Origin: Mesorhizobium sp. B2-1-8
GTDB taxonomy: Bacteria; Pseudomonadota; Alphaproteobacteria; Rhizobiales; Rhizobiaceae
Direction: 5' to 3'
Length of the DNA stretch: 64,000 nucleotides
Assembly (NCBI RefSeq): GCF_006442545.2
Contig: NZ_CP083952.1
Location: 3,573,501-3,637,500, forward strand
Each line of letters starts with the position of its first letter. Position 1 is the first letter of the stretch. The notes under the pieces are model-generated. The model had not been told where the DNA came from, ran no database searches, and saw only the letters and a program-made list of their open reading frames with translations. A program made the translations under genes and the position numbers. Positions 1-64,000 of this stretch are shown here, piece by piece.

Positions 1-383
1 CCAGGAGCTTGACCGTCCCGTCGCCAATGTTGGTGGCCTGATGCCACTGCCCGATCATCTCGATGATGAAATCGCCTGTCTTGTAGGTGTTGCTGTTGCC
101 GGTCTCGACATTTGGTGACCTTCAGCGTTCCAGCCTCGACATAGGCGTAGCGCGGGAAGGGGTGGCGATGGACCGGCAAGGTCGCGCCGGGTGCGATGTC
201 ATAGGTCGAGACCAGCACCTGCACGTTCTTCCGCGGCAGCGTGATCGGTTGACCGGATGCCGTGGTGGTGCGTGATGCCAGCGGGGTGACGATGACGGGG
301 GCGTCGCTGCTGTCCAGTGCCAGGGCACAATTCGCATAAAGTGCAGCCGCGGCCAGCAGCAGCGCTACCAGGATTTTTCGCAT
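1..383 (-). pseudogene. Cupin-domain secreted protein, partial, with apparent frameshift
   Basis: The reading frame opens at an ATG at 383 behind a strong GGAGGA ribosome site and begins with a signal peptide (MRKILVALLLAAAALYANC...). A cupin-like segment follows with the metal-ligand pattern PVHRHPFPRYAYVEAGTLKV at about residues 74-93. At the plus-strand ttt of 111-113 the frame breaks. Removing one base from that run restores a good cupin continuation (VETGNSNTYKTGDFIIEMIG, then WHQATNIGDGTVKLL) to the window edge. I infer a one-base insertion, either a real mutation or a homopolymer error. The C-terminus lies outside the window. Cupins of this size are small periplasmic barrel proteins; no substrate can be inferred. 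Confidence 0.7.
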
Positions 384-599
384 GATTCCTCCACGGCCGC
401 AGCATTGCTCCGGAGATTCCCCATGTGCAAGCCTGCCGGCGAGAAATCGGCTCACGCTATAGGCCCGGCGGCTTTCGGCTGCTCAGGTGGCCGGGCTTTC
501 TTCGTCTGTGGCAGAAAAGTCACGCAACCCGGATATAAAGCGCTGCAACTGGCGCGCGCTTATTATCCAGCTAGGCGAGGCGTATCGTCATCTTGGGTA

Positions 600-682
600 A
601 AGGGGGCCGTTGACCGCACGCACGTGTCATTTCCTCCCATGAACTAGCGCCCGCTACGCAAAACGTGGCGGGCGTTTTCTTT
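600..682 (+). ncRNA. Candidate trans-acting small RNA (alpha-r8/MmgR-like)
   Basis: An intrinsic terminator stands here without a convincing protein gene in front of it. The single-stranded stretch just before its stem contains ATTTCCTCCC. Rhizobial small RNAs of the alpha-r8 (MmgR) family are about 80 nt long and carry a conserved UUUCCUCCC motif between a 5' hairpin and the terminator hairpin. The layout fits, but the 5' hairpin I can draw (around 612-628) is weak and the start is a guess. An 80-residue open frame ending at 647 overlaps it but has unconvincing composition. Confidence 0.35.
648..682 (+). terminator. Rho-independent terminator
   Basis: An 11-bp stem (648-658 with 664-674, one G-T wobble) closes a CAAAA loop and is followed by TTTTCTTT. 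It is the 3' end of the candidate small RNA. Confidence 0.7.
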
Positions 683-933
683 ACTTCAGGGGCGTCACGG
701 CCCGGGCGGCTTCGGCTTCCCGGCCTTTAGACAATCATTGGCCTACCATCAACATGCATGCCGCCAACACATCGCGGATGGTCGTTGTTTCCGTTGCGCA
801 CGGTGGAGCGAATGTAGACGCAACACAGGCTTGTATGTCAGTGTTATGGGCGTCGTAGTCTTTGCCCGTCGCGGTACTTGTTCCGATGATCAAGTCTGAG
901 ACGAAGCCAAGACGGTTCGATTCCGATGACCCG
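683..933. other. Gene-poor stretch with possible remnant coding sequence
   Basis: No intact gene is visible. On the minus strand a frame between about 935 and 735 reads like the tail of a small secreted protein (NRLGFVSDLIIGTSTATGKD, later TTTIRDVLAACM) and would follow the 35-residue ORF at 934-1041 only after a frameshift. The cysteine spacing is loosely like Rap1a/Tai immunity proteins, but this is too degenerate to name. Confidence 0.25.
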
Positions 934-1041
934 TTATATTGGTCGCAGGTCGAGGTAGGTGTCAGCGCGCCGAAATCGCCAGCCCATTGACGGCAGCGAT
1001 ATGAGAACCAGCAAGCATCCGGCGATTGCGCCTCTGATCAT
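934..1041 (-). CDS. 35-residue hydrophobic ORF, possibly a truncated secreted protein
   Basis: The start codon overlaps the stop of the upstream micro-ORF (ATGA, 1038-1041), implying translational coupling. The product begins MIRGAIAGCLLVLISLPSMG, a good signal peptide or single membrane helix, then a short polar tail. A frameshift near the end would join it to a longer secreted-protein-like frame, so it may be a broken gene rather than a genuine micro-protein. Function unknown. Confidence 0.3.
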   Translation of the reverse strand: MIRGAIAGCLLVLISLPSMGWRFRRADTYLDLRPI

Positions 1042-1145
1042 AATCGACCAGTGAGAAATTGAGCGCGGACATAGAGGAGGAGGCCCGGGACGAGCAGGGC
1101 GAGGCCTTTGGCGATCTTAGACAGGTCTTCCACCTCGAACCCCAT
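1038..1145 (-). CDS. 35-residue membrane micro-ORF, DUF6338-N-terminus-like
   Basis: The ORF has a textbook AAAGGAG ribosome site nine bases before its ATG, so translation is likely. The product (MGFEVEDLSKIAKGLALLVP... ending RAQFLTGRL) has a short polar head and one membrane helix. The helix-RAQFLTGR pattern resembles the first 35 residues of DUF6338 membrane proteins, so this could be a fragment of one. It overlaps the next ORF by four bases. Function unknown. Confidence 0.35.
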   Translation of the reverse strand: MGFEVEDLSKIAKGLALLVPGLLLYVRAQFLTGRL

Positions 1146-1309
1146 GCCGAATCGCTCCTTTCATTGGGGCGCTCTGGCGCGCAAAAGGGTAGCGGCTCAA
1201 GGAGCGTTGCGGCCTGCTCCACAGCACAGATGTAGCCCGTGTTGTAGCCGAACGCGAGTTTTGTCAGCCACGTTGACGGGGATTGGCGAGGCTAAGTTCT
1301 TTGAGATGT

Positions 1310-1321
1310 TGGCTCCCCGGG
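1310..1321. repeat. Repeat of tRNA-Asn 3' end (att-like, copy 1)
   Basis: TGGCTCCCCGGG is identical to the 3'-terminal bases of the tRNA-Asn gene, including CCA, at 4684-4695 in the same orientation. It recurs at about 61406 as TGGCTCCCCGGGCCG. Integrating elements that use tRNA genes duplicate exactly such 3' ends, so this may be an old attachment site. At 12 bases, coincidence is possible. Confidence 0.35.
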
Positions 1322-1387
1322 ATCGACGAAGCTGAGAAATTCGAATTCGCGATTCCCCTACGCCAGAATGCGCCCTCGGTGACGAAG

Positions 1388-1618
1388 ATGCGCAAACGTG
1401 ATCGTGACCGCGCAGAAGCCCTACGCCTTGCTGGCGGGCCAAAGCCGACGCTGAGAGACCGAGCTGCGGCCCTCGCTCGCGAACGTGGCGAGGTGCGAAC
1501 GGCTGAACTGACAGCAATCGGCATTCCCCGCTGCTACCTAGCCCGGATGTGCGATGAGGGCTTGCTCATCAAAGTCGGTTATGGAGTATATCGGGCCGCC
1601 AAACGTGATGCTGCTTGA
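1388..1618 (+). CDS. AbiEi-type antitoxin N-terminal domain protein (76 aa)
   Basis: A small basic winged-helix-like protein ending LLIKVGYGVYRAAKRDAA. The stretch RTAELTAIGIPRCYLARMCD followed by EGLLIKVGYGVYR matches the N-terminal winged helix of AbiEi-type (type IV toxin-antitoxin) antitoxins, which act as DNA-binding autorepressors. Full AbiEi proteins are roughly 200 residues or longer, so the C-terminal effector part is missing and no AbiEii toxin is adjacent. The ATG at 1388 is preferred over a longer frame from 1283 because a paralogue at 61483-61713 aligns from this codon over exactly the same length (48 of 76 identities by eye). Probably a stand-alone remnant that may still bind DNA. 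Confidence 0.6.
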   Translation: MRKRDRDRAEALRLAGGPKPTLRDRAAALARERGEVRTAELTAIGIPRCYLARMCDEGLLIKVGYGVYRAAKRDAA

Positions 1619-1659
1619 TGCGTATCCCGTCGCCGTCTTGTGCGGTGATCTCGCGACGG

Positions 1660-2133
1660 TCAGAGCCAGCGGCGAACCTCGGCCTTGTAGCGGCGGTAGT
1701 CGTCGCCGAACTTCGCTTCGAGATAGCGCTCCTCGCGGGCGATCACCTGCGTCTGAATCGCGATCAGCACCAACGGGAGCATGGCGAACGCGATCGGCCC
1801 GTCAAAGCCGATCGCAAGGCCGGCATAGACAAGCGCCATACCGAGATACATGGGATTGCGGGTCCACCGATAAGGACCGGTCGTTGCGATGAGGGTCGTC
1901 GGCCGCGACGGCGGAACGTTGGTGCCCAAACGCCGGAATAGGCCCGCCGCCGCAAGCATCACCGCCGCGCCGGCAACGAACAGCAGCGCGCCTGCTGCGA
2001 CCAGCAACCGCCAGTCGATGCCGAAAGAGCGCAGGGCGACGAACCGCTCCGCCGCCAACCCCAACAGCAGCGCTCCCAGATAGATGAAGGGCGGAGGGAA
2101 GCGCACACCCGCGCTGTCCGGTTCGACGGCCAT
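1660..2133 (-). CDS. ICMT/PEMT-family membrane methyltransferase
   Basis: About 157 residues with four hydrophobic helices. The signature TGPYRWTRNPMYLGMAL lies before a C-terminal EERYLEAKFGDDYRRYKAEV segment; this Pro-Met-Tyr core and ERYL...F...Y..Y tail define the isoprenylcysteine carboxyl methyltransferase / phospholipid methyltransferase family. Members methylate isoprenyl-cysteine, lipids or small molecules with S-adenosylmethionine; the bacterial substrate cannot be read from sequence. The ATG at 2133 is chosen because GGAG lies six bases before it. It reads in the same direction as the downstream end of the transferase and flavoprotein group. Confidence 0.8.
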   Translation of the reverse strand: MAVEPDSAGVRFPPPFIYLGALLLGLAAERFVALRSFGIDWRLLVAAGALLFVAGAAVMLAAAGLFRRLGTNVPPSRPTTLIATTGPYRWTRNPMYLGMALVYAGLAIGFDGPIAFAMLPLVLIAIQTQVIAREERYLEAKFGDDYRRYKAEVRRWL

Positions 2134-2190
2134 GCTCATCTCCAATCTGTGCTTTCAAAACGGCGGCCCCAGAATCAACGCCTCGAATTA

Positions 2191-2832
2191 CTACTGCAGG
2201 ACTTGTTTGGCGCTCGGGCGTCCGCTCACATGGGCGAACCACTGGACGAGCTTGTTCTTGCCATCGAGGATCGCTTCGCCCTCTGGCGTTATACGCAGCC
2301 GGTCGAAATGCGGCATGAGGCGGATGTCGGCCAGACTAAAGGTTTCGCCGGTGAGGTAGGGTGCCGCAATCAGAGGCTCAAGCGCCTCAGCGCAGCTACG
2401 TGCCATGGGCACGGCCGCGTTGACCCGTTCCATGTTGGTGGGCTGGCCGAGGAAGGTTGGCGCGACCACTCGCTCGAACCCAATGCCGCCCCAGGATGGG
2501 CCCAGGTAGCAGTCGATAATGCCGATGATCTGATTCATACGCGCCCCTTCGCGCGCGTTCGTCGGCTGGAGCGCCGGACCAGGAAACGTCTGGTCCAGAT
2601 AGCGCAAGATGGCCTGGGTTTCGAAGACTTCGAAGCCATCATGCTCAAGCACCGGAACCTTGCCGAACGGATTCCGCGCAAGATGCTCCGGCGTTTTCCA
2701 TGCCGGCGGCATCAAGCTGACGAACTCGTATTCCACACCTTTCTCGGCGAGGCCAAGCATCGCCCCCCGCACGTTGGGACTACCTGCCGTGCCATAAAGT
2801 TTGACGCTCATCCCAGGACTGGTCGTATTCAT
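2191..2832 (-). CDS. Glutathione S-transferase family protein
   Basis: About 213 residues with an N-terminal thioredoxin-like domain (KLYGTAGSPNVRGAMLGLAE, NPFGKVPVLEHDGFEVFET with the cis-Pro and the ET glutathione-contact pair) and an all-helical C-terminal domain ending in ETFSLADIRLMP, the usual GST motif. Cytosolic enzymes of this family conjugate glutathione to electrophiles or reduce peroxides. The catalytic Ser/Cys position near residue 19 reads Ser-Pro-Asn, as in phi/theta-like bacterial GSTs. It lies in the same orientation as, and just downstream of, the flavoprotein, so the pair may answer to the TetR regulator as a detoxification unit. Confidence 0.85.
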   Translation of the reverse strand: MNTTSPGMSVKLYGTAGSPNVRGAMLGLAEKGVEYEFVSLMPPAWKTPEHLARNPFGKVPVLEHDGFEVFETQAILRYLDQTFPGPALQPTNAREGARMNQIIGIIDCYLGPSWGGIGFERVVAPTFLGQPTNMERVNAAVPMARSCAEALEPLIAAPYLTGETFSLADIRLMPHFDRLRITPEGEAILDGKNKLVQWFAHVSGRPSAKQVLQ

Positions 2833-2915
2833 GAGGGTCACTTCCCTTCTTGCTTTAGATTGGAGCGCCGCCGCTCGGGTTGGCTAATTGGGACCGGAGA
2901 ACGCAAATTCTGCTC

Positions 2916-3812
2916 TCAAACCAGCATCGACTGCTGGGCGAAGATACCTGCCATCGCGCCGTGCGATGATGCCAGGGTGACCGATGGCGGCGTAAGGGGG
3001 TTGGCGAGGTCGCCGGCGGCGTAGATGCCGGGCGTGCTGGTTTCGCGGCGCTCGTCGACCTTGAGGATGATGCCGAGGGGCGTATCGACCGTGGCGAGGT
3101 CCAGTGATTCATGCAGGCTTGCCGCCGGCTTGTTGCGCGGATGCGCGAACAGGATGTCGACCGCGACATTTGGGCCGGTATCGAGCTTGACGGTGGCGTT
3201 ATGGGCCCCGTGATGCGCGATCTCGATGATCCGGCCATTGACGACAGGTGTGTTGCGGCGCGCCAGATCGGCCCGGATATCGGGCGGAATGTCATGACCA
3301 TCGGCGAAGACCGTCAACCTGTCGGTCCAATCGTGGAACAGCCTGACCTGATTGTGCGACTGCCGGCCGGACCAGACGAGGCCCCAATGCTGGCCGGCGA
3401 CTTCAAAGCCGTCGCAATAGGGGCAGGGCACGATGGACTTGCCCCAGCCTTCGGCAAAGCCCGGAACATCAGGCATCTGGTCGGTGACGCCATAGCTCAG
3501 GATCAGGCGACGCGCCGCAAGGCTTTCGTCATCACCCGTGAGGACGGAGAAATCGTCGATGGCGCCGGAGATGCTGACGGCCCGGGCATTGACCAGCCTG
3601 ACCGTGGGATAACGCGCCAGTTGCTGCCGCGCCTCGGCCAGGATGTCCAGCGGTGGCTTGTGATCGTGGCCGAGCAGGCCATGCGAGTGGCCGGCGAAGC
3701 GATTGCGCGGCAGGCCGGTATCGAGAACGGTGACCTTGCGGCGGGCACGGCCGAGCTGCAGGGCGCCGGCGAGACCGGCAAAGCTGCCGCCGATGATGAT
3801 GACGTCATCCAT
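2916..3812 (-). CDS. Thioredoxin-reductase-like NAD(P)/FAD-dependent oxidoreductase
   Basis: 298 residues. The N-terminus DDVIIIGGSFAGLAGALQLG is a dinucleotide-binding fold for FAD. A CPYCDGFEVAGQ segment near residue 135 supplies the redox CxxC of the thioredoxin-reductase class. TPGIYAAGDLANPLTPPSV near the C-terminus is the second FAD-binding motif. The NADPH domain is degenerate: where GGGxSA is expected the sequence reads LVWSGRQSHNQ. Such stand-alone TrxR-like enzymes often act on small disulfides or as oxidases. Start at 3812 is chosen because the FAD motif begins immediately after it; an in-frame ATG at 3890 would place the start inside the operator. Divergent from the TetR gene. Confidence 0.8.
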   Translation of the reverse strand: MDDVIIIGGSFAGLAGALQLGRARRKVTVLDTGLPRNRFAGHSHGLLGHDHKPPLDILAEARQQLARYPTVRLVNARAVSISGAIDDFSVLTGDDESLAARRLILSYGVTDQMPDVPGFAEGWGKSIVPCPYCDGFEVAGQHWGLVWSGRQSHNQVRLFHDWTDRLTVFADGHDIPPDIRADLARRNTPVVNGRIIEIAHHGAHNATVKLDTGPNVAVDILFAHPRNKPAASLHESLDLATVDTPLGIILKVDERRETSTPGIYAAGDLANPLTPPSVTLASSHGAMAGIFAQQSMLV

Positions 3813-3876
3813 GATGGGCTCCGTTGCAGGACAGGTTGAACCCATCCAATGGCTTGCATATTTCGGACACTGCATG

Positions 3877-3902
3877 GTATCGTAATTCAAGAATTAGGAT
3901 AC
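3877..3902. promoter_or_regulatory. Palindromic TetR operator in divergent promoter
   Basis: A 26-bp inverted repeat: GTATC-x-TAATTC, AA spacer, GAATTA-x-GATAC, with only one mismatched position per arm. A second pair of half-sites (ATTCAAG at 3884-3890 and CTTGAAT at 3912-3918) overlaps it. It sits in the 110-bp gap between the flavoprotein (minus) and the TetR gene (plus), exactly where a divergent autoregulated operator is expected. Confidence 0.7.
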
Positions 3903-3922
3903 TGTCAAGGACTTGAATTGTC

Positions 3923-4594
3923 GTGACCGAAAATAGCCACCGCCGGCGCGGCCGGCCCGCCAACGAGGCGCTTGGCCAAACGATCCTCGACGCCGCGAGC
4001 GAACTCTTTGTGGAATTGGGTTTTCAGGCGACGACGTTGGACAAGGTCGCCCAGCGGGCGAAGATCTCCAAGCTCAGCATCTACAGGCACTTCGAGAACA
4101 AGGAAGCGCTGTTCAGCGCGGCCATGGCGGCCGGCTGCCATGGGTTTGCACAGGCCCTTTTTGAAGGTGTCGACGGTTCGGCCGAAGATCAGCTCATGGC
4201 GGTGGGATCATCCCTGCTTCGCACCCTGTTGAGGCCGGACGTCCGCAATGTCGAAGCCATGATCATGGCCGACACGACCAATCAGAAGTCGTTAAGCGAG
4301 CTCCATTACGAAGCCCGCCCCGCCCATATCATCGCCCAGATCGAGGCCCTGTTGCGTCAGTTGCACGCGAAGGCGATGCTGAACGTGCCCGATCCTCTCC
4401 AATCCGCCCGCTTGTTTGCCGCGCTTTTCAAAGGATGCGATCTCCTGATTATCGCACGCTTCGATGAGGCGAGAGCAGAGAACGACAACGAAATCGAATC
4501 CTATTGCCGGTCGGCCGTCGCCATGTTCGTCGCCGCGCACGGTGGCAACGACCACGCGGGCGGACAGCCTAGACGAGGATCCTCGATGTTCTGA
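3923..4594 (+). CDS. TetR/AcrR family transcriptional regulator
   Basis: 223 residues from a GTG start with AGGA upstream. The N-terminal helix-turn-helix runs from about residue 16 to 63 (LGQTILDAASELFVELGFQA, then TTLDKVAQRAKISKLSIYRH, FENKEALF), the standard TetR pattern. The C-terminal helices resemble the AefR-type effector domain (MIMADTTNQKSLSELHYE). It is divergent from the flavoprotein/GST genes across a perfect operator-like palindrome, so it very probably represses that side and itself until an effector binds. The ligand is unknown. Confidence 0.9.
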   Translation: MTENSHRRRGRPANEALGQTILDAASELFVELGFQATTLDKVAQRAKISKLSIYRHFENKEALFSAAMAAGCHGFAQALFEGVDGSAEDQLMAVGSSLLRTLLRPDVRNVEAMIMADTTNQKSLSELHYEARPAHIIAQIEALLRQLHAKAMLNVPDPLQSARLFAALFKGCDLLIIARFDEARAENDNEIESYCRSAVAMFVAAHGGNDHAGGQPRRGSSMF

Positions 4595-4683
4595 CACTCT
4601 GGAAGCAGGACTATCGAGATCAAAGAGTATGGGAGAAATTGCACGCTGGCGCGCAGCATCGCGCCATGGCGTAGAAGAGGCCG

Positions 4684-4758
4684 TGGCTCCCCGGGCCGGA
4701 TTCGAACCAGCGACCAACCGGTTAACAGCCGGTTGCTCTACCACTGAGCTACCGGGGA
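4684..4758 (-). tRNA. tRNA-Asn (GTT)
   Basis: A full cloverleaf on the minus strand: acceptor TCCCCGG with CCGGGGA, D-arm GCTCAGTGGTAGAGC, anticodon loop CTGTTAA, T-arm with GGTTCGAATCC, discriminator G and encoded CCA. Its 3' end is repeated at 1310 and about 61406, which makes it a plausible integration target. Confidence 0.97.
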
Positions 4759-4980
4759 ACGGAGGCTCTTTGAGCAAGTGGCGCAGCCTATAGCAAACCC
4801 GTTTCGGCTTTGCAAAGCAGCATTTCGCATTTTTCCGAGACTTTTTCGCGCGGCGGTTTCTCGCAATCGGCCTTGCCCACCCTCATATTAGCCGTCTTGG
4901 CGACAGGTGTGGAACCGAAAGGGCGGTCGCGGCTTCCGTAAAATGACATTATCGACCCCTCAGACAGGCAGTTCTTCGCG
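4759..4980. other. Intergenic stretch without recognisable gene
   Basis: Between tRNA-Asn and the next small membrane-protein gene. I see no convincing coding sequence or structured RNA; it presumably holds promoters for both neighbours. Confidence 0.4.
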
Positions 4981-5241
4981 ATGACGACTGCGGACCAAAA
5001 CCGGATACCCGTACGAAAGATCTTGGTTTTCGGGCGCGAATTCACCATGCCGCAGTCGCGCGGTCTCAGAATCACGATCGGCGCGCTTTTGACGATTGGC
5101 GGCATCCTCGGGTTCTTGCCGATCCTTGGCTTCTGGATGGTGCCGCTCGGGCTGCTGGTGCTCTCCTATGAATTCGCCATGGTGCGCCGGCACCGGCGCC
5201 GCCTGGTCGTCTGGTGGGAGCGGCGGCGCCGGCCGGATTGA
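4981..5241 (+). CDS. Small inner-membrane protein (86 aa)
   Basis: A basic protein with two closely packed hydrophobic segments (ITIGALLTIGGILGFLPILG and FWMVPLGLLVLSYEFAMV) framed by arginine-rich ends (PQSRGLR and RRHRRRLVVWWERRRRP). The positive-inside rule suggests a membrane hairpin with both ends in the cytosol. The composition resembles PGPGW-type small membrane proteins, but I cannot assign a function. Codon use matches the surrounding core genes. Confidence 0.7.
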   Translation: MTTADQNRIPVRKILVFGREFTMPQSRGLRITIGALLTIGGILGFLPILGFWMVPLGLLVLSYEFAMVRRHRRRLVVWWERRRRPD

Positions 5242-5287
5242 GCGGCCGTCGGCCGATCCGTCTCGCATTGCTGTGCTTCGAAGAGAA

Positions 5288-5539
5288 TCAATCCTGGCGC
5301 TGTCTCTCCGTGCCAGTGCCGGATTCCTCCGAATCCGGTTGCGCGCATGCCTTCAAATCCTCGCTGATCTCCTTCAGGACCGCGGAAGCCGATGCCAGAC
5401 GCGCGCGGTCACGCGGTGAAAGCCTGCCGGTGCCTTCGATTCTCAGGCAGTCGATGGCGTAACGCACCAATTCCTCACACCCGAGCAGCGGCACGCTTTC
5501 GGTTTCTTGCGTTTCGTCCTTTGGTTTTGCCAGGGCCAT
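5288..5539 (-). CDS. Conserved hypothetical small helical protein
   Basis: 83 residues from the ATG at 5539, which follows GGGAGGA at good spacing; a longer in-frame start at 5596 lacks one. The sequence is charged and soluble, with a central helix pair (ELVRYAIDCLRIEG and SPRDRARLASASAVLKEISE) and a polar tail. No catalytic motif or known domain is recognisable. It lies convergent to the small membrane protein and upstream of tRNA-Cys. Confidence 0.6.
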   Translation of the reverse strand: MALAKPKDETQETESVPLLGCEELVRYAIDCLRIEGTGRLSPRDRARLASASAVLKEISEDLKACAQPDSEESGTGTERQRQD

Positions 5540-5756
5540 GGCGCGGTCCTCCCTGTTTTTCAACGCAAGCCGGTGCGCGGCGTTTCGCTCGATCATCCGC
5601 CATGCTTAACGGATTGCTAATGTGAGTGAGCGACTGTGACGGCGATCTGACAGGGGCGGAGCCGGCGCCAAGGAAACCGTTCGGAATGCGTCGTGGCCGC
5701 TTGACGGCATTTTCGCCGCAACCTATTGGAACCGGGTGGAACGCCGGGAGCAATGA

Positions 5757-5830
5757 GGCCTCGTGGCGGAGTGGTTACGCAGAGGACTGCAAATCCTTGC
5801 ACCCCGGTTCGATTCCGGGCGAGGCCTCCA
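5757..5830 (+). tRNA. tRNA-Cys (GCA)
   Basis: Acceptor GGCCTCG pairs with CGAGGCC, followed by discriminator T and encoded CCA. The anticodon arm AGGACTGCAAATCCT gives GCA, and the T-arm CCCCGGTTCGATTCCGGG is intact. Single cysteine tRNA in the window. Confidence 0.97.
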
Positions 5831-5920
5831 ATGCCCGGGCTCCCGCGCGTCAGCGCCGGAGCCTGAAGTTCCGGTCGACATGAACCGCGATTCTGACGCG
5901 GCAAGCAGATTGGTTGGAAC

Positions 5921-6589
5921 ATGAGCGCTGATTTTTCCGAACTTCGCGTCAAGATGGTCGATGGTCAGGTCCGCACCACCGACGTGACCAGCGCGCCGCT
6001 GCTCGACGCGATGCTTTCCGTGCCGCGCGAGGTTTTCGTCGGCGATCGCCAGCGCGATCTCGCCTATATCGACGGGGACATCCGCATCGCCGACGGTGCC
6101 GATGGCCCGCGATACCTGATGGAAGCTTCGCCGCTGGCCAAGCTGATGCAATTGGCCGAGATCAGCGTGGCCGATTCGGCGCTCGATGTAGGCTGCGGCA
6201 CCGGCTACGCCTCGGCGATCCTGTCGCGCCTGGCGAGATCCGTCGTGGCGCTCGAAAGCGATTCGGCATTGGCGCAAACCGCCGGGTCGACCCTGTCCAG
6301 CCTGGGCTGCGGCAATGTGACCGTGGCTCAGGGCGCACTGGCGCAAGGCCATGCGGCAAAAGCCCCTTACGATGTCATCTTCATCGGCGGCAGTGTCGGC
6401 AAAGTGCCGGCGTCGCTGCTCGACCAGCTCGCCGAAGGCGGCCGCCTGGTTGCGGTCGAGGGCCAGGGCAATGCGGGCGTGGCGCGGCTTTTTTTCAAGG
6501 CTGGGGGGGTTGTAACCGGTAGAAGGGCATTTAATGCGGCAATTAAGCCACTACCCGGGTTCGAACGTGAGCATGCTTTCGAATTCTGA
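5921..6589 (+). CDS. Protein-L-isoaspartate O-methyltransferase family protein
   Basis: 222 residues. The AdoMet-binding motif SALDVGCGTGYASAILSRL (near residue 87) and the acidic ALESDSAL strand belong to the PCMT family. The N-terminal QVRTTDVTSAPLLDAMLSVP and PREVFVG fit the substrate lobe. It differs from the canonical Pcm encoded at 32490-33149 and is the divergent paralogue commonly found just before tolC in rhizobia. Activity on isoaspartate is therefore uncertain. It lies about 180 bp upstream of tolC in the same direction. Confidence 0.85.
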   Translation: MSADFSELRVKMVDGQVRTTDVTSAPLLDAMLSVPREVFVGDRQRDLAYIDGDIRIADGADGPRYLMEASPLAKLMQLAEISVADSALDVGCGTGYASAILSRLARSVVALESDSALAQTAGSTLSSLGCGNVTVAQGALAQGHAAKAPYDVIFIGGSVGKVPASLLDQLAEGGRLVAVEGQGNAGVARLFFKAGGVVTGRRAFNAAIKPLPGFEREHAFEF

Positions 6590-6771
6590 ATGATTTGGCC
6601 TTGCAGCAAAGGCTTTGTCATGTTCGCTTGCATTTGAACGATCGTTGCTGATCCCAGACTGGGGGCACTTTGGGCCGAGCGACAGGGAACATGAAACACG
6701 CCACGCCGGCTGCTCCAGAAGGAGAAGTCGGCGCGGCGCGGTTCCCATGGAAAACGAATGAGGGATATAAC

Positions 6772-8157
6772 GTGCCGTCAGTACGCAAATCACTTTTCAC
6801 CGCCGTCCTCGTGTCGGCGACCGCGCTATCCCCACTGGCTGCATCGGCTGAAACCATCACCGGTGCCCTTGCAAAAGCCTACCAGTACAATTCCACACTG
6901 AATGCATCGCGTGCCGGTGTGCGCGTCACCGACGAGAGCGTGGCCATCGCCAAGTCGGGCTGGCGCCCGACGGTTACCGGGTCGGCCAACATCGACTATA
7001 CGAACACGCGCCAGGCAAATGGCGGCGGCAATTCGAAGCTGACAAGCGGCAGCTACGGCATCCAGATCAACCAGTTGCTGTTCGACGGTTTCCAGACGAG
7101 GAACAATGTCGCGGCGGCCGAATCCCAGGTCAAGGCGTCGGTCGAAAGCCTGCGCAACACCGAAGAGAACACGCTGTTCAGCGCGGCCACCGCCTATATG
7201 GACGTGATTCGCGACCGGCAGATCGCGGTGCTGACCCAGCAGAACCTGCAGTTCCTGACCGAACAGGCGCGCGCCGCGCGGTCGCGCTTCGACGTCGGCG
7301 AAGGTACGCGCACCGATGTCGCGCAGGCCGATGCCCAGCGCGCCTCGGCTGTGGCCTCGCTCAGTGCTGCCCGTGCGCAGGCATTGGCCAGTGCCGCGAC
7401 CTATCACCAGGTTGTCGGCGACGAGCCGGGCAAGCTCAAGCCAGCCGCGCCGTTGGGACGGTTGCTGCCGTCGAGCCTCGACGCCGCGATCGCCATCGGC
7501 TCGGCCGAACATCCGGCCATCCTTGCCACCCAGCATCTGGTCGACGCCGCGGCGTTCTCGGTGAAATCGGCCGAGGGCGCGCTGTTGCCGCAGTTGTCGG
7601 CGTCGGCCGGTATTTCGGAAAACTACCGCAAAGCCATCCCCGACGTGACGGGTTCCAACGGCAATTCGACCTCGGCCAATATCGGCGCGACGCTGACCAT
7701 CCCGATCTATTCCGGCGGACGGACCTCGGCGGTCGTCCGGCAGGACAAGGAGTCGCTCGGGCAAGCGCGCATCCAGGTCGACGTCAGCCGCGACCAGGTG
7801 CGCCAGGCCGTCGCCACGGCATGGTCGCAATACACCGCCGCGCAGCAAAGCGTATCCGCCAACAGGCAAGTGATCGAAGCCGCACAGCTGGCGCTGAACG
7901 GCGTCATCGAGGAACGCAATGTCGGCCAGCGCACGACGCTCGACGTGCTCAATGCGCAGGCTACCCTCATCACCGCCAAGATCAACCAAGCCAATTCCGA
8001 ACACGACGTGGTCGTGGCGAGCTATGCCATCCTCTCGGCGGTCGGCCGTCTGTCGGTCGACCGGCTTGCGCTGCAGGTGACGAAGTACAGGCCTGAAGAG
8101 CACTACAACGCCGTCAAGGACAAGTGGATCGGCCTGCGCACGCCGGATGGCCGCTAG
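6772..8157 (+). CDS. tolC: TolC-family outer membrane efflux channel
   Basis: About 461 residues from the GTG at 6772; an in-frame ATG at 6670 would add 34 residues without signal-peptide character. The chosen start gives a signal peptide (VRKSLFTAVLVSATALSPLA, cleavage near ASA-ET). Two tandem OEP repeats follow, with the long alpha-barrel helices (QVKASVESLRNTEENTLFSA; QARIQVDVSRDQVRQAVATA) and strands such as GIQINQLLFDGFQTRN and GATLTIPIYSGG. The trimer forms the outer-membrane duct for type I secretion and multidrug efflux. Rhizobial TolC is needed for export of symbiotic proteins and drugs (family knowledge). Confidence 0.93.
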   Translation: MPSVRKSLFTAVLVSATALSPLAASAETITGALAKAYQYNSTLNASRAGVRVTDESVAIAKSGWRPTVTGSANIDYTNTRQANGGGNSKLTSGSYGIQINQLLFDGFQTRNNVAAAESQVKASVESLRNTEENTLFSAATAYMDVIRDRQIAVLTQQNLQFLTEQARAARSRFDVGEGTRTDVAQADAQRASAVASLSAARAQALASAATYHQVVGDEPGKLKPAAPLGRLLPSSLDAAIAIGSAEHPAILATQHLVDAAAFSVKSAEGALLPQLSASAGISENYRKAIPDVTGSNGNSTSANIGATLTIPIYSGGRTSAVVRQDKESLGQARIQVDVSRDQVRQAVATAWSQYTAAQQSVSANRQVIEAAQLALNGVIEERNVGQRTTLDVLNAQATLITAKINQANSEHDVVVASYAILSAVGRLSVDRLALQVTKYRPEEHYNAVKDKWIGLRTPDGR

Positions 8158-8407
8158 GCGCTTCGTTCGAACGGCGTTTCCGGGCTGGGCGATTCGACCG
8201 GAAACGCGGGACTGTCGTTGTCCCTCGGTTGATTGCTGACGGGGAGCCGTCATACGGCTTTGGCGGAATCGCTCTAATCTGTTGAAATCCCACATGTCCC
8301 CAGATTGGGGATTCTCGTGCGGCGATCCGTCGGTTACGCTGTCGCCATGATTCGAATCCGGCTTTTGCCGGAGCGGAAACCTGCAACGGGTCACAAGGGC
8401 GGCGGAT
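8158..8407. promoter_or_regulatory. tolC-popZ intergenic region with hairpins
   Basis: A 10-bp perfect inverted repeat (8174-8183 with 8198-8207) and a following GGGAC/GTCCC hairpin lie just after tolC and may end its transcript, although no long T-run follows. A TCCCCA/TGGGGA hairpin occurs near 8300. The remainder should hold the popZ promoter. Confidence 0.35.
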
Positions 8408-9247
8408 GTGACGATGGCAACGGCAAGCAGCGCACAGCGCGAACCCTCCATGGAAGAGATACTGGCTTCCATCAGGAGGATCATCGAAGACAGCGACAAC
8501 GGCCGCAAGCAGCCCGGCGAGACCGACGAGTTGCAGCAGGACCTGGAGCCCGCGCCGAGTGCTGTTGCGGCTGCGGACATCGACGCGTTCCGCGCCGAAC
8601 TGCATGCTGTCCCCGAGGTCAGGAAACCGGCCGCGACGGCGGAAGTCCAGGCGCCAGCCGCACAGCCGGTGATCGCACGCACGGAAGCGCCGCCGCGTGC
8701 CGACCCGGCCGCGGACAGGACGCCGACGACACTGGCCGAGGTCAGCGCCCGGATTGCCGCCGAGCCGATGCCCAGCCGCGACGCGCCGGCGGCTCCCGCG
8801 GAGGTTGCGACAAGTGAGGCTATCGTCGCCGATTGGCGTCGCGAGATCGCCGCGGTTGGCGAGCAAGCCAAGGCGATGCCGGACCGGAGCATCCGCAAGC
8901 CAGCGGCACAGCCGGAGGTGTCGGCGAGCGAAACGGCGGCGGAACCTGCGACAGAGCAATCTTCGTCGATCGATGCTGCAACGGGCACGGCTCAGGGGCG
9001 CGCGGCGGCAAACGAAGCGCATGCGGTGCGTCCCGCGATTCTTTCCGAACATGCCGGCCGGCAGGTTGCGGCCGCCTTCGGCGAACTGTCCGACGCCTTT
9101 GCAAGCCGCAGCAAGAAGACATTCGACGAGATGGCCGAAGAAATGCTGCGGCCGATGCTGCAGGACTGGCTGGACAACAATCTGCCGACGCTGGTCGAAA
9201 GACTGGTGCGCGAAGAGATCGAGCGCGTGGCACGCGGGGGGCAATAG
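8408..9247 (+). CDS. popZ: PopZ-type polar organizing protein (DUF2497)
   Basis: 279 residues. The N-terminus REPSMEEILASIRRIIEDSD is the conserved DUF2497 entry helix, the centre is a long acidic, proline/alanine-rich disordered linker, and the C-terminus (KTFDEMAEEMLRPMLQDWLD, then NNLPTLVERLVREEIERVAR) is the oligomerisation helix bundle. PopZ self-assembles into polar condensates that anchor the ParB-origin complex and cell-cycle proteins in alphaproteobacteria. The position immediately upstream of valS is conserved in the Rhizobiales. The start may be GTG 8408 or ATG 8414; neither has an obvious ribosome site. Confidence 0.88.
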   Translation: MTMATASSAQREPSMEEILASIRRIIEDSDNGRKQPGETDELQQDLEPAPSAVAAADIDAFRAELHAVPEVRKPAATAEVQAPAAQPVIARTEAPPRADPAADRTPTTLAEVSARIAAEPMPSRDAPAAPAEVATSEAIVADWRREIAAVGEQAKAMPDRSIRKPAAQPEVSASETAAEPATEQSSSIDAATGTAQGRAAANEAHAVRPAILSEHAGRQVAAAFGELSDAFASRSKKTFDEMAEEMLRPMLQDWLDNNLPTLVERLVREEIERVARGGQ

Positions 9248-9268
9248 CGTCCAGGCCTGCATTCCTGA

Positions 9269-9297
9269 AAAAACGCCGCCGTCGAGGCGGCGTTTCT
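9269..9297 (+). terminator. Rho-independent terminator after popZ
   Basis: AACGCCGCC and GGCGGCGTT form a 9-bp stem with a GTCGA loop, flanked by A and T runs. It separates popZ from valS. Confidence 0.85.
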
Positions 9298-9310
9298 CGT
9301 TGTGGCGCGG

Positions 9311-9478
9311 TCAGCCGCTGGTCGCAGAACTGGCGAAGGCGATCAAATTGCCGTCGGGGTCGCTGACAATGAACGTGCGGGAACCCCAGGGCTCGGTTCG
9401 TAGCGATGCCTCGGGCTCAAGATGCGGTTGCCGCGCGCCTTTCGTTGAAATGACCAAGGCCGCGCCTATCTGCTTGTA
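9311..9478 (-). pseudogene. C-terminal remnant of a VOC/glyoxalase-family gene
   Basis: On the minus strand the frame ends LRTEPWGSRTFIVSDPDGNL and then IAFASSATSG, the typical last beta strands of vicinal-oxygen-chelate proteins (xPWGxRxFxVxDPDGNxIxFA). Only about 55 recognisable residues remain, and the first half of the domain is absent; the frame runs into the valS promoter. I infer a decayed gene whose 5' part was lost. Confidence 0.6.
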
Positions 9479-9569
9479 AAGGCCCAGGCGGCCCTCGCGG
9501 TTGACTTGGCCAAGACCTTCCGATTTACACCGAACCAGCAAAATTCCCGACAGCGCGGACCGTTTCCCC

Positions 9570-12353
9570 ATGCTTGAAAAGACTTACGACGCCAAGACCG
9601 TCGAGCCCAAGATCGCCAAGGTGTGGGAGGAAGCCGACGCGTTTCGCGCCGGCGCGGGGGCGGAGGAGGGGGCCGAGGCCTTCACTATCGTCATTCCGCC
9701 GCCCAATGTCACCGGCTCGCTGCATATGGGCCATGCGCTCAACAACACGCTGCAGGACATCCTGGTTCGCTTCGAGCGCATGCGTGGCAAGAACGTCCTG
9801 TGGCAGCCCGGCATGGACCATGCCGGCATCGCCACGCAGATGGTGGTCGAGCGCCGGCTGATGGAAAAGCAGATCCATCGCCGCGATCTCACCCGCGAAG
9901 AATTCATCGAGAAGGTGTGGGAGTGGAAGGCCGAATCGGGTGGGTTGATCTTCAACCAGTTGAAACGTCTCGGCGCCTCCGCCGACTGGTCGCGCGAACG
10001 CTTCACCATGGACGAGGGCCTGTCCAAGGCCGTGCTCGAAGTGTTCGTCACGCTCTACAAGGAAGGGCTCATCTACAAGGACAAGCGCCTTGTGAACTGG
10101 GACCCGAAACTGTTGACCGCGATCTCCGATCTCGAGGTCGAGCAGCAGGAGGTCAACGGCAATCTCTGGCACTTCCGCTATCCGATCGAAGGCGCGACTT
10201 TCGATACGGAAAACCCGAAGACCTTCATCACCGTGGCGACGACGCGCCCCGAGACGATGCTGGGCGACACGGCTGTCGCGGTGCATCCCGACGATGAGCG
10301 GTTCCGGCATCTCGTCGGCAAGAACGTCGTCCTGCCTATCGTCGGGCGCAAGATACCTGTCGTGGCCGACGAGTATTCCGATCCGGAAAAGGGGTCGGGA
10401 GCGGTCAAGATCACGCCGGCGCATGATTTCAACGACTTCGAGGTCGGCAAGCGCCACAAGCTGCCGGCGATCAACGTCCTGACCGTCGAGGCCGCCGTTA
10501 CGCTCAGGGATAATGAGGACTTCCTCGCCGGCATCGATGTGACGCCGGAGCGTCAAGCCGTGTGGGACGGGCTCGACGGCCTCGACCGCTTCGTCGCGCG
10601 CAAGAAGATCGTCGAACTGATGGAGGCCGGCGGCTTCCTCGACAAGGTCGAGCCGCATCGCCATACCGTGCCGCATGGCGACCGCGGCGGGGTGCCGATC
10701 GAACCGTTCCTCACCGAACAGTGGTATGCCAACGCGGCCGAACTCGCCAAGCCGGCGATTGCCTCGGTGCGCGAGGGGCGCACCAATTTCGTCCCGAAGA
10801 ATTGGGAAAAAACCTATTTCGACTGGATGGAGAACATCCAGCCCTGGTGCATTTCGCGCCAGCTCTGGTGGGGGCATCAGATCCCGGCCTGGTATGGGCC
10901 GGACGGGCACGTCTTCGTCGAGAAATCCGAGGAAGAGGCGCTGAGTGCCGCCATCGAATATTATCTGGCGCTCGAAGGGCCGTGGAAGGCCTGGGTCGAG
11001 GACAAGCTCGAGACCTTCAAGCCCGGCGAGATCCTGACCCGCGACGAGGATGTGCTCGACACCTGGTTTTCGTCGGCGCTGTGGCCGTTCTCGACGCTGG
11101 GTTGGCCGGACCAAACGCCGGAGCTGAAGACCTATTACCAAACCGACGTGCTGGTGACCGGCTTCGACATCATCTTCTTCTGGGTTGCCCGCATGATGAT
11201 GATGGGCCTGCACTTCATGGACGAGGAGCCGTTCCACACCGTCTATGTGCACGCACTGGTGCGCGACAAGAACGGGCAGAAGATGTCGAAGTCGAAAGGC
11301 AACGTCATCGATCCGCTCGACCTGATCGACGAATATGGCGCCGACGCGCTGCGTTTCACGCTTGCCGTGATGGCGGCGCAGGGGCGCGACGTGAAGCTCG
11401 ACCCGGCGCGCATCGCCGGCTATCGCAATTTCGGCACCAAGCTGTGGAACGCGACGCGCTTTGCCGAGATGAACGAAGTCGCGCGCAACGACGATTTCTG
11501 GCTGAACGACGCCAAGCTGGCGGTCAACCGCTGGATCCTGACCGAGCTGACGCGCGCCGCGCGCGAGGTCACCGACGGCATCACCTCGTATCGCTTCAAC
11601 GAGGCGGCTGGAGCCGCCTACCGCTTCGTCTGGAACCTGTTCTGCGACTGGTATCTGGAACTGCTGAAGCCGGTGTTCATGGGCACGGACGAGGCCGCCA
11701 AGGCCGAAAGCCGCGCCTGCGTAGCGTTCGTGCTCGACGAGATCTACAAGCTCCTGCATCCGATGATGCCGTTCATGACCGAAGAACTGTGGGCGCAGAC
11801 CGCGGGCGAGGGCAAGGAACGCGCCTCGCTGCTGTGCCATGCCGCGTGGCCGTCGCCGGATTTCGAGGACGCTGAAGCGGCTGCCGACATCAACTGGCTG
11901 GTCGATCTCGTCTCCGGCATCCGCTCGGTGCGCTCGGAGATGAACGTGCCGCCGGCGGCCATTGCGCCGCTCGTGGTGGTCGGCGCCAATGACGTGACGC
12001 GCGAACGGCTGGTTCGCGAGGAGTCCGCGATCAAGCGGCTGGCGCGTGTCGGTGACATCTCGCTCGCCGATACGGCACCCAAGGGCTCGGCGCAGATGGT
12101 GCTCAACGAGGCGACGATCTGCCTGCCGCTTGGCAGCCTGATCGACCTCACCGCGGAGGCCGCGCGGTTGCAGAAGGAACTGGTCAAGGTGACCGAGGAA
12201 ATCGCGCGCCTGCACAAGAAGCTGTCGAATGAGAAATTCGTCGCCAGCGCGCCGGCCGAGATCGTGGAAGCCGAGCGGGAAAAGCTCGCCGAATATCGCG
12301 ACGCCCAGGACAAGCTTTCAGTGGCGTTGACCAGGGTTCGCGACGCCGGCTGA
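9570..12353 (+). CDS. valS: Valyl-tRNA synthetase
   Basis: 927 residues of a class I aminoacyl-tRNA synthetase that charges tRNA-Val. The HIGH-type motif is PPPNVTGSLHMGHALNNT near residue 45 and the KMSKS motif is KNGQKMSKSKGNVIDPLDL near residue 570. The CP1 editing domain lies between them (TTRPETMLGDTAVAVHP). The C-terminal coiled-coil arm typical of ValRS is the lysine-rich LQKELVKVTEEIARLHKKL region. The start at 9570 (MLEKTYDAKTVEPKIAKVWE) is chosen because the conserved family N-terminus begins there; an upstream in-frame start at 9501 adds unrelated residues. Confidence 0.98.
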   Translation: MLEKTYDAKTVEPKIAKVWEEADAFRAGAGAEEGAEAFTIVIPPPNVTGSLHMGHALNNTLQDILVRFERMRGKNVLWQPGMDHAGIATQMVVERRLMEKQIHRRDLTREEFIEKVWEWKAESGGLIFNQLKRLGASADWSRERFTMDEGLSKAVLEVFVTLYKEGLIYKDKRLVNWDPKLLTAISDLEVEQQEVNGNLWHFRYPIEGATFDTENPKTFITVATTRPETMLGDTAVAVHPDDERFRHLVGKNVVLPIVGRKIPVVADEYSDPEKGSGAVKITPAHDFNDFEVGKRHKLPAINVLTVEAAVTLRDNEDFLAGIDVTPERQAVWDGLDGLDRFVARKKIVELMEAGGFLDKVEPHRHTVPHGDRGGVPIEPFLTEQWYANAAELAKPAIASVREGRTNFVPKNWEKTYFDWMENIQPWCISRQLWWGHQIPAWYGPDGHVFVEKSEEEALSAAIEYYLALEGPWKAWVEDKLETFKPGEILTRDEDVLDTWFSSALWPFSTLGWPDQTPELKTYYQTDVLVTGFDIIFFWVARMMMMGLHFMDEEPFHTVYVHALVRDKNGQKMSKSKGNVIDPLDLIDEYGADALRFTLAVMAAQGRDVKLDPARIAGYRNFGTKLWNATRFAEMNEVARNDDFWLNDAKLAVNRWILTELTRAAREVTDGITSYRFNEAAGAAYRFVWNLFCDWYLELLKPVFMGTDEAAKAESRACVAFVLDEIYKLLHPMMPFMTEELWAQTAGEGKERASLLCHAAWPSPDFEDAEAAADINWLVDLVSGIRSVRSEMNVPPAAIAPLVVVGANDVTRERLVREESAIKRLARVGDISLADTAPKGSAQMVLNEATICLPLGSLIDLTAEAARLQKELVKVTEEIARLHKKLSNEKFVASAPAEIVEAEREKLAEYRDAQDKLSVALTRVRDAG

Positions 12354-12713
12354 AGGGCAGATTCGCCTATGACGCCGGGGCGAATTCCCATGCGTCACCT
12401 GCCTCGAAAATAGGCATTCCGTTGCGTTAATATTGACGTAAACGGAAACTTTTAGCCCCATTGTTGCCATAATGTAACAATGGGGCTAACTCCCTTCAAA
12501 ACTAGCAGTTTTTGAGCCTTTTAGGGCTATTTTTGTTCATTTTGTCGGCTGGCTGGACGTGCCGCGGGCCATTTTTGCTCCTGTGGCACGGTTCTGCATT
12601 TTCTCGAAAATGGGTTTGGCGAGCATGTACATGTACGCCTCGGCACTTCGTTGTTGCGCCGTTAACCTGAATTGGTTCTAGCTTGACCCACTAGTTATTC
12701 GGGGAGGACATCC
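12354..12713. promoter_or_regulatory. valS-fadL intergenic region with 14-bp inverted repeat
   Basis: No gene is seen. A perfect 14-bp inverted repeat (TTAGCCCCATTGTT at 12452-12465, AACAATGGGGCTAA at 12476-12489, 10-base loop) lacks a T-run and could be an operator or the valS terminator. A TTGACGTAAAC half-site lies just before it at 12433 and a GTACATGTAC palindrome at 12627. A good GGGGAGGA ribosome site precedes the next ATG. Confidence 0.5.
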
Positions 12714-13934
12714 ATGACCAATTTGCGTCTGAAAGCACTGCTGGGGGCAGGGTGCTTTTCGCTGGCTTTGATGGGCTCGGTTATTCATCCGGCGCAAGCC
12801 GGCGGTCTGGAGCGCGGCGGCTACGATATCGACCTGCTGTTCGATCCGGCGCCATTCACTACGGAAGCTGAAGCGACCTATGTGATGCCAGATCGCAAGT
12901 ACGAGAATGCGCGTGGTCCTGGCGGAGCTAATCTAGGCTTGGGCACCTCAGCCGATGGTGCCGAGGGTTATTGGGTTCCGCGCATAGGGGCCAAGGTCCA
13001 AATTGTGCAAGGCGTCGACTGCATGGTCGACTATTCGCAACCCTGGGGCGCGCACACGGCGCCAGGTATATGGAACGGAGCGCTCTCTAATATCGAAACC
13101 GATATCAAGAGCGACAACTACGCAGGTACCTGCTCCTACAAAATGGATGCCGGCAAGGGCCAGCTCCGCTTTATCGGCGGCTTGTTCTACCAGGATATCT
13201 CGGGCTTTAAGGAAAGCCTGGTGAATGTTTTTCCGGCACTGACGGGTCGTGTCGACCTGAAAACCAGCGGCTGGGGCTGGCGCGCGGGCATCGCTTACGA
13301 GATCCCCGACATCGCGTTGCGCGCAAGCCTGGTCTACAATTCGAAAGTCAAGCTCGACAATATCGAGGGAACGCTGGATCTCACCAGTATCGGCAGGGGC
13401 ATTACCCCCATCTTTGGCTCAACGCAGTACATGCCTGATACCCTGGAGTTGAAACTTCAGTCAGGCATCGCGCCCGGCTGGCTCGCCTTTGGCTCGGTCA
13501 AGTGGGTCAACTGGAGCCTGCTGCAAAGCGTTCCGATCTGCCCTGTGGGTTTCCCCGCTTCGTCATGCTTCACCGGTTCGCCGGCCGCGGTGACTTCGCT
13601 CGATCTGATGTATCGTGACGGCTGGACCGTCACAGGCGGTCTCGGCCACAAGTTCAACGATCAGTGGAGTGCCGCCGGCCAGCTTTCGTGGGATCGTGGC
13701 ACCTCGCATGGTTATGGTGCGCAGACTGATACATGGACGCTGGGTGGTGGCGTGGCCTATACGCCGTCGCCGAACGTCGAAATTCGTTTGGCGGGAGCGG
13801 TCGGCGTGTTGACCAGCGGTCACTCAGGAGAATTGGTTGGTGAAAACGGCTATATTGCCGGCGAGGATGCCAGCTACGACTTCGGCAACGATCTGGTCAC
13901 CGCGATTTCCGGCGGCGTAAAGATCAAGTTCTAA
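12714..13934 (+). CDS. OmpP1/FadL-family outer membrane transporter
   Basis: 406 residues with a signal peptide (AGCFSLALMGSVIHPAQA-GG) and a beta-barrel ending in a terminal Phe (SGGVKIKF), as outer-membrane insertion by BamA requires. The post-signal segment GGLERGGYDIDLLFDP is the FadL N-terminal hatch, and repeated amphipathic strands such as GWRAGIAYEIPDIALRASLV follow. FadL-type channels bring long-chain fatty acids and other hydrophobic compounds across the outer membrane. It stands alone between an operator-like inverted repeat and a terminator, so it is probably monocistronic and regulated. Confidence 0.85.
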   Translation: MTNLRLKALLGAGCFSLALMGSVIHPAQAGGLERGGYDIDLLFDPAPFTTEAEATYVMPDRKYENARGPGGANLGLGTSADGAEGYWVPRIGAKVQIVQGVDCMVDYSQPWGAHTAPGIWNGALSNIETDIKSDNYAGTCSYKMDAGKGQLRFIGGLFYQDISGFKESLVNVFPALTGRVDLKTSGWGWRAGIAYEIPDIALRASLVYNSKVKLDNIEGTLDLTSIGRGITPIFGSTQYMPDTLELKLQSGIAPGWLAFGSVKWVNWSLLQSVPICPVGFPASSCFTGSPAAVTSLDLMYRDGWTVTGGLGHKFNDQWSAAGQLSWDRGTSHGYGAQTDTWTLGGGVAYTPSPNVEIRLAGAVGVLTSGHSGELVGENGYIAGEDASYDFGNDLVTAISGGVKIKF

Positions 13935-13954
13935 ACTCCTGAATATTATAAGAA

Positions 13955-13982
13955 AAGGCCGGGCATCGCTCGCCTTTTTTGT
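13955..13982 (+). terminator. Terminator after fadL-type gene
   Basis: AAAGGC ... GCCTTT stem with an imperfect inner part and a T6 run (13975-13980). Confidence 0.6.
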
Positions 13983-14223
13983 TTGAGCCGGCCTTGCCGA
14001 CAAGTCTGTTATCCAAGCTAAGTTGCATATAAGCCGCACCTCGGCCGCATCGTATAAATGTGACGTTTTGGCAACACTTTTTGAACAACCCCTCCGCTAA
14101 AGGTCAGGCCGAGAAAATTGCCCATTTCCCGCCATAAACCCGGCGCACCTCGAACTCGTCTCGGGACACGCGCCAGAAGGCCCGGCGATGGGACAGGCCG
14201 CACCGCCCGCGGCAAGGAAGAGA

Positions 14224-15948
14224 ATGGACGCCAAGGTCATCTCAAAGGCTAAGCTCCCTAGCCGCTATGTGACTGTCGGTCCGGCGCGTGCGCCGCACCG
14301 CTCCTATCTCTATGCCATGGGCCTGTCTGCGGCCGAGATCGCGCAGCCGCTGGTCGGCGTCGCGTCCTGCTGGAACGAAGCAGCACCCTGCAACATCTCG
14401 CTGATGCGCCAGGCACAGGTGGTCAAGAAGGGCGTGGCCGCCGCCAACGGCACGCCGCGCGAGTTCTGCACCATCACCGTCACCGACGGCATTGCCATGG
14501 GTCACCAGGGGATGAAGTCGTCGCTGGTGTCGCGCGAGGTCATCGCCGATTCGGTCGAACTCACCATGCGCGGCCATTGCTACGACGCGCTGGTCGGTCT
14601 CGCCGGCTGCGACAAGTCGCTGCCCGGCATGATGATGGCCATGGTGCGGCTCAACGTGCCGTCGATCTTCATCTATGGCGGCTCGATCCTGCCGGGCAGC
14701 TATCGCGGCCGCCAGATCACCGTGCAGGATGTGTTCGAGGCGGTCGGCCAGCACTCGGTCGGCACGATCGACGATGCCGAACTGCTCGAAATCGAGCAGG
14801 CCGCCTGTCCGTCGGCTGGTTCCTGCGGCGCACAGTTCACCGCCAACACCATGGCCACCGTCGCGGAGGCCATCGGTCTCGCGCTGCCCTATTCCTGCGG
14901 CGCACCGGCGCCCTACGAAATGCGCGACCGCTTCAATTTCGCCTCGGGCGAAAAGGTCATGGAGCTGATCGCCAAAAACATCCGGCCGCGCGACATCGTC
15001 ACGCTGAAGGCGCTGGAAAATGCGGCGACCGTGGTTTCAGCCACCGGAGGCTCGACCAATGCGGCGCTGCACCTGCCGGCGATCGCGCATGAGGCGGGGA
15101 TCAAATTCGACCTGTTCGACGTGGCGAAAATCTTCGAGAAGACGCCTTACATCGCCGATCTCAAGCCAGGCGGCAAATATGTCGCCAAGGACATGTTCGA
15201 GGCAGGCGGCATTCCGCTGCTGATGAAGACGCTGCTCGATCACGGCTATCTGCATGGCGATTGCCTGACGGTCACTGGCCGTACTTTGGCCGAAAATATG
15301 GAGCACGTTGCCTGGAATGAACACCAGGATGTGGTTCGCCCGGCCAACAGACCAATTACCCAAACCGGCGGTGTCGTGGGGTTGAAGGGAAACCTTGCTC
15401 CCGAAGGCGCGATCGTGAAGGTCGCGGGCATGGCGGAGCTGAAATTCTCCGGCCCGGCGCGCTGCTTCGATTCGGAAGAGGAATGTTTTGAGGCGGTGAC
15501 GAACCGCGCCTATCGGGAAGGCGAGGTTCTGGTCATCCGCTATGAGGGACCGCGCGGCGGCCCGGGCATGCGTGAGATGCTGTCGACGACCGCGGCGCTC
15601 TACGGCCAGGGCATGGGCGGCAAGGTGGCGCTGATCACCGACGGCCGATTCTCGGGCGCGACACGCGGCTTCTGCATCGGCCATGTCGGCCCGGAAGCGG
15701 CGGTTGGCGGTCCGATCGGTCTCATCAGGGATGGCGACGTGATCTCGATCGACGCGGTGAACGGCACGATCGAGGTAGCACTGTCCGATAGCGAGTTGGC
15801 GGCGCGGGCGAAGACATGGAAGGCGCGCACGACCGACTATCAGTCGGGCGCGATATGGAAATACGCACAGACGGTAGGGTCCGCCAGGGATGGCGCGGTC
15901 ACCCATCCGGGCGGTGCGAAAGAAACACACTGCTATGCGGATATCTGA
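14224..15948 (+). CDS. ilvD: Dihydroxy-acid dehydratase
   Basis: 574 residues. It catalyses dehydration of 2,3-dihydroxy-isovalerate and -methylvalerate to the keto acids in valine, leucine and isoleucine synthesis. The iron-sulfur cysteines are visible in [29 protein letters not shown] and [16 protein letters not shown]; the C-terminal catalytic loop is [19 protein letters not shown]. The ATG at 14224 has AAGGAAGAG in front; an in-frame start at 14188 is less likely. Its stop overlaps the start region of exoR by 14 bases, so the two are probably co-transcribed. Confidence 0.96.
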
Positions 15949-16786
15949 GTTGTTGAAGTCAACACCAGAGTTGTTGAGGTCATCCGTCCTTTCGGCACTG
16001 GTCGCGGTTGCGATCTTTGGCGCCGTGGGCCAGGCCATGGCCTTCGACGACAAGGTGTTCGACGACAAGACCGGCGTCAAGCCGCAGTCGAGCCCCTGGG
16101 CGGTGTTCCAGTTCGGTTTCTCCGCCTACAAGAGCGGCCACAAGGAGCAGGCAGCCGAGGCCTATAAATACGCCGCCGAAAACGGCCAGATCGGCGCCAC
16201 CTGGAAGCTTGCCCGCATGTATGCCGAAGGCGACGGCGTGGCCCGCGACGATTATGAGGCGTTCAAGTTCTTCTCGGAGATCGTCGACCAGGACGTCGAG
16301 CCCGGCTCTCCGGAAGAAAGCTACGTCTCCGACGCGCTGGTGGCGCTGGGCGACTATCTGCGCAAGGGCATTCCCGGCAGCCCGGTCACCGAGAACGAAG
16401 TGGCGGCGCAGGAATACTACATGCGCGCCGCCGCCAACTACCGCAATCCGAACGCCCAGTTCGAGATGGGCCAGATGTTCCTGAAGGGCGAGGGCGGCGT
16501 GAAGGCCAGCGTCAGGCAGGCCGGGCGCTGGTTCCAGCTCGCCGCCGAGAAGGGCCATGCCGGTGCGCAAGCGACGCTTGGCCACCTGTTGTTCCAGAGC
16601 GGCAAGATCGTGCGCGGCCTGGCGATGATGACCGCGGCCCTCGAGCGTGCCTCGCCGGCCGATCAGCCCTGGATCCGCGGCATGCAGGAAGAGGCCTTCG
16701 CCGCGGCCGGCGAAGCCGACCGCCGCACCGCGATCTCGCTGGCGGACGACATCCTGACCAAGGGCAACAACGCCGATCAGGAGTAG
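15935..16786 (+). CDS. exoR: ExoR-type periplasmic Sel1-repeat regulator
   Basis: 283 residues from the ATG at 15935, beginning with a signal peptide ([20 protein letters not shown], cleavage near AMA-FD). Sel1-like helical repeats follow: [40 protein letters not shown], then [20 protein letters not shown] and [20 protein letters not shown]. This order and the [14 protein letters not shown] end match rhizobial ExoR, which binds the periplasmic domain of the ExoS sensor and holds the ExoS/ChvI system off until it is proteolysed. It thereby controls exopolysaccharide and motility. The ATG lies inside ilvD. Confidence 0.88.
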
Positions 16787-16889
16787 GGTCGACAACCCTA
16801 TTTCTTCACGGCCGTCGCGGAAATTCTTCAATCTGGAAACCTGGCCGAGCGGTCGCTTGCAAAGCAACACCGCCCGCCACTCGAGGCAC

Positions 16890-17189
16890 TCATTTCTCGG
16901 TCGGCTCCGTCGGTGCCATGCTTGGCGCGGGTGTCGAGATCGGCCTCACGTGCAGGTGCGGCGCCATTGTGTTTGCGGGGCAGCTATCGCCAACCTTGGT
17001 CCAGGATGTGTTGTTCAGCACCATATCGCAGCGCGCCAAATGACTCTGATCGGCAACCGTTAGGCAGGCGACCTGGCCGACGGCATAGGATTTTCCATTG
17101 GCAAGACATTCCTGCGCGGCGAAGGCAGGCACGATCGCGGCCGTAGCGAATGCCAAGCCGATCGGACAAAGAGCAAATCGAATGGTCAT
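16890..17189 (-). CDS. Small secreted protein, unknown function
   Basis: 99 residues from the ATG at 17189: a clear signal peptide (MTIRFALCPIGLAFATAAIV, cleavage after AFA), then a compact segment with four cysteines (QECLANGKSYAVGQVACLTV, ARCDMVLNNTSWTKVGDSCP) likely to form two disulfides, and a proline/threonine-rich tail. It is presumably periplasmic. I do not recognise a named family. It is convergent with exoR and lies downstream of xth in the same direction, about 90 bases apart. Confidence 0.65.
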   Translation of the reverse strand: MTIRFALCPIGLAFATAAIVPAFAAQECLANGKSYAVGQVACLTVADQSHLARCDMVLNNTSWTKVGDSCPANTMAPHLHVRPISTPAPSMAPTEPTEK

Positions 17190-17279
17190 GGGAACCCCGG
17201 CCGCCATGATGAACTCCCATCATGCGTCGGAATGTGGCGATATGAGGTCCGGGACGATTCGGCGGCAGGAGGGCCTGCG

Positions 17280-18074
17280 TCAGGCGGGCTGCAGCGCGAG
17301 GTCGATCGCCACCGGGACGTGATCGGACGGTTTTTCCCAGGCGCGCACATGCTTTTCGATCGACGCCGACGAGAACCGGTTCGCGGCTTCCGGCGACAAC
17401 AGCAGATGGTCGATGCGGATGCCGTTGTTCTTCTGCCAGGCGCCGGCCTGATAGTCCCAGAAGGTGTAGGTATCCGGGGCATCGGTGACCGCGCGCACTG
17501 CTTCGGTGAAGCCGAGGTTCAGCAGCCGCCGGAAGGCCTGCCGCGTCTGCGGCTGGAACAGCGCATCGCCCAGCCAGTTCTCCGGAAACCGCGCGTCGAT
17601 CGGCTCGGGAATGACGTTGTAGTCGCCGGCCAGCACCAGCGCCTCTTCCAGCCTCAGGCGCTCCTGCGCCCACCGCTCCAGCCGTGCCATCCACGACAGC
17701 TTGAAGGGGAACTTCTTCTCGTCATCGATCGGGTTGCCGTTCGGCAGATAGAGCGAGGCGACGCGAAGCGCGCCCTTGTCGGTCGAGAACACGCCTTCGA
17801 TGAAACGCGCCTGTTCGTCGGCATCGTCGCCCGGCAGGCCTTTGATAACCTCGTCGAAGCGCAATTTCGACAGCAGCGCCACACCATTGAAGCCTTTCTG
17901 GCCATGGGTTTCGACATTGTAGCCAAGCGCCTCGATCTCGGCGCGCGGGAACTGGTCGTCGACCGTCTTGATCTCCTGCAGGCAGACGATGTCGGGCGCG
18001 CTTTCGGTCAGCCAATGGGTAAGGTTGCCGATGCGGGCGCGCACGCCGTTGATGTTCCAGGTGACGATTTTCAT
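17280..18074 (-). CDS. xth: Exodeoxyribonuclease III
   Basis: 264 residues of the exonuclease III/APE1 family, repairing abasic sites and 3'-blocked ends. Catalytic signatures are complete: MKIVTWNINGVRAR, DIVCLQEIK (metal Glu), FNGVALLSK, LAGDYNVIPEPIDA (Asp/Asn), RIDHLLLS and the final SDHVPVAIDL (Asp-His pair). Its start lies 7 bases after the stop of the VOC gene on the same strand, so they probably form an operon. Confidence 0.95.
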   Translation of the reverse strand: MKIVTWNINGVRARIGNLTHWLTESAPDIVCLQEIKTVDDQFPRAEIEALGYNVETHGQKGFNGVALLSKLRFDEVIKGLPGDDADEQARFIEGVFSTDKGALRVASLYLPNGNPIDDEKKFPFKLSWMARLERWAQERLRLEEALVLAGDYNVIPEPIDARFPENWLGDALFQPQTRQAFRRLLNLGFTEAVRAVTDAPDTYTFWDYQAGAWQKNNGIRIDHLLLSPEAANRFSSASIEKHVRAWEKPSDHVPVAIDLALQPA

Positions 18075-18081
18075 GACGGTC

Positions 18082-18474
18082 TCATTGTTCCTGCGGCGGA
18101 AGGCGTTCGACGAGTCCGACCGTATTGCCTGCGGGGTCCTTTATAAAGGCCATCCATTCGCTTTCCCCCGACGGACCGAACTGGCCTTCGGTGTCGCGAT
18201 GGACCAATGTTGGCGGCGCGGTGAAGGGAATGCCGGCTGCCTTTGCCTCGGCGTGGAAGGCTTCGAGGCCAGCGATGTCGAGATAGATGGTGCCGGCCGG
18301 GATGCCGTCGGTGAACAGCAGCCTGACATCGCCGGCCATGATGAAGGCGATGCCGGGCGGATCGAACCGCGCATGCACCTTCATGCCGAGCACATCACGC
18401 CAAAAGGCCAGCGTCGCGTCGAGGTCGCGACCGGCGGAGAGCGCAACCTGACGAACCGCGCCAGTTGCGGGCAT
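18082..18474 (-). CDS. VOC (glyoxalase/bleomycin-resistance) family protein
   Basis: About 130 residues with the paired beta-alpha-beta-beta-beta modules of the vicinal-oxygen-chelate fold: VRQVALSAGRDLDATLAFWR, DVLGMKVHARFDPPGIAFIM, and a C-terminal WMAFIKDPAGNTVGLVE strand. Substrate unknown. The start at 18474 (MPATGAV) is taken because the fold begins there; it lies seven bases after the ErpA/IscA-type stop. Confidence 0.8.
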   Translation of the reverse strand: MPATGAVRQVALSAGRDLDATLAFWRDVLGMKVHARFDPPGIAFIMAGDVRLLFTDGIPAGTIYLDIAGLEAFHAEAKAAGIPFTAPPTLVHRDTEGQFGPSGESEWMAFIKDPAGNTVGLVERLPPQEQ

Positions 18475-18481
18475 ATCGGTC

Positions 18482-18829
18482 CTAGATGGAGAAGCTGGTG
18501 CCGCAGCCGCAGGAGGCGACCGCATTCGGGTTTCTGATCTGGAACGACTGGCCCATCAAATCGTCGACGAAGTCGATGACCGAGCCGCCCATATAGACCA
18601 GGGACAGATCGTCGATCAGCACCGTTGCGCCATCCTTCTCGATGGCGACGTCGTCGTCGTTGCGAGCATCGACCAGATCGAATTTGTAGGAAAAGCCGGA
18701 GCAGCCGCCGCCTTCGACCGAGACGCGCAGCGCTGTCTTGCCGGCTTCGGCCGAAACAATCCTGGCGATCCGCTTGGCGGCAGCCTCGGTCATCTCGACT
18801 TTCATGGCGGTCTTGGCATCCGCGCCCAT
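18482..18829 (-). CDS. erpA: A-type iron-sulfur cluster insertion protein (ErpA/IscA-like)
   Basis: 115 residues. The three conserved cysteines of A-type carriers are present in [15 protein letters not shown] and the C-terminal CGCGTSFSI. Such proteins receive clusters from the scaffold and pass them to apo-enzymes in the cytosol. The start at 18829 follows AAGGTG; an in-frame GTG further up would overlap the divergent dgt gene. The symbol is a best guess: ErpA and IscA cannot be separated with certainty by eye, but a copy outside an isc/suf cluster and beside dgt favours ErpA. Confidence 0.88.
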
Positions 18830-18905
18830 TGGCGTCACCTTGCTTTCGGTTTCACATGATAGGTATGAAGCGCGACGGGGCAAGTCAACTGCGGCGGCAT
18901 CAGCC

Positions 18906-20120
18906 ATGACAAATGAGCTTGGCGACATCGGATTCGGCTATCGGCCGCGCGCGGCCTATGCGACGGATCCCGCGCGCTCGCGCGGCCGGCTTTTCGACGA
19001 AGCCGAGAGCCCGACCCGCACGCCGTTCCAGCGCGACCGCGACCGGATCATCCATTCGACGGCCTTCCGCCGGCTCAAACACAAGACGCAAGTCTTCATC
19101 GCCCATGAAGGCGACCATTACCGCACGCGGCTGACCCATTCGATCGAAGTGGCGCAGATCGCGCGTGCGCTGGCGCGGGCGCTGCGCGGTGACGAGGATC
19201 TCGCCGAGGCGGTGGCGCTGGTGCATGATTTCGGCCACACGCCCTTTGGCCACACAGGCGAGGACGCGCTGAACGAAAAGATGGCGGCGTGGGGCGGCTT
19301 CGACCACAACGCACAATCCCTGCGCATCGTGACGAGGCTAGAGGCGCGCTACGCTGAATTCGATGGGCTCAATCTGAGCTGGGAAACGCTGGAAGGCCTG
19401 GTCAAGCATAATGGTCCGCTCACCGACAGCGGCGGCAAGGGCCTGAAAGGGCCGGTACCGCAGGCGATCCGAGATTACTCGCAATTGCAGGATCTCGAAC
19501 TCGACCGGTTCGCCGGCATCGAAGCGCAATGCGCGGCGATTGCCGACGATATCGCCTACAACACGCATGATATCGACGATGGGCTGCGGTCAGGGCTGCT
19601 GACGCTGGACATGCTGAAGGCCGTTTCGCTGCCTGGAACGATCCTGAAGAGCGTGCGCGAGCGCTATCCCAGGCTCGATGGCGTGCGCACCGGCCACGAA
19701 TTGATGCGACGGCAGATCACGGCCATGGTCGAGGATGTGATCAAGTCAACGACCGCCAATCTGGAGCGGATCGGGCCGCTGAGCGCCGATGCGGTGAGGG
19801 CGGCGGGCGAGACGATGGTGACATTTTCGGCCGAAATGGCGGAAGCCGAGAAGGAACTGAAGGCCTTTCTCTACAAGCATCTCTACCGGCACGAGGAGGT
19901 CATGCGAGTGCGCGCGGACGCCGAGCAGATCGTCAGGGACCTGTTCGATGTCTATTTCGCCGACCCACGCGCCATGCCCGACGGCTGGCGTGAAGGGCTG
20001 GACCGCGCCGAGGATCGCATCAAGGCACGCAGCGTCGCCGATTTCCTGGCTGGCATGACCGACACCTACGCGCTCAAGGAACACAGGCGTTTGTTTGACC
20101 GCACCCCGGATTTGAGCTAG
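18906..20120 (+). CDS. dgt: Deoxyguanosinetriphosphate triphosphohydrolase-like protein
   Basis: 404 residues of the HD-domain dNTPase superfamily that splits dNTPs to nucleoside and triphosphate. The metal motif is spread over [19 protein letters not shown], then [18 protein letters not shown] (His-Asp pair) and a later [14 protein letters not shown]. The N-terminal [20 protein letters not shown] is the conserved nucleotide-contact helix. The start ATG at 18906 is preferred because family homology begins there; an in-frame start at 18738 runs over the erpA promoter. Divergent from erpA and followed closely by argS, a typical Rhizobiales order. Confidence 0.92.
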
Positions 20121-20181
20121 GGCGGGCTCGATTTGCCGGCCAAAGGGCCGGATTCGTCATAAAGCCACCAGAGCATACACC

Positions 20182-21939
20182 ATGAACATCTTCGCCGATT
20201 TCACAGCCCGAGTCGTAAAGGCTGTCGAAGCGCTTGACCTGAAAGACAAGGACGGCGTTTCGCCTGATCTGTCGCGCATCGCCGTCGAGCCGCCGCGCGA
20301 CACCAGCCATGGCGATCTCGCGACCAATGCGGCAATGGTGCTGGCCAAGCCGACCGGCCAGAACCCGCGTGCGCTGGCCGAGAAACTGGCGGAAGCGCTG
20401 CGGGCCGACAGCGATATCGCCGCCGCTGACGTCGCCGGTCCCGGCTTCGTCAATCTGCGGCTCAAGGACGGTTTCTGGCAAGCGCATCTGTCGGCGCTTC
20501 TGGGCGAGGGGCGCAACTACGGCCGCTCGACGATCGGCGCCGGCCACAAAACCAATGTCGAATATGTCTCGGCCAACCCGACCGGGCCGATGCATGTCGG
20601 CCATTGCCGGGGTGCCGTCGTCGGTGACGCGCTCGCCAATCTGATGGCGTTCGCCGGTTACGACGTGACCAAGGAATATGTCATCAACGACGCCGGCTCC
20701 CAGATCGACGTGCTTGGGCGCTCGGCGATGCTGCGCTACCGCGAAGCGCTTGGAGAAGATATCGGCGAGATTCCGGCGGGGCTTTATCCCGGTGACTATC
20801 TTGTCTCCGTCGGCGAGGCTCTGGTCAGGGAGTTCGGCCGTTCGTTGCTGCAGATGCCGGATGACGAGGCGCTGGCCATCGTCAAGGACCGGACCATCGA
20901 TGCGATGATGGCGATGATCCGCGAGGATCTTGCGCTGCTCAACGTGCATCACGACGTGTTCTTTTCCGAACGCACGCTGCATGCCGACAATGCCAGGAAG
21001 ATCCGCTCGGCGATCAACGACCTGACGCTGAAGGGCCATATCTACAAGGGCAAGCTGCCGCCGCCCAAGGGCGAGAAGCCGGACGACTGGGAGGACCGCG
21101 AACAGACGCTGTTCCGCTCGACGGCCGTCGGCGACGACATGGACAGGGCGCTGGTCAAGTCCGATGGCTCGTTCACCTATTTCGCCGCCGATGTCGCGTA
21201 TCTGAAGGACAAGGTCGATCGCGGCTTCGTCGACCTGATCTATGTTCTCGGCGCCGACCATGGCGGCTACGTCAAGCGCCTAGAAGCCTTGGCGCGGGCG
21301 ATTGCCGGCGACGACGTCAAGCTCACTGTCCTCTTGTGCAATCTGGTGAAGCTGTTTCGCGATGGCGAGCCGGTGCGTATGTCGAAGCGGTCCGGCGACT
21401 TCGTGACGCTGCGCGAGGTGGTGGAGGAGGTCGGACGCGATCCGATCCGCTTCATGATGCTCTATCGCAAGAACGATGCGCCGCTCGATTTCGATTTCGC
21501 CAAGGTGACCGAGCAGTCCAAGGACAATCCGGTGTTCTACGTGCAGTACGCCTCGGCGCGCTGCCATTCGGTGTTCCGGCAGGCGAGCGAACAGTTGGGG
21601 GAGGCGAATTTCGATCGCAACAGCCTGGCGGCCGCGGCAACGTCGCTGACCGACGAAGGTGAAATCGGCCTGATCCGGAAACTCGCCGAATATCCACGCC
21701 TGATCGAGTCCGCCGCTCTTGCGCTCGAGCCACATCGGCTGGCATTTTATCTCTATGATCTGGCTTCCAGCTTCCACGGACACTGGAACCGTGGCACGGA
21801 TAATCCTGACTTACGTTTTGTTAAGGTTAACGACCGACAATTGACGCATGCCAGACTAGGGCTGGTGCAGGCTGTTTCGGATGTTCTGACGTCCGGCCTG
21901 ACGTTGATCGGGGCCGCCGCGCCCACCGAAATGCGTTAG
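20182..21939 (+). CDS. argS: Arginyl-tRNA synthetase
   Basis: 585 residues, class I synthetase charging tRNA-Arg. The HIGH-type motif is [20 protein letters not shown] near residue 125 and the KMSKS equivalent is [16 protein letters not shown] near residue 395. The N-terminal Arg-tRNA-recognition domain ([20 protein letters not shown]) and the C-terminal DALR anticodon-binding domain (CHSVFRQA ... [20 protein letters not shown]) are intact. It heads the block that continues with the SPOR protein. Confidence 0.98.
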
Positions 21940-22042
21940 GTTTGACTAAAAAACCTGTCACCTTTTGCCCACATTGCGCTGGTAAGGGCCAACCCTGCGC
22001 GACGTCCAAGGCGTCCGAATGAGTGCGAGTTCGGGAACAACA

Positions 22043-25000
22043 ATGGCAGACAGAACCCAGCTGAGAGCAGCCGACAACAACGACATCGCCAACGATGATC
22101 CGTTCGCGGAACTGACCAGGATCATGGGATTCGACCCGCGCCAGCCGGTCAAGCCGCAGGCGCCGGCAGAGCCGAAAGCCGCTGTCACCGACGAGACTGC
22201 GGGAGAGGGCGATTTCGACATCGACCTCGAGAAGGAACTGATGGGCGAGTTCGACGCCGCCGAAAGCGTTGCTGCTCCAGTTGTCGAGGCTCATGAGCCG
22301 GCATTCGAGCCGATGGCCGTCGATGTGGCGGACGACGATCTTGCGCTGTCGCTCGATGACGATTTCCGCCTGGACATGTCGGATGCCGATGACCAGGCAG
22401 TCGTCGCCAGCCATGCGGAACCTGGCGCCTCGGAAGCTGTGTCGTCCGTCGAGCCTGCCTTCGACGCTGATTTCGACAATGCCGTCGCCAGTTCTCTAGA
22501 AGACGTTTCGCCCTTCGACGACGATCTGCCGATGGAGGACGAGCTTGCCGCCTCCCTCGACCAGGATTTCCATATCGAGGACGAGGCCGCCGAGACCCGG
22601 TCTGCCGTTGAATCGCCGGTTGCCGGAGCGCCGGTTGCCGAAGTGCCGGTGGCCGTCGAGCCGGCCTCCGATGATGAATTCGACGATGCGGTCGCGATCT
22701 CGCTCGAAGACGAGCTGATGCTCGACGACCATCCGGCGGATCAGCGCCAAGAGGCTGCTGTCGAATATCCGGACCCTGTACTGGCCGCAGCGAATGAAAC
22801 CCAGGCGATCTCCGACGAGGATTTCGTGGGCCACTTCGACGATGCCATGGCCGATGTCGACGTGGATTTTGACGTTCAGGCGGATGAGCCAGGGGCTTTT
22901 GACGAGACGCAAGCGCACGAGTTGCTTGCCGATGCCGTCGACACGAAGGACCAGAATCCAGACGCCGTTTCGGATGACGCTTCCGACCTGAATTTGGAGG
23001 AGGCGTTTGCCCAGCCTGCCGAAGAGCCCGTCGCTGAAATCGCCACGGCTCCGGCGCAGCCGGCAGCGCCCGTGGCAACCATTGCGCCGCCTGTGCAAGC
23101 ACCCATCGAGGACGAACGAAGCCTCGAAGATGAGTTGAACGCGCTTCTTGGCGCCATGACCGCGCGCGCGGTGCCGCCGGCCAAGGAGTTGGCCATGGCT
23201 CAGCCAGTCGTCACTCAGTGGACCGCGACGCCCGTTCAACCGCCTCTCGCCGCGACCGCGAAGGCCGCGGAGGAACCCGCCGATCTTGTTGGTGACCTCG
23301 ACTGGGACCTCGATGAACCAGGATCCGAGGATGTGCATCACTCCGGCTCTGCCCAGGCCGCCGACGCCAACCTCGACGACCTGCTGCTCGATGAACTTCA
23401 GGAGCAGGATTTCGGCTCGCATGAACAGGGCGATGTCGATATCGACAACGATGCCCTCGACGCCGCCCTGGCCAAAAGCATCGATCCGCGTGACGAAACA
23501 GTGTCCCGGCGGGATCAGGCCGATTCACTCGATTGGCTGGCGGATCGCTCCGCACAGTCGGAGCCGGCCCGTTCTTGGAGCCGCGTGACACCGGTTCCCC
23601 AACAGCCGGCATTTGCCGCGCAGCCTGCCGCCTCTATGGGGGGCAGGACGGCAGCACCCGAAGTGGCCACAGTGCCCTCCTACCATTCGGCCGAGCCGGT
23701 TGCAGCTGCTCCCTATTTGGCTCCGGTCTCGGCACCGCAGTCCTCGCCTTATGAAGAGATGCCCGATGTCGAGACGGTCGATGTGCCGGAGCGCGTCGTG
23801 GCGCTGGCCGACGATCTCGACATTCCAGAGTTGCATTTCGAGGAAGATGAGCCGGCAGCATCCGGTTATGACGATCTCGACGCCGAATTCGCCAGCCTTC
23901 TGACTGAAATGAATTCCGTGGAGGTCGCGCCTGCTGCCGCCAGCGCTGCCGCTTATGCCGACGAATCCTACAATGCCGGGTTCAACCAGGGATATGGCGC
24001 CGCCAATCCAGGATATGACGCTGCCAATCCGGGATATGATAGGATCAATCCGGGATATGGCGGGGCCAATGAAGAGCCCAGGCAGGCCTATCAACCGGAA
24101 GCGCGGACTTATGCGGCACGGCCGGCGGAAATGCCTGCTCGGGCTTCGGCTTCGGCCTATGCCGATGCTGCCGAAGGCTTCGACCTCGACAAACTGCCTG
24201 GTAGCCAGCCGGTCTCGCAGGCGGACGATTTTACCGTCGATGAACTCGACTACGATCCCGAACTGGACGAAGCGATGTCGGTTCCGGGCTTCGGCGAGCG
24301 GGAAGCCGCACGGCCGTCGGGCCGGCGCGGCCTGTTCATTGCCGCGATTGTCGGCGCCGTGGCGGTCGCTGGCGGTCTTGGCGCCTTCGCGCTGTCTTTG
24401 GGCGGCAAGGGCGGCAGCGAAGCTCCGGTGATCGTCAAGGCCGACAATTCGCCGATCAAGGTCAAACCGGAAAATCCGGGCGGCACCGTGGTGCCGAACC
24501 AGGACAACAAGGTCTATGACGCGGTGGTCAAGGGCGCGAAGCCCGCCGAGCCGGTCCAGCAGAAGCTTGTCACCAACGTCGAGGAACCGGTGGACGTGCA
24601 GGCGAAGGACCCGGCCCGCGCCGTCGATCTTTCTCCCGATCAGAACGCTGCAGCCGGCATGGATGGCGGTGGCGAGGTTTCGACCGCTGGCGCGGCCCCG
24701 GCCGACAATGCGGCGCCCGCGCCGAAGTCGGAGGATCGCATCGCGCAGGTCCTGCAGGAGGCCGACAAGGGCACCAACAACGATGTCGTTGCCGTTGCGC
24801 CGCGCAAGGTCAGGACCATGGTGGTCAAGTCCGACGGCTCACTGGTGGCGCGCGAGGACCCGGCACCGGCGGCACCGCAAGTGGCCGCGGCGGAGCCGAC
24901 CGATCCGGCGCCACAGCATGTGGCGCCTGCCGGCCAGGCTAACGCCAACCAGGCTGGCGCCGACCAGACTGGCACCGATCAGACTGGCACCGTGGCGTCC

Positions 25001-25447
25001 GCCGCCGCGCAGGCCGACGATGAGCCGGCTCTGAAGCCCGCCGCCAAACCTGCCAAGGCTGAAGCCAAGGCGCAGTCGGCCAACACGCCAGCCAAGGTTG
25101 CGATCGCGCCACAGCGCCCGTCCGACCAGCCCGTCGATGTGGTCGGCGAGGTCAAGCCCGATCAGGTCGCTTCCATCGATCCGGCCTCGACCGCGACCGG
25201 CAGCGGTTCGTGGTCGATACAGATCGCTTCGCAGCCGACGGTGGACAGCGCCCAGTCGACCTATCAGGATCTGCAGCGCCGCTATGGCAGCGTGCTTTCC
25301 GGCCGTACGGCCAACATCGTCAAGGCCGAGATTGCCGGCAAGGGCACGTTCTACCGTGTCCGCGTTCCGGCCCAGTCGCGCAACGATGCCATCAATTTGT
25401 GCACCAGCTACAAGGCTGCGGGCGGCAACTGCTTCGTATCGCGTTAG
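22043..25447 (+). CDS. Large SPOR-domain cell-envelope protein
   Basis: About 1134 residues. Roughly 770 acidic, low-complexity cytoplasmic residues (many DDxxMLDD-like and AxEPV repeats) come first, then one membrane helix (GLFIAAIVGAVAVAGGLGAF), a Lys/Pro/Ala-rich periplasmic linker, and a C-terminal SPOR domain (SWSIQIASQPTVDSAQSTYQ, then VPAQSRNDAINLCTSYKAAG). SPOR domains bind denuded septal peptidoglycan glycan. The soluble part contains a short tandem repeat (GYxxxNP, four copies near 23990-24065). The ATG at 22043 is preferred to 22019, which lacks homology. It precedes nagZ, so a division or wall-remodelling role is likely. Confidence 0.85.
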   Translation: MADRTQLRAADNNDIANDDPFAELTRIMGFDPRQPVKPQAPAEPKAAVTDETAGEGDFDIDLEKELMGEFDAAESVAAPVVEAHEPAFEPMAVDVADDDLALSLDDDFRLDMSDADDQAVVASHAEPGASEAVSSVEPAFDADFDNAVASSLEDVSPFDDDLPMEDELAASLDQDFHIEDEAAETRSAVESPVAGAPVAEVPVAVEPASDDEFDDAVAISLEDELMLDDHPADQRQEAAVEYPDPVLAAANETQAISDEDFVGHFDDAMADVDVDFDVQADEPGAFDETQAHELLADAVDTKDQNPDAVSDDASDLNLEEAFAQPAEEPVAEIATAPAQPAAPVATIAPPVQAPIEDERSLEDELNALLGAMTARAVPPAKELAMAQPVVTQWTATPVQPPLAATAKAAEEPADLVGDLDWDLDEPGSEDVHHSGSAQAADANLDDLLLDELQEQDFGSHEQGDVDIDNDALDAALAKSIDPRDETVSRRDQADSLDWLADRSAQSEPARSWSRVTPVPQQPAFAAQPAASMGGRTAAPEVATVPSYHSAEPVAAAPYLAPVSAPQSSPYEEMPDVETVDVPERVVALADDLDIPELHFEEDEPAASGYDDLDAEFASLLTEMNSVEVAPAAASAAAYADESYNAGFNQGYGAANPGYDAANPGYDRINPGYGGANEEPRQAYQPEARTYAARPAEMPARASASAYADAAEGFDLDKLPGSQPVSQADDFTVDELDYDPELDEAMSVPGFGEREAARPSGRRGLFIAAIVGAVAVAGGLGAFALSLGGKGGSEAPVIVKADNSPIKVKPENPGGTVVPNQDNKVYDAVVKGAKPAEPVQQKLVTNVEEPVDVQAKDPARAVDLSPDQNAAAGMDGGGEVSTAGAAPADNAAPAPKSEDRIAQVLQEADKGTNNDVVAVAPRKVRTMVVKSDGSLVAREDPAPAAPQVAAAEPTDPAPQHVAPAGQANANQAGADQTGTDQTGTVASAAAQADDEPALKPAAKPAKAEAKAQSANTPAKVAIAPQRPSDQPVDVVGEVKPDQVASIDPASTATGSGSWSIQIASQPTVDSAQSTYQDLQRRYGSVLSGRTANIVKAEIAGKGTFYRVRVPAQSRNDAINLCTSYKAAGGNCFVSR

Positions 25448-25465
25448 ACCTCGATCCAATCCTTC

Positions 25466-25502
25466 AAAGCCGGCGCGGCCCAAGGCCGCGCCGGCTTTTT
25501 CA
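25466..25502 (+). terminator. Rho-independent terminator after the SPOR gene
   Basis: A perfect 15-bp stem (25466-25480 with 25484-25498) with a three-base loop ends in TTTTT. It separates argS/SPOR from nagZ. Confidence 0.9.
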
Positions 25503-25612
25503 TGTGGCGATATTCATATGTCTGACTTTTTCATGTGGAAGCGTGTCTTGTAGCCCGCCGCATGCGGTCAGGGACGATTCCCTTTGATCGCGCGAAGCCC
25601 TAGACTCCTGAA

Positions 25613-26632
25613 ATGACCGAATCAAAAGCCATGATCCTCGGCTGTGCCGGGAAATCGCTCACCCGCGAAGAAGTCAATTTCTATCGCAACGAATGCCCGT
25701 GGGCCTTCATCCTGTTTGCCCGCAATATCGGTGAGGCCGAGCAGATCCGCGATCTGGTCGCCGAGATGCGCGATTGTATCGGGCGCCCGGACGCGCTGGT
25801 GTTCGTCGACCAGGAGGGCGGCAGGGTACAGCGCCTTCGGCCGCCGCTGGCGCCGAACTATCCGGCTGGCGGCGCGCTTGGGGCGCTGTGGCGCGATGAC
25901 CACGACGCCGGTGTCCGCGCCGCCTGGCTGATGGCGCGGCTGCATGCCTTCGATCTGCTGCGCTATGGCATATCGGCGGATTGCCTGCCGGTGCTCGACG
26001 TGCCGATCGAAGGGGCCAGCGATGTCATCGGCGCGCGCGCCTATGGCAAGGATCCGCGTCCGGTCATCGAACTCGGCCGCGCCGCCGCCGAGGGCCTGAT
26101 GTCGGGTGGCGTGCTGCCCGTGATGAAGCATATTCCGGGGCATGGCCGCGCCTTTGCCGACACGCATTTCGAGCTGCCCGTCGTCGACGCCTCGTTCGGC
26201 GATCTGCAGCGGCACGACTTTGCTCCGTTCCGTGAGCTCAACCATCTGCCGATGGCAATGACCGCACATGTCGTCTACAGCGCGATCGATCCCAAGAACC
26301 CGGCGACGACTTCCGGCAAAGTCATCGACGAGATCATCCGCCGCGAGATCGGCTTCGATGGACTGCTGATGAGCGACGACACCTCGATGAAGGCACTTTC
26401 TGGGGATTTCCCGACAAAGGCGACCTCGATCCTTGCGGCGGGCTGCGATCTGGTCCTTCACTGCAATGGTGTTTTCGAGGAGATGGCGGGCATCGCATCG
26501 CGCACCACGGGGCTTGAGGGCAAGTCGCTGGAGCGCGCCAAGCGGGCGATGACCTATATAAGCAAACGCGACGCGGCCGAAGAAACCGAAATCCGTGCCG
26601 AATTCGCCACCTATTTCGATGCGGTGGCCTAG
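25613..26632 (+). CDS. nagZ: Beta-N-acetylhexosaminidase (glycoside hydrolase 3)
   Basis: 339 residues. NagZ removes GlcNAc from anhydro-muropeptides during cytoplasmic cell-wall recycling. The family signature KHIPGHGRAFADTHFELP (His of the catalytic His/Asp dyad) lies near residue 175, with VFVDQEGGRVQRL near 65 and LLMSDDTSMKALSG (nucleophile Asp) near 250. No signal peptide, as expected. Followed after 19 bases by scpA. Confidence 0.95.
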   Translation: MTESKAMILGCAGKSLTREEVNFYRNECPWAFILFARNIGEAEQIRDLVAEMRDCIGRPDALVFVDQEGGRVQRLRPPLAPNYPAGGALGALWRDDHDAGVRAAWLMARLHAFDLLRYGISADCLPVLDVPIEGASDVIGARAYGKDPRPVIELGRAAAEGLMSGGVLPVMKHIPGHGRAFADTHFELPVVDASFGDLQRHDFAPFRELNHLPMAMTAHVVYSAIDPKNPATTSGKVIDEIIRREIGFDGLLMSDDTSMKALSGDFPTKATSILAAGCDLVLHCNGVFEEMAGIASRTTGLEGKSLERAKRAMTYISKRDAAEETEIRAEFATYFDAVA

Positions 26633-26651
26633 CAAGAGGAAGTGACAGGCA

Positions 26652-27497
26652 GTGGCGGAAGCATTGGAAAGCAAGGCCGCGAAGGCTGCACCGATGGACC
26701 GTCTGTGGGCCGAGAACGATGAGTCACGGCTGACGGGCGACCCGTCGCTGGTCGTCGATGTGGCCGGCTTCGAAGGCCCGCTCGATCTTCTCTTGCATCT
26801 TGCCCGCACCCAGAAGGTCGATCTGGCGCGCATTTCCATCCTGGCGCTGGTCGAGCAATATTTGACCTTTGTCGAGACGGCGCGGGCGCTGCGGCTCGAA
26901 CTTGCCGCCGACTATCTGGTGATGGCGGCGTGGCTGGCCTTCCTCAAATCGAAGCTCCTGATCCCCAAGCAGCCGGGCGAAGAGGGCGAAAGCGGCGAGG
27001 AACTGGCGGCGGTGCTGCAATTCCGGCTGAAGCGGCTCGAAGCCATGCGCGATGCGTCGGCGCGCCTTGTCAACCGCAACCGGCTCGGCCGCGACGTGTT
27101 CGCGCGCGGCATGCCGGAAATGGTCATCATCGAGAAGCGCAACACCTATTCGGCTTCGCTTTACGATCTCTTGACCGCCTATGCCCAGCAGCGGCAGAAG
27201 CAGGCGATCACAAATGTGACGATTGCCAGGCGCGGCGTCTGGTCACTCAAGGACGCTCGCGACATCCTGACCCGGCTGATCGGCTCGCTGCGCGACTGGA
27301 CGACGCTCGACAGCTTTCTCATTCAATATCTGACCAGCCCGCAAGAGCGGCGCACCGCGATCGCCAGTTCGTTCGCGGCCACACTGGAACTGGTGCGCGA
27401 GCGCAGGGTGGATATGCGGCAGGACGAGGTGTTCGCGCCGATCTATCTGCGCGACCACCGCGCTCAGACGATCAAGGCAGTCGAGGCGGCATCATGA
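26652..27497 (+). CDS. scpA: Segregation and condensation protein A
   Basis: 281 residues from a GTG start. The N-terminus VAGFEGPLDLLLHLARTQKV and DLARISILALVEQYL is the kleisin segment that contacts the SMC neck; ADYLVMAAWLAFLKSKLLIP follows, and the C-terminal winged helix holds the RDILTRLIGSLRDWTTLDSF segment. With SMC and ScpB it forms the condensin-like ring that compacts and resolves chromosomes. Its stop overlaps the scpB start (ATGA). Confidence 0.95.
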   Translation: MAEALESKAAKAAPMDRLWAENDESRLTGDPSLVVDVAGFEGPLDLLLHLARTQKVDLARISILALVEQYLTFVETARALRLELAADYLVMAAWLAFLKSKLLIPKQPGEEGESGEELAAVLQFRLKRLEAMRDASARLVNRNRLGRDVFARGMPEMVIIEKRNTYSASLYDLLTAYAQQRQKQAITNVTIARRGVWSLKDARDILTRLIGSLRDWTTLDSFLIQYLTSPQERRTAIASSFAATLELVRERRVDMRQDEVFAPIYLRDHRAQTIKAVEAAS

Positions 27498-28249
27498 GCG
27501 AACGCGCCAACGCTTCGGTTATTCCTTTCAAGATGGACGATGGGCCGGAAGAGGGTGAGATCGACCAGATTTCGGTACAGAATCCGGCCGAGCGGCTGCA
27601 TATGGCGGAAGCCGTGCGCATGGCCGAGGCGATCGTGTTCGCCAGCGCCGAGCCCGTCAGCGAAAAGCAGCTCGCCGCACGGCTTCCCGATGGCATCAAC
27701 GTTGCCCTCGCCATGACAGAGCTGCGGCAGATCTACGCCCGGCGCGGTGTCAATCTGGTGCGAGTGGGCGACGCTTGGGCGTTCCGTACCGCCGGCGACC
27801 TGGCCTTCCTGATGAGCCGCGATACGGTGCAGCAGCGCAAGCTGTCGCGGGCGGCGCTCGAGGTGCTGGCGATCATTGCCTATCACCAGCCGGTGACTCG
27901 CGCCGAGATCGAGGACATCAGAGGCGTCGAGACTTCGAAGGGGACGCTGGATACGCTGCTCGAGACGGAATGGGTGCGCATGCGTGGCCGCCGCAAAACG
28001 CCCGGCCGTCCCGTCACCTATGGCACCACCGAAACCTTCCTCGATCATTTCGCGCTCGAGGAGATCCGCGATCTTCCGGGTATGGAGGAACTGAAGGGCG
28101 CCGGTCTGCTTTCAGGCCGCATGCCGTCGAACTTCTCCATCCCGCAGCCGCCGGCCGATCCCGACGTGCTGACCGAGGACGAGGATCCGTTGACCGACAT
28201 CGATCTCGAGGAGCTCGGTCTGCTGACGCCGCGCGTCACGGAAGATTGA
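27494..28249 (+). CDS. scpB: Segregation and condensation protein B
   Basis: 251 residues from the ATG overlapping the scpA stop by four bases, so translation is coupled. Two winged helices are visible: AEAIVFASAEPVSEKQLAAR with LMSRDTVQQRKLSRAALEVL, and AIIAYHQPVTRAEIEDIRGV with PVTYGTTETFLDHFALEEIR. ScpB dimerises and binds ScpA in the SMC complex. The acidic C-terminal tail (DEDPLTDIDLEELGLL) is typical of alphaproteobacterial ScpB. Confidence 0.95.
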   Translation: MSERANASVIPFKMDDGPEEGEIDQISVQNPAERLHMAEAVRMAEAIVFASAEPVSEKQLAARLPDGINVALAMTELRQIYARRGVNLVRVGDAWAFRTAGDLAFLMSRDTVQQRKLSRAALEVLAIIAYHQPVTRAEIEDIRGVETSKGTLDTLLETEWVRMRGRRKTPGRPVTYGTTETFLDHFALEEIRDLPGMEELKGAGLLSGRMPSNFSIPQPPADPDVLTEDEDPLTDIDLEELGLLTPRVTED

Positions 28250-28428
28250 CCACGAGCGCCTATCAAAAGCCGTCTTGCGGCTTTACATGCGCCGTTTGGT
28301 AGCGGGCGGCATCGCCGAAAATGCGTGACATCCGACACCCTTTCATAAACTCTGTCGCGGTTGTGTTTGAATCCCAACGCGAAAACGCATAGATCATCGC
28401 CAGGGAAACCATTCGAGAGAGATTTGCT

Positions 28429-28650
28429 ATGGGTTCATTTTCGATTTGGCACTGGATGATCGTACTGGTCATCGTGCTTCTGGTGTTCGGCCGCGGCAAG
28501 ATCCCGGAGCTGATGGGCGACATGGCCAAGGGCATCAAGAGCTTCAAGAAGGGCATGGCCGACGACGACGTCGCCGACGACAAGCGCACCGTCGAACACC
28601 GTGCCGATGAGACCGTTTCGGCCGCGAAGGAAAAGGCCAGCAAGAGCTGA
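28429..28650 (+). CDS. tatA: Sec-independent translocase subunit TatA
   Basis: 73 residues. One N-terminal membrane helix ([20 protein letters not shown]) followed at once by the hinge [20 protein letters not shown] and an amphipathic helix, then an acidic tail, is the TatA plan. TatA multimers form the pore through which folded, twin-arginine-signal proteins cross the inner membrane. First gene of tatABC; about 180 bases of promoter region lie between it and scpB. Confidence 0.97.
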
Positions 28651-28680
28651 GCCAAAGAGTTCTAGTCGGAACAGATTGCC

Positions 28681-29454
28681 ATGTTTGAAGTCGGCTGGAC
28701 CGAAATGCTGGTGATCGCGATCGTCATGATCGTGGTCGTCGGGCCAAAGGATTTGCCCAACATGCTGCGCACCTTCGGCCGCACGACGGCGAAGCTACGC
28801 GCCATGGCGGGCGATTTCCAGAAGCAGTTCAACGAGGCATTGAAGGAAGCCGAGCTCGACGACGTCAAAAAGTCAGTCGACGAACTCAGGGGCCTGAGCC
28901 CGGTCGCCGAGATCAAGAAGCAGCTCAATCCGTTCGAGCAGGCCGCGGCCGATGTACGCGCCGGCGTCGACGCCGCGATGAAGCCGAAACCAGCCGCCGA
29001 TCCGTCGGCGCCCGTCGCTTCGACGCCACAGGTGGCCGAGCCGTTGAAGAACGGTGCAACGACCATGCCTGGCGTCAACGGCCCTGAAGCCACGACACCA
29101 GCCCCGATTTTCCCGGCGATGACCGATGAATCGGTGGTGACGGCATCCACGGAATCCGCAGTTGCGCCGAAGGCAGCTAAGAAAACCTCCAGGACGGCAC
29201 CGGCTGCAAAAGCGCCGTCCAAGGCCTCGGCGTCCACAAAGGCGGTGACGGCAAAGGCCGCACCCGCGCTGGCGGCAAAAGCCGCCCCCAAGGCATCGAC
29301 AAAGGCCATGACAGCGGCAGCGTCTGCCACCGCGGCTGCGACGAAGCCGGCTGCCGTCAAGTCGACTGCCGCCAAGGCTGGGGCGAAAGCCGAACCGAAG
29401 CCTGCTCCGGCGAAGAAGCCGGCAGCCAAAAAGACGGCTGGAGCCGCCAAGTGA
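28681..29454 (+). CDS. tatB: Sec-independent translocase subunit TatB
   Basis: 257 residues. The N-terminal helix MFEVGWTEMLVIAIVMIVVV with the Glu-8-like residue and the VGPKDLPNMLRTFGRTTAKL amphipathic helix define TatB, which with TatC forms the signal-peptide receptor. The C-terminal 130 residues are a long Ala/Lys/Pro-rich tail with repeated KAA/AKA units, much longer than in E. coli TatB but common in rhizobia. The stop overlaps tatC (GTGA). Confidence 0.95.
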   Translation: MFEVGWTEMLVIAIVMIVVVGPKDLPNMLRTFGRTTAKLRAMAGDFQKQFNEALKEAELDDVKKSVDELRGLSPVAEIKKQLNPFEQAAADVRAGVDAAMKPKPAADPSAPVASTPQVAEPLKNGATTMPGVNGPEATTPAPIFPAMTDESVVTASTESAVAPKAAKKTSRTAPAAKAPSKASASTKAVTAKAAPALAAKAAPKASTKAMTAAASATAAATKPAAVKSTAAKAGAKAEPKPAPAKKPAAKKTAGAAK

Positions 29455-30326
29455 GCGTTTCGGACAAGGAAAAGGACGAGATCGAAAAATCGTCGGCGCC
29501 GCTGATGGAGCACCTGATCGAGCTGCGCAAGCGGCTGATCTGGTCGCTCGGTGGCTTCTTCGTAGCCTTCCTGGTTTGCTTCTTCTTCGCCAAAAGGCTG
29601 TTCAACCTTTTGGTCGTCCCGTTCAAATGGGCGACGAAATGGGCGGGGCTCGACCCGCACAAGGTCGAGCTGATCTACACCGCGCCGCAGGAGTTCTTCT
29701 TCACCCAGGTCAAGCTCGCCATGTTCGGCGGCATGGTCATCGCCTTTCCGTTGATCGCCACGCAGATCTACAAATTCATCGCGCCCGGCCTCTACAAGAA
29801 CGAGCGCAACGCCTTCCTGCCGTTCCTGATCGCGTCGCCCGTCCTGTTCCTGATGGGCGCTTCGCTGGTCTATTTCTTCTTCACGCCGATGGTGATGTGG
29901 TTCTTCCTCGCCATGCAGCAGACCGGCACGGACGACCAGGTACAGATTTCGCTGCTGCCGAAAGTGTCGGAATATCTCAGCCTGATCATGACGCTGATCT
30001 TCTCCTTCGGCCTGGTGTTCCAGCTGCCGGTGGTGACCAGCCTGATGACGCGCGTCGGCATGCTGTCGTCCAAGGCGCTGGCCGAGAAACGCAAATGGGC
30101 GATCGTCATCGCCTTCATCGTTGCAGCGGTGCTGACACCTCCGGATCCGATGAGCCAGATCGGCCTGGCCCTTCCGACCATCCTTCTCTACGAGGTCTCC
30201 ATCTGGGCCGCGCGGTGGATCGAGCGGGATCAGGAAAAACAGCGGCTTGCACGCGAGAAGCAGGAAGCGGGCGAGACCGTGGCGGACAAGGCGCCGGACG
30301 AGCCTCCCGCGCCTGCTGCCTCGTAA
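29451..30326 (+). CDS. tatC: Sec-independent translocase subunit TatC
   Basis: 291 residues with six membrane helices. The N-terminal APLMEHLIELRKRLIWSLGG carries the cytosolic motif that recognises the twin-arginine signal. FFTQVKLAMFGGMVIAFPLI and FSFGLVFQLPVVTSLMTRVG are conserved TatC segments, and DPMSQIGLALPTILLYEVSI is the family C-terminal signature. The GTG start lies within the tatB stop, implying coupling. A Pro/Ala-rich tail closes the protein. Confidence 0.97.
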   Translation: MSVSDKEKDEIEKSSAPLMEHLIELRKRLIWSLGGFFVAFLVCFFFAKRLFNLLVVPFKWATKWAGLDPHKVELIYTAPQEFFFTQVKLAMFGGMVIAFPLIATQIYKFIAPGLYKNERNAFLPFLIASPVLFLMGASLVYFFFTPMVMWFFLAMQQTGTDDQVQISLLPKVSEYLSLIMTLIFSFGLVFQLPVVTSLMTRVGMLSSKALAEKRKWAIVIAFIVAAVLTPPDPMSQIGLALPTILLYEVSIWAARWIERDQEKQRLAREKQEAGETVADKAPDEPPAPAAS

Positions 30327-30430
30327 GGCATCAGCGGCGGCGGAAAACGACAACCGCCGCCCCGCCTCATCTTGCATCGATCAAGGATGCGGTTTACGCC
30401 CCTCAAGCCTAGCTTGAGGACGGATAGACC

Positions 30431-31735
30431 ATGCTTGACATCAAATGGATTCGCGACAACCCGAAGGCCCTTGTCGAGGCGCTGGTCAAGCGCTCGTGGT
30501 CGTCCGAGGAGGCGCAGTCCACGGTCGATGATCTGATCACCCGGGATGAGGCGCGGCGCGAGCATGTCACCGAATTGCAGACCAAGCAGGAGCGCCGCAA
30601 CGCCGCCTCGAAGGAGATCGGCAACGCCATGCGTTCGGGCGATGCCGCCCTTGCCGAAAAGCTGAAAGCCGAAGTCGGCGAGATCAAGACTTTCATCCAG
30701 AACGGCGAGGCGCGCGAACGCGAGCTTGACAAGGCCCTGAACGACGCGCTGGCGGTGCTGCCCAATGTGCCGCTCGACGACGTGCCGGTCGGTAAGGACG
30801 AGCACGACAATGTCGTCAGGCATATCGTCGGCAAGGCGCCGACGCGGCCGAACTGGGTGAAGGAGCATTTCGAGATCGGCGAAGCGCTCGGCATGATGGA
30901 TTTCGAGCGCGCGGCGAAACTGTCGGGTTCGCGCTTCACCGTGCTCAAGAGCGGTCTGGCGCGGATGGAACGCGCGCTCGGCCAGTTCATGCTCGACCTG
31001 CACACGACCGAGCACGGATATGAGGAGGTCATCCCGCCTCTGATGGTGAAGGACGACGTTCTGTTCGGCACCAACCAGTTGCCGAAGTTCGAGGAGGATC
31101 TGTTCTTCACGCCGCACGGGGAGGGCAGGCTTGGCCTGATCCCTACCGCCGAAGTGCCGCTCACGAATCTCGTGCGCGAAGAGATCACCGCGCATGAAAA
31201 GCTGCCGCTGCGCTACACCGCGCTGACGCCCTGCTTCCGCTCGGAGGCAGGCTCGGCGGGACGTGACACGCGCGGCATGCTGCGCCAGCATCAGTTCTAC
31301 AAGGTCGAACTGGTGTCGATCACCGACCAGGAATCCTCGCTCGCCGAGCATGAACGGATGACGCAATGCGCCGAGGAAGTCTTGAAGCGGCTCGGCCTGC
31401 CGTTCCGCACCATGGTGCTGTGCACCGGCGACATGGGCTTTGGCGCGCGCAAGACCTACGACATCGAAGTCTGGCTGCCTGGCCAGAACGCCTATCGCGA
31501 AATCTCGTCCTGCTCTGTCTGCGGCGATTTCCAGGCGCGCCGCATGGACGCCCGCTACAAGGACAAGGACGGCAAGGGCAACCGTTTCGTCCATACGCTC
31601 AACGGTTCGGGCACCGCTGTCGGCCGCGCGCTTATTGCTGTCATCGAAAACTACCAGAATGAGGATGGCAGCGTAACCATTCCTGAAGTGCTGCGGCCTT
31701 ACATGGGCGGTCTGGAAAAGATCGAATCGAAATAA
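30431..31735 (+). CDS. serS: Seryl-tRNA synthetase
   Basis: 434 residues of a class II synthetase. An N-terminal helical coiled-coil arm (about 30-105, for tRNA-Ser binding) precedes the catalytic core: motif 2 [20 protein letters not shown] with [16 protein letters not shown], and motif 3 [20 protein letters not shown]. The final stop (TAATG) overlaps the surE start, so serS, surE and pcm are translationally chained. Confidence 0.98.
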
Positions 31736-32493
31736 TGCGCATTCTTCTGACCAATGACGACGGCATTCATGCCGAGGGCCTGGCGTCACTCGAGCGCGTC
31801 GCCCGCACACTGTCCGACGATGTCTGGGTGGTGGCGCCGGAGCAGGACCAGTCGGGCTATGCGCATTCGCTGTCGATCTCGGAGCCGCTGCGGTTGCGAA
31901 AAATCGGCGAGAAGCATTTTGCCGTGCGCGGCACGCCGACCGACTGCGTCATCATGGGCGTCAGGAAGATACTGCCCGGCGCACCCGACCTGATCCTGTC
32001 CGGCATCAACTCGGGCGCCAACATCGCCGACGACGTGACCTATTCGGGCACCGTCGCCGGCGCCATGGAAGGCGCACTGCTCGGCATCCGCTCGATCGCG
32101 CTCAGCCAGGGTTACAGCTATGTCGGCGAAGACCGTGTCGTTCCCTATGAGACCACCGAGGCTTTGGCGCCGGCGCTGCTGAAGAAGCTCGTCGCGGCGC
32201 CGCTGCCGGACGGCGTGCTGCTCAACGTCAATTTTCCGAACTGCCTTCCCGAGGAAGTGGCCGGCACGGTGGTCACCACGCAGGGCAAGCTGGTGCACAG
32301 CCTGTGGGTCGACGAGCGCCGCGACGGGCGCGGCCTGCCTTATTACTGGCTGCGCTTCGGCCGCGAGCCGGTCGAAGGCAAGCAGGGAACCGATCTCTTT
32401 GCCCTGCGCAACCGGCTGGTGTCGGTGACGCCGTTGCAGCTCGACCTCACCGCGCATGAGATCCGTGACCAATTGAGCAAGGCGCTTGCATGA
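31735..32493 (+). CDS. surE: 5'/3'-nucleotidase SurE
   Basis: 252 residues. SurE dephosphorylates nucleoside monophosphates and supports stationary-phase survival. The metal-binding signature [16 protein letters not shown] (Asp-Asp) is at the N-terminus, with [10 protein letters not shown] near 62 and the loop [20 protein letters not shown] near 85. It overlaps serS by one base and pcm by four. Confidence 0.97.
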
Positions 32494-33149
32494 ATCAAGG
32501 CTTTCCAATCGATGATCGCGAAGGATTTGCAGCTTTCCTGCTGCGCCTGCGCGGCAGGGGAATGGTCCCGAAGGCGCTGATCGCGGCTTTCGAAGCAACG
32601 CCGCGACGCGGCTTCCTGGCGGCGCAGTTCCACCCGATCGCCTGGTCGGATCGCATGCTGCCGATCGAATGCGGTGAGGCGATCGAAGGGGCTGACATGC
32701 AGGCGGCGGTGATCGCCGCACTCGCCATCGAAACGGGAAACCGCGTGCTCGAAATCGGCACCGGCTCAGGTTACACGGCGGCCGTGATGTCGCGGCTGGC
32801 GGCGCGCGTCGTGACCGTCGATCGCTACAAGACGCTGGTCGAGCAAGCCCGCCAGCGTTTCGAGGCGCTCGGCATGGGCAATGCCATTGTGCGCCAGGCC
32901 GATGGTTCCAACGGATTGCCCAATGAAGGGCCGTTCGACCGCATCGTGGCCTGGGCGGCATTCGACAGCCTGCCGCGCTTCCTGCTCGACCAATTGTCGA
33001 GCGGCGGCATCGTCATCGCACCGATCGGGCCGGAGGAGGGCGAGCAGGTGCTGGCCAAGCTCACCAAGGTCGGCAGCCGTTTCGAACGCGAGGATATCGG
33101 CATGGTGCGGCTGCAACCGATCCTACGCAGTTTGGCAGCGGTTATCTAG
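32490..33149 (+). CDS. pcm: Protein-L-isoaspartate O-methyltransferase
   Basis: 219 residues. It methylates isoaspartyl residues to start repair of aged proteins. The motif [20 protein letters not shown] sits near residue 47 and the AdoMet site [20 protein letters not shown] near 85. Starts within the surE stop (ATGA). The surE-pcm pair next to a LytM gene is the conserved proteobacterial order (compare surE-pcm-nlpD-rpoS). Confidence 0.96.
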
Positions 33150-33315
33150 TTTCAGGCCGGCTGCCGGATCTCTTTCGGACCCAGCTATCGGTATCGCCGA
33201 CCATCCTCAAATGTTTTAAGAAAATTTTCGTCGGATTCTAATGGGTTAACCGCCCAGTAACATTAACGCGCTTTAATCCTGTCCAGTTGGTGCAGCGTTT
33301 GTGCGGGTTAGTGCG

Positions 33316-34848
33316 ATGCAACTCAGTGTTTTGAAGGCAAATAGTCGCAATCTGGCGCGGGGCTGCGCTGTTCTGATGATTGCGGGCGCGGCGGCAGGGT
33401 GCAGTTCCCAGGCTTCGCGGTTCAACAGTGTCGACGACGTCTTCACTTCCTCGACAAACAATCAGCGCGCCATCATCAACAAGCAGGATGCGGTTCAGCC
33501 CTATCCGGGCGATGTCTCGGCCGCTCCGCTCGACGGCAGCCACACGCAGTCGGTGAGCCGCTCCAGTCTCGAACCGGTTTCCAGCCGGCCATTGCCGCCA
33601 CCGGCTTCCGCGCAGGCGCAGCCGGCTCCAGCGCTCGCGCCCGCCACCAATCCGGTGCGAGTCGCATCGGCGCCGGCCCTGGTTCGCCCGGCGCCGCATC
33701 TCGACAGGGCGACGACCGGCACTGTTGCGCCGGCCGCGAAGCCTTTCAAGAATGCCCAGCCGGACGAGCCGAAGATGGCCCAGGCCGGCACGCCGCACGC
33801 GACAGAAATCGTTGTCAGGGACGGCGAGACCCTTTCCGGCCTTGCGGCACATTACAAGGTGCCGGCCGATGTCATCATGAAGGTGAACGGCCTGAGCCCG
33901 ACCAAGGGGCTGAGGACCGGTCAGAAGATCGTCATCCCGGCCTATGCCTATTCAAGCAAGGGCGAGCCGAAGGTTGCCGACGCGAAGCCGGCGAAGGACG
34001 GCAAGCACGATCTGCCGGCCACCGCGCCGGACAAGGTCGCCGTGCTGCCGCAGCAGCCGAAGCTCAAGGAGGGCAAGTCCGCGGCCCAGGTCGACGCGTC
34101 GGCCGCCGCGAGCCAGCCCAAGGAGCCAAAGCCGGCGCAGGTGGCCAAGGCAACCGGCGCTGCGGGCACTTATACGGTCCAGTCGGGAGACACGATGTCC
34201 TCGATTGCCAGGAAGACCGGCGTCGGCGTCGTGGCGCTGAAGCAGGCCAATGGCATGAAGGATGGCTTGCTCAAGATTGGCCAGACCCTGCAGGTGCCGG
34301 CCGGCGGAACAGCGACAGTCGCCAGTGCCAAGCCGGCCAAAGTCGATCCGGTGACCACCGCAACCACGCGAGCTCCGGCAAAGACCACGCCGTCGGAAAC
34401 GCTGGCATCCTACACGCCGCCGAAGAAGGACGCCAAGGTCATCCAGCAGGCCGAGGACGACGACGCGGTGGCGCCGGGTGCCACTGGGATCGGCAAGATG
34501 CGCTGGCCGGTTCGCGGCCGGGTGATTTCCAGTTTCGGATCCGGCAAGGACGGCGTCGACATCGCCGTGCCAACGGGCACGCCGGTCAAGGCGGCCGAGA
34601 ACGGCGTCGTCATCTATGCCGGCGACGGGCTGAAGGAATTCGGCAACACGGTGCTGGTGCGTCACGAGAACGGTCTGGTCACCGTCTATGGTCATGCCAG
34701 CTCGATCGAGGTGCAGCGCGGCCAGAAGGTCAAGCGCGGCCAGGAAATCGCACTTTCGGGCATGAGCGGCACGACGGACTCGCCGAAGCTGCACTTCGAA
34801 GTGCGCAAGAACTCGGCTCCGGTCGATCCGTCAGGTTATCTCGAATAG
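33316..34848 (+). CDS. nlpD: NlpD-like lipoprotein with two LysM domains and a degenerate LytM domain
   Basis: 510 residues. An N-terminal export signal with a lipoprotein-like GCSSQA site is followed by a low-complexity linker, a first LysM (VVRDGETLSGLAAHYKVPAD near 175), a second LysM (TYTVQSGDTMSSIARKTGVG near 290) and a C-terminal M23/LytM domain. The LytM zinc ligands are incomplete: GKDGVDIAV replaces HxGxD and KLHFEVR replaces HLHFE, as in E. coli NlpD. It is therefore probably an amidase activator rather than a hydrolase. The position after pcm supports the nlpD name. Confidence 0.85.
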   Translation: MQLSVLKANSRNLARGCAVLMIAGAAAGCSSQASRFNSVDDVFTSSTNNQRAIINKQDAVQPYPGDVSAAPLDGSHTQSVSRSSLEPVSSRPLPPPASAQAQPAPALAPATNPVRVASAPALVRPAPHLDRATTGTVAPAAKPFKNAQPDEPKMAQAGTPHATEIVVRDGETLSGLAAHYKVPADVIMKVNGLSPTKGLRTGQKIVIPAYAYSSKGEPKVADAKPAKDGKHDLPATAPDKVAVLPQQPKLKEGKSAAQVDASAAASQPKEPKPAQVAKATGAAGTYTVQSGDTMSSIARKTGVGVVALKQANGMKDGLLKIGQTLQVPAGGTATVASAKPAKVDPVTTATTRAPAKTTPSETLASYTPPKKDAKVIQQAEDDDAVAPGATGIGKMRWPVRGRVISSFGSGKDGVDIAVPTGTPVKAAENGVVIYAGDGLKEFGNTVLVRHENGLVTVYGHASSIEVQRGQKVKRGQEIALSGMSGTTDSPKLHFEVRKNSAPVDPSGYLE

Positions 34849-34903
34849 AATAAAAAAAGCGATTCGCGGGCCGCCTGACCTCCAGTCCGGCCCGCCGGCT
34901 CAG

Positions 34904-34930
34904 GCCCGCCCCGCAAGGAGCGGGCTTTTT
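34904..34930 (+). terminator. Rho-independent terminator after nlpD
   Basis: GCCCGCCCC and GGAGCGGGC form a nine-pair stem with one mismatch and a GCAA tetraloop, then TTTTT. Confidence 0.85.
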
Positions 34931-34959
34931 CAGTTTCTTAGATGCCGGTTTCTCAAGGC

Positions 34960-35850
34960 TCAAAGATGATCGCGCAGCGTGTCGGCGATCATCACCTCAA
35001 GGCTGCTGGCCTTGATACCGAGAAGCATCTCGGCGTCGGAAGAATCGACCAGCAAGGGATTCTCGAAAAGATAGCTCATCTCGATGAGCTCATGCATGCC
35101 CAATGCTTCCATCTCGGCAGTGGAGTAGGAACGGATCTGTGAAACCTCTTGCCGAAGCATCGCAGCGGTTTTCTGGATGAGCTGGCGGGGTGAGGCGTAT
35201 TGCGAGGGAACGTGAAACGCTCGCCCCCATTCGCCCGTGTAACGGGAAGCCGCGACAAGCGTCCTGGCGACGTCCTTGGTGAAGGCCCAGGCGTGCGTCG
35301 CATCGAGATTTCCAATGAAAGCTGTGGGTTTCCCCTCGATGATGGAGGGCAGCGCGACCAGCGAGAAGTAGCTGATGGCGCCATGTCCGAGATAGTCGCT
35401 GGATCGCACTTCGAGTGCCGGTACGTCGGCACGGACCGCCCGCTGCCACATGATCGTCCTGGCGGTTCCTTTCTTCGAAGTCGGGTCCAGGGAAAGGTCG
35501 GAGCGAAGCGGGCTGTCGGCATTTTCCCCATAGCCATACAGGTTTCCAAGGACGATGAGCTTCGCGCCAACCGCCTCCGCGGCGCGCACGGTGCCGTCGA
35601 TGATGGGGAAAAAGTCGGTCGGCCACCTGTGATAGGTGGCCATGGCGCACATGAAAATGGCGTCGGCGCCTTGGCAGACACGCGCGAGTTCCGAGGCATC
35701 GGTGGCGTCGGCCTGTACGGCCCGCACATTCCGCAACGCGTTCGAACCGACGCTCCGGCTGGTGAGAACGACATCATGTCCTTCCTCGCCAAGAAGGCGA
35801 GCGGTTTCGCGACCGACCGGCCCCGCTCCGACAACAACATAGAAACTCAT
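34960..35850 (-). CDS. NAD(P)-dependent epimerase/reductase-like (atypical SDR)
   Basis: 296 residues from the ATG at 35850, preceded by GAGAGG. The N-terminal VVVGAGPVGRETARLLGEEG is a Rossmann dinucleotide motif, ADATDASELARVCQGADAIF is the next strand-helix, and the active-site Tyr appears in LGNLYGYGENADSPL. It resembles extended, atypical short-chain dehydrogenases that reduce or epimerise small substrates; the actual substrate is unknown. It is divergent from an AraC-type regulator 113 bases away, which very likely controls it. Confidence 0.8.
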   Translation of the reverse strand: MSFYVVVGAGPVGRETARLLGEEGHDVVLTSRSVGSNALRNVRAVQADATDASELARVCQGADAIFMCAMATYHRWPTDFFPIIDGTVRAAEAVGAKLIVLGNLYGYGENADSPLRSDLSLDPTSKKGTARTIMWQRAVRADVPALEVRSSDYLGHGAISYFSLVALPSIIEGKPTAFIGNLDATHAWAFTKDVARTLVAASRYTGEWGRAFHVPSQYASPRQLIQKTAAMLRQEVSQIRSYSTAEMEALGMHELIEMSYLFENPLLVDSSDAEMLLGIKASSLEVMIADTLRDHL

Positions 35851-35963
35851 GGCATAACCTCTCGTCCAAGTTTGATGGAGAGGCGTGAGTACAGGTCCAC
35901 GGCATTGAAAATCGCGCGGGAATTGCCAAATTTTGAACAGGTTTTGCCACGAATCGAGAGAGC

Positions 35964-36785
35964 ATGCGTTCGCAATACGCTCCGGCCCAAGCCGCGTCCG
36001 ACGTAACAATGGCCTCCCGGCATATCGAAGCTGGCGTCCACCGCCTGCCCCCGGCGTCACACCATCGCATCATGGTGCATGCCAGTGCGGCGACGCGCTC
36101 CTACTGCAATCAGGTCGGACGATATTTCGTCAGGCGCGCCGGCGATATCGACCTGGTGCCGGCCGGCCAGGAGGGCGGCTTCGAGGCCGAAACCTCGTTC
36201 GACACGCTGGAGATCGCGTTGCAGCCAGCCTTGATGGAAAGGGTGGCGGAGGAGCTTGGCGGCAAGGCGCAAGCATTGCGGCTCGACACGCGGCACCTGC
36301 TTCGTGACCAGCGCATCGAACATCTCGCTCGAGCGCTCGAGAGCGAACTGAATGCAAACTCGCCGAGTGACCCTTTGTTTGCCGACAGCATTGGCGCTGC
36401 ACTGGCGGTGAGGCTGCTTGGCCTCGGTGAACCTGATATCGGTCGAACGAACCGTTTGTCGGATACCCAGCTGACACGCGTGCTGGAGTACATCGAGGCG
36501 GCTCTCCACGAGCCGCTTTCGATCCATCGACTAAGCCGAGTTGCCGGCGCGAGCAGCTCGCATTTGCGGACATGGTTCAAGGCGGCGACGGGCGTCACCT
36601 TGCACCGCTATGTGTTGCGACGTCGCGTCGAACGCGCACGCGTTCTGATGCAGCGAGGCGATCTCAGCACAAGCGAAGTGGCTGAAATGACGGGCTTTGC
36701 GCACCAGTCACACTTGGCGCATTGGATGCGTCGCGAGATCGGCCAAACGCCGCGCGACCTGCGACGGTCTCAACCGCCCAAATGA
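35964..36785 (+). CDS. AraC/XylS family transcriptional regulator
   Basis: 273 residues. The C-terminal 100 residues carry the two helix-turn-helix units of AraC: LSIHRLSRVAGASSSHLRTW with FKAATGVTLHRYVLRRRVER, and LSTSEVAEMTGFAHQSHLAH with FxR-like GQTPRDLRR. The N-terminal half is a divergent ligand-binding domain. Divergent from the SDR-like gene, so an activator/repressor of that gene is the natural guess. The first methionine at 35964 is used; no strong ribosome site decides it, and the later ATG at 36009 is possible. Confidence 0.88.
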   Translation: MRSQYAPAQAASDVTMASRHIEAGVHRLPPASHHRIMVHASAATRSYCNQVGRYFVRRAGDIDLVPAGQEGGFEAETSFDTLEIALQPALMERVAEELGGKAQALRLDTRHLLRDQRIEHLARALESELNANSPSDPLFADSIGAALAVRLLGLGEPDIGRTNRLSDTQLTRVLEYIEAALHEPLSIHRLSRVAGASSSHLRTWFKAATGVTLHRYVLRRRVERARVLMQRGDLSTSEVAEMTGFAHQSHLAHWMRREIGQTPRDLRRSQPPK

Positions 36786-36790
36786 TCGCA

Positions 36791-37666
36791 TCAATCCTGC
36801 AGCGGTTTGCCGAGCCTGCCAGCCAGATCCTGCGTGAACTGCCAGGCGACACGGCCCGAGCGGCTGCCGCGCGTCGTTGCCCATTCCAGCGCTTCGGCGC
36901 GCAACTGCTCAGGATCGATGCCGAGGCCATGATGGCTGGCATAGCCGTTGACCATGTCGAGATATTCATCCTGTGAGCATTTGTGGAAGCCGAGCCACAG
37001 GCCGAAACGATCGGACAGCGAGACCTTTTCCTCGACCGCTTCGGACGGGTTGATGGCGGTCGAGCGCTCATTGTCGATCATGTCGCGCGGCAACAGGTGG
37101 CGGCGGTTCGAGGTGGCGTAGAAGATGACGTTAGCCGGGCGGCCTTCGACGCCCCCTTCAAGTGCCGCCTTCAGCGACTTGTAGGACGTGTCGTCATGAT
37201 CGAAGGAGAGGTCGTCGCAAAACAGGATGACACGGAAGGGGGCCGCCTTCAGCAAGCCCATCAGCTTCGGCAGCGTGTCGATGTCCTCGCGGTGGATTTC
37301 GATCAGCTTCAGCGGCAGGCCGGATTTGGCCTTGGCATTGATTTGCGCATGCACGGCCTTGACCAGCGACGATTTGCCCATGCCGCGCGCGCCCCACAAC
37401 AGCACGTTGTTGGCGGCGAAGCCGGCGGCGAAGCGCTCGGTGTTGTCGACGAGGATGTCGCGGACGCGGTCGACGCCGCGGATCAGGCCGATGTCGACGC
37501 GATTGACCTTGCGCACCGGCTCCAGATAGCCGGGATCGGCCTGCCAGACGAAGCAATCTGCCGTATTGAGGTCGGTTTCAGGCACCGGCGGCGGAGCGAG
37601 CCGGCTGACCGCCTCGATCAGGCGGTCGAGTTTCTGATTCAGGGCGTCGATGCTGGTATCGGTCAT
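36791..37666 (-). CDS. DUF815-family AAA ATPase
   Basis: 291 residues. The Walker A motif WGARGMGKSSLVKAVHA lies near residue 85, Walker B is VILFCDDLSFDHDD near 140, and the sensor region YATSNRRHLLPRDMIDN follows, all as in DUF815 ATPases, which are found widely in proteobacteria but have no firm function. The N-terminal helix (IDALNQKLDRLIEAVSRLAP) may be a coiled coil. The ATG at 37666 is preferred over an in-frame start at 37747. It lies upstream of and divergent from yajC. Confidence 0.88.
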   Translation of the reverse strand: MTDTSIDALNQKLDRLIEAVSRLAPPPVPETDLNTADCFVWQADPGYLEPVRKVNRVDIGLIRGVDRVRDILVDNTERFAAGFAANNVLLWGARGMGKSSLVKAVHAQINAKAKSGLPLKLIEIHREDIDTLPKLMGLLKAAPFRVILFCDDLSFDHDDTSYKSLKAALEGGVEGRPANVIFYATSNRRHLLPRDMIDNERSTAINPSEAVEEKVSLSDRFGLWLGFHKCSQDEYLDMVNGYASHHGLGIDPEQLRAEALEWATTRGSRSGRVAWQFTQDLAGRLGKPLQD

Positions 37667-37955
37667 ATCAGGTCTTTTTGCTTTGGTTTTTGCTGTGGCA
37701 GGCGGACCCGGTTCAATTCCGGCGGTTTCGAAACCGGTTGCAACCATTTGTTCGAACGTGATCTTTTCCGAAAACTGGCTCGCGCTTCTCGTGATCCTGC
37801 TCTAACACGGCTAAACAGGCCGGAAAAGCAGCGGATTTGCCCGGCCGCGCAGTTGCATTGACAACTTTACCGACTATATTCCGGCCAAATTTCTAGGGGC
37901 CGCCAAATTCCACAAGACGGTTTGGCGGCTGTTTTCAAAATTCAGGAGTACCTCG

Positions 37956-38297
37956 ATGTTCGTGACACCGGCATACGCCCAAGGCATCGGCGGCGCCTCT
38001 CCCGATATGTTCATCAGCATTTTGCCGTTTGTCCTGATTTTCGTGATCATGTATTTTCTCATCATCCGCCCGCAGCGCACGCAGCTGAAGAAGCGCGGCG
38101 AGATGCTGGCGGCGGTTCGTCGCGGCGACACGGTCGTCACCGGCGGCGGTTTCGTCGGCAAGGTGACGAAGGTGATCGACGACAACGAACTGGAGATCGA
38201 TCTTGGCGGCGGCACCAAGGTGACGGCGCTGCGCTCGACGATCGCCGACGTGCGCGTCAAGGGCGAACCGGTCGCCAACCAGAACGCCAAGAAATAA
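37956..38297 (+). CDS. yajC: Preprotein translocase subunit YajC
   Basis: 113 residues with one membrane helix (MFISILPFVLIFVIMYFLII) followed by the conserved RPQRTQLKKRGEMLAAVRRG and DTVVTGGGFVGKVTKV. YajC joins SecDF and YidC at the Sec translocon. A plausible promoter (TTGCAT, 16 bases, TATATT) lies about 85 bases upstream. secDF follows after 51 bases. Confidence 0.96.
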   Translation: MFVTPAYAQGIGGASPDMFISILPFVLIFVIMYFLIIRPQRTQLKKRGEMLAAVRRGDTVVTGGGFVGKVTKVIDDNELEIDLGGGTKVTALRSTIADVRVKGEPVANQNAKK

Positions 38298-38348
38298 CCA
38301 GATTCAAGGCGGAGCGATCCGCGGACACGCTCTGACGGACGACGCCAT

Positions 38349-40898
38349 ATGCTTTATTTCTCGCGCTTCAAGATGATCCTGATCTGGCTGGCCGTGGCCG
38401 CCACAGTGATCCTCGCCGCGCCCAATCTGTTCCCCGCCAGCACGCTGGCCCAGCTCCCCAGTTGGGTGCCGAAGCGGCAGATGACGCTCGGCCTCGACCT
38501 GCAGGGCGGTTCGCACATCCTGCTGGAGATGAACCAGAACGACCTAATCAAGGATCGGCTGGAGACGGCGCGCGATGAAATCCGCACACTGCTGCGCGAT
38601 GCCAAGATCGGTTATACCGGCCTAGCCGGCACGGGCCGGACCCTGCAGGTCCGCATCACCGATCTGGCCCAACTCGATGCCGCCAAGAAGGCGTTGAAGA
38701 GCTTGACGGATCCCGTTGCCGCCGGCCTGTTCACAGGCGGCTCCATCCAGGAAATGTCACTGGACGATTCGGAGCCCGGCCTGCTCAAGTTCACCGTTAC
38801 CGACGCCGGCATCAAATACCGAACATCGACCGCACTGGAACAGTCGATCGAAGTGGTCCAGCGCCGCGTCAACGAACTCGGCACGACAGAGCCTATCGTG
38901 CAGCGGCAAGGCGACGACCGCATCCTTGTCCAGGTGCCTGGCCTGCAGGATCCGCAGCGGCTGAAGGAAATCCTCGGCCAGACCGCAAAGCTGACCTTCC
39001 AGATGGTCGACCAGTCGATGCCGGTGCAGGACGCCCTCAAGGGACGCCCGCCGGCCGGCGATTCGGTGCTCTATTCGCAGGACGATCCGCCCGTTCCCTA
39101 CCTGATCGAAAACCGCGTCATCGTATCGGGTGAAAACCTCGTCGACGCACAGGCGACATACAATTCGCAGAACAACGAGCCGGTGGTTTCGTTCCGCTTC
39201 GATTCGAAGGGCGCTGCCCGCTTCGGCCAGGCCACCGCGCAGAATGTCGGCAAGCTGTTTGCCATCATCCTCGACAACCAGGTGATCTCGGCGCCGCAAA
39301 TCCGCGAGCCAATCCTCGGCGGTACAGGCCAGATCTCCGGCAATTTCACTGCCCAGAGCGCCAACGACCTGGCCGTGCTGCTGCGCGCCGGCGCGCTGCC
39401 GGCGACGCTGACCGTTATTGAGGAACGCACCGTGGGGCCGGGTCTGGGCCAGGATTCGATCCATGCGGGCAAGGTCGCCGGCATCATCGGTTCGATCCTC
39501 GTCGTGGCGTTCATGTTCGTGTCCTACGGTTTCCTCGGCTTCCTCGCCAACATCGCGCTGGCGGTGCACGTGGCGATGATCGTCGGGCTGCTGTCGCTAC
39601 TTGGCGCCACACTGACCTTGCCGGGTATTGCCGGTATCGTGCTGACCATCGGCATGGCGGTCGATTCCAACGTGCTGATCTACGAGCGTATCCGCGAGGA
39701 GCGACGCGCCGGTCGCTCGGTAATCCAGGCGATCGATACCGGCTTCTCGAAGGCGCTGGCGACCATCGTCGATTCCAACGTCACGTCGCTCATTGCGACG
39801 GTGGTGCTGTTCTATCTCGGTACCGGGCCGGTGAAGGGCTTTGCCATCACCTATGCCATCGGCATCCTGACGACGGTCTTCACCGCTTTCACCTTCACCC
39901 GCCTGCTGGTCTCGATCTGGCTGCGGCGTGCCCGTCCGAAGGAATTGCCGAAAGCACCGGTGACCTTCGTTCCACCGGGCACGAAAATTCCGTTCATGGG
40001 TATCCGCCGGTGGACGTTCGCGCTGTCGAGCACATTGTCGATACTGTCCGTCGTGCTGTTCATGAGCGTCGGCATCAATTACGGCATCGATTTCAAGGGC
40101 GGCTCGCTGATCGAGGTCCAATCCAAGAGCGGCGATGCCAATCTCGGCGATATCCGCAGCCGACTGACGGAATTGAACATCGGCGAAGTGCAGGTGCAAC
40201 AGTTCGGTGCGCCCAACGACGTGTTGATCCGCGTCGGCACACAGGACGGGGGTGAAAATGCCGAGCAGACCGTGATCGACAAGGTGCGCGGCGAGTTGCA
40301 GGACCAGTATAATTTCCGCCGCGTCGAAGTGGTGGGCCCGACGGTTTCCGGCGAACTGGCCAAGCAAGGCACGATAGCCATGATCGTCGCGCTGGTCGGC
40401 ATCCTGGTCTATGTCTGGTTCCGCTTCGAATGGCAGTTCGCGGTCGGCGCGATCGTCGCGACGGTTCACGACGTGGTCATGACGCTCGGTTTCTTCGTCA
40501 TCAGCGGGCTCGAATTCAACCAGTCGTCACTTGCGGCGATCCTGACCATCATCGGGTATTCGCTGAACGACACGATAGTGGTCTATGACCGCGTCCGCGA
40601 GGATCTGCGAAAATACAAGCGAATGCCGTTGCCGCAGCTGTTGAACAACGCCATCAACGAGACGTTGTCGAGAACGACGCTGACGTCCGTGACGACCAGT
40701 TTGGCGCTGCTGGCGCTGGTGCTGTTCGGCGGCGAAGTGATCCGCTCCTTCACCTTGGCGATGCTGTTCGGCGTCGTGTTCGGCACGTATTCGTCGATCT
40801 TCATCGCGGCGCCGTTGCTGATCCTGTTCAAGCTGCGGCCGCAAGCTTCGGCCGATGAGGAAAAGCCGGTCAACGGTGGCAAGGCGGTCGCGACCTGA
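38349..40898 (+). CDS. secDF: Fused protein translocase subunit SecDF
   Basis: 849 residues: SecD and SecF in one chain with twelve predicted membrane helices. SecD motifs: LGLDLQGGSHILLEMN, the periplasmic domain with VQRRVNELGTTEPIVQRQGD, and GMAVDSNVLIYERIREE. A loop of some 30 residues leads to the SecF half: GINYGIDFKGGSLIEVQ, and the last signature GYSLNDTIVVYDRVRED. SecDF uses the proton gradient to pull exported proteins from the translocon. The fused form is usual in Rhizobiales and some Gram-positives. Confidence 0.97.
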   Translation: MLYFSRFKMILIWLAVAATVILAAPNLFPASTLAQLPSWVPKRQMTLGLDLQGGSHILLEMNQNDLIKDRLETARDEIRTLLRDAKIGYTGLAGTGRTLQVRITDLAQLDAAKKALKSLTDPVAAGLFTGGSIQEMSLDDSEPGLLKFTVTDAGIKYRTSTALEQSIEVVQRRVNELGTTEPIVQRQGDDRILVQVPGLQDPQRLKEILGQTAKLTFQMVDQSMPVQDALKGRPPAGDSVLYSQDDPPVPYLIENRVIVSGENLVDAQATYNSQNNEPVVSFRFDSKGAARFGQATAQNVGKLFAIILDNQVISAPQIREPILGGTGQISGNFTAQSANDLAVLLRAGALPATLTVIEERTVGPGLGQDSIHAGKVAGIIGSILVVAFMFVSYGFLGFLANIALAVHVAMIVGLLSLLGATLTLPGIAGIVLTIGMAVDSNVLIYERIREERRAGRSVIQAIDTGFSKALATIVDSNVTSLIATVVLFYLGTGPVKGFAITYAIGILTTVFTAFTFTRLLVSIWLRRARPKELPKAPVTFVPPGTKIPFMGIRRWTFALSSTLSILSVVLFMSVGINYGIDFKGGSLIEVQSKSGDANLGDIRSRLTELNIGEVQVQQFGAPNDVLIRVGTQDGGENAEQTVIDKVRGELQDQYNFRRVEVVGPTVSGELAKQGTIAMIVALVGILVYVWFRFEWQFAVGAIVATVHDVVMTLGFFVISGLEFNQSSLAAILTIIGYSLNDTIVVYDRVREDLRKYKRMPLPQLLNNAINETLSRTTLTSVTTSLALLALVLFGGEVIRSFTLAMLFGVVFGTYSSIFIAAPLLILFKLRPQASADEEKPVNGGKAVAT

Positions 40899-40926
40899 TG
40901 TGCGGCCCCGAAGGGGTGACGGAGTG

Positions 40927-41319
40927 GTGACCGGCAAGGGCATCGTCATCCGCGAGGCGCATTTCCCCGGCCGCGCGCCGATCGAGGCTTATGGCAATGG
41001 CGGCTTCCGCTTTGCCGACATGTCGCATCGCGGCTCGCTCCTATGTCTGCCGTCCGGCATCCATGGCTGGGAGCCGGCAAATCCCCTGGCGCTGACGATA
41101 GCGGATTTCGACAGGCTTCTGGTCGAGGCCGACAAGGTCGAGATATTGCTGGTGGGGATGGGCAGGGATCTGCGGCCGTTGCCGGTGGCACTGCGGGGGG
41201 CCTTGAAGGATGCAGGCATAGCCTCCGACCCGATGTCGACCGGGGCAGCAGTGCGGACCTACAACGTCCTTCTGGCGGAAAACCGCGCCGTGGCTGCCGC
41301 GCTCATCGCCGTCGACTGA
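40927..41319 (+). CDS. Mth938/NDUFAF3-like (DUF498) protein
   Basis: About 130 residues from the GTG at 40927 (GTG 40924 also possible), preceded by AAGGGG. The sequence YGNGGFRFADMSHRGSLLCL, then LLVGMGRDLRPLPVALRGAL and STGAAVRTYNVLLAENRAVA, is the Mth938 domain. Eukaryotic NDUFAF3, a complex I assembly factor, belongs to it. It directly follows secDF and is directly followed by the squalene-synthase-like gene, whose relative NDUFAF6 is also a complex I factor. The bacterial role is not established. Confidence 0.82.
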   Translation: MTGKGIVIREAHFPGRAPIEAYGNGGFRFADMSHRGSLLCLPSGIHGWEPANPLALTIADFDRLLVEADKVEILLVGMGRDLRPLPVALRGALKDAGIASDPMSTGAAVRTYNVLLAENRAVAAALIAVD

Positions 41320-41320
41320 T

Positions 41321-42169
41321 ATGTCGCAGAATGCCAAAATCGTCATGGAGGCGGTGCGCGCGGCCGATCATGATCGCTATCTCACCGCGCTCTACGCGTC
41401 TGCCGACAAGCGCGGCGCACTGTTTTCGCTTTACGCTTTCAATGCCGAGATCGCGGGCATCCGTGACCGCATCCATGAGCCGTTGCCCGGTGAGGTGCGG
41501 CTGCAATGGTGGCGCGATGTCATTGCCGCCGGCGGCGAGGCCGGCGCGGGCCATCCCGTTGCCGAAGCCTTGAACGCTACCATTGCGGCATTCAACCTGC
41601 CGAAACCGGCCTTCGAGAACATGCTCGAAGCACGTATCTTCGATCTCTACGACGACCCGATGCCATCGCGCACCGATCTAGAGGGCTATTGCGGCGAGAC
41701 TGCAGCCGCGCTCATCCAGCTCGCGGCAATGGTGCTCGATCCTGTCGAGGCGCCGGGGTTTGCCGAACTGGCGGGCAGGGCGGGCTGCGCCCAGGCGATG
41801 ACGGGCCTTTTGCTTCTGTTGCCGCTGCACCGCAGGCGAGGGCAATGCTTCGTGCCGGCCGATATTCTGGCGGCAGCGGGCTCGTCGCCGGAAGAATTTG
41901 TTGCCGGCGATGGCGGGCCTGGCGCTCAGCGCGCCGTGGCCGCGATGATCGCGCTGGCGCGCGAACATTTTTCCGCCTTCGAGCGGGGTGCCGCCGCTCT
42001 GCCGGGGTCGTTGCGTCCGGCATTCCTGCCGCTGGCGCTGTCACGCGCCTACCTCGACAAGATGGAAGGCTCGCGCCACTCACCGCTCGGCGGCGCGGCG
42101 CGGCTGTCGGCGTTGCGCCGGCATTGGTTGCTGCTGCGTCGCGCAGGCAAGGGCTGGCCCGCACTTTGA
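41321..42169 (+). CDS. Squalene/phytoene synthase-family protein (NDUFAF6-like)
   Basis: 282 residues with the all-helical trans-isoprenyl synthase fold: HDRYLTALYASADKRGALFS at the N-terminus, EIAGIRDRIHEPLPGEVRLQ, then WWRDVI. The catalytic DxxxD aspartate pairs of true synthases are not preserved in the usual places: the second reads GYCGETAAALIQL. It therefore probably belongs to the non-catalytic or differently acting branch that includes mitochondrial NDUFAF6. It starts one base after the Mth938 stop, so the two are surely co-translated. Confidence 0.78.
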   Translation: MSQNAKIVMEAVRAADHDRYLTALYASADKRGALFSLYAFNAEIAGIRDRIHEPLPGEVRLQWWRDVIAAGGEAGAGHPVAEALNATIAAFNLPKPAFENMLEARIFDLYDDPMPSRTDLEGYCGETAAALIQLAAMVLDPVEAPGFAELAGRAGCAQAMTGLLLLLPLHRRRGQCFVPADILAAAGSSPEEFVAGDGGPGAQRAVAAMIALAREHFSAFERGAAALPGSLRPAFLPLALSRAYLDKMEGSRHSPLGGAARLSALRRHWLLLRRAGKGWPAL

Positions 42170-42181
42170 CGTAAACGTCAA
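42166..42181. promoter_or_regulatory. 16-bp palindrome TTGACGTAAACGTCAA
   Basis: A perfect 16-bp palindrome over the stop codon of the squalene-synthase-like gene, 67 bases before the next start. It resembles the binding sites of LiuR-like MerR-family regulators of branched-chain and fatty-acid catabolism. It may control the membrane-anchored protein and the sterol-desaturase-like enzyme downstream. Confidence 0.5.
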
Positions 42182-42247
42182 TTGTGTTAAGGAGTCCGCC
42201 TGCCGAGAACTGTCGCAGAAGACGACAGGCTGGCCCGGAGGAAATCC

Positions 42248-42682
42248 ATGAGCCTGCCCGTGCTGGTCGCGATCGTCGTCCTTGGCATTGCTCTGTCGGT
42301 CGCCGCCGTGCATTTCACCGGCGGCAGCAAGATGGCCACTCTGACCAGCCGAGATCAAACCCTGCGCCGTTTCGCCGAGGATTTTCCTGATGAGGCAGCG
42401 ACGGCAGTCCGTCTGACGGCGGATGCGCGGACGGCCTTTCTGGATATCGGGCGAGGCCGCGTCGGTATCGTTCACGGCATCGGCGACTGTTTCTTGACGC
42501 GTATCGTCACCGCCGCGGACGTCGCGGTGTCAGAAGCTGACGAGACGAACACAATTCTGATGCGGCTGACGGACTTCACCTGGAAGGGCGGCCGCTTCCG
42601 CTTTGCCAGTGACGTCGACGCACGGGCCTTGCTGAACGCTCTTGAGCCGCGAGACACGAGTTCCGCGAGGGAGGCCGCGTGA
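42248..42682 (+). CDS. Conserved membrane-anchored hypothetical protein
   Basis: 144 residues after a GGAGG site. An N-terminal helix (LVAIVVLGIALSVAAVHFTG) anchors a soluble domain with predicted beta strands (AFLDIGRGRVGIVHGIGDCF, ILMRLTDFTWKGGRFRFASD). I do not recognise a named family. The stop overlaps the next gene (TGATG), so it is coupled with the sterol-desaturase-like protein and may be a partner of it. Confidence 0.7.
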   Translation: MSLPVLVAIVVLGIALSVAAVHFTGGSKMATLTSRDQTLRRFAEDFPDEAATAVRLTADARTAFLDIGRGRVGIVHGIGDCFLTRIVTAADVAVSEADETNTILMRLTDFTWKGGRFRFASDVDARALLNALEPRDTSSAREAA

Positions 42683-43632
42683 TGGACAGCTACGATTTTC
42701 CGCAGGTCACCCAGCTGGCCATTCCGTTTTTCGTCGCCGCGATCCTGATCGAATTATGGCTGGTGCGCACAGGTCGCGCCAAGGGCTCGTTCGAGACGCG
42801 CGACACCTTGACCAGCCTGATGATGGGCACCGGCAATGTCGTCGCCGGGCTGCTGCTTGGTATCGTCTCCTACTGGGCGCTGCTCTGGCTCTGGCAGTTC
42901 CGTGTTTTCAATCTCGGCCTGTCGCTCTGGGTTTTCTTGGCCGCGTTCCTGCTTGATGACCTGCGCTACTACGTCTATCACCGTATTGCGCACCGGGTGC
43001 GCTGGGTCTGGGCCGAGCACGTCAACCACCATTCCAGCCAGCACTACAACCTCTCGACTGCGCTCAGGCAGAGCTGGACCGGGCTGTTCACCTTCATGTT
43101 CGTGCTGCAGGCGCCGCTGGTGCTGCTCGGCTTCCATCCGGCGGTGATTGCCTTCACCTTCGGTTTCAACCTCGTCTGGCAGTTCTGGATCCACACCGAG
43201 ACGATCGGCAAGATGTGGGGCTGGTTCGAGTTCATCTTCAACACGCCCTCGCACCACCGCGTCCACCACGCCACCAACCCGCGCTATCTCGACGCCAACT
43301 ATGCCGGCACGCTGATCATCTGGGATCGCATGTTCGGCACCTTCGTCGAGGAATTGGAAGAGGACCGGCCGCGCTACGGCATCGTCAGGAATCTGGGCAC
43401 CTTCAACCCGCTGAAGGTGGCATTCCACGAATGGATCGGCATGTTCAGGGATGCCTTCGCACCCGATCTGACGCCGCGCCGGCGTCTGAACTACCTGATC
43501 AAGCCGCCAGGCTGGAGCCATGACGGTTCGCGCGAGACATCGGAGACGCTCAAGGCTGCCTATGTCCGGAGAAATCCCGGCGAGGCCGGCAAGCCGGGGT
43601 TGCCGATGGCAGGGGCTGAGCCGGCGGAGTAG
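42682..43632 (+). CDS. Sterol desaturase / fatty acid hydroxylase family protein
   Basis: 316 residues with about five membrane helices and the eight-histidine di-iron pattern: YYVYHRIAHR, HVNHHSSQHYN, and SHHRVHHATNPRYLDANYAG. Members hydroxylate or desaturate lipids using O2 in the membrane; in bacteria substrates include hopanoids, ornithine lipids and carotenoids. The start at 42682 follows the coupled stop of the preceding gene. Substrate cannot be chosen by sequence alone. Confidence 0.9.
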   Translation: MDSYDFPQVTQLAIPFFVAAILIELWLVRTGRAKGSFETRDTLTSLMMGTGNVVAGLLLGIVSYWALLWLWQFRVFNLGLSLWVFLAAFLLDDLRYYVYHRIAHRVRWVWAEHVNHHSSQHYNLSTALRQSWTGLFTFMFVLQAPLVLLGFHPAVIAFTFGFNLVWQFWIHTETIGKMWGWFEFIFNTPSHHRVHHATNPRYLDANYAGTLIIWDRMFGTFVEELEEDRPRYGIVRNLGTFNPLKVAFHEWIGMFRDAFAPDLTPRRRLNYLIKPPGWSHDGSRETSETLKAAYVRRNPGEAGKPGLPMAGAEPAE

Positions 43633-43640
43633 TGTAAGGC

Positions 43641-44123
43641 CTAGTCGACGACCTTGATCCGCACCCTAGAGCTGTCGGGAATTTCGTTTAGCTGGCGGTG
43701 AATGTCAGCCATGCCGATGAATTGTTCGGTAACTGGCACCACGAACATGTTCTCGACCTCGAATTTGCCCTCAGCAAAGACGGGCAAGACGGTGAAGCCG
43801 TAGCATTCTCCCACCTTCGGTTTCTTACCCGCGGCGTGAAGGCGTTCCACAAGCGGCGGAAGGAACCACTCGTCAACGAGATCGGGAGAAATCCTAATCA
43901 TCTCTTCAAAACGCGCCCGATTGTGAGCCACCCGCTCGAGCAAGCCGGTCCCGGTATCGAGCCAGTGAACCTCATTGTTCGGCCGCTCGACAAACATGCC
44001 TCCCACCATTGAGCAGACAAGCGGGGTCCAAGGCTCCGGCAAAAGCCAGGACCACGCTCTCGCTGCCGCCTGCGCTATATCCGGCTCAAATTGGAAAGCT
44101 ATCTCTCGCCACGTGGTGCTCAT
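43641..44123 (-). CDS. DUF1851/Tdi1-like immunity-type protein
   Basis: 160 residues from the ATG at 44123, preceded by a GGAGG site. The C-terminal MADIHRQLNEIPDSSRVRIK with NMFVVPVTEQFIGM and the N-terminal TWREIAFQFEPD resemble DUF1851, the domain of the T6SS immunity protein Tdi1. No effector gene or type VI component is adjacent, so it would be an orphan. The assignment is tentative; it lies between the hydroxylase (convergent) and trmFO (same direction). Confidence 0.5.
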   Translation of the reverse strand: MSTTWREIAFQFEPDIAQAAARAWSWLLPEPWTPLVCSMVGGMFVERPNNEVHWLDTGTGLLERVAHNRARFEEMIRISPDLVDEWFLPPLVERLHAAGKKPKVGECYGFTVLPVFAEGKFEVENMFVVPVTEQFIGMADIHRQLNEIPDSSRVRIKVVD

Positions 44124-44178
44124 TGGACCTCCACCTTGAAGGTAGAGCCAGTACGAGACTGTCTGCAATGGGCATGGG

Positions 44179-45588
44179 CTACTCCGCTGCCTCGGCCCGC
44201 GCGGGCAGCCCCAACCATTGCCGGCAATCGGCCCGTGCGCGCGACGTGATGGCATGCCTTTTGGCTATGGTCTTGTCCTTGCCGCGCAGGCGCTTGCCTT
44301 CGATCTTCTGCGCTTCGGCCGGTGGGAACAGGCCGAAATTGACATTCATCGGCTGGAAGGAACGCTTGCCGGGCTCATCGTCGGAGACGATGTGGCCGCC
44401 GGTGATGTGGTTGAGCAGGGCGCCGAACGCCGTGGTGAGCGGCGGCAGCGACGGTGCGTGGCCAAGCCGCTCGGCGGCCGCGAAGCGTCCGGCGAGCAGG
44501 CCGATCGCGGCGCTCTCGACATAGCCCTCGCAACCGGTGATCTGGCCGGCAAAGCGCAGGCCCGGCCGCGACTTCAGCTGCAGCGAGCCGTCGAGCAAGG
44601 TCGGCGAGTTGATGTAGGTGTTGCGGTGCAGGCCGCCGAGACGGGCGAAGTCGGCGTTTTCGAGGCCCGGAATGGTGCGGAAGATGCGCACCTGCTCGGC
44701 ATGCTTCAATTTGGTCTGGAAGCCGACCATGTTGTAGAGCGTGCCCAGCGCGTTGTCCTGGCGCAGCTGGACGACGGCATAGGCCTTCACCGTCGGGTTG
44801 TGCGCATTGGTCAGGCCCATCGGCTTCATCGGTCCGTAGCGCAGCGTCTCGACGCCGCGTTCGGCCATGATCTCGATCGGCAGGCAACCGTCGAAATAGG
44901 GCGTGCCTTCCCACTGCTTGAACTCCGTCTTCTGGCCGTCGACCAGGGCCTGGACGAAGGCGAAATATTGCTCCTTGTCCATCGGACAGTTGATGTAGTC
45001 CTTGCCGGTGCCGCCAGGCCCGACCTTGTCGTAGCGCGACTGGAACCAGCAGGTGTCCATGTCGATCGTGTCGAAATGGATGATCGGCGCAATGGCATCG
45101 AAGAAGGCCAGCGCGTCGGCGCCGGTCGCCTCGGCGATCGATTGGGCAAGGGAGGGCGCGGTCAATGGCCCGGTGGCGATGATCGCCTGATCCCACCCCG
45201 CCGGTGGCAGGCCGGGAACTTCCTCGCGCTCGATGGTGATCAGCGGATGTGCTTCAAGCTTTTTCGTCACCGCATCGGAAAAACCGTCGCGGTCGACGGC
45301 CAGCGCGCCGCCGGCCGGCACCTGGTTGGCGTCGCCGGCGCTCATGATCAGCGAGCCGGCCAGCCGCATTTCGGCATGCAGCAGGCCGACGGCGTTGTTT
45401 TCGGCGTCGTCGGAGCGGAAGGAATTGGAACAGACGAGTTCGGCCAGGCCATCGGTCTTGTGGGCGTCGGTGCCGCGAACCGGGCGCATTTCATGCAGGA
45501 TGACGGGCACGCCGGCCTCGGCGGCCTGCCATGCCGCTTCGGAACCGGCGAGCCCGCCGCCGATGATATGGATGGGATTTTTGCTCAT
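44179..45588 (-). CDS. trmFO: Methylenetetrahydrofolate-tRNA-(uracil-5-)-methyltransferase
   Basis: 469 residues. TrmFO makes ribothymidine at position 54 of tRNA using methylene-THF and FADH2. The FAD-binding N-terminus is [20 protein letters not shown], then [20 protein letters not shown]; catalytic cysteine regions such as [14 protein letters not shown] and the C-terminal [20 protein letters not shown] are present. The start at 45588 is taken where the FAD motif begins. It is downstream of the small RNA array, with the array's terminator in between. Confidence 0.96.
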
Positions 45589-45665
45589 GGCGCCGGAATA
45601 ATCGCTTGCCGCGGCGATTGCAATTGTCGCGCGCGCGAAACGCCTGGTCGGGAAAGCCCGCCCCT

Positions 45666-45791
45666 GAAAACAACAACACCCGCCGGGGGAGGAGGTCCGG
45701 CGGGTGTCGTTTTGGGGGTCGACCCTCGGGAGGAGGTGAAGGCCGACCATATTCGTCATCGCCGGGGAGGAGGTCGGCTCAGACGAAATTC
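45666..45791 (-). ncRNA. Anti-Shine-Dalgarno small RNA module 3 (cuckoo/alpha-r14 type)
   Basis: Read on the minus strand: an AATTTCGTC box, then hairpin C (45775-45778 with 45761-45764), hairpin B (45738-45748 with 45717-45727) and hairpin A (45697-45707 with 45676-45686). Each loop is exactly ACCTCCTCCC. Hairpin A extends to about 15 pairs and runs into TTGTTGTTTTC, so it is also the intrinsic terminator of the whole transcript. Cuckoo/alpha-r14 RNAs pair with Shine-Dalgarno regions of many mRNAs. Confidence 0.85.
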
Positions 45792-45847
45792 TTTTCGCAT
45801 CTTTAAAGAGGGCGAAGCCTCTGGGGCAAAATTCGTTTTGCCCTGGG

Positions 45848-45968
45848 GAAACAACGCCCGCCGCGGGAGGAGGTGCGGCGGGCGCCGTTTGGGTGGCCAA
45901 CCCTCGGGAGGAGGTGAAGGTTGGACCTATTCGTCATTGCCGGGGAGGAGGTCGGCTTTGACGAAATC
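45848..45968 (-). ncRNA. Anti-Shine-Dalgarno small RNA module 2 (cuckoo/alpha-r14 type)
   Basis: Same plan as the neighbours: ATTTCGTC box, hairpin C (45953-45956 with 45939-45942), hairpin B (about 45895-45926, one bulged T) and hairpin A (45875-45884 with 45855-45864, 10 perfect GC-rich pairs). All three loops are ACCTCCTCCC. The stem sequences differ from module 3 with compensating changes while the loops stay fixed. A GGCAAAA/TTTTGCC hairpin in the 3' spacer may mark a processing site. Confidence 0.85.
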
Positions 45969-46008
45969 TCTTTTGCTATCTTTCAAAAGGGGCAAAACCC
46001 TTTTTGGG

Positions 46009-46128
46009 GAACAACGCCCGCCGCGGGAGGAGGTGCGGCGGGCGCCGTTTTGGTGGTCAACCCTTGGGAGGAGGTAAGGGCTAACCGTATTCGTCGAGGT
46101 CGGGGAGGAGGTCGACCCGGACGAAATT
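46009..46128 (-). ncRNA. Anti-Shine-Dalgarno small RNA module 1 (cuckoo/alpha-r14 type)
   Basis: Begins only about 8 bases after the stop of the second DUF1127 gene. Hairpin C (46113-46117 with 46098-46102), hairpin B (46076-46086 with 46055-46065, 11 pairs with two G-T wobbles) and hairpin A (46035-46044 with 46015-46024) again each hold the loop ACCTCCTCCC. A further AAAAGGG/CCCTTTT hairpin lies in the spacer to module 2. Co-transcription with the DUF1127 genes followed by processing is the likely origin. Confidence 0.85.
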
Positions 46129-46135
46129 CCGTCGT

Positions 46136-46276
46136 TTAGATCGCCTTGCGGGCGACGATCTTGATTTCGTCGCGGACGATACCGAGATCATGCAGCTGGC
46201 GGTTCGAAAGGCGACCCAGCTCGGTAACCGTCTCGCGATAAACGCGCCAGTTACGATAGTTGCGGATCAGGTTCAT
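46136..46276 (-). CDS. DUF1127 small basic protein, copy 2
   Basis: 46 residues: MNLIRNYRNWRVYRETVTEL, then GRLSNRQLHDLGIVRDEIKI and VARKAI. The YRETVxELxRLSxRxLxDLGI pattern is the DUF1127 signature. DUF1127 proteins are small, arginine-rich and linked to RNA turnover and phosphate/carbon balance; Rhodobacter CcaF1 binds RNA and affects maturation of the downstream CcsR small RNAs. The ATG at 46276 matches copy 1; an ATG at 46282 is also possible. Followed directly by small RNA module 1. Confidence 0.88.
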   Translation of the reverse strand: MNLIRNYRNWRVYRETVTELGRLSNRQLHDLGIVRDEIKIVARKAI

Positions 46277-46324
46277 TGTCATGCTCTTCTCAAAACTGAT
46301 TCGGACCATTCGCGGTCCGAAGAA

Positions 46325-46465
46325 TTAGACCGCCTTGCGAGCGACGTAAGGAATGTCGCTGCGGCTGATGCCGAGGTCGGTCAGTTCACGGTTGCTCAGG
46401 CGGCTCAGCTCGGAAACGGTGTCCCGGTAGCGGCGCCAGTTGCGGTAGTTGCGGATCAAGTTCAT
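46325..46465 (-). CDS. DUF1127 small basic protein, copy 1
   Basis: 46 residues: MNLIRNYRNWRRYRDTVSEL, SRLSNRELTDLGISRSDIPY, VARKAV. It differs from copy 2 mainly after residue 30, indicating a tandem duplication. First gene after the RpoH-like promoter, with about 50 bases of leader and a GAGAAC ribosome site. It is expected to be co-transcribed with copy 2 and the three RNA modules. Confidence 0.9.
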   Translation of the reverse strand: MNLIRNYRNWRRYRDTVSELSRLSNRELTDLGISRSDIPYVARKAV

Positions 46466-46519
46466 GGTAGTTCTCGTTTCGTCTTTCTTGCGGATCATTC
46501 CGTTTGTGTACGAACCATA

Positions 46520-46547
46520 AATAGGGGGACCCATATCGATTTAAAAG
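46520..46547 (-). promoter_or_regulatory. RpoH-like promoter for DUF1127/small RNA operon
   Basis: On the minus strand CTTTTAA, 13 bases, CCCCTATT resembles the heat-shock sigma-32 pattern (CTTGAAA, 11-16 bases, CCCCATNT). The transcript would begin near 46512. In Rhodobacter the matching operon is driven by RpoHI/RpoHII. Assigned by eye only. Confidence 0.45.
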
Positions 46548-46699
46548 CGCTATGGCTGCATGGCAGCAATGCAAATTGTGCAATGCAGCATTAACGCGGC
46601 TTCACGGACCTGACACAAAGAAGCCAGAATCAGAAAGTGCCGTGACGTCAACGGCTTGGGTGCGTCGGCTAAAATGACGACCGGGTGGGGAGAGAGGGC

Positions 46700-47818
46700 A
46701 TGGCGGGGTACTCGACACGGATCAGGGCCGACATTGAGCGATGGCGACAGGCCGGACTGATCGACGCCTCGACGGCTGATGTGCTGAGGCGCGACGTCGA
46801 AGTCAACGCCCGCCAGTCGCTCAGCTTCGGCTCGATCCTCGCAATGCTGGCGGCCCTTCTCTTTGGAGCGGCCGTCCTGATCTTCGTCGCTGCCAACTGG
46901 GATGCGATCCCGCGCCTGGCGCGGGTGACAGCACTCTTTGCCGTCATTCTCGGCGGCTATGTCGGCGGCGCGGTGCTGAAGACGCGCGACCACGCGGCAA
47001 TCGGCGAAGCGCTGTGGATCATTGCCGCGGCCGCGTTCGGCGGCTCGATCGCGCTGATCGGCCAGATGTACCATTTGTCCGGCGACGAGGCTTCCGCGCT
47101 GGTCACCTGGGGCGGCGGTACGGCGCTGGCGGCGGTAGCGCTGCGCTCCAACCCGCTGACCGTGGCAGCGGTCGGTATCGCCGACGCCTGGCTGTTCCTG
47201 AAAGGGTTCGACTATTACAGCCGTAGCGAATTTCCGCATGCCTTCGTCGTCATGGCGGTCGTGCTGTTTGCCGTCTCGTTCTGGACCCGCAGCCAGCCAG
47301 CGCGGCACCTGATCATCCTGTCGCTGCTCTTCTATCTCGTATTGCTGGCGATGGACCACGAGACGCTGCCGGTGGCGATCCCGCTGGTCATTGTCTCTGT
47401 CGTGCTTTTCGCTGCCGCCGTCTTTGCACCGGAACCGGTCGACAGGATCGTGCAGCTTGGCGGCCGCTTGCCGTTGCACGCATTGCTGGGCTTCCTCACC
47501 GGCCTGGCCATCATCCAGTTCGAACTGGCCGACGAAAGCATCTACAACAGCGGCTTCACCATTGCCTCGGTCGTAGCTCTCGCCGGCATCGTCGCGGCTA
47601 TCGTGTTCGCAGGGCGTGAGATCCGTGGGCTGCGCTGGCTCGCCTATCTCGGCTTCGCCTTCGAACTCGCCGTCATCTATGTCGTGACCTTGCAGTCGAT
47701 GCTCGATACGGCCGGCTTCTTCCTGGCCGCCGCGGTGCTCCTCGGCGCGCTTGCGATCGTCATCATCCGCGTCGAAAAACGCATGAAGGGTCCAGTCACC
47801 GCGGGAGCCACGGCATGA
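46700..47818 (+). CDS. DUF2157 multi-pass membrane protein
   Basis: 372 residues. A soluble N-terminal helix-turn (STRIRADIERWRQAGLIDAS) leads into about ten membrane helices, the first being FGSILAMLAALLFGAAVLIF followed by VAANWDAIPRLARV. That pattern (a W-x-x-x-G-L-I/D head and a first helix ending AANWxxIP) defines DUF2157. Function is unknown; DUF2157 genes are regularly followed by a GDYXXLXY protein, as here, with overlapping start and stop. ATG at 46700 chosen over GTG 46685. Confidence 0.85.
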   Translation: MAGYSTRIRADIERWRQAGLIDASTADVLRRDVEVNARQSLSFGSILAMLAALLFGAAVLIFVAANWDAIPRLARVTALFAVILGGYVGGAVLKTRDHAAIGEALWIIAAAAFGGSIALIGQMYHLSGDEASALVTWGGGTALAAVALRSNPLTVAAVGIADAWLFLKGFDYYSRSEFPHAFVVMAVVLFAVSFWTRSQPARHLIILSLLFYLVLLAMDHETLPVAIPLVIVSVVLFAAAVFAPEPVDRIVQLGGRLPLHALLGFLTGLAIIQFELADESIYNSGFTIASVVALAGIVAAIVFAGREIRGLRWLAYLGFAFELAVIYVVTLQSMLDTAGFFLAAAVLLGALAIVIIRVEKRMKGPVTAGATA

Positions 47819-48399
47819 TGACTGGAAAGAGGCTTGTCATCGCGGCACTCGTGCTGGCGCTCGTCCAGATCGGATTCCTGAGCTGGATCATCGCCGGACG
47901 GGCGGCGATCCTGCGCAACGGCAAGGAAGTGCTGTTGAAGATCGAACCGGTCGACCCTCATGATCTCTTGCGCGGCGACTATATCATCCTCGGCTATGAC
48001 ATCTCGCGCATGCCGGTGAAGATGATCGCTAACATTCCCGAGGGCAAATTCTCGAGCGACGACACGCCGATCGTGGTCCGGCTGAAGAAGGGCGCCGATG
48101 GGTACTGGACCCCGACCACAGCCTGGTTCGGCAAGGCGCCGGCGCCGGCCGGTGCAGAGGAGGCCGACATTTCGGGCCATGTCGCCGCCGGTTGGGACCT
48201 TCGCGGCGAAGGCATGACGATCGCGCCGGATTACGGCATCGAACGCTTCTATCTGCCGGAAGGCGAGGGGCTGGCGATCCAGAACGACATGCGGGTGCGG
48301 CCGTTCGGCATCAAGCTGGCGCTCGCCGCCGATGGCACGGCACAGATCAAGGCGTTGGTGGATGGCGACAAGACACTGTTCGAGGAGCCGCTTTATTAG
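47815..48399 (+). CDS. GDYXXLXY-domain membrane-anchored protein
   Basis: 194 residues. One N-terminal helix (LVIAALVLALVQIGFLSWII) anchors an extracytoplasmic domain containing the diagnostic motif RGDYIILGYDISRM near residue 60 and a C-terminal GIERFYLPEGEGLAI. It overlaps the DUF2157 stop (ATGATG), so the two form a coupled pair. The family is thought to be a partner of DUF2157 proteins; the molecular role is unknown. Confidence 0.85.
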   Translation: MMTGKRLVIAALVLALVQIGFLSWIIAGRAAILRNGKEVLLKIEPVDPHDLLRGDYIILGYDISRMPVKMIANIPEGKFSSDDTPIVVRLKKGADGYWTPTTAWFGKAPAPAGAEEADISGHVAAGWDLRGEGMTIAPDYGIERFYLPEGEGLAIQNDMRVRPFGIKLALAADGTAQIKALVDGDKTLFEEPLY

Positions 48400-48498
48400 G
48401 GACGCACGATCCTCCTTCGCCAAGGCTTCGGAGGATACTCCCTTATCCATCTAACGAGCTTGGTGTGGCCTGCCACCCGAAGCTCGAAGAGCGAAGGG

Positions 48499-48581
48499 TG
48501 GTGCGGGTAGAGGGACTCGAACCCCCACGATCTCTCGCCAGAACCTAAATCTGGTGCGTCTACCAGTTCCGCCATACCCGC
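48499..48581 (-). tRNA. tRNA-Leu (TAG)
   Basis: Class II tRNA on the minus strand: acceptor GCGGGTA with TACCCGC, discriminator A and encoded CCA; anticodon stem CCAGA/TCTGG with loop TTTAGGT giving TAG; a short variable arm and T-arm GGGGGTTCGAGTCCCTC. Decodes CUN leucine codons. Confidence 0.95.
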
Positions 48582-48940
48582 GTGACCCGGCAATCCCATG
48601 TAGCCATCATTCTGTCAATGTCGGAGACAACATGTCGGGTCAGGGCCGAAATGTGGTTATTCGCCTAAACGCGAAGACTGTTGAAAATTGGGCTCGCCTG
48701 TGACAAAAGGCGTGTCAAATGTGACGGGACGCGACGATCCGCTTCTACAAGATGTGATAAGAAGTAGGAAAAACAAGAACTTATTCACATTTTGGAACGC
48801 AGTTTGGGAGAGTTTGAGCCGCATTTCCGGTCAAATCGCCAGGTTCCGTACCAAAAGCCATTCCCGGCAAGAATTACCGGCAGGCTGTAAACGGCAGGGA
48901 GCCGTTTGGCAGCCTCATTGGTGAAAACAAAGGTTTTACG
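48582..48940. promoter_or_regulatory. tRNA-Leu to tig intergenic region
   Basis: No gene seen in about 360 bases. The AT-richer part (48730-48790) should contain the tig promoter. GGTTTTACG precedes the tig ATG. Several inverted CGGC/GCCG segments near 48860-48910 could fold, but I cannot assign a regulatory RNA. Confidence 0.4.
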
Positions 48941-50416
48941 ATGCAGGTCACCGAAACACTCAATTCCGGTCTCAAGCGCGAGATCAAGATCACCGTGCCG
49001 GCCGGTGACATGGAGGCCAAGCTGATGGCGCGGCTGTCGGACGCCCGCAACAAGGTTCGCATCAACGGCTTCCGTCCGGGCAAGGTGCCGGTGCAGCACC
49101 TGCGCAAGGTCTATGGCAAGTCGTTCATGGCCGAGGTGGTCAACGAGATCCTCAACGACTCGACCCGTTCGATCATCACCGGGCGCGGCGAAAAGGCCGC
49201 CATGCAGCCCGAGGTCATCATGACCGAGGACGAGAAGGAAGCTGAGAAGATCTTGGCCGGCGGCGCCGACTTCGAGTTCCGCCTCAATTATGAGGTCATT
49301 CCAGCGATCGAAATCAAGGATTTCTCCGACATCAAGGTGACGCGCCAGGTGTTCGACGTTCCGGATTCGGAAATCGACGACCAGGTCAAGCGCGTCGCCG
49401 AATCGGCACGCAGCTATGAGCCGAAGACCGGCAAGGCCGCCGAGGGCGATCGCGTCTCGATCGACTATGTCGGCAAGATCGCCGGCGAGGCTTTCGCTGG
49501 CGGCGCCGGCAACGATCAGCCGCTGGTGCTGGGCTCCAAGGAGTTCATTCCGGGCTTCGAGGAACAGCTGATCGGCACCAAGGCCGGTGACGAGAAGCAG
49601 GTCACCGTAACGTTCCCGGAAAACTACCAGGCGGCGCATCTGGCCGGGAAGGAAGCGACCTTCGACGTCACCGTCAAGGAAGTGTCGAAGCCCGGCGAAC
49701 TGGAAATCAACGACGAGACCGCCAAGAACCTTGGCCTGGAATCGCTCGAGCGCCTGCGTGACATCGTGCGCGGCCAGATCGAGAACCAGTTCGGCTCGAT
49801 GACGCGCCAGAAGGTGAAGCGCCAGTTGCTCGACCAGCTCGATGCTGCCTATTCGTTCGAAGCGCCGTCGAAGCTCGTCGAGGCGGAATTCAACAACATC
49901 TGGGCACAGGTCAACCGTGACCTGGAAGCCGCCGGCCGCACCTTCGCCGACGAAGAAACGACCGAGGAAGAGGCGCGCGCCGAATATATGCGCCTTGCCG
50001 AGCGCCGCGTGCGCCTTGGCCTCGTGCTGGCCGAGATCGGCGAGAAGGCCGGCGTCACCGTGTCGGACGAGGAACTGCAGCGCGGCCTGTTCGAGCAGGT
50101 TCGCCGCTTCCCGGCCAACCAGCAGCAGGAAGCCTTCGAGTTCTACCGCAGCAACCCCGAGGCGCTCAACGCGCTCAGGGCGCCGATGTTCGAGGAGAAG
50201 GTCGTCGACCACCTGCTCGAGCAGATCTCGGTCACCGACGTCAAGGTCAGCAAGGAAGAGCTGATGGCCGACGACGAGGAGGCCGAAACCGCGACCAAGG
50301 CGAAGCCGGCCAAGAAGGCCACCGCGAAGAAGGCTGACGACAAGAAAGCCGACGACGCGGAAGAGCCGAAGAAGAAGGCCGCACCGAAGAAAAAGGCGGC
50401 CAAGGACGCCGAATAG
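48941..50416 (+). CDS. tig: Trigger factor
   Basis: 491 residues. The ribosome-binding N-domain carries the signature [18 protein letters not shown] near residue 45. The FKBP-like peptidyl-prolyl isomerase domain runs from about 155 to 250 ([40 protein letters not shown]), followed by the helical C-domain chaperone cradle. The last 45 residues are a Lys/Ala/Asp-rich tail longer than in E. coli. It meets nascent chains at the exit tunnel. Confidence 0.97.
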
Positions 50417-50440
50417 ACCGGACGTTCCAACGGATTTCGA

Positions 50441-50466
50441 AAGGCCGCCTCCGGGCGGCCTTTTTC
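50441..50466 (+). terminator. Rho-independent terminator after tig
   Basis: AAGGCCGCC and GGGCGGCCTT pair around a TCC loop, followed by TTTTC. Confidence 0.88.
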
Positions 50467-50567
50467 GTTGCGAAACTGCAACATCGGATTCGTTCTTGAT
50501 GGGCACCGGTGGCGGTACGAAGCCTCGATCATTATCTGGTTGGTTGGAAGACCAGAGGTAATTGGTG

Positions 50568-51092
50568 ATGTCGTTGCGGGTGTTCGTGGAAATGAGGCGC
50601 GCTGCCGCCACGGTGCTTTTCCTTGCCTTGGCCTGCGGCGTTGCCGGGGCCGGCACGGACAATTGGCGTTTCGCCACCGGCAATGACGGCCTCGTCACGG
50701 CGTCGGTCTATGCCACCAACAAGCTGATCACCGGGGGCGGCGCGCTGAGCTACAGCCCGGTGCTGACCATTGCCTGCCGCGCGGACGGCGAGCCGGCCTG
50801 GACCGAATGGCTGCAATTGAACGACGCGGTCTCCGCCAGCCGGAAAATCACCATGTCGGTCACGATCGACAGGGACAGCAAATTCGACGAAAGCTGGTCC
50901 GTCGGCACACGCGGCAGGCTGCTGATGCGCGACGGCGCCGACGGCATCAAACGCCTCGTTCCGGCAAACCGCCTGCTGCTGTCGTGGCGCTTCGGACTGC
51001 TGTCCGGGCGCGGTCAGGCCGATTTCGACCTGGCCGGCTTCGGTGAGGCGGTCAGCCAGATTGCAGGCAGTTGCAGGACCGATCCGCCGTGA
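50568..51092 (+). CDS. Secreted VasI-like hypothetical protein
   Basis: 174 residues with a signal peptide (AATVLFLALACGVAGA-GT) and a beta-rich domain: LTIACRADGEPAWTEWLQLN, MSVTIDRDSKFDESWSVGTR, and a C-terminal FDLAGFGEAVSQIAGSC, giving two widely spaced cysteines. The strand order (LxxxC..., RxD...W..., F.l.G...A...l...C) is that of VasI/TagO-type periplasmic domains, but there is no type VI cluster here. Probably a periplasmic protein of unknown role. The ATG at 50568 has GAGG upstream. Confidence 0.65.
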   Translation: MSLRVFVEMRRAAATVLFLALACGVAGAGTDNWRFATGNDGLVTASVYATNKLITGGGALSYSPVLTIACRADGEPAWTEWLQLNDAVSASRKITMSVTIDRDSKFDESWSVGTRGRLLMRDGADGIKRLVPANRLLLSWRFGLLSGRGQADFDLAGFGEAVSQIAGSCRTDPP

Positions 51093-51250
51093 TTGCGAAA
51101 AGGGGCAGCCTTTTAGGCTATCGCCACCGGAAGATTGATCCGAAAAATTCCTTCGCGCTTGCCCCTACCGTACCAGATCGACATGATGGACGCCGTGGGG
51201 CAAAGGGATGCGCCCGATTTGCCTTAGTGCCGGCCGGTCGCCCTTGATGA

Positions 51251-51811
51251 CGCGAAAAACCGCAAGACCGGCGCTATCCGGATGTCGAGGTGGACCTCAT
51301 CGAAATGAACTCACCATCGCTGGAAGCCGCCTTGTCGGCCGGCGAGATCGATCTGGGCGTCCTCCATCCGCCGCTTTCCGCGCCGGACCTCGCCGTTCTC
51401 GATTTGCCCGACGAAGCTCTTTTCCTGGCGCTGCCGGCTACACACCGGCTTGCCGGCCAACCGGCGATCAGGATCGCCGATCTGGAGGGGGAGCCATTCC
51501 TGCTAGCGCCGCGCAGCATCGGCCCCAGCATCTACGACCGCGTCATTGCCCTGTTCCAAGCCGAGGGCATCAGTCCGAGAATCGTCCAGGAGGTGACACC
51601 CATGACGACGCTGATAGGGCTGGTGGCCGCCGGTACGGGTCTTGGTTTCGTGACCGCGGGCATCGCGAAGGTGGCGCGGCCCGGCGTGACGTTCCGCCCG
51701 GTTCTCCCGGATCCACCCTCCTTGCCATTGGCTGTGGCCTGGCGCGGACCCGCATTGCCTGCCAGTGGCCAGCTATTTCTGGATATCGTGACGGAGTTTT
51801 CAAGGCGCTGA
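51251..51811 (+). pseudogene. LysR-type regulator, effector-domain remnant
   Basis: The frame begins after a stop at 51248 with RYPDVEVDLIEMNSPSLEAA and continues through GEIDLGVLHPPLS, VAAGTGLGFVTAGIAKVAR and LAVAWRGPALPASGQLFLDI, that is, the periplasmic-binding-like effector domain of LysR regulators. The N-terminal helix-turn-helix and linker are missing, and the 150 bases upstream show only degenerate sequence. It cannot bind DNA and is best called a truncated gene. Confidence 0.75.
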
Positions 51812-51884
51812 TCAACGGAGCATGATCAAAAGCATGTCCCGTTGAATGGGAAGAGCCCGTTAATTGTTACCGCGGGTGCTCATC

Positions 51885-51953
51885 ATCGACAAACTGCTTG
51901 CCAACTTCATGGGCTTCGTCAAACTCGCCGCTATCGCTATCTGGCTCAAATAG
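51885..51953 (+). pseudogene. IS5-family transposase C-terminal remnant
   Basis: 23 codons ending IDKLLANFMGFVKLAAIAIW-LK-stop are the usual last residues of IS5-group transposases. An in-frame stop at 51861 and the missing DDE core show that only the tail survives. No inverted repeat is recognisable. Confidence 0.55.
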
Positions 51954-51971
51954 CTAAATCGTTACCACGGC

Positions 51972-52145
51972 CTAGATCAGCAACAACCCCTTCATGCTGG
52001 AATAGCCCTTTCGCCCGATGATGATGTGGTCGTGCACGGAAATACCCAGCCGCTTGGCTGCTTCGATGATCTCTTTCGTCATCTCGATATCGGCGCGCGA
52101 TGGCGTCGGGTCGCCGGAAGGATGGTTGTGGAGAAGCATAGCCAT
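51972..52145 (-). pseudogene. radC: radC (JAB/MPN) 3' fragment
   Basis: The minus-strand frame [20 protein letters not shown], then [20 protein letters not shown] and [15 protein letters not shown] is the C-terminus of RadC with the HNHPSG metal motif. Upstream of about 52145 homology ceases abruptly and AT-rich unrelated sequence begins, so only the last 57 residues are left. Intact RadC is over 200 residues. It lies 18 bases from the IS5 tail. Confidence 0.75.
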
Positions 52146-52639
52146 CTCGCTAATTATTTGGAAAATCAGGATAAAATTAAGACTATCGGAAAGAAGGGTG
52201 TGGTTGTTGGGGTCTGTCTTATGTGCTGCAATGCGATCATCACGCTCAGTCACTTGCGGTCATGACGAGTCGTTTTGACGCACGGCGCGACACGGCTTTT
52301 GATTCACATTTCAACATGCGCGCCGCCAAGCTTGCTATCGGTGCGCTTCTGGCATTGAGAAGGGGGCTGCCACGGGGAGATCCACGCCGCTCATGCTCCT
52401 GTCGCGTTCTCACGCAAAGGCCATGCTGCTCGTCCTTATTCCATACCGAAACACATACGAGTTTAAACGCGACAAACGATCTCTGAGGACTGCGGTTTCT
52501 CTTTCAGTTTCTCTCGCTAATGTACATCGTCGGCCACGGCGTCCGCAGCCGTTTTCCGCAACGCCAAAGGCACTCCTGCGGCCGAGAAGCCGCAAGGATG
52601 AGGAGGGTGCGCCATAGGTCTTTCGGGCAAGCCTGAAGG
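52146..52639. other. Degenerate accessory stretch with HTH-gene tail remnant
   Basis: No intact gene. Between about 52246 and 52310 the minus strand matches the last 21 codons of the helix-turn-helix gene at 60791-61015 (shared 13-base TTTGACGCACGGC and RASK codons), apparently a decayed duplicate. Positions 52150-52200 are unusually AT-rich for the window. The rest shows nothing recognisable; a terminator for the autotransporter gene is expected near 52600-52640 but is not convincing. Confidence 0.45.
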
Positions 52640-55600
52640 TCAGAACGTTTTGCCCAGATTGACCAGGAATCCGTTGTCGGTATCGCCATCGCTGCCGAAC
52701 AGGCCGCGATATTCCAGCCGCATGTTGAAGTCCTGCGCCGTCTGCACATTCACCCCGAGGCCGAGCATGAAGCGATCGTTCCCCAGCCCGCCGATCGACG
52801 TGTGATAGATCGGCCCGCCGAACATGTCGGCGTAGTTCATGGTGATCGCGCTGTCGCCCTGGAAATCGTGCTGGTACTCCAGCCTCACCTGCGGCGAAAC
52901 CACGCCGTAGTCAGCGGTGAACTTGTAGGCGAGCGTCAGGCCGAGATTGCCCGTGGTGGTGCTGATGTCCTGCTCGCCATAGTGCAGGGCCGAAGACGGA
53001 TCACCACTTTCGGTGAAGGCATCCAGCTTCGCCTTCGCAACGTCAAGACGTGCATAAGGCGAGACCTGCCATTCCTGGATCTCGAACTTCTTGCCGGCTG
53101 AAACCGAGGCGAACCACTGGCCGCCGTCGCGCTCGCCATTGGCAAAGCCGCCACCGGAAGTCAGATAACGCTTCGAGTCGAACGACAGCCACTGATATCC
53201 CATAAGACCGTCGATGAAGTAGTCCTGGCCTGGATGATAGCTGGCGTAGAGACCCGCCGTGTAGGCCTTGCCGGTGCTGCGGCTGCCATTGTCACCGATG
53301 TCGCTGACATCGCGGCCGTAGCCCATGCCGAGACCAATCGCGAAAGCGTGGCTGAAGCGATAGTCGACGCCAGCGCTGAGGCCCGTGGTCTCGAACTTGT
53401 AGCCGTCATTGCCGTTACGCTCGCCGATATTGATCGAGCCGCCGGTCCAGATGGTTACCTTGCTGTGGCCGAAGCTGCCGGTGCCGAAGCCGCCAGGCGT
53501 GCCCGATGTCGTGGTGTCGTCGGGGGACGATTTGAACGGCCAGTTCGGGTCGGACGCCTTGCTGCGACCGCAGTCAGGTCCTTTTGCCGCTTGTTCGGCT
53601 TCGCCGCAGGTGCTGTCGAAGGAGAGCACGATGCCCTGGACGAAGGCCAGGCTATCCGTGGGTTCCTGGCCATTGTCGCCGTCATGCAGGCTCTCCAGGC
53701 GCTGCTGGAAGTTGCCAATCTGCGAGGTGGCGAAACGGCGCGTTGCGGCGGTCTCCGCGTTGAGGATGCCCATGACCTCGCTGTCCAGCGTCGGATCTGG
53801 ACGCTCGACGACCTCGATGGTGATCGCCGTCACCGCCGACGTCGCATAGGCGTTGCTCAGGGTGAAGGTTACCGTTTCCGTGCCCTTGAACGTCGCCGTC
53901 GGCGTGAAAGTCATCTGGAACCCGTTCAGCACCGTCGTGCCGGACGAAGACGGCGGCACCGAAACCAGGCTTGCGCTGGTGAAAGGCCCGCCGACTGCAT
54001 CCTTGGTCAGGTCGACGACCACGGCCTTGCCCGACACCGTCGTTACATGCTGCGCGACCGGGGCGGGAAGGGGCCTGACGTTGATCGTGACGGTGGCGGG
54101 TGTCGAGGTTCCGCCTGGTCCGGTAGCTGTGTATGTCAGTGTGTCCGATCCGTTAAAGGACGCTCCCGGCGTGTAGACGATGTCGGTGCCGCTGACCGAC
54201 GCGGTGCCGTGCGCGGGCGCCGTGGCAATCGCTACGGAGGTGATGGTCCCGGTATCGTTGTCCGTGACGTGGATGGTCACGGGCTGCCCTTCAAGCGTTT
54301 CAGCCGTCTCCGGGTTGGCGACCGGCGGGTTGTTGCCGATCACCAGCGTGTAATTTGCCGTGCCGGTGAAACCGAAACTGTCGGTCGCCGTGGCGGTGAT
54401 GTTGAACGAGCCGAACTCTGCCGGCGTGCCCGAAAGCACGCCCGCTGAGGACAGCGTTGTTCCAGCTGGTAGCGTGCCCGTCAGCGCGTAGGTGTAAGGG
54501 CCGGTGCCGCCGCTGGCCGTCAGCGTCTGGCTGTAGGCAACGCCGAATTGACCCGCAGGCAAGGTGGCCGGCGCCAGCGTGATGGTCGGCGCGGCGATGA
54601 TCAGCGTGTAGGGCCGGGACCCGGTCGCGGCAGTACCCGTCGTGCTGTCGGTCGCCGTCACGGTGAAGGAGAAGGAGCCGGCAACCGTCGGCGCGCCCGT
54701 GAGCGCTCCGGCCGCAAGCGTCAATCCTGCGGGCAGCGTGCCCGACGTCACCGCAAAGCTGTACGGGCTGGTGCCGCCACTCGCCGAAAAAGTCTGGCTG
54801 TAGGAGGTTCCGGCCACACCGCCGGGAAGGCTGGCGGGCGACACCGTCAGGCCGGGCACCAGGACCTGCAGGCTGTAACTTTGGGTGCCCGTCTGGCCAT
54901 TGGCATCTTGCGCCTGAACCGTGATCGGAAATGTGCCGGACTGCGTCGGCGTTCCCGAAAGAACGCCTGCTGAAGTGAGCGACATGCCATTCGGCAGCGG
55001 ACCGGAAGATACAGTGAAGCTGTAGGGGCCGACGCCGCCGGATGCGACAAGAGAAACGGGCGTGTAGGCAGCCCCCGCGGTCGCATCCGCCAGCGAAGCC
55101 GGCGTGATTGCGATGGTCGGTGCGCCGACCTGCAGGACATAGTTTTGCGTTCTGGCGAACGGTGCGCCGGTGCCGGTGCTGCTATCGGCTGCCTGGACCG
55201 AGAAGGTGAACAAGCCGGTTACGGTGGGTGTTCCCGAGAGCAGCCCGGTCCCGGGATCAAGCGCGAGGCCCGCTGGAAGCGCACCGGCGCTGACAGTGTA
55301 GCTGTAGGGCGCCGTGCCACCGGACGCCGAGAACTGCTGGCTGAAGGCCGCGCCATAGGCGGCGCTAAGCGTTCCCGCCGCCGGCGTCATGGAAAGCGTT
55401 GGCGCAGCGACAGTGAGCGTGAAGGGCTGCGCAATCGCGAAGGGGCCATTTCCGGTGCTGCTGTCATTGCCCGTGACGTTGAGGGCGAAGCTGCCCGCTT
55501 CTGTCGGCGTTCCCGAAACGGTCACGCTGTTGGTCCCCGTGGTGGAAAGACCTGCCGGCAAACCGCTCACCGACAGTGTGTATGGCGCAGCGCCACCCGA

Positions 55601-57442
55601 TGCGGTGAAGGTCTGCGTGTAGGCCACGCCAACCTGCGCGGCCAATGCCCCGGCTGCCGCGACGGTGATCGTCGGGTTGCTGACCGTGATGGTGACCGTC
55701 GTCGGTGCGGATGTTCCGGCTGTATTCGTTGCCGTGTAGGTAAAAGAGTCGGGACCGGCGTAACCGGCGGTGGGCGTGTAGCTGATCGTTGTGCCGCTGG
55801 CCGTGGCCGTGCCGTGGGTGGCCGCTGTGCCAACCGCAACCGATGTCGGTGTGCCGCCGGTTATGTTGAGCGTGATCGGATTGGCGCTGCTGTCGTAGGC
55901 GACCGTGGCCGACACTGCGTTGGCGACCGGCGGAATGTTGACGACGTTGAGCGTATAGGCCTGCGGCGCACTCGAATAGGGTCCCGTGCCCGTGCTGCTG
56001 TCGGTCGCGGTTACCGAGAAGTTGAAATTACCGGCCGCGCTTGGCGTGCCGGAAAGGTTGCCTGAAGCCGATAGCGCCACGCCCGGCGGCAGGGCTCCGC
56101 CTGTCACTGCATATGTGTAGGGCGAAGTGCCTCCGGTCGCCGGATTGAGGGACGCCGAATAGGCGCTGCCGGCCGTGCCGTCTGCCAATGTCGTCGCCGG
56201 CAAGCTGATGGTCGGCGCGGCAATCGTCAGCGTATAGGCCCGTGTGCCGCTGAATGGTCCGGGCGCGGTGCTGCTATCCGTTGCCTGGACGGTGAAATTG
56301 AATGTGCCGCCGGCGGTTGGCGTGCCTGAAAGCGCGCCTGTTGTCCCGTTCAACGTCAGCCCGGCTGGAAGCGATCCCGCGCTGATGGTGAATGTATAGG
56401 GGGCCGTGCCGCCGCTGCCGGTCATGGTCGCGCCGCTGTAGGCGACCGCGACTGTACCGCCGGGCACGGTGGCGGGGTTGACGACGATGGTCGGAGCGGC
56501 ATTGATGACGACTGTTATGTCCTGGGTGCCGAACCAGACGCCGCCGGTCGAAATCGTCGTGCTGTCCTGCGACTTGACCTTGAATGTGACGGTGCCCTGG
56601 GCGCTCGGCGTTCCGGAAATCAGGCCGCTGGAGGACAAGCTCAGTCCAGCCGGCAGGGGGCCAATCTCGACACTGTAAGTATAGGGCGCGGTGCCGCCGC
56701 TGGTGCTGAGTTGCTGGCTGTATACAAAGCCTACCGCGCCTGCGGGCGGGTTGGTCGGCGAAACGACCAGGGTGGGGCCGGCGACACTGAAGCTGTAGCT
56801 TTTGTCGGTTGTCAGGGGCGTGCCGGCCGTGGAATCCACCACATGCACAGTGTAGTTGTAAGGGCCCGAGCCCGTCGGCGTGCCTGAAATCCTGCCATTG
56901 GGCGCAAGGCTGAGCCCCGGCGGCAAGCTGCCGCCACCCGACGTATAGGCATAGGGCGCCACGCCACCACTGGATGAAAGTGTCTGGTCGTAGAAAACGC
57001 CGACGGCCGGCGTTGGCAGGCTAGCGGGGGTGACGGTGATGGGCGAACTGGCAGGCAAGACGGTCACATTGACGGTGACGACACCAGCGGAGGCATCTTC
57101 AAAGGTGAAGCTGTCCGACAGGGCGCCATCGCCATTGTTGACATAAGTCAGGAGGCCGGCGGATGGGTTGTCGATGGTGACATGGCCGTGTGCAGGTTGC
57201 ACCACCTGGCTCTGTGGGTTTGTTCCGAAAGGATCGCATGACGACGCGTCGATCTGGTGAGAGCCGCCAGATGCCACGGTAAACGTTATCGGGGCGGGGC
57301 AGCCTGCGGATGGTCCGGAGGCCAGCGCCCCGGACGGCGCCAAGGCAGCCATGCCAACAAACGCAAGCAAGGCAACCCACAGCAGGAACCTGCTGGCAAG
57401 CGCATCCGAACGCTCGACGCAATACTTTACAGTCCGATCCAA
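52640..57442 (-). CDS. Giant Ig-repeat autotransporter adhesin
   Basis: 1600 residues from a TTG with GAGGGG upstream. A long signal peptide ([20 protein letters not shown]) is followed by about nine He_PIG-type Ig domains, each starting like [20 protein letters not shown] and containing ASGGxxPYxYxVxxGxLPxG, G-x-LSGTP and FTVxAxDSSTGxxP motifs, interrupted by two Big_9/cadherin-like modules ([29 protein letters not shown]). A linker (about 1130-1310) leads to a C-terminal autotransporter beta-barrel ending in LVNLGKTF. It should be secreted by type V and displayed on the surface, with a binding role. Divergent from the tail-collar genes. Confidence 0.9.
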
Positions 57443-57679
57443 TGCATGCCCCTCGTGCCGCCAATCGATACACTTTAGTGACGAAGCGAAAAATATCGAC
57501 CGATCAAATCTTTAGCTGACGCAGAATCCGAGTGCGATCATCCCCGTCGGATTCAAAAGCAAAGTAAATCACACAGTCTTCACTATGTCTACTATGTAGA
57601 AAAAATCACCTTGCAGAATCCATGGTTTATGAGCAATGATGAATTCAACGAACTTGCTGCACAATATTAGGGGGAGCTA
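57443..57679. promoter_or_regulatory. Bidirectional promoter region, autotransporter/tail-collar
   Basis: 237 bases, AT-richer than its surroundings, separate the divergent autotransporter and tail-collar genes. A short direct repeat (ACTATGT at 57581 and CTACTATGTAG at 57589) and an A-run follow. GGGGGAG lies directly before the ATG at 57680. Shared control of the two sides is likely. Confidence 0.45.
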
Positions 57680-58210
57680 ATGGCCGAATATTTCCTCGGG
57701 CAAATCATGATGACGGGGTTCGGGTTCGCGCAAAAGGGCTTCGCCTTTTGCAATGGCTCGATAATCGCCATCGCTCAGAACCAGGCACTGTTTTCGCTGC
57801 TCGGCACCACCTATGGCGGCAATGGCACAACGACCTTCGGCCTGCCCGACCTGCGGAGCCGCACCCCGGTCGGCTTTGGCCCATCCGCCGATCCGAACTG
57901 GAACCCATCAGCCTATCAGTGGGGTGAAACCGGCGGCGTTGAAAACGTCACGCTGCTGTCTCAGCAACTGCCGGCCCACAACCATGTTGGCAACGCAACC
58001 ACTGCAGCGGGTGCGGCGCGCAATCCCAGCGGTGCGCTCTATGGCACCACCACAAATGCCATCTATGCCACGCCGAATGGCCGTCTGGTTCCACTTGCGG
58101 CTCCGACCGTCACCTATGTCGGCGGCAACCAGCCACACCCGAACATACAGCCCTACGAGACCATCAACTACAACATCGCGATGACCGGGATATTCCCGTC
58201 ACGCAGCTGA
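57680..58210 (+). CDS. Tail-collar (MdpB-like) protein 1
   Basis: 176 residues. AEYFLGQIMMTGFGFAQKGF with AFCNGSIIAIAQNQALFSLL, GTTYGGNGTTTFGLPDLRSR and the C-terminal HPNIQPYETINYNIAMTGIF make up the phage tail collar domain, as in microcystin-dependent protein MdpB. Although named for phage fibres, chromosomal triplets of this gene without tail genes are common in proteobacteria. No signal peptide. First of three tandem paralogues. Confidence 0.9.
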   Translation: MAEYFLGQIMMTGFGFAQKGFAFCNGSIIAIAQNQALFSLLGTTYGGNGTTTFGLPDLRSRTPVGFGPSADPNWNPSAYQWGETGGVENVTLLSQQLPAHNHVGNATTAAGAARNPSGALYGTTTNAIYATPNGRLVPLAAPTVTYVGGNQPHPNIQPYETINYNIAMTGIFPSRS

Positions 58211-58284
58211 CGCCTGCGAGCCATCGTCAGATCACTGCACACCAATCACTGCCCGCCAAGTTACTGCCCGGAGGAGATCCATCG

Positions 58285-58815
58285 ATGACCACGCCCTTTG
58301 TCGGAGAGATCCGCATGTTCGGGTTTTCGCGCGTGCCGAACGGTTGGTTCGCCTGCGACGGGGGGCTGTATCCCATCTCGGAATATGAGGTGTTGTTTAC
58401 ACTGATCGGCACCACCTATGGCGGCGATGGCCAGTCTACGTTCGCCGTGCCCAGTCTCTCCGGTCGTGTGCCCATCCATCAGGGCACCGGGTCTGGCCTT
58501 TCGAACTATGTCCTGGGCCAGGTGGCTGGCAGCGAGAACGTCACACTGCTTCCCCAGCAGATGCCGCAGCACAATCATTCGATGACCGCGACCACGTCGA
58601 GCGCCGATGGAAAATCGGTCAACACGACGGCCGAACTTGGTGCCATCTCAAGCGACACCATGTATGTGACCGATATTACCGGCGCGACGCCTTATGTCAC
58701 TGCCCTACAATCGACGCAAAATGTCGGCGGGACCTCGCCGCACGACAACACAATGCCGACGCTGACAGTGCAGTTCTGCATTGCATGGGCGGGAATTTAC
58801 CCATCGCAGGGTTGA
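58285..58815 (+). CDS. Tail-collar (MdpB-like) protein 2
   Basis: 176 residues, the same fold: FVGEIRMFGFSRVPNGWFAC, GTTYGGDGQSTFAVPSLSGR, then HPHDNTMP-type end (SPHDNTMPTLTVQFCIAWAG). It is acidic and Thr/Ser-rich in the middle (TTSSADGKSVNTTAELGAIS), unlike copy 1, so each copy probably has its own specificity. GGAGGAG precedes the ATG by 7 bases. Confidence 0.9.
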   Translation: MTTPFVGEIRMFGFSRVPNGWFACDGGLYPISEYEVLFTLIGTTYGGDGQSTFAVPSLSGRVPIHQGTGSGLSNYVLGQVAGSENVTLLPQQMPQHNHSMTATTSSADGKSVNTTAELGAISSDTMYVTDITGATPYVTALQSTQNVGGTSPHDNTMPTLTVQFCIAWAGIYPSQG

Positions 58816-58876
58816 GCCCCGCGCTCGGGATTGTTTACGGAAACCGGTTCGCCATCCAGATCGCAAGGACATTCCA

Positions 58877-59410
58877 ATGACTGAGCCCTTCCTCGGTGAG
58901 ATACAGGTCTTCGGCTTCAGCTTCGCTCCGGTCGGGTGGGCGTCCTGCAATGGCGCCGTTGTTCCGATCCAGCAATATTCGGCGCTGTTCTCGTTGCTTG
59001 GCACCAATTACGGCGGCAATGGCACAACCACCTTTCAACTGCCCAATTTTACCAACCGCGCCGGCTGCAACCAAGGCACAGGCCCTGGGCTTTCAAGCCG
59101 CACCATCGGCGAGACGTTTGGCGCAAGCAGTGAGACGATGACGGTAGCGCAAATGCCGGCGCACATGCATCAGTTCACAATATACAACCAGCCGGATCTG
59201 GCCAAGAAAACGGGGTCGCCCTCTGCCGGCAGTTCATTGGCCCCGCCGGGAAGCACCAGTCCTTTTGTGGCCAACGCGCAGGCGAACGCGCAATTCCTGC
59301 CCACAATGCTTGGCATTACCGGGAACAGTCAGCCGCACGAGAATCGCCAGCCTTACCTCGCGTTGAATTACAGTATAGCGATGTCGGGGGCCTATCCGTC
59401 GTTCGGTTGA
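58877..59410 (+). CDS. Tail-collar (MdpB-like) protein 3
   Basis: 177 residues from the ATG at 58877: FLGEIQVFGFSFAPVGWASC, GTNYGGNGTTTFQLPNFTNR and the end QPHENRQPYLALNYSIAMSG. Closest to copy 1 in its core. A start at 58781 would overlap copy 2 and lacks homology. Its stop overlaps the acetyltransferase start (TGATGG). Confidence 0.9.
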   Translation: MTEPFLGEIQVFGFSFAPVGWASCNGAVVPIQQYSALFSLLGTNYGGNGTTTFQLPNFTNRAGCNQGTGPGLSSRTIGETFGASSETMTVAQMPAHMHQFTIYNQPDLAKKTGSPSAGSSLAPPGSTSPFVANAQANAQFLPTMLGITGNSQPHENRQPYLALNYSIAMSGAYPSFG

Positions 59411-59949
59411 TGGTCTCGATCGAAGCAGAAGCGCTGCCGGCATTTCCTGCCGGCGAAAACTCTCGGCTGGGCTTTGCGCGTGGCGCGTCCCGCAGCGCGA
59501 GGCTCGCGGACATTCCATTTCTGCGCCAGCTCTACTGGACATTCCGAATGGAGGAAATGGAACCCGTGCCGTGGCTGCAGGAGATGAAACGCTCGTTCAT
59601 CGACGGGCAATTCAACCTTCAGCATCGCCACTATGTCAGCGTATTTTCAAACGCCGAATTCCTGATACTGCAGGACAAGGGCAAGATGATCGGACGGCTC
59701 TATGTCGATACAAGCGCCGAGCGTTGGCATGTCATCGATATAGGTTTCCTGCCGCAGTATCGCGATCGCGGCCGAGGGCTCGCCGTGCTGAAGGCAATTC
59801 AACGCCAGGCGCAAAGCTGTTCGGCATCAAGCGTCTTCCTGCATGTTGAGCGGCGCAACATTCGCGCGCAGGCTCTCTACAGCCGGCTTCAGTTTCAAGA
59901 AGTCGAGGCTACGGATACACATGTCGGGATGGAGTGGTCGACCATCTGA
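59410..59949 (+). CDS. GNAT-family N-acetyltransferase
   Basis: 179 residues. The acetyl-CoA site is IDIGFLPQYRDRGRGLAVLK (R/Q-x-x-G-x-G/A) near residue 120, followed by VFLHVERRNIRAQALYSRLQ and FQEVE, all standard GNAT. Translation is coupled to tail-collar gene 3, so the enzyme may modify one of the collar proteins or its ligand (inference). Length is normal for the family. Confidence 0.88.
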   Translation: MVSIEAEALPAFPAGENSRLGFARGASRSARLADIPFLRQLYWTFRMEEMEPVPWLQEMKRSFIDGQFNLQHRHYVSVFSNAEFLILQDKGKMIGRLYVDTSAERWHVIDIGFLPQYRDRGRGLAVLKAIQRQAQSCSASSVFLHVERRNIRAQALYSRLQFQEVEATDTHVGMEWSTI

Positions 59950-59987
59950 CAGACTGGCTCTTCTTCCCAACCGCTGGCGTTGTCGCC

Positions 59988-60281
59988 TCAATTGAAGATC
60001 GCCTGATAAACGATGCCTTCCTTGTCCCTGGCGACAGGGACAAGAAATATTTCCAGATTGCCCAGTGTCCCATTCTTCAGCCTGTAGAGCTTTTGCGGCA
60101 GCACGACCTGCGAGCCGCTTCGAAACATCAGGGAAAAGGGCGATCGCCGCATTCCTGGAAATCCGCTTTCCGGCAGCGGCCGCGCCTCCGACAGCGTCAT
60201 GGGCAGCGAACTCTCCCCCATATCGAGGTCGAACGCACTGCCGATGCACCCGGCGAAATCCTCCAGCGTCACAAGCCCCAT
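59988..60281 (-). CDS. DUF6916 family protein
   Basis: 97 residues from the ATG at 60281 with GTGGAGAA upstream. The start LEDFAGCIGSAFDLDMGESS and the end EIFLVPVARDKEGIVYQAIF match DUF6916, a compact beta-rich domain repeatedly found next to tail-collar triplets. It is convergent with the acetyltransferase. Function unknown; a structural or chaperone role for the collar proteins is a guess. Confidence 0.8.
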   Translation of the reverse strand: MGLVTLEDFAGCIGSAFDLDMGESSLPMTLSEARPLPESGFPGMRRSPFSLMFRSGSQVVLPQKLYRLKNGTLGNLEIFLVPVARDKEGIVYQAIFN

Positions 60282-60384
60282 GAGTTCTCCACTTTCCGCT
60301 CTATCGATGCCGGTGTTTGGCACGGCACGAAAGTTCTTGCGAGCCCTTCCTTCCGGGACTGGGTCCGTCTCCCCGTCCTCTGCG

Positions 60385-60640
60385 CTCGATGACGGTCGCG
60401 ACAGCGACGAGGGCAGGGCGTTCGTCGAGCGCTGCCGGGGCGACCGGCATCAGTTCCGCTTCATCAGTGTGCCGGAGGATGCCGTCGAGATGAAGAGATG
60501 CGTTCCCTAACCCGCGATCTCATGCGACAAATCCCGGCTCGACTGGATTGCCGTCGACCGCTACAACACAAGCCATCCTCACACCGCAAGTGAGAGCTAC
60601 ACGCTGCGCGCCAATCGCCATCGATCGGGCAAAGCGTTTG
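60385..60640 (+). pseudogene. VirD2-type relaxase (DUF3363) remnant
   Basis: Pieces in three frames recall VirD2-family relaxases: GRDSDEGRAFVERCRGDRHQ with FRFISVPEDAVEM, then TRDLMRQ after a frameshift, then LDWIAVDRYNTSHPHT after another. Intact versions continue HxHxL. At least two frameshifts and loss of both ends make this a decayed mobilisation gene, left by an integrated element. Confidence 0.65.
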
Positions 60641-60790
60641 GAACATTACGGCCTCGCCTCCGAGACTGGGCGCAGCTTCCTCCTGTCGTAAGCTATCTTA
60701 TTGAAATGCCGTGCAAAAGTCTAGCCCTCTAAGAGCATGAGGAGCGGCTTCTGGAGGCGAAATTGGATGCTCCTTCGTCACCAATCACGC

Positions 60791-61015
60791 TCACTCACCG
60801 TCATTCCTGCTGAACCCCTTTGACGCACGGCACGCCACTGTATTCTTTTGATCCCACATCTCGAGTTCCTCAATTGGATACAACACCGCTTTGCCGAGCT
60901 TGACGTACGCCGGTCCGATCCTTTTCGCTCGCCAATTTCGCAGCGTTCCAAGAGAGATGCTGCCGCGATAGCGTTCCGACACTTCCTCAGCTGTCAAAAA
61001 CTTCCTGTTGTCCAT
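60791..61015 (-). CDS. AlpA/excisionase-like helix-turn-helix protein
   Basis: 74 residues. LTAEEVSERYRGSISLGTLR, NWRAKRIGPAYVKLGKAVLY and PIEELEMWDQKN follow the MerR/Xis-type winged helix pattern used by excisionases and AlpA regulators. It probably belongs to the decayed element that carried the relaxase. Its 3' end has a diverged duplicate at 52246-52310. Confidence 0.78.
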   Translation of the reverse strand: MDNRKFLTAEEVSERYRGSISLGTLRNWRAKRIGPAYVKLGKAVLYPIEELEMWDQKNTVACRASKGFSRNDGE

Positions 61016-61482
61016 CAGGCTCTCCCAATGTCCGACCTCGGGAGCATGTGAGCAGGCTCAAGCACGCTCCCAAACCCTGGATTATGCAGTTGCGCGGCCA
61101 TGAGTGGGTATGTGCATAAGAAATAGAAGCCGCTAAGCGAGGGAGTAGAAGCAGCGGATATGGATGGATAGAAATCGGATCGACTGCCAACAAAGTGCAA
61201 GGTCGGTCGACCCGGGCCAGCCGGAAATGAAGAGGGCGGTCTCCGGCAACATTGCCTCGACGCGTTCGTGCTTGGGGTAGACGCGAGAGTCGGCGAATTG
61301 GAATCAGGCGATCGAAACTTAAGGCTTTTCCAGACGCTTGTCGGAACGAGAGGCACTGTGGAGCGCAGGCGGCCATATACGACGTTCGCAGTTTGACGTG
61401 ACACTGGCTCCCCGGGCCGCACGAAACTGCGAACTATGAGCTGCCGATCTCCCTCAAAACCACGCCGGAGCCTTCCCTCAAG
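61016..61482. other. Gene-poor accessory stretch with tRNA-Asn 3'-end repeat
   Basis: No gene is recognisable in some 470 bases. At about 61406-61420 TGGCTCCCCGGGCCG repeats the 3' end of tRNA-Asn, 77 bases before the aligned first codon of the AbiEi-like fragment, exactly the spacing found at 1310-1388. The intervening sequence is also similar in both places. Confidence 0.45.
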
Positions 61483-61713
61483 ACTCGCAAGCGGGATCGC
61501 GAGTGCGCGGAGCGAATCCATTGGGCAGACGGCCCAAAGCCATCTCTGAGGCAACGGGCAGTAGCGCTCGCCCAACAACAGGGGGTAATGCGAACGCGCG
61601 ACCTCACGAACATCGGTGTTCCGCGTTGCTATCTGACCCGGATGTGCAACGAGGGCCTGCTTATCAAGGTCGGCTATGGCGCGTATCGCGCTGCAGATCA
61701 AGAGCCGACATGA
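61483..61713 (+). pseudogene. AbiEi-type antitoxin fragment, copy 2 (start codon lost)
   Basis: 76 codons aligned end to end with the gene at 1388-1618, about 63% identical: TRKRDRECAE, GPKPSLRQRAVALAQQQGVM, RTRDLTNIGVPRCYLTRMCN, EGLLIKVGYGAYRAADQEPT. The codon at the paralogue's start is ACT rather than ATG, and no other good in-frame start is near, so it is probably not translated at full length. An internal ATG would give only about 41 residues. Confidence 0.6.
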
Positions 61714-61780
61714 TCAGGGAATGATCAGGGCCGAAGGCGGCAAGCGTGCACAGAGTTCCCGGATCCGCCGCCTTTCGACT

Positions 61781-61840
61781 ATGGAATCTTTATATCTTTG
61801 GCCTGCCGCACGAATGGAATCTTTATGTGTATCGGCCTAG
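61781..61840 (+). repeat. Direct repeat ATGGAATCTTTAT, 33 bp apart, within a 19-codon leader ORF
   Basis: ATGGAATCTTTAT occurs at 61781-61793 and 61814-61826, the repeat continuing loosely to GGCCT. The 33-bp spacing equals three helical turns, as for response-regulator sites. The same bases can be read as a 19-residue ORF (MESLYLWPAARMESLCVSA). It lies 37 bases before the KdpD-like gene. Confidence 0.5.
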
Positions 61841-61876
61841 CTTTGGGCATGCGGCAACGCCGGCGGGAGTGAACCG

Positions 61877-62725
61877 ATGGCCGATGTCAATCCGAGGCTG
61901 CAACAGGACATTACTGCGTCGCCGGGTGCCGATTCGCTTTTCGGCTTGGCCGATGCTCCCGCCGCGGTACGCTATCTTGCTTCGTTTGCAATGACCGCCT
62001 TCGCGACGGTGGTGGCTGCCGGTGTCGACAGCCAGGTGGCGATCCCGAACATCTCGCTCATATTTGTGGTGCCGGTGATCATAGGGGCCGTCGGCCTAGG
62101 TTTGGCCCCCTCGCTCTTTTCGGCGATACTTGGTGCACTCGCCTACAATTTCTTCCTCACCGAGCCTCGCTACACGCTGATCGTCGATGACCCGGCAAAC
62201 GTCTGGGCCATTGGACTGCTTTTCGTCGTCGGACTTATCGGCAGTGGCGTGGCCTTTACCTCCCGGCGCCGCGCAATTGAAGCGGCGCTCCTGAGGAGGC
62301 AGGCAACGATGCTGCAAAACTATAGTCGCGACGTCGCGGGGATCGACAATGCGAAGGCGATCGTCTCGATCACTTGCCACATGCTTGCAGCGCTCTTCCA
62401 AGTTCCTGTCGTCATTCTCGTTTTGGACGGCAGAAGGGTTTCCGTCGAGAAAGTCGGCAATGTAGAGCCCCAGGAAGCAGAGATAGAGGCGGCGCAATCG
62501 TCATTGGCAACAGGACTTGTCGTGAGCGCCGGAGTCTATCCGGCGTTGACCTCGCGCTTTGACTTCTGGCCCGTAAAAACAACGGCAGGGGGCCCGCGCG
62601 CGGCCATTGGGCTCGCATTCGACCCCGATGAACGTCCTGCGACGCCTTCGACGTCGGTCGATATCGTGAGTCGCTTCCTGGCCCTGGCCCTTGATCGTCA
62701 ACATTTCCGGCATGCTCGAACGTAA
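61877..62725 (+). CDS. KdpD-like DUF4118/GAF membrane protein without kinase domain
   Basis: 282 residues. After a short head, four membrane helices of the DUF4118 module ([80 protein letters not shown]) lead to a GAF domain ending [15 protein letters not shown], just where KdpD sensors begin their HisKA helix. The N-terminal KdpD/USP domain and the whole kinase core are absent. It may sense turgor or K+ for a partner, or be a truncated kdpD. It lies 80 bases ahead of kup. Confidence 0.8.
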
Positions 62726-62805
62726 ACAGCCGGGAAGGCGAAAGTCAGCAAACGGCGCGAGGACAACGACAACGAAACGTTGCTCTAGCCGGAGGAGCAG
62801 GTTCA

Positions 62806-64000
62806 TGAGCAATGCCGATGCAGGCGACGGCGGGGCTGCAGCAGCACAGTCGGCTGCGCATGATGTCCACCCCCAGCAGAGCGCGCGAATACTGGTTCTG
62901 GGCGCTCTCGGCGTCGTTTATGGCGATATCGGAACAAGTCCTCTCTACGCGTTTCGCGAAGCCCTGTTTGTTGCGGCATCGGACGGATCGGCGACACGTG
63001 AGGATGTGCTTGGCATTCTTTCGTTGATCATTTGGGCGCTGACCCTCATCGTAACGGTTAAATACGTCACATTTGTTCTCCGAGCGGACAACAAGGGCGA
63101 AGGCGGCACACTCTCCCTGATGTCCCTGGCCGGCAGTAGTCTTCCGGCTCGCTCGGCTGCCATTTTGGTATTGGGCGTGCTTGGCGCGGCGTTGTTTACG
63201 GGCGACTCTATGATCACGCCAGCGATCTCGGTGCTCGCTGCAGTGGAAGGTCTTGAGACCGTCACGCCAGCCCTTGAGCCATACGTCTTGCCAGTCACGC
63301 TTGTCATTCTTGCAGGGCTCTTCGCGGTCCAACGATTCGGGACCGGCGCCATTGGAGGCGTTTTCGGGCCGATTACATTCGCATGGTTTCTCGCGCTGGG
63401 GGTTTCCGGAGTAAGCCACATCGTCACCAATCCCGGAGTGTTGTGGGCCGTCAATCCCTACTACGCCGTCCACTATCTCGTGGCCAATTCAGCACTTGCG
63501 CTCGGTACAATCGGCGCTGTTTTTCTAGCTGTGACCGGCGCTGAGGCGCTTTACGTCGATCTTGGCCACTTTGGCCGCAGACCGATTGTGATGGCTTGGC
63601 TGTGGATCGTGTTCCCGTGCCTTCTGCTCAACTACATTGGGCAGGGCGCCTTTGTTTTGAACCGCACCGAATTGCCGGAGAATGTTTTCTTCGACATGCA
63701 GCCTCGCTGGGCACTGGTGCCGATGGTCGTCTTGGCCACCGCCGCGACGATCATCGCCAGTCAGGCTGTGATTTCCGGGGCGTTTTCGCTGGTGCGTCAA
63801 GCCGTTCAGCTGAATCTTCTGCCGCGATTCAGCATCCTGCACACATCCGAGACGCAAGTTGGCCAAATCTATCTTCCGAGGGTCAATTTGCTGCTCGGCA
63901 TCGGCGTCATGATGCTGGTGCTCGGGTTCCAGAAGTCGGGCAACCTCGCATCGGCCTACGGCATCTCCGTCACCGGTCAGATGGTGGTCACGGACCTGCT
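62806..64000 (+). CDS. kup: KUP-family potassium uptake protein (3' end outside window)
   Basis: The first 398 residues from an ATG with GGAGGAG upstream. The signature [20 protein letters not shown] follows a polar head of about 30 residues; [54 protein letters not shown] and [20 protein letters not shown] are conserved KUP segments with the K+-coordinating acidic residues. It imports K+ with protons. The C-terminus continues past the window. Adjacent to the KdpD-like protein, forming a potassium locus. Confidence 0.96.

Follow-up and report, generated by a model that had tools for sequence, protein, structure and literature searches.

The minus strand between positions 45671 and 46130 of the window, by which we mean the whole 64-kb stretch of Mesorhizobium sp. 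B2-1-8 DNA that was analysed, carries three tandem modules of three hairpins each. Two DUF1127 genes precede these modules and are themselves preceded by a predicted promoter and a composite box; the next gene downstream, trmFO, is context outside the array. In the order of transcription the features are:

46560..46582, minus strand: composite LsrB/VtlR-like box TGCACAATTTGCATTGCTGCCAT, TGCA-N6-GCAT-N3-TG-N3-T (motifs of PMC10746234 and PMC8844928)
46519..46547, minus strand: predicted promoter CTTTTA-N17-CTATTT (read by eye and from conservation; a prediction only)
46325..46465, minus strand: DUF1127 gene 1, 46 aa (PF06568, 63.1 bits)
46136..46276, minus strand: DUF1127 gene 2, 46 aa (PF06568, 55.9 bits)
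46009..46130, minus strand: ar14 module 1 (RF02344, 91.3 bits), loops at 46103-46112, 46066-46075 and 46025-46034
45849..45969, minus strand: ar14 module 2 (RF02344, 88.1 bits), loops at 45943-45952, 45906-45915 and 45865-45874
45671..45792, minus strand: ar14 module 3 (RF02344, 87.8 bits), loops at 45765-45774, 45728-45737 and 45687-45696; its third hairpin is followed by a U-rich, terminator-like tail
44179..45588, minus strand: trmFO (NCBIfam NF003739, 675.3 bits, cut-off 262)

The first-pass annotation, made from the letters of the sequence, had placed two DUF1127 genes ahead of the array, and PF06568 indeed matches twice. The distance of about 8 bases it gave to the first module is close: 10 bases separate the end of the second stop codon (46136) from the first base of a stem (46125). 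The TrmFO protein is 92-96% identical to eight Mesorhizobium records, with the next best at 87%.

Every module is a full-length match to the Rfam family ar14 (RF02344), scoring 87.8-91.3 bits in the covariance-model search that the annotation had recommended, against a gathering score of 58.8 bits. The array is a member of the αr14/cuckoo RNA family, as had been proposed, and shows its features throughout, namely three hairpins per module, CCUCCUCCC unpaired in each loop and variable stems. The single 10-base loop claimed for nine stem-loops is borne out, since ACCUCCUCCC is identical in all nine hairpins, each closed by a stem. ACCTCCTCCC occurs in nine exact copies on the minus strand, with low ends at 45687, 45728, 45765, 45865, 45906, 45943, 46025, 46066 and 46103, and no further copy was found on either strand of the 64 kb; the mean expected by chance is 0.07 per window in 100 shuffles, none of which held nine. 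Two additional ar14 copies are present in the genome, both solitary. The loop sequence resembles the anti-Shine-Dalgarno region of 16S rRNA. A match of the loop to the 16S tail of this very genome is unsupported, as the only genomic copy of GGATCACCTCCTTT sits in a stretch outside any Rfam match. The Rfam search of the host genome returned no match to the 16S family; rRNA therefore seems absent from the assembly, which is otherwise 99.99% complete, and has probably been masked or is missing.

Cut so as to span the outermost stem bases, each module is 116 nt long and forms three hairpins that leave the ten loop bases open (-61.5, -60.5 and -61.1 kcal/mol; z = -7.6, -7.8 and -8.1), and the whole 501-nt stretch has a folding z of -9.45. 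In an alignment of 66 distinct Mesorhizobium modules, out of 71 with three intact loops from 31 loci, 93.9% of the cells are paired. The compensating changes that the annotation had seen in the stems, and on whose conservation in relatives it had in part staked its reading, recur here as two-sided changes in 16 of the 38 stem pairs. The covariation score amounts to 0.230, a value reached in none of 500 shuffles and approached by no slid pairing (at most 0.086); the measure of further pair types is weaker, 32 of 500 shuffles being equally high. Most changes fall in hairpins 1 and 2, and hairpin 3 is almost fixed. In 39 of the 66 modules two inner pairs of hairpin 1 (columns 12 and 13) are not formed, and the hairpin has an internal loop there. 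Since the modules were chosen for three intact loops, the invariance of the loops in this alignment is partly a matter of selection; arrays with one altered loop do exist (L007, L010, L021 and L024).

Matches to ar14 are present in all 61 genomes of a genus sample (60 above the family cut-off) and in 116 of the 121 genomes of a family-wide sample (108 above it). Among the 30 relatives examined more closely, drawn from the top matches in a sample of 60 members of the genus, two DUF1127 genes precede the array in every case, and each array has two or three modules. The comparison of copy number between related genomes that had been called for gives, by CCTCC positions, three modules in 12 of the 30 and two in 18. 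The U-run noted after module 3 only proved to be a conserved trait of last modules: at least nine T were counted in the 14-base tail of 28 out of 31 'last' modules, and four or five in 40 out of 42 earlier ones. This count overlooked one of three modules in L007 and in L019; in L007 the missed module is the true last one and the 'last' entry is the middle module. In two-module arrays the last module is again of this kind, and the number therefore varies ahead of the terminator-like module. A generic terminator scan, limited to loops of 8 bases, returned nothing behind module 3; the loops here have 10 bases. Confinement of the U-rich tail to last modules fits a single precursor that would then be cut, as has been reported for the Rhodobacter CcsR RNAs (PMC8625941, PMC10253847). 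It could be put forward that tandem copies, and several copies per genome, betray nothing but a spreading DNA repeat devoid of any RNA function. With covariation in the stems, a U-rich tail on last modules only and a gene order shared by all 30 relatives, this reading has already been made unlikely, and we consider it hardly credible.

The locus is a member of a type already described, in which αr14/NfeR1/cuckoo anti-Shine-Dalgarno RNAs adjoin DUF1127 genes ('CIN1 locus', PMC10253847), and loci of this kind are in print (PMC3927594, PMC7143759, PMC10253847). In the sense in which PMC10253847 uses the term, CIN1 adjacency is given here, as both DUF1127 genes precede the array on the same strand. 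The closest relative of the single module is αr14/NfeR1 of Sinorhizobium meliloti (RF02344; SmelA075 of the cuckoo RNAs), which has likewise three hairpins, CCUCCUCCC loops and variable stems (PMC10746234). NfeR1, however, is a single unit with a promoter of its own, whereas three units follow two DUF1127 genes here. The layout recalls the CcaF1-CcsR1-4 locus of Rhodobacter sphaeroides, where a DUF1127 gene is followed by tandem RNAs of anti-Shine-Dalgarno type and one end terminator; that locus has four RNAs and a single DUF1127 protein of 71 aa, whereas here two proteins of 46 aa go with three modules of three hairpins each (PMC10253847). The first-pass annotation had also named CcsR as the class of the array. 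We take the Rhodobacter RNA RS0680a to correspond to CcsR. The comparison with CcsR is sound as regards the layout, with tandem small RNAs behind a DUF1127 gene (PMC10253847), and looser for the RNA itself: RS0680a is described with two stem-loops (PMC3927594), and because each module has three the array is not filed as CcsR.

At the promoter two published motifs of the LsrB/VtlR regulon overlap at 46582-46560, TGCA-N6-GCAT, which is the LsrB site within -72 to -57 of NfeR1 (PMC10746234), and GCAT-N3-TG-N3-T, the motif of AbcR1 (PMC8844928). The predicted start lies near 46512 and TGCA-N6-GCAT therefore at about -70 to -57, roughly the distance at which it precedes the start of NfeR1. A generic sigma-70 scan reported no promoter at the box-linked site. 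In all 31 arrays the composite box is found 109-120 nt upstream of the first DUF1127 start; its stretch provides the most invariant 14-base windows among the 260 bases upstream. As a further difference from NfeR1 the array lacks a second, internal box, TGCA-N6-GCAT being absent between the first DUF1127 start and the last loop in all 31 arrays. Conservation of this site suggests that a redox-sensing regulator may switch on the whole unit. The same array, with the same function, might instead owe its expression chiefly to a stress sigma factor of the RpoH type, the LsrB site being marginal or otherwise used. The Rhodobacter operon, which has an RpoHI/RpoHII promoter where the Mesorhizobium array has an LsrB-like box, offers a precedent (PMC10253847), and abcR2 of S. 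meliloti is RpoH1-driven (PMC8844928). On the other hand, the box is kept in every one of the 31 arrays and CTTTTA-N17-CTATTT is similar to the RpoD form given for NfeR1 (PMC10746234), and we regard control mainly by RpoH as unlikely.

A further counterpart is the VtlR regulon of Brucella with its three DUF1127 genes and the small RNA AbcR2, where a LysR regulator also controls DUF1127 genes and the motif CAATGCAGCCATGCA agrees with CATTGCTGCCATGCA of the present box in 13 of 15 positions (PMC12595884). The available part of that account mentions no ar14 RNAs behind the DUF1127 genes, whereas the promoter described here leads into an ar14 array.

The composite box occurs three times in the 6.87 Mb of the host genome and not at all in the backward control, and all three copies adjoin a DUF1127 or DUF1127-like gene. 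One belongs to the present operon. The second, at C1:1413490, stands 102 nt before another DUF1127 gene. The third, at C1:4374282-4374304 (L152), is about 64-86 bp from a 54-aa open reading frame and oriented opposite to it; this frame reaches 21.3 bits for DUF1127, just below the cut-off of 23.3. Other species were surveyed on one strand of the best 80 of 588 trmFO loci, named records that were chosen regardless of the array and are mutually related. DUF1127-type genes were picked there by sequence pattern, and leading genes with fewer than 420 bases upstream were skipped; with the proviso that some of the 59 remaining (e.g. L131, L142) may be false members, 50 have the box within two mismatches, as compared to 1 of 236 control windows, and nine have it with three or more mismatches. 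Of the 31 composite boxes in the same 80 loci, 26 precede a DUF1127-type gene by 100-145 nt; reversed sequence had none. Eight composite boxes of this survey lie 85-91 nt before an anti-Shine-Dalgarno loop, which is the arrangement of NfeR1. Both the RNA-type and the DUF1127-type box are found in Sinorhizobium glycinis and Ensifer adhaerens (L090, L106), and Shinella (L087) has the former exactly and the latter with one mismatch; RNA and DUF1127 gene therefore look like separate units in these organisms. A reading in one orientation had recorded a DUF1127 gene in 14 of 30 genus loci and 8 of 30 family loci, the genus figure being superseded by the count over 31 arrays. Neither solitary ar14 copy of the host genome has an exact composite box on its own strand, which counts against a simple rule of LsrB control for every copy. 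The matches listed for other genomes include boxes at further places, and some of these genomes have matches in the backward-read control.

A candidate for the regulator is encoded in the host genome, where a 298-aa LysR protein (HTH_1 and LysR_substrate domains) lies between a thioredoxin reductase gene, trxB (TIGR01292, above cut-off), and a match to ar15. A GCAT-N3-TG-N3-T site is located 61 nt before the ar15 match. The order trxB-lysR-ar15 is of the type reported for the VtlR/abcR2 neighbourhood in Brucella (PMC12595884), and by neighbourhood only the LysR gene is a candidate LsrB/VtlR orthologue. Among the NCBIfam matches listed the protein exceeded no model's cut-off, and NCBIfam names no LsrB.

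In S. meliloti LsrB binds and activates NfeR1 via TGCA-N6-GCAT, and the NfeR1 loops serve as redundant seeds for repression of ntrB and of transporter mRNAs (PMC10746234); NfeR1 has been contrasted in this respect with the Hfq-binding AbcR RNAs (PMC10746234, PMC8844928). By analogy the array should act like NfeR1 at a higher dose. The earlier proposal of a strong multi-target translational regulator or sponge, made as one transcript and processed into three RNAs of about 120 nt, is plausible. Searches of the host genome for the 9-base loop complement before ATG gave 11 rows at eight sites (one in the backward control); seven of these sites are copies of one repeated element and the eighth belongs to an ABC-transporter ATPase gene. 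With 8 bases 37 uncurated rows were obtained, against five in the control, and specific target sites could not be singled out by either search. The scarcity of perfect 9-base complements and the nine identical loops in one stretch would suit an array that chiefly titrates ribosome-binding sites, 30S subunits or a protein, as a decoy or sponge, or that stabilises the DUF1127 mRNA from its 3'UTR, rather than one that supplies specific repressors. The fact that single ar14 units stand alone in the host genome and in relatives argues against such a role, as does the action of the NfeR1 loops on specific mRNAs (PMC10746234), and we have considerable doubts that it is the main one.

The repeated element deserves mention in its own right. 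GGGAGGAGGCCAGCATG, a perfect complement of the loop, stands just before ATG in seven near-identical copies on C1 of the host assembly G000 (sites L161, L162, L163, L165, L166, L167 and L168), which are possibly an insertion sequence.

We therefore favour, as the probable explanation, an LsrB-activated operon of the CIN1 type, with its linked DUF1127 genes, the transcript of which is processed into αr14/cuckoo RNAs that repress translation. An LsrB/VtlR-type LysR regulator would bind at 46560-46582 and activate one promoter, from which RNA polymerase would read through both DUF1127 genes and the three ar14 modules, stopping after the last module, the sole one with a U-rich tail. Endonuclease cuts, which in the Rhodobacter counterpart involve RNase E and the DUF1127 protein CcaF1, would then release three RNAs of about 120 nt, and the three open loops of each could base-pair to purine-rich ribosome-binding sites, thereby preventing translation in the manner of NfeR1. 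This explanation is supported by the RF02344 matches, the nine identical loops, the covariation and the paired DUF1127 genes in 30 of 30 relatives. It draws further support from a box that is present in 31 of 31 arrays without an internal TGCA-N6-GCAT and is specific to DUF1127 genes and ar14 units, from the trxB-lysR-ar15 order, from the U-tails of last modules and from the data on LsrB and NfeR1 (PMC10746234). Counting against it are the solitary copies lacking the exact box on their own strand, the boxes elsewhere in other genomes and the behaviour of ar14 in S. meliloti, where northern blots reportedly detected only one of six copies reliably (PMC7143759) and copies can therefore be silent.

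What is new here, and testable, is the link that the composite LsrB/VtlR box makes between DUF1127 and ar14 promoters. Control of NfeR1 and AbcR1 by LsrB in rhizobia and of DUF1127 genes by VtlR in Brucella meet in one promoter, and among the papers listed by a joint search of open-licence PMC text none named LsrB or VtlR together with DUF1127 and cuckoo RNA, NfeR1 or CcsR. If LsrB drives the operon, the oxidative state would set the amount of the DUF1127 pair together with a multi-loop repressor of translation, and the unexplained association of DUF1127 and cuckoo RNAs would become open to a direct test. A wider view, to which we give an even chance, is that DUF1127 genes and cuckoo/ar14 RNAs of the Rhizobiales form one LsrB/VtlR regulon keyed by the 23-bp composite box, laid out as separate box-bearing units in Sinorhizobium-type genomes and as one operon in Mesorhizobium. 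A single promoter under a redox-sensing regulator would there yield two DUF1127 proteins and six or nine anti-Shine-Dalgarno loops, and the dose would depend on modules being gained or lost in front of the last one, which bears the terminator.

DUF1127 genes together with anti-Shine-Dalgarno loops recur upstream of trmFO in Mesorhizobium, Aminobacter, Phyllobacterium, Sinorhizobium, Rhizobium, Shinella, Oricola and Aurantimonas, and this region may therefore be an old home of the locus. In two Aurantimonas records (L119, 1606-2294; L132, 1968-2382) exact loop cores follow a DUF1127 gene seven and eight times, respectively, those of L119 being spaced at steps of about 137 bases, which suggests arrays longer than the ones in Mesorhizobium.
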